A DNA stretch of 21,985 nucleotides from Spirogloea muscicola (Eukaryota > Streptophyta > Zygnematophyceae > Spirogloeales > Spirogloeaceae). The stretch is taken from the NCBI GenBank assembly GCA_009602725.1, contig WELB01000067.1:286334-308318 (forward strand). Direction: 5' to 3'. The position numbers and the translations under genes were made by a program. The notes beneath the pieces were generated by a model. The model had not been told where the DNA came from and did not search any database. It saw nothing but the letters and a program-made list of their open reading frames with translations. Numbering within the stretch: the first letter of the stretch is position 1; every line of letters starts with the position of its first letter. Of this stretch, positions 1 to 21,985 are shown piece after piece.

Positions 1-1110
1 CCCCCCGGGCGCCTTGCCAGCTGCCGAGCTTCCCCAGTCACCCTCGCTCGTGCTGCTTTTTCGGCCCACCCGCCCTTGGCGGCCCTGGCACTGCCGGCCC
101 TTTCTCCCACTCCCGCTATCTTTCCTGCCACTGCTGCTGCCTCCCACTCCTCTAGCAGCCCCAGAAGCGGACGCAGGACGGGTCGGCAAGGGCCACATCA
201 GCACGGCTCCCCTTGGCTCCATGGCATTCGCGGCGGCAGGTCCTGCCCCTCCGGCCCAGCCCCCAATGCCCCAGCCCTCCCGCCCCTTGTTCCCTCCCCG
301 TCCGTCCCTCCTGCCGCAGCTGCTGCCTCCCACTCCTCTAGCAGCTCCAGGAGCGGATGCAGGTCGGGTCAACAAGGCCTTCATCGGCTCGGCTCCCTTC
401 GTTCCGTGGCAACCCCAGCCCTCCCTTTCCCCCCCCGTCATCACTCCTGCCACAGCTGCTGCTTCCCACTCCTCCTGCAGCTCCAGAAGCAGACGACGGT
501 CAGGTTGCCCAGGCCCCCATCGGCACTCTTGGCCCTCCTTCCCAACCCCGCCATCCTTCCTGCCACTGCCACTGCTGCCACTGCTGCTGCCTCCCACTCC
601 TCTAGCAGCTCGAGAATTGGTCGAAGGACGGGTCGACAAAACCCCCATCAACACATCCGGCCCTCCTTCCCCCCCCCCCCCCCATCTCTCCTGCCACTGC
701 TGCTGCCCCACTCCTCTAGCAGCTCCTGAAACGGACGCAGGCCAGGTCGACAAGGCCCTCAGCGGCAATTCCGGCCCTTCTCCCCCTCTCCCCTGCCAAC
801 CCTCCTGCCACTGCTGTTGCTCCACTCCTCCTCTAGCAGCTCCAGCAGGACAGGTCGACAAGGCCCCATTTCCTTCTGCCCCAATCGGAAATTCCGGCCC
901 TCTTTCTCTCCCCGCCATTCCTCCTGCCACTGCTGCTGCCTCACTCTTCTAGCAGCTCCAGACGCGGACGCAGGAAAGTCCTCCAGGGGCACTGCCGGCC
1001 CTTCTCCCCACGCCGGCCATCCCTCCTCTTACCTTTGCTGCTGCCCTACTCCTGCTCCTCTCCCAGCCACCAGTCAATCTGGCCGCGCTTTCTTTCTAGC
1101 AGCTCCAGAA
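1..1110. repeat. Degenerate minisatellite encoding Pro/Ala-rich peptide repeats
   Basis: About eight imperfect copies of a unit of roughly 113-185 bp. Each copy carries a core like CACTCCTCTAGCAGCTCCAG followed by a GACGCAGG..GGTCGACAAGGCC segment. Cores lie near 147, 330, 468, 595, 708, 821, 940 and 1045. Between cores are C-rich CTGCCACTGCTGCTGCC stretches. The plus strand is open in one frame from the left edge to about 955, and overlapping frames are also open. The translated repeat (LLPPTPLAAP then a short charged block ending in DK) moves between frames from unit to unit, which argues against one conserved protein. It may be the 3' part of a repetitive protein gene lying to the left, but no start, splice signal or domain supports this. 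Poly-C near 668-682 shows slippage. Confidence 0.6.
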
Positions 1111-1129
1111 GCTGCTAGATGCTAGCTTC

Positions 1130-1881
1130 TACGTCATAAGATGTGCTTGCCTGTGTACTTGACCATTTTGACCTTCGATTGTTTCGAATGCACGCAAATT
1201 TTCCCCTCGGAATCTGCCGTACCCGCCGCTCTCGCGCCTTGCCTTGCGCTCTTCGGCTTTCGTTTCAAATTTTTTTCTGGGCTGGTCAATGACAGCCATC
1301 GCCCTCTACTGGAAGTCTTTTCTTCTCTTGCGCCGTTCCTGCTTCTGACTTCTTTTACCTGAGCTGGCCAATCATACGCCTGATATGCGTCAGTAGTTCT
1401 ATCTAATTGAGGCCCATTACAAGAAAAGCAAAACAGAACAGCCGTTGTCCCCTACTGGAAGAGTCTGTCTTCTTCCTTCCCTGCTGCTCAAGTCTTTTTG
1501 GCCCATCCTTCCTGTTGGGCGAGCTTTAGTTGGTGGCAAAAGGGCTTCGTCTCTGCCATCTAGTATTCAGGCATCGATTAGCGACCTTTACGTATTGACC
1601 CGTGGTTACTGAGCGTGTCAATCTGCTGTAGGTGATGTGCGTCTCTAGATGTGCTTGCCTTTGTACTTGGCCATTTGGCCTTTGTTTGTTCAAATACACG
1701 AAAGTGTTCCTGGTGCTTGCCTACTTGTGTGTATCAGCGCAATCTGGCCTGGAGACTACTTTCTGTGTACATCTGTCAACTTGCTTGACTCTGTACTTGG
1801 CCACTCCGGCCCTCCAACACTCAATACCTCACTCATCTCTCTGACCTACAGCTGCTCAACAGGGAATGTGTGTATGATGTA
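1130..1881 (+). repeat. Cluster of retroelement 3'-end fragments
   Basis: This stretch holds scrambled pieces of the retroelement 3'-end family that recurs through the window. Bases 1571-1612 encode S-I-S-D-L-Y-V-L-T-R-G-Y-stop, the C-terminal peptide of the family, followed by the 3' untranslated segment with TGTACTTGGCC. Bases about 1846-1866 encode a second, decayed version (S-D-L-Q-L-L-N-R-E). Another 3' segment is at 1141-1175, and a GGGCTGG..CAGCC hairpin unit is at about 1278-1310. No complete gene is visible. The short open frames here are fragments of these repeats. Confidence 0.55.
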
Positions 1882-3004
1882 ATGGAGGGCCTGTGTGGCC
1901 AAGTACAAAGGCAAGCACATTGACCAATGTACACGACCTGCTAAGCTGACCCGCTCAGTAACCACGAGTCAGCACATAGAGGTCGCTAACCGATGCGCGA
2001 ATACCGGACGGCAATCGACAGCTCTTGTGCCACCAGCTAAGGCTTGACCAGCTTTCTGATGCAACGCATGAGCCTGAGCTCGCTGCAGACAAACTGACAC
2101 TCGACGTCTCGAAAACGACAGTAGGCTGCCGGCATGCCCATCTGGGCTGGAAGCATATCCTCACACAGGGGATGTTGAGCACCCAGTGGCCACTTGAGTC
2201 GCCGCGTGCTTTTGCACTTTCTGGCTACTTCAAATTCCGTGCATTCTTCCTATGGGCTGGCAAACGACAGCCATCGCCCTTTTATGGAAAGACTCTTCCT
2301 TCTCTTTCAAACCTTGTCCATCTTTTTCGGGCTGGGTTTTCACAGCTGATGGCCCGCTTTGGATGAGCTTACTATTCTGCTGCTCTAGTTACCAGGCCTT
2401 GTTTACTTTTGGGCTGGCATATCACAGCCTTTGCAGTACATCGAAAGAGCTGCTTCTCCTTCGGCCTGGCCTTTGAAGCCGACTAGAGGTTATTGAGCTC
2501 CGTTCGCAAAAGCAGAGAGGGTAGTTTCTCATTTTGCGCCTTCCGGCCCTTTCAGACCTTGTCATATCATTTGGGTTGGCCTCTCACAGCCATTGCCTTT
2601 CATTGCTAGTGCTGTTTTCCCTGCGCAGCCATGGCTGGACCTCTTCACCCGGCTTCTTGCTTGCGCGGCTCATGGTGTCCCACCAGTTGCAGGTCAACTT
2701 CAACGCCGCTGGCTAGCTAGCGCCGGTGTTTTCGGTTGCGCCTTTCCATTCACTTACAGCCGTCCTTATCTTTCCTACGACGTCGAGTGTCAGCTTGTCT
2801 GTAGCGAGCTCAGGCTCATGCGTTGCATCAGAAAGCTGGGCGAGCCGTAGCTGGTAGCTCAAGAGCTTGTCGATTGCCGTCGGGTATTCAGGCATCAGTT
2901 AGCGACCTCTATGAGCTGACTCGTGGTTACTGAGCGGGTCAGCTTAGCAGCAGGTGACTACATCTGTCAATTTGCCTTCGTACTTGGCCACACAGGCCCT
3001 CCAT
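1882..3004. mobile_element. Tail-out inverted pair of retroelement 3' ends
   Basis: Bases 1882-2107 and 2778-3004 are inverted copies of each other, about 226 bp each and visibly very similar. Both begin at the outer edge with ATGGAGGGCCTGTGTGGCC. Each arm carries, reading outward, the end of a retroelement protein (A-H-A-L-H-Q-K-A-G-R-A, then S-D-L-Y-x-L-T-R-G-Y-stop) and a short 3' UTR. The left arm reads on the minus strand (stop at 1955-1957), the right arm on the plus strand (stop near 2931). The right arm has a TAG where the left arm has CAG, so that copy is dead. The space between is filled with B-type 3'-end fragments (about 2165-2560), including K-P-T-R-G-Y-stop near 2476-2496 and several GGGCTGGC..CAGCC units. 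Confidence 0.6.
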
Positions 3005-3124
3005 CTCTTAACACACACTCCATTGTTTCCTTGGCCCCTAGCATCTGCGAGCTTACCGTGTTCTAGCTGCCGCCTCTAGCTGTTGTCTGGGTCTAGGCGG
3101 GGTGCGTCGTTCCCAGCTGCGACT

Positions 3125-3262
3125 TACTCTGACTTGCTGCTGCTCACTCGTGGTCATTAAGCTTCCATCTGCGGTAGTCTCATGTCTAGCTGTCTGGTAT
3201 TAAGCGCCTTCCGGACCTTGTCAATTCTTTCTGGGCTGGCCTTTCCCAGCCTCTACCTTCTA
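3125..3262 (+). repeat. B-type retroelement 3'-end fragment
   Basis: Bases about 3128-3162 encode Y-S-D-L-L-L-L-T-R-G-H-stop, the family C-terminal peptide. It is followed by a 3' UTR with CTTCCGGACCTTGTCAATTC and the hairpin unit TTCTGGGCTGGCCTTTCCCAGCC at about 3228-3250. The fragment ends shortly before the LTR-element dimer. Confidence 0.5.
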
Positions 3263-3616
3263 TGAATGAGCACTTCGCTGTTGTTGGCATAGGACTTGTA
3301 ACGTCCCCGCCGTGACGAGACGCCAAATCTCGAGTCAACGCTAACGCCTAGTGTCGGTGTTGTGGCCCAGTATCGACATACTCCCGCGCCCCACTGACGC
3401 GCGAGTGAGACGCGCGAGACTGACGCGAGCCAGGGCGCGCCGCTTCCAGAAAGAAAGACATTGCTCGCCCTAGAAGGAAGTCGCGTGGCCAGGTTCTCGT
3501 GAACCATTTGCCCTCGCACTAATATCCCCCCTCGTCGGGCCCGCCTTCTCCAAGGTGGGTCTTGAGGCGAGCCTTCCAGACACCCCTGGTCCTGGGGAGG
3601 GTGGGCACATGCAGCA

Positions 3617-3702
3617 CTATTAAGTACTTTGGGCTGGCCTTTTTTGGGCTGGCCTTTTCCAGCCCCTATCCTCTGTGGGCGAGCCCTTCTCTCTATTAAG
3701 TA
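3617..3702 (+). mobile_element. 66-bp GGGCTGGC insertion with 10-bp target duplication
   Basis: The 66 bases 3627-3692 interrupt only the left arm of the LTR dimer and are flanked by exact direct repeats CTATTAAGTA (3617-3626 and 3693-3702). The matching place in the right arm (near 5365-5385, reverse strand) is continuous, which gives the empty site. The insert holds two GGGCTGGCCTTTT units, then CCAGCCCCTATCC and GGGCGAGCCC. Its ends are loosely inverted (GGGCTGGCC against GGGCTCGCC on the other strand). The same core recurs near 14240 and 15770. It is either a very small MITE-like element or a severely 5'-truncated retroelement tail. Confidence 0.6.
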
Positions 3703-4128
3703 GGGCTGAGACCAAGCTCGGACACCCGGTCAAGATAAGCGAGTCTCACGAGAGAGAGGCGCAGCCCTGCTGCAGCCTGCTGCCGCAGCCCATCGACGCA
3801 GCTTTGCTGCTGCCTGCTGCTGCAGCCCGTCGTCGCGGCCCGTCGCTGCGAATCTTCACCGGCTCTCCTGTGAGTAGACTGTGACTGCTCCCCTTGAAGG
3901 ACAGTTGGCCCATACCTGAGAGGTGTGTCGCCACTTGTCAGCGGCACCTCAGGGCAAGGTATTCCGCTGCGTTATATGCGTGATGCTTCACTGTGCGGGG
4001 GTTTCGTTTTTCCCCAGTGACCAAACCCAACAAGGACCCAGCAAGTTCCTTACCCACCAATAATCCCTGACTGCGTGTACAGGTGTTGGGATCTTATATT
4101 ACTGAATACCAATCTTTTGATCTTACAA

Positions 4129-4371
4129 TCATGATTGAAAGCGTCTGACGTAATCTTCGAAAACATCGCCCTTCATGCGTATGACATCGAGCTCGTTGCG
4201 GGCCTTCAGCTCTGCATGCACCTCGCCTTGCATCGATGTCAACGAGCGGGTGAGGTGGTTCCAGTCATTAAAAATCCTAGGGGCGGAGGAAAGTTTAACG
4301 GACTCCAACCACGCGGCAGGGTCACCCGTAAGATAAGTGGCTGCAATGCACGATGGTGCCTCACACAGCAC
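4129..4371 (-). pseudogene. Retrotransposon gag fragment (left arm)
   Basis: An 80-residue open stretch resembling the Ty3/gypsy-type retrotransposon gag domain: A-A-T-Y-L-T-G-D-P-A-A-W, a W-N-H-L block, then A-R-N-E-L-D and E-D-Y-V-R-R-F-Q. This is the usual order of YLTGDAA-W, the ARxEL helix and the DYVxxFQ motif. It lacks the zinc knuckle and any pol domain. It continues from a minus-strand open stretch at 4375-4845 that crosses the centre of the dimer in a different frame, so the reading frame is broken. It reads outward, away from the centre. Confidence 0.6.
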
Positions 4372-4374
4372 AAA

Positions 4375-4845
4375 TCATGCCATCATTTTCGCAACCAAGC
4401 GGCTAGCCTGCCCTGCCCACTGACAGGCTGGCACGGCTGGGCACCCCAGGCGAGCGCCGAGGCTGACCTTGGCCTTGAGGCGTCGACCTCTCTGCTCGCC
4501 CGCCCACACACTAGCGATCAGTGTTCGAACCTCATCGCAAAGCGCTCTCAACACGGGGGCAAAAAGCACATCCCTAATGGGGACGGCCAAGGTCAGCCAC
4601 GGCGCTCGGCTGGGCGTGCCCAGTTGTGCCAGCCTGCCAAGGTCAGTGGGTAGGGCAGCCTCGCCCCTTGGTTGCGAGAGATGATGGCGTGATTTGTGCT
4701 GTGTGAGGCACCATGGGCATTCCGGGTAGGGATTGCAGCCACGTACCTTACGGGTGACCCTGCCGCCTGGTGGAAGTCCGTGAAATTGTCCTCCATCCCT
4801 GAGGGTTTTCAATTTGGTGGTACTTCTCCACCCGTTCGTTGACAT
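4375..4845 (-). pseudogene. Open stretch across the LTR-dimer centre, likely gag N-terminal remnant
   Basis: A 156-residue minus-strand open stretch spanning the single-copy centre (about 4475-4585) and parts of both arms. The centre encodes a helical-looking segment (R-A-L-C-D-E-V-R-T-L-I) that could be the region before the gag domain. Because the stretch runs from one inverted arm into the other, its first part is antisense to the right-arm gag and is not natural protein. I regard it as a by-product of the dimer. Confidence 0.3.
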
Positions 4846-4990
4846 CGATGTAAGGCGAGGTGCATGCGGAGCTGAAGGCCCGCAACGAGCTTGATGTCAT
4901 ACTGATGTCATACGCATGAATGGCGAGGATTTGAACCTTACGTCCGACGCTTTTATGCCTGATTGTAAGACCAAAAGTGGTGTTCAGTAA
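4725..4990 (+). pseudogene. Retrotransposon gag fragment (right arm)
   Basis: Inverted partner of the left-arm gag fragment. It encodes A-A-T-Y-L-T-G-D-P-A-A-W-W, then breaks by frameshift. A later block still matches the K-A-R-N-E-L-D-V segment and the end of the left-arm fragment. It reads outward to the right and is non-functional. Confidence 0.5.
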
Positions 4991-5814
4991 TGTCAAATTC
5001 CTATCCCCTACACGCGGTCAGGGAGTAGATTGTCCTGATTGGGTTTGGTCACTGGGGGCTCAGAAGCGAACCCCCAGCACACTGAATACCACGCATACAA
5101 CGCATTAAATAACTTGCCCTGAGACGCCGCCGACAAGCGGCGACTCATTTCTTGCGTACGGACTAGCAACTGTCCTTGAGGACAGCAGTCACAGTCTCCT
5201 CACAGGAGAGCTGGTGAAGATCCGCAGCAACGGGCTGCGGCGACGGGCTGCAGCAGCAGGCAGCAGCAGGGCTGCGTCGCAGGCTGCCGCAGCAGGCGGC
5301 AGCAGGGCTGCGTCTCTCTCTCTCGTGGGCCTCACTGATATTAACCGGATGCGACTTAATCTCAGCCTTATTATAGTGCTTTATGTGCCACCCACCCCGG
5401 GGTTTATCTGGAAGGCTCGCCTCAAGGCCCCACCTTCGAGAAGGCGGGCACGACGAGGGGGATCCTTGTGCGAGGGCAGGTGATTCGCGAGAAGCTGGCC
5501 TCGCGGCTTCCTTTTGGAAGCGGCGCGCCCTGCGCGTCACACGCGCGTCACAGGTGCGTCGCGGCGTCGCAGGCGCATTACACTACATCACATGCGTGTC
5601 ACTACAATGCGGCGGCACCGCCGAGCAGCTCCTACTCTGAAAGCGGTGCCGCGGATTTTACGCTGTGCATAACCTCGCGCGTCAGCCGCGCTTCGCAAGC
5701 GTCAGTCGCGTGTCAGTGGGGCCGCGGAATTACAGCAATACTGGGCCGCGCCGCTGATACTACAGGTTAGCGTGAACTCGAGGTCAAGCGTCCCGTAACG
5801 GCGGAGACGTTACA

Positions 5815-6279
5815 GGTACTAACTTCACACTGCTACCAAAACAACTTAGCATAGGGCTTCGTTTCATGTAGCCCTATGTTCTGCACTGATCTATGCCTGA
5901 ACAATGTACTGGCGTGAATTTGCCTCCCTTTCATTTCATGCGCATTGCGCGCCTTCTCTGTATTTGACCCCTGGAAGTCTGACACACTTCCGGCCTACCG
6001 GACCAGGCACAAGAGAGAGACGCTTCCAGCAGAGGGCGGTGGCTGGGAGAGGCCAGCCCAGGGAAAAGAATAACTAAGTGCGCTGGGGTCAGGGAAAGCG
6101 CGAAAGCTAGCACGCATGGAATTGAGCAGCTACGAAAACACTCAGTAAGCCCTGCTGAGAGGTTGTCAACGGATTTTAGATGTGGAGGGTGATGGAGGTG
6201 AAGGGCAAGGTAAGGACATAGTCATCTTACAGGCGATATTAACTTGCGGAGAACCCCGATGGTATTCGTTGCTGGATAT
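5815..6279 (-). repeat. B-type retroelement 3'-end fragment and unassigned DNA
   Basis: 5815-6005 holds nothing I recognise. From about 6010 to 6165 lies a minus-strand 3'-end fragment: L-S-R-A-Y-stop (about 6143-6165), then a 3' UTR with the GGGCTGGCCTCTCCCAGCC hairpin (reverse strand, about 6040-6060). The segment 6015-6150 is directly repeated at about 7225-7360. 6166-6279 has no recognisable feature before the tRNA. Confidence 0.5.
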
Positions 6280-6351
6280 GGGAGTTTGGTCTAGTGGTAT
6301 GATTCTCGCTTCGGATGCGAGAGGTCCCGAGTTCGATTCTCGGAACTCCCC
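6280..6351 (+). tRNA. tRNA-Pro (anticodon CGG)
   Basis: A 72-nt cloverleaf. The acceptor stem GGGAGTT (6280-6286) pairs with AACTCCC, followed by discriminator C at 6351. The D arm carries GTCTAGTGGTAT. The anticodon stem CTCGC/GCGAG (6305-6309, 6317-6321) closes the loop TTCGGAT with CGG at 6312-6314, reading the proline codon CCG. The T arm is CCGAG-TTCGATT-CTCGG. There is no intron and CCA is not encoded, as usual for eukaryotic nuclear tRNA. The body closely resembles land-plant tRNA-Pro, which supports a green-lineage source. The internal A box and B box (GGTTCGANNCC-like, here GAGTTCGATTCT) are intact, so it is probably functional although it sits among transposon debris. Confidence 0.95.
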
Positions 6352-6373
6352 GCCCCCGTGCCCCGCACAGCTG

Positions 6374-6377
6374 TTTT
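6374..6377 (+). terminator. RNA polymerase III terminator of tRNA-Pro
   Basis: A TTTT run 22 nt after the tRNA 3' end, a minimal polymerase III stop. Confidence 0.6.
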
Positions 6378-6700
6378 AGCTGGTCATTTTGAGTAATTGA
6401 GATAAGGGGAACGCGGATATTGGCTGGGGGATCTTCGTGAGCTGCATCGCAGACCGGTCGATGCTATCATCCAACGGTATATGCGCGGTAAGAGGCGCGG
6501 CGCATAGTCCGGTGCCCATGGGGTGAAAGGGAGGTCAATCCGAGCCATGTAAAGCCCTGCAAATGGGGGCAATGGCTATGGGGGCCTCTATCACCCAACT
6601 GAGCAACCAATCATAGTGACCACTTGCGCGTAGTCTCCGCTTTTAGTCTGCTGATCTCTCCCCTTTGCGATTTCAGACTACACTTCTCCAGCGACCAGTC
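6378..6700. other. Intergenic, nothing recognised
   Basis: No splice-supported coding sequence, RNA gene or family repeat is visible. The one short open frame on the minus strand (6384-6572) shows no domain. Confidence 0.4.
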
Positions 6701-7365
6701 TTTCTGGGCTGGCCATTCATTCTGGGCTGGCCATTGACAGCCCCCTTTTGGAGGAGCTCTTTTCATTCTGACTTGCGGCTGCTAACTAGAGGTTACTGAT
6801 TGACGTCCTTCGAGGTACTTGCCTAATTGCGTCTTTCAGCGCTTTCCGGCCTCTTTGGACCTAGAACATTCTTTTCGGGCTGGCTTGTCACAGCCGTCGC
6901 CACAAAGAATGGTAGCTTAGTGATCCTCAGTGGGCGCTCAATTTCTTTCAGTGGTCTCTACGCTATCGGGCTCCTTCAGAGCGTGTCGTTCTTTTGTAGG
7001 CTGGCTTTTCACAGCCCTCGCCCATTTTAGTGTGCTGCTTCTGCCCTGCTCCTACTACTGCTCCAGCCCTTCTGCTTCTGCCTTTTCCAATTTTCTCCTT
7101 AGAAACCCTGCTGCTTTATTTAAGAGAAGGCTCACAGCCATGGCCACCTGCTACCTCTGGAAGAGCTTCTCATTTTCAATGCACTTCTGCCTAGCTTTCG
7201 CATCGGCAGTGTATAGGCTTACATTAGAAGAAAGACGCTTTCAGGAGAGGGCGATGGCTGAGAGAGGCCAGCCCAGGAAAAAGAATGAACAAAGTTCGAA
7301 TGGGCCAGGGGAAAGCGCTAAAGCTAGCACACATGGAATCAAGCAGCTACAAAACACTCAGTGCT
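6700..7365. repeat. Retroelement 3'-end fragments, both orientations
   Basis: Plus strand: a doubled GGGCTGGCCATT unit (6706-6745), S-D-L-R-L-L-T-R-G-Y-stop at about 6765-6800, then the B-type 3' UTR with hairpin units near 6885 and 7000. Minus strand: a copy at 7225-7360 directly repeating 6015-6150. The open frames at 6827-7030 and 6930-7367 are made of these pieces. Confidence 0.5.
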
Positions 7366-7424
7366 AAGCAGCTGCAGGCTGCTTACATTGGCCTCCCTTC
7401 CGTTGGAATGCAGTGTTGATTGAG

Positions 7425-7600
7425 TGATGGAGGGCCTGAGTGGCCAGTACAAAGGCATGCACATTGACATGTACATCACTTGAAGCTAAGCTGACCCGCT
7501 CAGTAACCAAGTGTCAGCACATAGAGGTCGCTAACTGATGCCACATGCCAGACGGCAAACTGATGCCCGCATACCGGACGGCAATCTGACCCTTCCATTG
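7425..7600 (-). repeat. A-type retroelement 3'-end fragment
   Basis: Starts with ATGGAGGGCCTGAGTGGCC, the same terminal sequence as the pair at 1882-3004. Reading on the minus strand it encodes S-V-S-D-L-Y-V-L-T-L-G-Y-stop (stop at about 7499-7501). A CATACCGGACGGCAATC block is partly duplicated at 7540-7590. It ends where the GC-rich island begins. Confidence 0.5.
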
Positions 7601-7874
7601 CATGCGCACGGCGCGCCTCTCTCTTTCCTCGACGGGCTTCAGGAGTCGCCCCCGGTTAGATCCGCTGTCGGTGCCGCTGTCGGGTGTGCAATCGGGCATA
7701 CTAATCATGTAGGGGGAGGGTGGGGGCTGGAAGGTTCGCGCGCATCGCCACCGTGCGATGGGGGGCCTCTGCTGCTGTCCGATGGGAGGATCGCACGGCT
7801 GCTGAGCGGCAGGGTCATCTGAGGGACCATTGTTCTCTGCCCTCCAACCGGTTCTGGCAGGCGTCGCCGCCATT

Positions 7875-7914
<40 letters not shown>

Positions 7915-8280
7915 GCGGTCGAGCCGCNGCCCCGTCGCCGAATGCTGGGGCCGCCGGGCGGCGCGGCGCCCGCGTCCGCATATCGTGAGGCGCGGCGCCA
8001 CCCGCTGGCCAGCTACGGGCCGGCCCTCCCGCTGCCCCGCGCGAGGGCTCTGAGATGCTCCTTCTTTGCCTGGCCTCCATCACTGGCAAACGACTTTGCC
8101 GCTTTTCCCCTGCGGTGACCTCCGGGGAACCTCCGCCGCCTCTGCACGCTCTCCGTGACGGCCGACTCATTGCTGGCGGCGTGTGTAGTGCCGACGGCGA
8201 CGGCCAACGCGAAGCCGAGAAGCTTCATCTTCCCTGTATGTCAAGCCTCATCGCTCTCCTGTATTTCACGCGCAGATGAC
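7600..8280. promoter_or_regulatory. GC-rich island upstream of gene 1, with (CCG)n microsatellite
   Basis: A GC-rich block with a near-perfect CCG run at about 7868-7912 and an N at 7928. Its position directly upstream of the first recognisable exon of gene 1 makes it the likely promoter and 5' leader region. Several long open frames occur on both strands (a minus-strand one of 218 codons at 7514-8170), but they are Arg/Ala or Pro runs forced by GC content and the minus-strand one runs into a transposon fragment. A possible first coding exon of gene 1 lies at 8055-8114 (see gene 1). No TATA box or other defined promoter motif could be identified. Confidence 0.35.
8055..8114 (+). CDS. Possible first coding exon of gene 1
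   Basis: ATG 8055 opens a 20-codon stretch ending in R-F-S-P-A before a GT donor at 8115. Spliced in phase 0 to the acceptor CAATGCAG at 8381 it gives R-F-S-P-A followed by L-P-K-T-A-L-L-V. This parallels the exon before domain 2, which ends P-F-T-F-P before L-G-R-T-A-C-I-V. The match is weak, and the competing start is ATG 8376, downstream of an in-frame TGA at about 8352-8354. Confidence 0.3.
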
Positions 8281-8381
8281 TGTTCGTTCGCCCAGCATTG
8301 CCGAAATGGCTGCTGAACACATGCTGCCTGCAACTCAGCCGCAGCATCACCTGACTTGCAACCCCTCTGCGGGCAATGCAG

Positions 8382-10095
8382 CTTCCGAAGACGGCCCTTC
8401 TGGTCTTGAAAATGCAGCGAGAGTTCCTTGATGAGGGCGGTTTCGGTTCCCTGCTCGGGAACGACGTCTCGGCTGTCCGTGAAGTCGTCCCGCACGTGAA
8501 GACTCTCATTGTCAGTAGGCCGCCTGCTTGCTGAGAGAGTTCTCGTGCGAATGTAATATAGCAGACGTCATTGGTGTCATTCTGAATGCACAATGCGCTC
8601 TGGGGTCACTTGGCTTCTCACTGCCTTCTTATACCATCAAGTCATCCTGGCCAGTCCCTCTTCTAGACTCCTTCGTGAAGCGAAGTAGCTAGCTTTGATC
8701 GACATATAAGCTACTTCGTCTCTGTTGCACGACAGGCAACATGAGCATAGCATGTGAAATGACCAGCATCTGCTTACGATTGCAGGAAGCAGCCAGGAAG
8801 GCTGGCTTGGAGGTCATCCACACCAAGGAGGGCCACAAGCCCGACTTGAGCGATGTAGCAGCCTCCAAGCTCATTCGCACCAGGGAACGAAGTACAAATG
8901 GAATCACAATTGGCGATGAGGTGCAATGTCATGTGCATATATTGTAGTTGGGAGTAGCCTTCTGCTCAAGTGTCTGTCTTGATGCAGTTACTTCAGCAAC
9001 CACTGGCCACAGTTCCACACGTCAGAATCTGCCAGCGGTCGGAGGCAATAAACACTTGTAGTAGTAGTGCTACTTGAAAAAGCCACAGTCAGGACAGGTA
9101 TATTCACATTCTCCTGGCCTCTGATTTGCACACTGCAAATGTTCTTAGGGACCTCTTGGCCGTGTCTTGGTGCTTGGAGAACCAGGAAATGAGATTGTTG
9201 AGGAGTGCAAACCTGCAGATGGTGAGAAGGTGAGCATTACAGCTGAATGCAGCTATAAGTAAAATTCCTCTCCAGGGAAGGCCTGGTTCTGGAAAGCATG
9301 CGACGCAACACAAAGTACAGGATGCCCGCATGTGGAGCTTTTGGAGACGCCTCTCTTTGTTTACATGAGCACATTGTAGCATACCTCTCAACCTGATCTT
9401 GATATCATGCTTCTATACTGCAGATGAGGCCATCATAGTACTGACTTTGCTGTGTCCTGGTTTGGCTCTCTTGGTTTGCAGGTGTTCGTCACTTCAGCCA
9501 AGAGCGTCCTGTACAACTCTGGGTTGCACGAGTACCTCTTGTGCGTGATGTCATCCTTAATTAAGCTTGTGCTCTTAGTATGTGTGTTTGAAATATGAGC
9601 GTTCATGCTAGCTTGACCAAGGTCGTTGCTTGCTTGAGGTGGCTGTAGGAAGGAAGACATCACGCATCTGATATTGGCTGGGGTGACCACGGAGATTGGA
9701 GTCCAGCTGGTGATGCGGGAGCTCAATGATCGAGGCTTTGAGCCGTGCTTAGTTGAGGACTGCACGGCAAGTTACATTGACCAGTAAGTGCTTGACCTGC
9801 TAGGTTCCTGTCAACATCCTGAAGCAACAATGCCAGATCATGTACAAGCTGATACTTAATTTCGAGCGAAGCCAAGCACATACATGCATCATGTGTGCAA
9901 CCATGTGCAAGGACCAACTTGAAGCAGTGGCCGCCACTCACAGCAAGCTCATAGCATGCGTGTCACTCGTTGCAACTCTCGATCAGCTACAAGGAGGTAT
10001 CACTTGATATGATTATTGCGCAAGGTGGCATTATTGGCTGGACGTCAACCAATGAGGCCATACTGGCAGCCCTCACGTCTCCCACACCAGATAAG
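8382..10095 (+). other. Gene 1 domain 1: isochorismatase-like pseudoenzyme domain
   Basis: Six exons encode a full-length isochorismatase-like fold. Recognisable blocks in order: [11 protein letters not shown] (family normally I-D-M-Q), [70 protein letters not shown] and A-Q-G-G-I-I-G-W. The catalytic Asp is Lys (residue 10), the catalytic Lys is Thr (119) and the nucleophile Cys is Gly (152). The Thr-Gly spacing of 33 is the same as Lys-Cys in domain 2, so the substitutions are true replacements, not misalignment. No stop or frameshift occurs. It should fold but not catalyse; a regulatory, dimerising or binding role is inferred. Confidence 0.8.
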
Positions 10096-12749
10096 GTACA
10101 CAGAGACTTCTGCAATGTCATCATCCCTTACAATAGGAGCAGATGCAGAGAGTGCAACCTGACATCCAACAATTGCTGCCCATGCTATTTAGTCAAGCTG
10201 AAGCCTCACTTGAGCTACCAAGTATACCAACAGGTTGATTCATCAGAAGCATACGCTGACACTGTTTTGCATTCACCGTTATGTCTTTCACTCAGCTCCC
10301 AGAGAGGCCGTCCTGGATCAGCTCAGACGTGCCTACTGTGCTGAAGGCAGACCCTTGCTCGGAGCTCGTGCAAGTGTCCGCTGCCATGGACTCCTCGGCA
10401 GTCACTATTGCAGATGCAAAGCCGAGCCCCTTCACCTTCCCAGTGAGTCTCTTAAGAGAAGGCCAAGCAAGAACCTGTAAGTAAGCAGTTTGCATCAAGC
10501 GCAAAGCCCTCATCCTGAAGTTTTCAATAAGCAAGCTCGCCGTAGAGAGAAGGCGCGCAGAGCTCATGAAATGAAAGGAAGGCCAATTCAAGCCGAAGCA
10601 ACGCAATATGAAAGTGACACTGCCCTTCTAACTTTGTTGACATAGTTCTGCAGTTGGGGAGGACTGCGTGCATTGTCATTGACATGCAACGGGATTTCAT
10701 ACTGGAGGGAGGTTTTGGCTCAACCTTGGGCAACAACGTGAAGCTTCTACAGTCCATCGTGCCAACTGTTGCATGGCTTTTGGTGAGATGCTTAGGATGA
10801 TATTGGTTGTCACGGCTCACTACACGGATGTCACTTATTCTTTGTGGTCTCTCCCAAGGCATTCTCAAGTAGCACCCATGCACAGCCCTTCACGTCCGCA
10901 TCTGAGCTTAGGACACTGCTCCCCTGTGCACGCAGCAAATCTGCCGCGAGTATGGCATCCACCTGGTACATACACTCGAGGCTCATTCGCCAGACCTGAG
11001 TGACTGTCCATTAGCCAAGCTCACTCGAGGACAGCTTCCAGCAGGCCTCCGCATCGGCGACTCGGTGTTCAACTGACCCTGCCACTTGTCAAGCGAGCAG
11101 TCCTTTGCATTCAATTGCACACACCCATGTCAGATCAAGTCTTCCGAGCAACTCACGAATACGCATGCCATGCTACTCAGATGTACCTATCCTTGTGATT
11201 TGTTGTATCATCAGTTTGTATGCAGGAATTGCCAGATTGTAACAGCAGTGACCTATCCTCCATGCAGGGTGATATGGGTCGTATCTTGGTGCAAAGAGAG
11301 TGGGGCAACGAGATCCTGAATGACAATGCTCCACTGCCATCGGAGAAGGTCTGCTGTCATCTCTGCACATATGCTTGCATGGCATCTCATGGGAATCAAG
11401 GATTTCCAGCAGGCATTTCTCAAATATATGCAAGTGAGCAATCATCCATACCACACTGCAGGCCATGTTCAAGCCGGGGAAAGGAGCATTCTTCGGAACA
11501 GATCTACATCAATTCTTGAGGTAGTGTGAGTCAGCTTGTCATAGAACAGGTTATTGGCACTAGCAGCATGCACAGCTGCACTTGGACGTGTTCCATTCCG
11601 CATGCAGTGCAGAACGTACAGCCAGTGTACAGAAGCTGGTCCTTCAAATGCTGCTCCTCAAAGCTCTGCAAATGCCGCAGCAAGCCAAACATGTCAAAAT
11701 CGCGCGCAGAGAAAAAGGGGTCACGCACTTGCTTTTTGCGGGCGTGACTACGGAGGTCTGCGTACAAACAAGCATGAGGGAGGCCAATGACCGAGGTTAC
11801 CACTGCCTTATGGTGGAGGACTGCACAGAATCGTATTTTCCTCAGTTTAAGGCTGCAACACTGCAAATGCTCACAGATCAGGTTGATCTCCTTGCCAAGA
11901 GTACCTAGTGGGCTGCTAATCCACCATCCAGCAGCGGAGGCAATTACAGTCAGATGATATGCAGGTACCTATCAGTAATATGGTTGACCTGCTGATTGAC
12001 CACTTATTCTGTATGACCGTACGGCCTATGGCCCCTATCTCCTCTTGCAGGGCGCCATAGTAGGGTGGTCATCAACCTGTGAACAACTGCAGAAGGCTCT
12101 AGCGGTGGCTCAACCAGGAGTTGCATCTGCTCCCCTGCCAACTCTCTCAGGCGATTTTGAGGCCCCTCCGGCACCAACAGGTGAGTCCCTTAATGAATTA
12201 ATTTGGAAGTCGTTGGCTTCCTTGCTCATTCGTAGCAGAATTCACGTTGATTTTGGGAGCCAGGATCACTATCTCGATCATGGCTAGGCCACATGGTCGT
12301 CAGAAGCATACTTTTGGCAATGTCGTTGACTTTGCGTCTCTTTGCCTTTCTGCAGAGTCCTGATGAATGATTGTGACTATTACTGTTACTGAGATCTTCT
12401 TCCAGGAAGGGGTGCGGCTGTACATTTTCCTGGATCTACACCTTCGACCACCACAATGCCTGAATCAAGTCAAGATGGAGCTGAGCAAGCAGAGCAAGAG
12501 ATGCCTGCTTCCATTCGCATGGCCATTGAGCAAAAGGCGGCTGCCACAGCAGCCGGGCCGGATGCGGAAGTACGGGATCCTTCCTTCTTGGCGTGGGAGC
12601 AGCAGCCTAATGTAAGAGGTCCAGAGAAGCTGCCGCCTGTGTCAGAGAGGTCTCAGTCTGGCGCCTTCACGGATGTGCCACTTGGAGACAAGCCAGCTGC
12701 TGATGCGCCTGAGAAGGCGCCCTCGGCATGCAACTGCACCATGCTGTAG
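8382..12749 (+). CDS. Tandem isochorismatase-fold protein: pseudoenzyme domain, active domain, CaaX tail
   Basis: A multi-exon gene of about 612 residues plus a short uncertain N-terminus. Exons: 8382-8510, 8786-8920, 9149-9229, 9482-9540, 9649-9783, 9987-10095, 10296-10442, 10654-10782, 10936-11064, 11268-11348, 11462-11520, 11710-11881, 12051-12180 and 12406-12749. All introns are GT-AG and all phases agree. Numbering from the first residue of exon 8382, domain 1 is 1-216, linker 217-265, domain 2 266-475, tail 476-612. Both domains belong to the isochorismatase-like cysteine hydrolase family (hydrolysis of amide or ureido C-N bonds with an Asp-Lys-Cys triad). Domain 2 has D275, K382 and C415; domain 1 has K, T and G in those places. 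The tail is low-complexity and ends C-T-M-L. Start: either a first exon at 8055-8114 (ATG 8055, donor GTGACC) spliced to 8382, as the matching intron before domain 2 suggests, or ATG 8376 read straight through. The substrate is unknown; neighbours suggest a ureido compound. Confidence 0.85.
10296..10442 (+). other. Gene 1 interdomain linker exon
   Basis: One 49-codon exon joins the two hydrolase domains. Its first part is Ser/Pro-rich without a known motif. Its last part ([14 protein letters not shown]) looks like the short N-terminal extension that precedes the first beta strand in bacterial single-domain relatives. This supports an origin of the gene by tandem duplication of a complete single-domain coding unit. 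Confidence 0.65.
10654..12113 (+). other. Gene 1 domain 2: active isochorismatase-like hydrolase domain
   Basis: Exons 10654-10782, 10936-11064, 11268-11348, 11462-11520, 11710-11881 and the start of 12051-12180. Blocks: [10 protein letters not shown] (catalytic Asp), [34 protein letters not shown] (catalytic Lys is the first K), [11 protein letters not shown] (nucleophile Cys), [17 protein letters not shown] and D-Q-G-A-I-V-G-W. Lys-Cys spacing is 33, and Cys to the Gln of D-Q-G is 40, both equal to those in gene 2. Exon lengths 129, 81 and 59 match domain 1 exactly. Family knowledge allows an amidase acting on a small ureido or carbamoyl substrate; the exact substrate cannot be read. Confidence 0.85.
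12406..12749 (+). other. Gene 1 C-terminal tail with CaaX-type end
   Basis: The last exon encodes about 114 residues rich in Ala, Glu, Pro, Gln and Ser with no predicted domain, including one charged stretch ([14 protein letters not shown]). It ends A-C-N-C-T-M-L-stop. The last four residues fit a CaaX box. Leu in the last place is the usual preference for geranylgeranyltransferase I. A second Cys two residues upstream could be palmitoylated. Bacterial relatives of the hydrolase domain end soon after the G-W motif, so this tail is an addition. Phase was checked: the previous exon ends with one base of a Gly codon. Confidence 0.7.
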
Positions 12750-13015
12750 CAGGAACCGAAACCCCCTCCCACACCCCCCCACCAACTTCCGGACACCATG
12801 CTGGCAAGTGGTGAATCGCTTGGGTATGCGATGCTGGGCGCTCTGTGCATTGCGTTAGTGACCAGTGGCTCTCCTCCTGCCCTCTTGGCCACATTGCTTT
12901 AAGCAAACTCAATCACAATATGTATAGTTGCGCAGATGTTGCACTCTCAATAGCAGGGCAGGCTTCCAGGCTAGGTGACTACACTCGGCCCTGCAGTCGC
13001 TGCAGCTGTGGCTAG

Positions 13016-13020
13016 TGTAA
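13016..13020 (+). promoter_or_regulatory. Candidate poly(A) signal TGTAA of gene 1
   Basis: TGTAA, the common chlorophyte polyadenylation signal, 267 nt after the gene 1 stop codon. The 3' UTR between them shows no other feature. Confidence 0.45.
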
Positions 13021-13555
13021 ATTACCACCTGACCCTGACCCTGACTCTCTCTCACCAGTTTAAAACTTGTAAAAAGCTAGCCACTGAGTTGTGCTGCAGA
13101 CCAATGCAGAGAGCATGGGCCTCCCTCTGACATCAGGTGCGAGGCTCCTGTCAGCGTGTCATATCTACTCTATACTGCCTATGGACAGAGGTGTGACCTC
13201 CCTACATAGACGGTAGGTGGTCAGCCAACAGAAGGAATTGGCAAGAGCAGCCAAGAGCAGAATAGCATGCGCGAGCCCCGTCCTTGACACACTGACTGGC
13301 ACCACAGTATTCAAGCAGCTTGCTTAGGTGATGCTTCCACTCAACGCTCTGCTCCTCTTGAGTGGCTGGCGTGCCCACAGATAGTGCAATCGATATCAAA
13401 GATCACCTCTCTGTAGTCACAGATTGAACAAAATGCACTCGCCGGCGCAGGTGGCCTGGAGCAGGTTGTGGGCCATCGAGCCAGTCAAGCCGAGCGGAGC
13501 GAACAGGGGGTGGTCAGCAGGAAAGCGTTACTGAGGCCAGGGAACGGCGAGGCCA
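13021..13555. other. Intergenic, nothing recognised
   Basis: Short CCCTGACCCTGACCCTGA direct repeats near 13030. A 65-codon minus-strand open frame (13202-13399) shows no domain or splice support. The stretch ends where the retroelement repeats begin. Confidence 0.4.
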
Positions 13556-13775
13556 AAAGATGAGGCTGACGTGGCCCGGTGGGGCGAGGCAGGTGGGCGG
13601 GAGGGTCGGGACTCTTCCGGGCGACCTTGTCCATTTCTTTGGGCTGGCCTCTCCCACGCCTTGCATCTGCGTGCTGGCCGTGCTCTCGCTGCGGCCTCCG
13701 GCTTTCGTCAGGGGGATAGTTTACCGGCAACTAGTCTGTCGGATGTGAGGCTCCTCACTCGTAACTACTAAGTGG
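13556..13775 (+). repeat. Chimeric retroelement 3'-end fragment
   Basis: A hairpin unit TTTGGGCTGGCCTCT (about 13638-13652) joins abruptly to a coding piece (13653-13716) identical over 64 nt to the window's right end (21922-21985). The coding piece gives A-L-H-L-R-A-G-R-A-L-A-A-A-S-G-F-R-Q-G and runs on to L-S-D-V-R-L-L-T-R-N-Y-stop (stop about 13769-13771). This is the best view in the window of the intact C-terminus of the family protein. Confidence 0.6.
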
Positions 13776-14960
13776 TCCATCCTCCCCCGTTCTGCCATAG
13801 CCTCTTCAGGCCCTGCAGTCGCTGCTTAGCTCGTAGTTTGGCCCCTTCGAACCTTGTCAATTCTTTTCGGGCTGGCTTCTCTCCCAGCCACCAGTTAATC
13901 TGGCCGCGCTTACTCCCTGGGCGAATAGTGGGGTGGCCTGGTAAAGCGGAGTAATGGAGGATCAGGGAGACGAGCTCTTCCTGTTGGAGGCGGTACCTGT
14001 AGGTCTTTGAACGGGCAAGTGCTGCTAAGGGCCAGCCCACAAACGGATGACCAGCTAGTAATCGACCTTAGCACTCCGACTCCTTCAGACCTTATCCATC
14101 TTTTGGGCTGGCCTCTCCCAGCCACCAGTTAATCTGGCCGCGCTTGCTCTCTGCTCGTAATCGTGGCTGCTTCGTTTATTTTTGTGCTTGTTGTTCTTAG
14201 TGCTTTCCCTGGCCCCTTCTCGTCCTTTGTTCATTCTTCTTGGGCTGGCTTTTTCCAGCCCCTATCCTCAATGGGCGAGCCCTTCTTATATTGTCCATTC
14301 CTTTGGGCTGGCCTCTCCCAGCTTTCGGGCTGGCTTCTCACAGCCCTTGCCCCCATTGGGAGAGCAACTTCTTCTCCCAGCCACCACTTAATCTGGCCGC
14401 GCTTGCAGTATCCACTTCTTCTAGTAATCAGTGCACAGCCTTGATCTAGGATTAAGGTTGAGCTGCGAATGCAGGATTTGGGGGGTCGGCTGCGGTCGGT
14501 GGGCCCACCAGATTGGCTGAAAGGAGCCCGTGGGTCCCACGGGGCCACGCTCAGGTCACGTGGGCCCCTGCGAGGAGCTCGCGTTGCCCGGGTGGGCTGG
14601 GATAGGCGGACAAACCTTTCGTTGCCAGCTCAGTACCCAGTTAAAAAGATATTTGTAAGGCTAGAATTGGTCTCTTTTTCAATTTCATGCGCACCGCGCG
14701 CCTTCTCTCTCTTGTTGCCCAGGCTGAGTTGGGTCTGGGCAGCTCCGTAACACGAACAGTGTTCTCCCATTTGCCAGCCCCTCTTCTCTATGGGCGAGGA
14801 AGTCCCCCCGCCGGGCAATTGTGGTGATCACTGGGAAGAGCGAGGTCCTTAGCACTCCGGCTCCTTCAGACCTTGTCCATTCCTTTGGGCTGGCCTCTCT
14901 AGCCACCAGTTAATCTGGCCACGCTTGCTTCTGAAGAGCGAGGTAGGGGCCCCGCTTTTC
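13776..14960 (+). repeat. Array of B-type 3'-UTR hairpin units
   Basis: A dense run of the unit TTGGGCTGGCCTCTCCCAGCC followed by CACCAGTTAATCTGGCCGCG. Units lie near 13870, 14105, 14243, 14300, 14330, 14375 and 14887. GGGCTGG and CCAGCCC can pair as a short hairpin. 14470-14640 is GC-rich sequence without a recognised feature. All open frames here consist of repeat sequence. No gene. Confidence 0.55.
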
Positions 14961-14984
14961 CAGAAGGCAAAGGGAGTGTGTATT

Positions 14985-15175
14985 GAGTGATGGAGGGTGC
15001 TGCTGAGCTGACCCGCTAAGGACCACGAGTCAGTACACAGAGGTCGCTAGTTGATGCCCGAAAACCGGACGTCAGTTGACAAGCACTTGTTCCACCAGCT
15101 AAGGCTCGACCAGCTTTCTGGTGCACAGCATGAGCCTGAGCTCGCTGCAAATAGGCTGACACACGACGTTGCATG
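14985..15175 (-). repeat. A-type retroelement 3'-end fragment
   Basis: Begins with TGATGGAGGG, the family terminus, and encodes on the minus strand A-H-A-V-H-Q-K-A-G-R-A-L-A-G, then T-S-D-L-C-V-L-T-R-G-P-stop (stop at 15016-15018). It is the same sequence class as 1882-2107 and 7425-7600. Confidence 0.55.
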
Positions 15176-15339
15176 AATAAGAAGTAGAGGGCCCTGGAGC
15201 GAATGGACTGAAGTAAGCTCATCCAAAGGGGGCAAGAGGGCTTTGAAAGATAGATGTGTGCGGTGTCCAGGCGTCGACAAGGAAACAGCTCTTCCAATGT
15301 AAGGCAAAGGTACAAGGTCAAAGGAAGCAGGCCGATTGC

Positions 15340-15530
15340 AACGCAGCCGGCTCTCCCGCCCATGTATATCGCATGCGCCTCTCAGTATCTCTGCTAAGGT
15401 TAATGGCACATGCGTTTCATCTGCGTGCAGGTCGCGCTTTGACTGCAGTCTCTGGCTATAGACAGGGTGCCCGCTGTCCAGAGACTACTCTGACCTGCGG
15501 CTGCTCAACAGGGAATTCTGAGCACCCAGT
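15340..15530 (+). pseudogene. Retroelement protein C-terminal fragment
   Basis: Encodes N-A-A-G-S-P-A-H-V-Y-R-M-R-L-S-V-S-L, then F-H-L-R-A-G-R-A-L-T-A-V-S-G-Y-R-Q-G, which is homologous to the three tails at 21016-21985. After a frame change it ends in S-D-L-R-L-L-N-R-E-F-stop (about 15488-15520). It is a longer piece of the protein than most other copies. Confidence 0.55.
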
Positions 15531-16130
15531 GGCCACTTGGGTTGCTGTGTGCTTTAGCGCTTTTCTGGCCCATTCACAGTTTGTGCCGTTTTTTCCTTTG
15601 CTGGCCAATCACAGCCATCACCCTCTGCCCGCTTCCAGGAACCCAGTCTCTCTGACCTGAGGCTGCTTAGCAGGGGTTACTGAGTGCTTCGTAGCTGTTT
15701 CGTTTCTTTTTTGTGCTTGTTGTTCTTCATACTTCATCGGGCCACTTCTCGTCCTTTGTTCATTCTTTTTGGGCCTTTTTCCAGCCCCTATCCTCAATGG
15801 GCGAGCCCTTTCTTCTACTGGAAGAGTCTTTCTCACCTGATGTAAGCTCATCCTAAGGGGCGAGGGCTGTGAAAAGCCAGCCCGAAATTAGTGGACAAGG
15901 TCCGAAGGGGCCAGAAAGCGCTGAAACACACACTGAAGCAAGTACCACGAAGGATGGTCGTTTAGTGAGACGACAGAATCAAGGACAGAAAGGGACCGGC
16001 GGCTGCTAATCTTCTGACTTGCGGCTGGTAACTGAAGTTTCTAAATGACCATCCTTGGTGGTACTTAATTGGTTGTGCATTTCAGCACTGTCCGGCCCCT
16101 TCGGAACTTGTCCAGTCTTTTCGGCTGGCT
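15531..16130. repeat. B-type 3'-end fragments and a small inverted pair
   Basis: 3' UTR of the preceding copy (GAGCACCCAGTGGCCACTTG), a second end S-D-L-R-L-L-S-R-G-Y-stop at about 15650-15685, and hairpin units near 15600 and 15770. GTACCACGAAGGATGGTCG at 15941-15960 is inverted at 16045-16065 (GACCATCCTTGGTGGTAC), 80 bp apart. A decayed S-D-L-R-L-V-T-E lies at about 16012-16035. The CCATCCTT..GGTAC block recurs near 20472. Confidence 0.5.
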
Positions 16131-16638
16131 TTTACAGCCCTCGCTCCCTTTAAGGCGCCATTCTTCCAAGGTGCGCCACTTTCCTCTTGAGGGACCCGAA
16201 CTACGCACCGCGTGGCTGTGGGGGTTCGGGTGCGGGATTGGAGGGAGGGAGCACGAGGGCGAGAGGGAGGGGGGACAGACGAGGCGGAGAGTAAGTAGAA
16301 AGGGGAGGGTGAGGAATGGGACAGAGAGAGGGAGGGNGGGGGAAATGGTGAGCTGCTATCTCGGGGGGCGGCGGATGAGACGGGAAGCCCTTCGTCCGCC
16401 AGCCTCTGCGGCGAGCGCTACGCCTGCTCGCTCGGTCCTCATCGCCATCGAATACTGCTGTGCTTCCGCACACCGCTGTGCCCAGCTCGTTCTCCCGCTG
16501 CTCCCCACCACCATCATCCCCTCCCCGGTGCTGCCGCTTTAGTGCGAGTGGGGCCAGGACTTAAGCTGCTAGAACCCACATTTGCTCAGGAACCGCCATT
16601 TGCCTGCTGGGCCGGCCAGTCGACGAGGTTGCGCCGCA
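16131..16638. promoter_or_regulatory. Upstream region of gene 2
   Basis: 16200-16345 is a purine-rich G/A tract with an N at 16337; 16440-16540 is C-rich. An in-frame TAG at 16570-16572 precedes the gene 2 ATG. The promoter and leader of gene 2 must lie here, but no specific motif is recognisable. Confidence 0.35.
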
Positions 16639-17600
16639 ATGGTGCTTCTTGTTGTCAACGGGACACTGATGCGTGGGCTGGCGCTCAATGCCAACCTGAC
16701 TGACGTGAGCGCGAGCTTTGTGAGGTGGGTGCATGTCACCTCCGCTCAGAAGCCTAGACTAGGCCAGCCGCTGGAGGATATGTAACCTGTTGCTTTGGCA
16801 GACTGGCATTGTCCAACTTGCTCTAGTCAATGCAGCACTCACCCAGCTAGTGGGCAACAGCCAAGTGCTCGTGATCCTGCAAGGGCTCGGGCAGAGCTGA
16901 AAAGCTCTTAGTGAGGCAGCCCGAGCGCCCAAAGAGCAATGGGCTTCCAATAGCCCACTATTGCTGAACATTGTCAGTGGTAGCAATGCTGAGGAGACTT
17001 TTATCCCGGAATGTTTGGGAGGGTATGGTAGCTTGACAGACTTCTAAGATGACAGGGAGGCGGAGACGGCAGGGTGCTACAAGCTCTTCTCGATAAGTGG
17101 CAAGTATCCGGGGATGATCAGAGCTAGCTGCAATGAGGGCGGCAAGGTTGCAGTTGAGGTACTTCAGCATGTCAGCTGTACCCTTCTAGAAGGTCAACAA
17201 AAGTTGTGGCTACTTCAAGCAGACCTTCGAAAGCTCCTACAGAGATTGCTTGGCCATGCTCACCGACCTCATCTGTCAGCCAAATTACTGACCAGATTGC
17301 TGATGTTGTCACTTGCTTCAAGGTCTGGGAAGTCAGTGGCGATGGTCTGACTTCCATCCTCCAGAAAGAACCTCCAGGCCTGACCATAGGCAAGGTGGAG
17401 CTTTCAACTGGAGAGGAAGTCCTGGGAGTACTTGCAGAGCCCTATGCACTTGAGGTATACTCAGACCTGCTATTTGTCGCACATGATATTAGAGCCGGTC
17501 GCTTGATTTCATGCTCCAAACCACATATTCTGGCATGTATTGTGGACAGGGCATGGAGGAGATCACCTCGTACAAGGGGTGGAAGTCCTATCTATCATCA
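16639..17600 (+). other. Gene 2 N-terminal GGCT-like / allophanate hydrolase C-domain
   Basis: Encoded by exons 1-3 and the first part of exon 4. [13 protein letters not shown] corresponds to the substrate-loop motif of the gamma-glutamylcyclotransferase fold. The splice of exon 1 to exon 2 rebuilds [16 protein letters not shown], matching the family's R-E-A-R-T-A-P-x-Y-R-L pattern. Y-P-G-M-I-R and V-A-V-E-V-W-E-V follow. Stand-alone bacterial versions of this domain exist, and the domain also forms the C-terminus of allophanate hydrolase. It may be a second catalytic step or a binding domain. Confidence 0.75.
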
Positions 17601-19811
17601 CAGTCGAGTGTCACGACCAACGGGAACCATACCATGGCTCACGATCAGCTCAAAGTCAAGGGCGAACCTTACAACTGGCCATTTGATGGAGACCTTCGAC
17701 CTCAAAATACAGTGAGCCGCCTGCTTGTGCCCATGCGCTCCACAGTGTCCGAAGGAGCCAGACAGCTGCAGCATGATGTAATCAAGCTGACACTTGCATG
17801 CTTGAACCTTGAACCTGGTCAATGGCGGCAGGTCTTCCTTATTATAGATATGCAGACAGACTTTTGCGGGGTTGGCGGCTATGTAGACAGCATGGGATAT
17901 GATCTCAAGCTAACACAGGTCAGTGCTTGCTTGCTTGAGAGTTTCTAATCAGAGCATCAGAGAAATGCTCTTGTGGTTGCACTCTGGTCAGCATTGAATC
18001 AGCTTGGCACAGTGCGTGGTGGTATGCTCAAGTTATACAGTGTGCTTCTCACCAGGCAACGTCAAGAAGTAGCTGACTTCCTACATTCTGTGGCCAGGCC
18101 CCCATTGAGCCAATCAAGAAGGTGCTGGACGAGTGCAGGAGGCTTGGTTACCATGTGATGCACACACGAGAAGGCCACCGCCCTGACCTCAGCGACCTTC
18201 CTGCTAACAAGGTTGCCACTTAGAACAACTTTGGTAACTAGCAATTGTGAATGCCAAGCACCCAAGACGACTATGGCCTTGCTTTAGCGGCACAACTGAA
18301 TGGACATGCTGACTGTAAGTTGGTGTTTTGGTCTTATCAGTCCACCTTCTAAACTGATATGCGAACAAGTCCGAGGAACTGCATACTATGGGAGTTCTCT
18401 CCTTGATCCTGAATACTTTGGTCTGGAACTTAAGTAAACATGTGCCATGTCTTTCAGTTCTGGAGGTCAGAGAAGATCGGAGCTGGAATTGGCACAAAAG
18501 GCCCTGCTGGTCGCATCCTGGTACAACACATCCTATTATAATGTGCACAGCTGGACCATTTGCAATGTCACCGAGTGCAGTTGTCTGCATATATTTATCA
18601 TCTCAGCTCACTTTCACTTCAGCAGCAGCCTAAGCCCCTGCTTGCAAGGATGTGGAAGGCACCATGAGTCAATGCTCCCTTGAGCTGAGGGCACAGGTAC
18701 GCGGAGAGAAAGGCTGGGACATCATACCTGAGCTATACCCCATTGAGGGAGAGGCTATCATTGAGAAGCCTGGCAAGGTAGATTGGATTTTTTCTGAAGA
18801 TGCCCCCTTTCAAGTAGGGAGCACCTAGGACAAAATGTGATGTCTTTCATTGTCTCTCATAGCTTGTATTGCAAGCTCCGGGAAGCAGCATATCAGACAG
18901 ACTACTGTCAATGCATAGTTGAACTTCTCTTTGTTTCCTGCTCACACAAATTGATTGCTTATGTTGCACCTGGCCTTGCGTGCAGGGCTCGTTTTATGCA
19001 ACGGACCTGGAGATGTTGCTACATCTGAAGTAAGATGTAGTACATGTCTTGATATTTGTGAGCTTCCCTGACAACCAGCTTGTCACACTGGCAATAAACA
19101 GGGTTCTCATCTTGACAACCGCTTGTTGCTTAGGGTTCCCATCTTGACAACCGCTTGTTGCTTGCTTTCTCATGTGCACAGGGGCATCAGAAACATTGTT
19201 CTAGCTGGCATCACCACTGATGTTTGTGTGCACACTACGATGCGTGATGCCAATGACAGGGGGTATGTAGGCAAAATGCACAAGAAGACTAGACTTCATC
19301 GGTTGCTTGATAGTACCAGCTTGATTTGTATGCGTATACAGTGGTCATGTGCTTACAGTCCCATGTCTGATTGAATGGAGATTTAAGACATCAGAAATGG
19401 TGCGTGGAAGCAGGGTAGCCTGCTAAGAGGTGTCCAAGAGGTGGCGAGTGGTCTTGCAGGTTCGAATGCCTGCTGCTTTCAGACTGCACAGGGGCTACAG
19501 ACCACAACAACCATCTGGCAGCCCTTAATATGGTTAAGATGCAGGTGCCTCCCTGTGACTGTATGGCAGCACTTGCTGGCTGATATTCTTCTCACTTCAA
19601 TGTGGCACTACCGCCAAGTGCGTCAAGTTTCTGTGTTCTAGCTTCTACACGGTATGGCTTGTTGTTGCATACATTCTCATGAGTATGCAATTGTGGCTGC
19701 CACGCGGCACAGGGAGGTGTGTTTGGCTCTGTCTCCAGCGGGTCTGAATTCCTAAGAGCCATCACTGCAATCGCCATGAGCTCTGATGGTGGATCTGCTA
19801 AATCCCACTGA
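16639..19811 (+). CDS. Allophanate hydrolase C-terminal-like domain fused to biuret-hydrolase-like domain
   Basis: Twelve exons, 378 residues: 16639-16724, 17056-17158, 17323-17454, 17550-17711, 17832-17918, 18098-18211, 18458-18520, 18697-18777, 18986-19029, 19182-19262, 19460-19544 and 19713-19811. All introns are GT-AG and all phases agree. ATG 16639 is the first after an in-frame TAG and sits in a strong context (GCAATGG). Residues 1-125 form a gamma-glutamylcyclotransferase-like domain related to the allophanate hydrolase C-terminus: V-N-G-T-L-M-R-G at the start, [10 protein letters not shown], then [11 protein letters not shown]. Residues 143-378 form an isochorismatase-like amidohydrolase with D167, K273 and C306. 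Spacings of 106 and 33, plus 40 from Cys to the Gln of K-M-Q-G-G, equal those reported for Rhizobium BiuH (D36, K142, C175, Q215). Likely reaction: biuret to allophanate and ammonia; a related ureido substrate is possible. Known allophanate hydrolase C-terminal domains act on N-carboxycarbamate. No amidase domain is present. No targeting peptide is evident, so it is probably cytosolic. Confidence 0.88.
17601..19811 (+). other. Gene 2 C-terminal biuret-hydrolase-like domain
   Basis: Blocks in order: [17 protein letters not shown] (a family N-terminal signature), [99 protein letters not shown], and [11 protein letters not shown]. These match the BiuH type rather than the type seen in gene 1. 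All active-site residues are present. The reading frame is clean across nine exons, so the gene is probably functional. Confidence 0.85.
19101..19164 (+). repeat. 32-bp tandem duplication inside gene 2 intron 9
   Basis: Two copies of GGGTTCYCATCTTGACAACC followed by GCTTGTTGCTT (19101-19132, 19133-19164), with one visible difference within the shared core. They end 17 nt before the exon that carries the catalytic Cys, close to its acceptor. Confidence 0.8.
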
Positions 19812-19858
19812 AGATGAGGGGGTGACATCAATCTCTGAACACTGGCAACCTGGCAGAC

Positions 19859-19863
19859 TGTAA
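19859..19863 (+). promoter_or_regulatory. Candidate poly(A) signal TGTAA of gene 2
   Basis: TGTAA 48 nt after the gene 2 stop, at a spacing typical of chlorophyte 3' ends. Confidence 0.55.
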
Positions 19864-20459
19864 TACCAGTACATCCCTGCCAGAGCGATTGCACTGGCGG
19901 CTGGGTGCTGCCTCCAGTACCTCTCTAATATTTACCAACAGCTCCAACTGGCCTGATAGGCTTTACTTACCCAACTGGCAAGCAATCTTGTTAATGTGTA
20001 CATGACCATAGGGAACCCCATAGTACTAGCCTAGCTGCGGCCATGATCTCCTCAATCATGGCCACTGTTGGATCTTACGACAGATGTAGTCATCTGGATC
20101 CATATCACACAACACTGGGTGTGTGACATTCCGTCCATTACAACGTCTAACTTTGACTTTCAGCTTCTCTCAACGACTATGCTTAACACATAGATATTGA
20201 AACGTGCAAACAAGACTTAATCACCCACTGAAGAGGTGACAAACAGCTGAGTGCCTCCGCTCGCAGGCATTCAGCTATTTGTCTCAAGCTTCTGTACCGA
20301 GGTAGCTCTCTACACTGAGGTAGCTCTCTTTGCCATGCGTGCAAGTATATCACGCGCTCTGACCAGTGAGGCAAGACCTAAGCTTACAGGTGCGTGGCAG
20401 CGATGCTTGACGTGGTGTTCGCCTTTCTGCTCGTCGTAGCATGAGGGCGTGGGCTTTGG
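19864..20459. other. Intergenic, nothing recognised
   Basis: No coding sequence or family repeat is supported. A short duplication, GAGGTAGCTCTCT, occurs twice near 20298-20330. Confidence 0.4.
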
Positions 20460-20990
20460 AGGTAAAACGTGACCATCCTTCGTGGTACTTGCGTAGTCGT
20501 ATGTTTCAGCCTTTTCTTCAGTCCTTGTCCGTTTTTCTCGAGCTGGCTTTTCACAGCTCCCGCCCCTTTAGATGAGCTTACGTTTCCTTCACAGCCATTG
20601 CCGTACATTAGAAGAGCTGTTTCGTCTTGACGAAGCCCATTAGCGCAGCCGATTTTCTGGGGCCCCATGCGGACCTTGTCCATCATCTCTAGACTGGCTT
20701 TTCACAGCCCTCACCCTCTTTGGTGACCCCATTGGATGAGCTTGCGTTTTACAGCCATCGCCCTGTTGCTGGAAAAGCTTTTTGACTCTTAACTTGCTAC
20801 CCGGCGACTAAATTCTCTGACCCACGACTGCTCAATAGAGGATATTGAGCACTCAGTAACCACTTGAGTCACTGTGTGCTTCAAAGCTTTTCTGGCCCTT
20901 TCGTATTTCGTGCATTCCTTGTTCTGGGCTGGCCAATCACAGCCATCGCGCTCTCCTATAAGAGTCTTTCCTCGTCGCCCGCCACGCCAT
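20460..20990 (+). repeat. B-type retroelement 3'-end fragments
   Basis: GACCATCCTTCGTGGTAC at about 20470, hairpin units near 20545, 20690 and 20925, and S-D-P-R-L-L-N-R-G-Y-stop at about 20815-20850. The last is followed by the B-type 3' UTR (GAGCACTCAGTAACCACTTG). The stretch leads directly into the retroelement coding remnant at the right edge. Confidence 0.5.
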
Positions 20991-21015
20991 CGTCCGCCGC
21001 TTCCATGGGGAGCCA

Positions 21016-21985
21016 GTGGACTTTCCTGCAGCCGGGTCGCTAGCGCAGGTGTACCGGATGCGCTTGGCCGTCTCGCTGCAGAGGTCTATGGCCCGCGCGC
21101 TGCACCTGCGTGCCGGCAGAGCCCTCGCTGCTGCCTCTGGCTCTGGCCAGGGGACCCACTTCCAGGCTCCGTTGCGCACACGGGGGCGAGCGGACCGCTT
21201 CCCACGATATCCTGCGAGATGGTATGCAGGGGGTGTTTACGGAGGCTGGCTTCAAGGTGGCTGTGGAGAACTCCTCAAGAATGCCCATCCTGGGCGCGGA
21301 CGGCCAGCCCCATACACGACGCGCCGACCTGGTCGCCATCCCGCCCGGCGGCGGTCCCCGCATCATCGCCGATGTGTTGACAACTGACTGCATCGACTCC
21401 GCCAATCCCACCAGATCGGCGTCGTTTGCAGGGCACGCGGTCGGCCTGGCGGCCCGGGGCGAGGAGCGAAAATATGCTGATCACCCGGTGGGGGATGAAT
21501 TCGCGGCCCTGGCGATGGATGTACACGGGGCTTTCGGCAGCCGCTGGCTGGATCTCATTCAGCGGCTTGCCCCCGCCAGGCCATTGACCGGCGGCCGGGT
21601 CTGCCAGGGGCGCTGCCCGGCTTCAACGCCGCCGGTTCGCTCGCCCAAGTCTTCCGCATGCGCATGGCCGTACCGCTTCAACGCTCCCTTGCCCACGCCG
21701 TCCACACGCGAGCAGGCCGTGCTATGGCCGCCGCCTCTGAGTCTCGACGGAGTGCCTCTTTCTCTCTGGGGCTCTCGGATCCCACTGGCTCGACCTGTTG
21801 GCCAGGCTTGCACGGCGCGCTGTGTCCCGCAGGCGCGGTGAGCCGGCTGACTTCAACGCCGCTGGCTCGTGGGCTCAGGTGTATCGTATGCGCTTGTCCG
21901 TCTCCCTCCAGCGGTCCATGGCCCACGCCTTGCATCTGCGTGCTGGCCGTGCTCTCGCTGCGGCCTCCGGCTTTCGTCAGGGGGA
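21016..21985 (+). pseudogene. Retroelement protein C-terminus with nuclease-like domain and three tail copies
   Basis: Tail copy 1 (21016-21159) encodes A-A-G-S-L-A-Q-V-Y-R-M-R-L-A-V-S-L, then H-L-R-A-G-R-A-L-A-A-A-S. A different frame (about 21180-21590) encodes a domain with H-D-I-L-R-D, E-A-G-F-K-V-A-V-E, R-R-A-D-L-V, I-A-D-V-L-T-T-D, E-R-K-Y-A-D and G-S-R-W-L-D-L. This resembles the PD-(D/E)XK-like C-terminal domain of some non-LTR retroelement proteins. Tail copy 2 (about 21613-21750) follows after a frameshift. Tail copy 3 (21777-21985) lies in a third frame, begins G-S-H-W-L-D-L-L-A-R-L-A-R-R, and runs off the window. Frameshifts between parts show that this copy is dead. No reverse transcriptase domain is in the window. 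Confidence 0.55.

Follow-up and report, generated by a model that had tools for sequence, protein, structure and literature searches.

The locus raises the question of what a eukaryotic protein might do in which an AH_C domain, as found at the C-terminal end of allophanate hydrolase, is joined to a biuret hydrolase (BiuH). We analysed a window of 21,985 nucleotides of Spirogloea muscicola DNA, in which the fusion gene occupies 16639–19811 on the forward strand (Table 1). Its 12 exons, with introns bordered by GT...AG, splice into a single frame of 378 amino acids, from an ATG at 16639 to a stop codon ending at 19811. A second genomic copy (L001, G000:C196) has 12 exons of identical lengths and is open throughout. 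Between the two copies dN/dS (computed by NG86) is 0.025/0.135, about 0.18, for the whole protein, and differs along its length: 0.054/0.138 = 0.39 for residues 1–119 (AH_C), 0.030/0.167 for residues 120–148 and 0.009/0.129 = 0.07 for the residues beyond 148 (BiuH). A sequence-only reading of this DNA had held that exon 4 alone encodes the end of the first domain, a linker and the start of the second, and that the fusion is not a gene-prediction error. Splicing of this exon into the 378-residue frame bears out the former, and the same 12 open exons in the second copy, with the low dN/dS, the latter. The AH_C–BiuH fusion is confirmed as a real, intact, intron-rich eukaryotic gene.

Table 1. Positions of the fusion gene and of its TrtA-like neighbour in the window
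Feature	Position	Strand	Description
TrtA-like domain 1	8385–10095	+	exon pieces 8385–8510, 8786–8920, 9149–9229, 9482–9539, 9649–9784, 9984–10095
TrtA-like domain 2	10654–12180	+	exon pieces 10654–10782, 10939–11064, 11268–11348, 11462–11520, 11709–11881, 12051–12180
Fusion exon 1	16639–16724	+	start of AH_C domain
Fusion exon 2	17056–17158	+	AH_C
Fusion exon 3	17323–17454	+	AH_C
Fusion exon 4	17550–17711	+	AH_C end, linker, BiuH start; domain-joining exon; 162 nt, same in L001
Internal in-frame ATG	17634–17636	+	Met136, ACCATGG context, at start of BiuH part
Fusion exon 5	17832–17918	+	BiuH; catalytic Asp167 (BiuH Asp36)
Fusion exon 6	18098–18211	+	BiuH
Fusion exon 7	18458–18520	+	BiuH
Fusion exon 8	18697–18777	+	BiuH; catalytic Lys273 (BiuH Lys142)
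Fusion exon 9	18986–19029	+	BiuH
Fusion exon 10	19182–19262	+	BiuH; nucleophile Cys306 (BiuH Cys175)
Fusion exon 11	19460–19544	+	BiuH; last residue Gln346 (BiuH Gln215)
Fusion exon 12 and stop	19713–19811	+	

The BiuH domain (residues 143–366) scores 392.4 bits with the NCBIfam BiuH model NF050097, above its equivalog cut-off of 370, and 138.4 bits with Pfam Isochorismatase (residues 161–350). All 18 active-site positions that could be mapped, using the active-site and biuret-contact residues described in PMC5806882, are identical, including Asp36, Lys142, Lys145, Cys175 and Gln215. Residues 3–122 match Pfam AH_C (PF21986) with 125.4 bits (gathering cut-off 27). The allophanate hydrolase model TIGR02713 (AtzF) reaches 98 bits, below its cut-off of 511; its match is confined to model positions 439–562, and an amidase domain is absent from the protein. 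These Pfam and NCBIfam scores uphold the earlier description of one gene with both domains and without the amidase half.

By its motifs and its place in the tree, the AH_C half belongs to a standalone class (NGTLMRG...EPPGL) and not to the allophanate-hydrolase type. Both motifs are intact in the two fusion copies, while the allophanate-hydrolase type carries GAHL.G and [IV]P.PL at these places; the tree puts the domain on the standalone side of a split supported by 100/99, and its identity is 45–60% to standalone AH_C versus 31–41% to the other type. The column of His492 of Kluyveromyces lactis urea amidolyase (5i8i), which we take to be the catalytic C-domain histidine of allophanate hydrolase, holds Leu10, and Glu79 sits where the allophanate-hydrolase type has Val or Ile. 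In an AlphaFold model of a bacterial member of the class (L027, pLDDT 94), on which our fold comparisons rest rather than on the eukaryotic domain, the fold is that of K. lactis 4iss (VIA-align Z 22.3, rmsd 1.3, 130 aligned) and is shared with gamma-glutamylamine cyclotransferase (GGACT; 1vkb: Z 14.8, rmsd 2.1, 124 aligned). The alignment to Escherichia coli YtfP ends before Glu79, a candidate equivalent of the GGACT catalytic Glu. Out of 28 columns invariant in 25 bacterial class members, the second copy keeps 27 and the window copy 25 (departures: R to K38, D to G44 and R to K119), two of the residues being lost in the window copy only. Given these departures and the difference in dN/dS between the two halves, the AH_C of the window allele may be weakening.

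In the bacteria examined the two domains are separate proteins, as had been expected: none of 46 AH_C rows (three of them duplicates) runs on for more than 100 amino acids downstream, in a survey of 80 out of 587 candidate relatives. At one locus, L092, the genome scan suggested a fusion, but an in-frame TAG lies between the two genes. In L005, L027, L028, L050 and L092, several of which are cyanobacterial, AH_C immediately precedes biuH and is encoded on the same strand. Strong BiuH (226 bits or more, 68–76% identity) is found in 11 out of 292 cyanobacterial genomes, and standalone AH_C in 10 of these 11 (in pieces in G235) versus one of the other 281 (Fisher 1e-16, with kinship ignored and at most six candidates scored per genome). 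Of 72,556 plasmid records, 368 match the AH_C half, either as a standalone protein or as part of allophanate hydrolase; among the 30 matches listed, most carry the label hypothetical protein or glutamyl-tRNA amidotransferase. A single plasmid record covers at least 80% of the query in one place, possibly a fusion or an adjacent pair. One scan for viral carriers gave two pattern matches and no relatives.

Full allophanate hydrolase was not detected alongside this class in the genomes scanned. TIGR02713 is over its cut-off in none of 21 bacterial genomes with standalone AH_C (of 25 known; G004, G016, G235 and G253 were left out), and in all three comparison genomes, where AH_C was known beforehand to lie in long ORFs; the best amidase-region scores are 25–234 bits in the 21 genomes versus 729–784 for true allophanate hydrolases. 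Within Verrucomicrobia, none of six standalone-AH_C genomes (G003, G007, G008, G011, G012 and G015) has an allophanate hydrolase over cut-off, whereas five out of six other BiuH genomes have AH_C inside an ORF of 582–736 a.a., assigned to the AtzF type solely on its length (Fisher 0.008, kinship ignored, the first six having been picked for carrying standalone AH_C). The sequence-only reading had the AH_C act as the C-terminal domain of allophanate hydrolase, after deamination; this is probably wrong, as the domain is of a different class (Leu10 in the His492 column), carried by genomes in which no allophanate hydrolase was detected (none of 21). Its suggestion that the pair may mark a new step or substrate gains support. 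Urease is present in all 21 standalone-AH_C genomes, but we rejected it as too weak a diagnostic, since it is common (123 out of 292 cyanobacteria) and lies near AH_C in standalone genomes (within 12 kb in G007, G008 and G012) and near AtzF (G019 and G020) alike.

The host genome has urease in three places and no AH_C match beyond the two fusion copies (six out of six candidates scored). Its best allophanate-hydrolase exon scores 68.8 bits, and generic amidase exons are present (33 matches). The host may lack both allophanate hydrolase and urea carboxylase, but these absence tests are weak, since a single exon cannot attain a cut-off set for the whole protein and 31 out of 88 urea-carboxylase candidates were scored (all matches at model positions 1–351 of 1201).

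Just upstream of the fusion gene, inside the window, is a gene encoding two tandem domains similar to triuret hydrolase (TrtA). Domain 1 has 203 bits to TrtA versus 155 to biuret hydrolase, and in both genomic copies its triad has Lys in place of Asp and Gly in place of Cys. Domain 2 has an intact Asp-Lys-Cys triad and 264 bits to 6xix, whereas the best-scoring biuret hydrolase chain reaches 164. Downstream of the fusion, beyond the window, there is a xanthine/uracil-type permease exon. Three bacterial cupins used as queries for a TrtB-like protein had no match (E up to 1) in the window or in the 10 kb that follow it, which contain 1511 N; the 10 kb upstream are all N.

We tentatively propose that the fusion is a bifunctional enzyme, a reading suggested by sequence and gene context that is quite possible if somewhat short of probable. 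Its BiuH half, with the Asp-Lys-Cys triad, would convert biuret to allophanate and ammonia and hand the allophanate (urea N-carboxylate) over to the AH_C half, which would decarboxylate it to urea and CO2. If AH_C does so, the net reaction carried out by a single chain is biuret + H2O -> urea + CO2 + NH3. The TrtA-like neighbour would feed it by converting triuret to biuret, and the urea could pass to the host urease. The fusion and the adjoining gene for a putative triuret-splitting enzyme suggest a route from fertiliser-type nitrogen compounds to urea. The genes may have been acquired from bacteria, with the fusion arising by joining of standalone-class AH_C and biuH, which lie side by side in some biuret/triuret loci of bacteria. 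A broader reading, held with a little less assurance, takes standalone AH_C for a decarboxylase of allophanate that has so far gone unrecognised. In urease-bearing bacteria it would stand in for allophanate hydrolase, so that biuret could be converted to urea with no amidase involved; the eukaryote would have taken up trtA, AH_C and biuH, fused the last two and kept the ureide-use cluster beside a nucleobase-type permease. Our literature searches found no named allophanate decarboxylase and no description of an AH_C–BiuH fusion.

Several observations count against a decarboxylase. G253 has standalone AH_C without BiuH; in Pusillibacter a carbon-nitrogen hydrolase gene, not biuH, follows standalone AH_C; in G080, BiuH and a second hydrolase are accompanied by only a weak AH_C (36%); and 49 out of 80 BiuH loci have no AH_C within the examined stretch. 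An enzyme might also be unnecessary if allophanate loses CO2 spontaneously.

AH_C might instead decarboxylate carboxybiuret at a step between those of TrtA and BiuH (TrtA turning triuret into carboxybiuret, AH_C this into biuret, and BiuH the biuret into allophanate), which we consider unlikely. Carboxybiuret is likewise an N-carboxylate, which decarboxylates unaided (half-life about 20 min; PMC7948467), a TrtA-like gene adjoins the fusion, and AH_C directly follows a TrtA-like gene in L049 and a second BiuH-family hydrolase gene in L078. However, a small cupin gene at L028, L032 and L049 is a candidate for the known decarboxylase TrtB, and in the cyanobacterium G009 BiuH and AH_C occur without any TrtA-like match, which points to the product of BiuH, not of TrtA, as the shared substrate. 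Furthermore, standalone AH_C was not seen in genomes with full allophanate hydrolase, so that both seem to act at the allophanate step.

It is similarly improbable that AH_C is a non-catalytic part (for stability or oligomerisation, or a relic), with allophanate decaying to urea unaided. The weaker constraint on AH_C and the two invariant residues lost in the window copy agree with such a role, but most class-invariant residues are kept in both copies, and AH_C is retained as a separate gene near biuH across distant phyla. More doubtful is a role as in allophanate hydrolase itself, processing N-carboxycarbamate supplied by a separate amidase: the Pfam family and fold shared with the K. lactis C-domain, the generic amidase exons of the host and the gatA-like amidohydrolase proposed in place of AtzF for nitrifying archaea (PMC12625717) would fit, but the leucine in the His492 column, the different motifs and the amidase-region scores of the 21 genomes speak against it. 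A prediction artefact or pseudogene is very improbable, for exon 4 codes for both domains and two copies share an open, constrained 12-exon frame, and the only feature found in its favour is the well-placed internal ATG, possibly a relic or an alternative start.

Biuret and triuret occur as impurities in fertiliser, and urate oxidation also yields triuret. The literature cited here describes the breakdown of both in bacteria and proposes it for archaea; linked triuret- and biuret-hydrolase genes in a eukaryote would carry the pathway into a further domain of life. In addition, the fusion offers a pointer to the role of standalone AH_C proteins, and if these decarboxylate allophanate, a step of nitrogen catabolism gains an enzyme.

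Residues 140–366 of the fusion protein align to BiuH of Rhizobium leguminosarum (6AZO/6AZQ; 381 bits to 6azo), a protein without AH_C, whereas here BiuH forms the C-terminal half of a protein encoded by a eukaryotic multi-exon gene. The AH_C half shares Pfam family and fold with the C-domain of allophanate hydrolase (AtzF; K. lactis 4ISS/5I8I), but differs from it at the His492 and Glu79 columns and comes without the amidase domain. Its nearest solved relative is the standalone AH_C protein c4763 of uropathogenic E. coli (5C5Z; 110.6 bits), which has NGTLMRG and EP.GL in common with it but is a separate small protein; a role in urea breakdown is mentioned by a citing paper (PMC7558591). The operons with TrtA and BiuH described in PMC12625717 and PMC7948467 contain bmpA-nupABC, trtB and atzF. 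The same hydrolases occur in our loci, and bmpA-type transporter genes are present in the cyanobacterial loci L005, L028 and L049; but these cyanobacterial loci have standalone AH_C, with no atzF found, and the eukaryote has AH_C and BiuH as one chain.

The window lies on contig C67 (286334–308318) of the Spirogloea muscicola genome (153 Mb, 471 contigs). We modelled the fusion gene from its splice sites and domain matches, then refined the model against a second genomic copy. The resulting gene has 12 exons encoding 378 a.a., with all introns GT...AG; it joins an allophanate-hydrolase C-terminal-like (AH_C) domain to a biuret hydrolase (BiuH). The second copy (L001, contig C196) is ∼86% identical across 4.2 kb, introns included; its exons match in length and its frame is open throughout. 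Between the copies dN/dS is ∼0.18 overall (AH_C 0.39, linker 0.18 and BiuH 0.07), and these two genes hold the only AH_C matches in the whole host genome (six out of six candidates scored). An in-frame internal ATG in a strong context (ACCATGG) is found at window position 17634, where the BiuH part starts.

The BiuH half scores 392.4 bits against the NCBIfam BiuH model (cut-off 370), and residues 140–366 match Rhizobium leguminosarum BiuH (6azo) with 381 bits. All 18 active-site positions mapped from the BiuH paper (PMC5806882) are identical in the fusion, among them the Asp36/Lys142/Cys175 triad and two substrate-binding residues, Lys145 and Gln215 (numbering of that paper). In a tree of 98 rows the fusion BiuH falls inside a 36-row clade (support 98/89, the bootstrap not being fully settled) with 14 cyanobacterial, eight verrucomicrobial, three Pseudomonadota and one Acidobacteriota rows, among others; the 14 rows resembling triuret hydrolase (TrtA) form a separate group (100/100).

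AH_C is also found near biuH in bacteria. Among the best 80 of 587 candidate BiuH loci, examined with flanks of up to 6 kb, AH_C is present in 31 and in none of the other 49: 13 are standalone (small separate proteins with no amidase part), 17 are in long allophanate-hydrolase-type ORFs and one is cut by a contig end. A standalone AH_C gene lies immediately upstream of biuH on the same strand in loci L005, L027, L028, L050 and L092. No bacterial fusion was seen, as none of 46 AH_C rows extends >100 a.a. downstream. A strong BiuH match is found in 11 of 292 cyanobacterial genomes searched, 10 of which also have standalone AH_C (in pieces in G235); genome G080 has a strong BiuH with only a weak AH_C, and G253 has standalone AH_C without BiuH. 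Seven of 387 verrucomicrobial-phylum genomes have a strong BiuH (search E up to 1e-12): standalone AH_C in one, AH_C within a 582–736 a.a. ORF in five and neither in one, with both forms together in none of the seven. Cyanobacterial loci also contain bmpA-type transporter genes (L005, L028, L049), a small cupin gene (L028, L049) and a hydrolase closest to TrtA (L049). Several cyanobacteria encode a second, weaker AH_C-like small protein (93–101 bits; G010:C84, G001:C216, G018:C11, G017:C120 and G006:C362).

The AH_C half scores 125.4 bits with the Pfam AH_C model, above the threshold, and its closest solved relative is a standalone Escherichia coli protein (5c5z, 110.6 bits), whereas allophanate-hydrolase C-domains reach 40–50 bits. 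When the two genomic copies are aligned with 10 standalone rows from bacteria and 11 allophanate-hydrolase rows, two classes separate: most standalone rows have NGTLMRG and EP.GL, and the allophanate-hydrolase rows have [VC]G.H..G and mostly [IV]P.PL. The column of His492 in Kluyveromyces lactis urea amidolyase, which we take to be catalytic, holds Leu10 in the fusion. A 45-row tree places 26 standalone rows (including L066, a divergent row on a long branch) together with the two genomic copies on one side of a split supported at 100/99; on the other side are 16 allophanate-hydrolase rows and a fragment truncated at a contig end. The predicted structure of the bacterial L027 protein (pLDDT 94) matches 5c5z with Z 23.9, allophanate hydrolase of K. 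lactis with Z 22.3 and cyclotransferases (1vkb) with Z 14.8.

We searched 24 genomes with the whole allophanate hydrolase model (TIGR02713): none of the 21 with standalone AH_C passed the cut-off, and all three comparison genomes, already known for AH_C in long ORFs, did (729–784 bits). From its sequence, the BiuH half would make allophanate; the standalone AH_C class, and hence the fused domain, would take CO2 off allophanate to yield urea for urease. The simplest reading is a putative allophanate decarboxylase feeding urease, because full allophanate hydrolase and standalone-class AH_C were never seen together among the genomes compared, and because allophanate is an N-carboxylate like the substrate that the allophanate-hydrolase C-domain is reported to decarboxylate. 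The main rival is that AH_C acts on carboxybiuret, the product of TrtA, but genome G009 has BiuH and AH_C with no TrtA-like match. Allophanate decarboxylation agrees with the presence of urease in all 25 genomes searched, which is only a consistency check, as 123 of 292 cyanobacteria carry urease.

In the host, urease alpha is found at three places (C9:149831, C137:202741 and C67:548176), the last on the window's own contig, ∼240 kb off. Urea-carboxylase matches (31 of 88 candidates scored) cover only model positions 1–351 of 1201, the part common to other biotin carboxylases. Allophanate-hydrolase exon matches (29 of 29 candidates scored) reach up to 68.8 bits, and the exon concerned reaches 103.7 bits as a general amidase; absence of allophanate hydrolase is likely at most, because single exons cannot attain the whole-protein cut-off.

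Upstream of the fusion, a tandem TrtA-like gene matches TrtA with 203 bits (domain 1) and 264 bits (domain 2). In both genomic copies domain 1 has Asp replaced by Lys and the catalytic Cys by Gly; the triad of domain 2 is intact. Domain 1 remains under selection (dN/dS between copies 0.12; domain 2, 0.06), and the two domains may form an intramolecular dimer in which one half is inactive. The permease exon scores 40.3 bits (threshold 27), with further exons likely ahead of it as judged by eye. Since this exon shares the strand, the TrtA-like gene, the fusion and a xanthine/uracil-type permease are three candidate ureide genes in a row. The second set (L001, L004, L127, L132; ∼86% identical) is divided between contigs: C9 has the TrtA-like gene followed by an N run, and C196 has an N run followed by the fusion and the permease stretch (∼86% identity). 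This would fit a single diverged haplotype or homeologue interrupted by a gap.

Candidate ureide genes at the window locus
Feature	Position	Strand	Remark
Tandem TrtA-like gene	window 8385–12180	+	both domains closest to triuret hydrolase TrtA
AH_C–BiuH fusion	window 16639–19811	+	ATG at 16639, stop at 19811
Permease exon	L130 4774–5382 (G000:C67, ∼4.8 kb beyond window end)	+ (that of the fusion)	Xan_ur_permease

Standalone AH_C may serve more than one pathway, as in Pusillibacter (L115, 7992–9216) such a gene is directly followed by a carbon–nitrogen hydrolase gene instead of biuH. AH_C matches also occur on many enterobacterial plasmids (Escherichia, Salmonella, Klebsiella and others), where most of those listed go under the name hypothetical protein or glutamyl-tRNA amidotransferase.

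BiuH, TrtA and the AH_C family are already known. As far as literature searches reach, three things are new: the single-chain AH_C–BiuH protein (which may already be annotated in eukaryotic databases), the location of its gene next to a TrtA-like one in a eukaryote, and the split of AH_C into two classes with a distinct reaction inferred.
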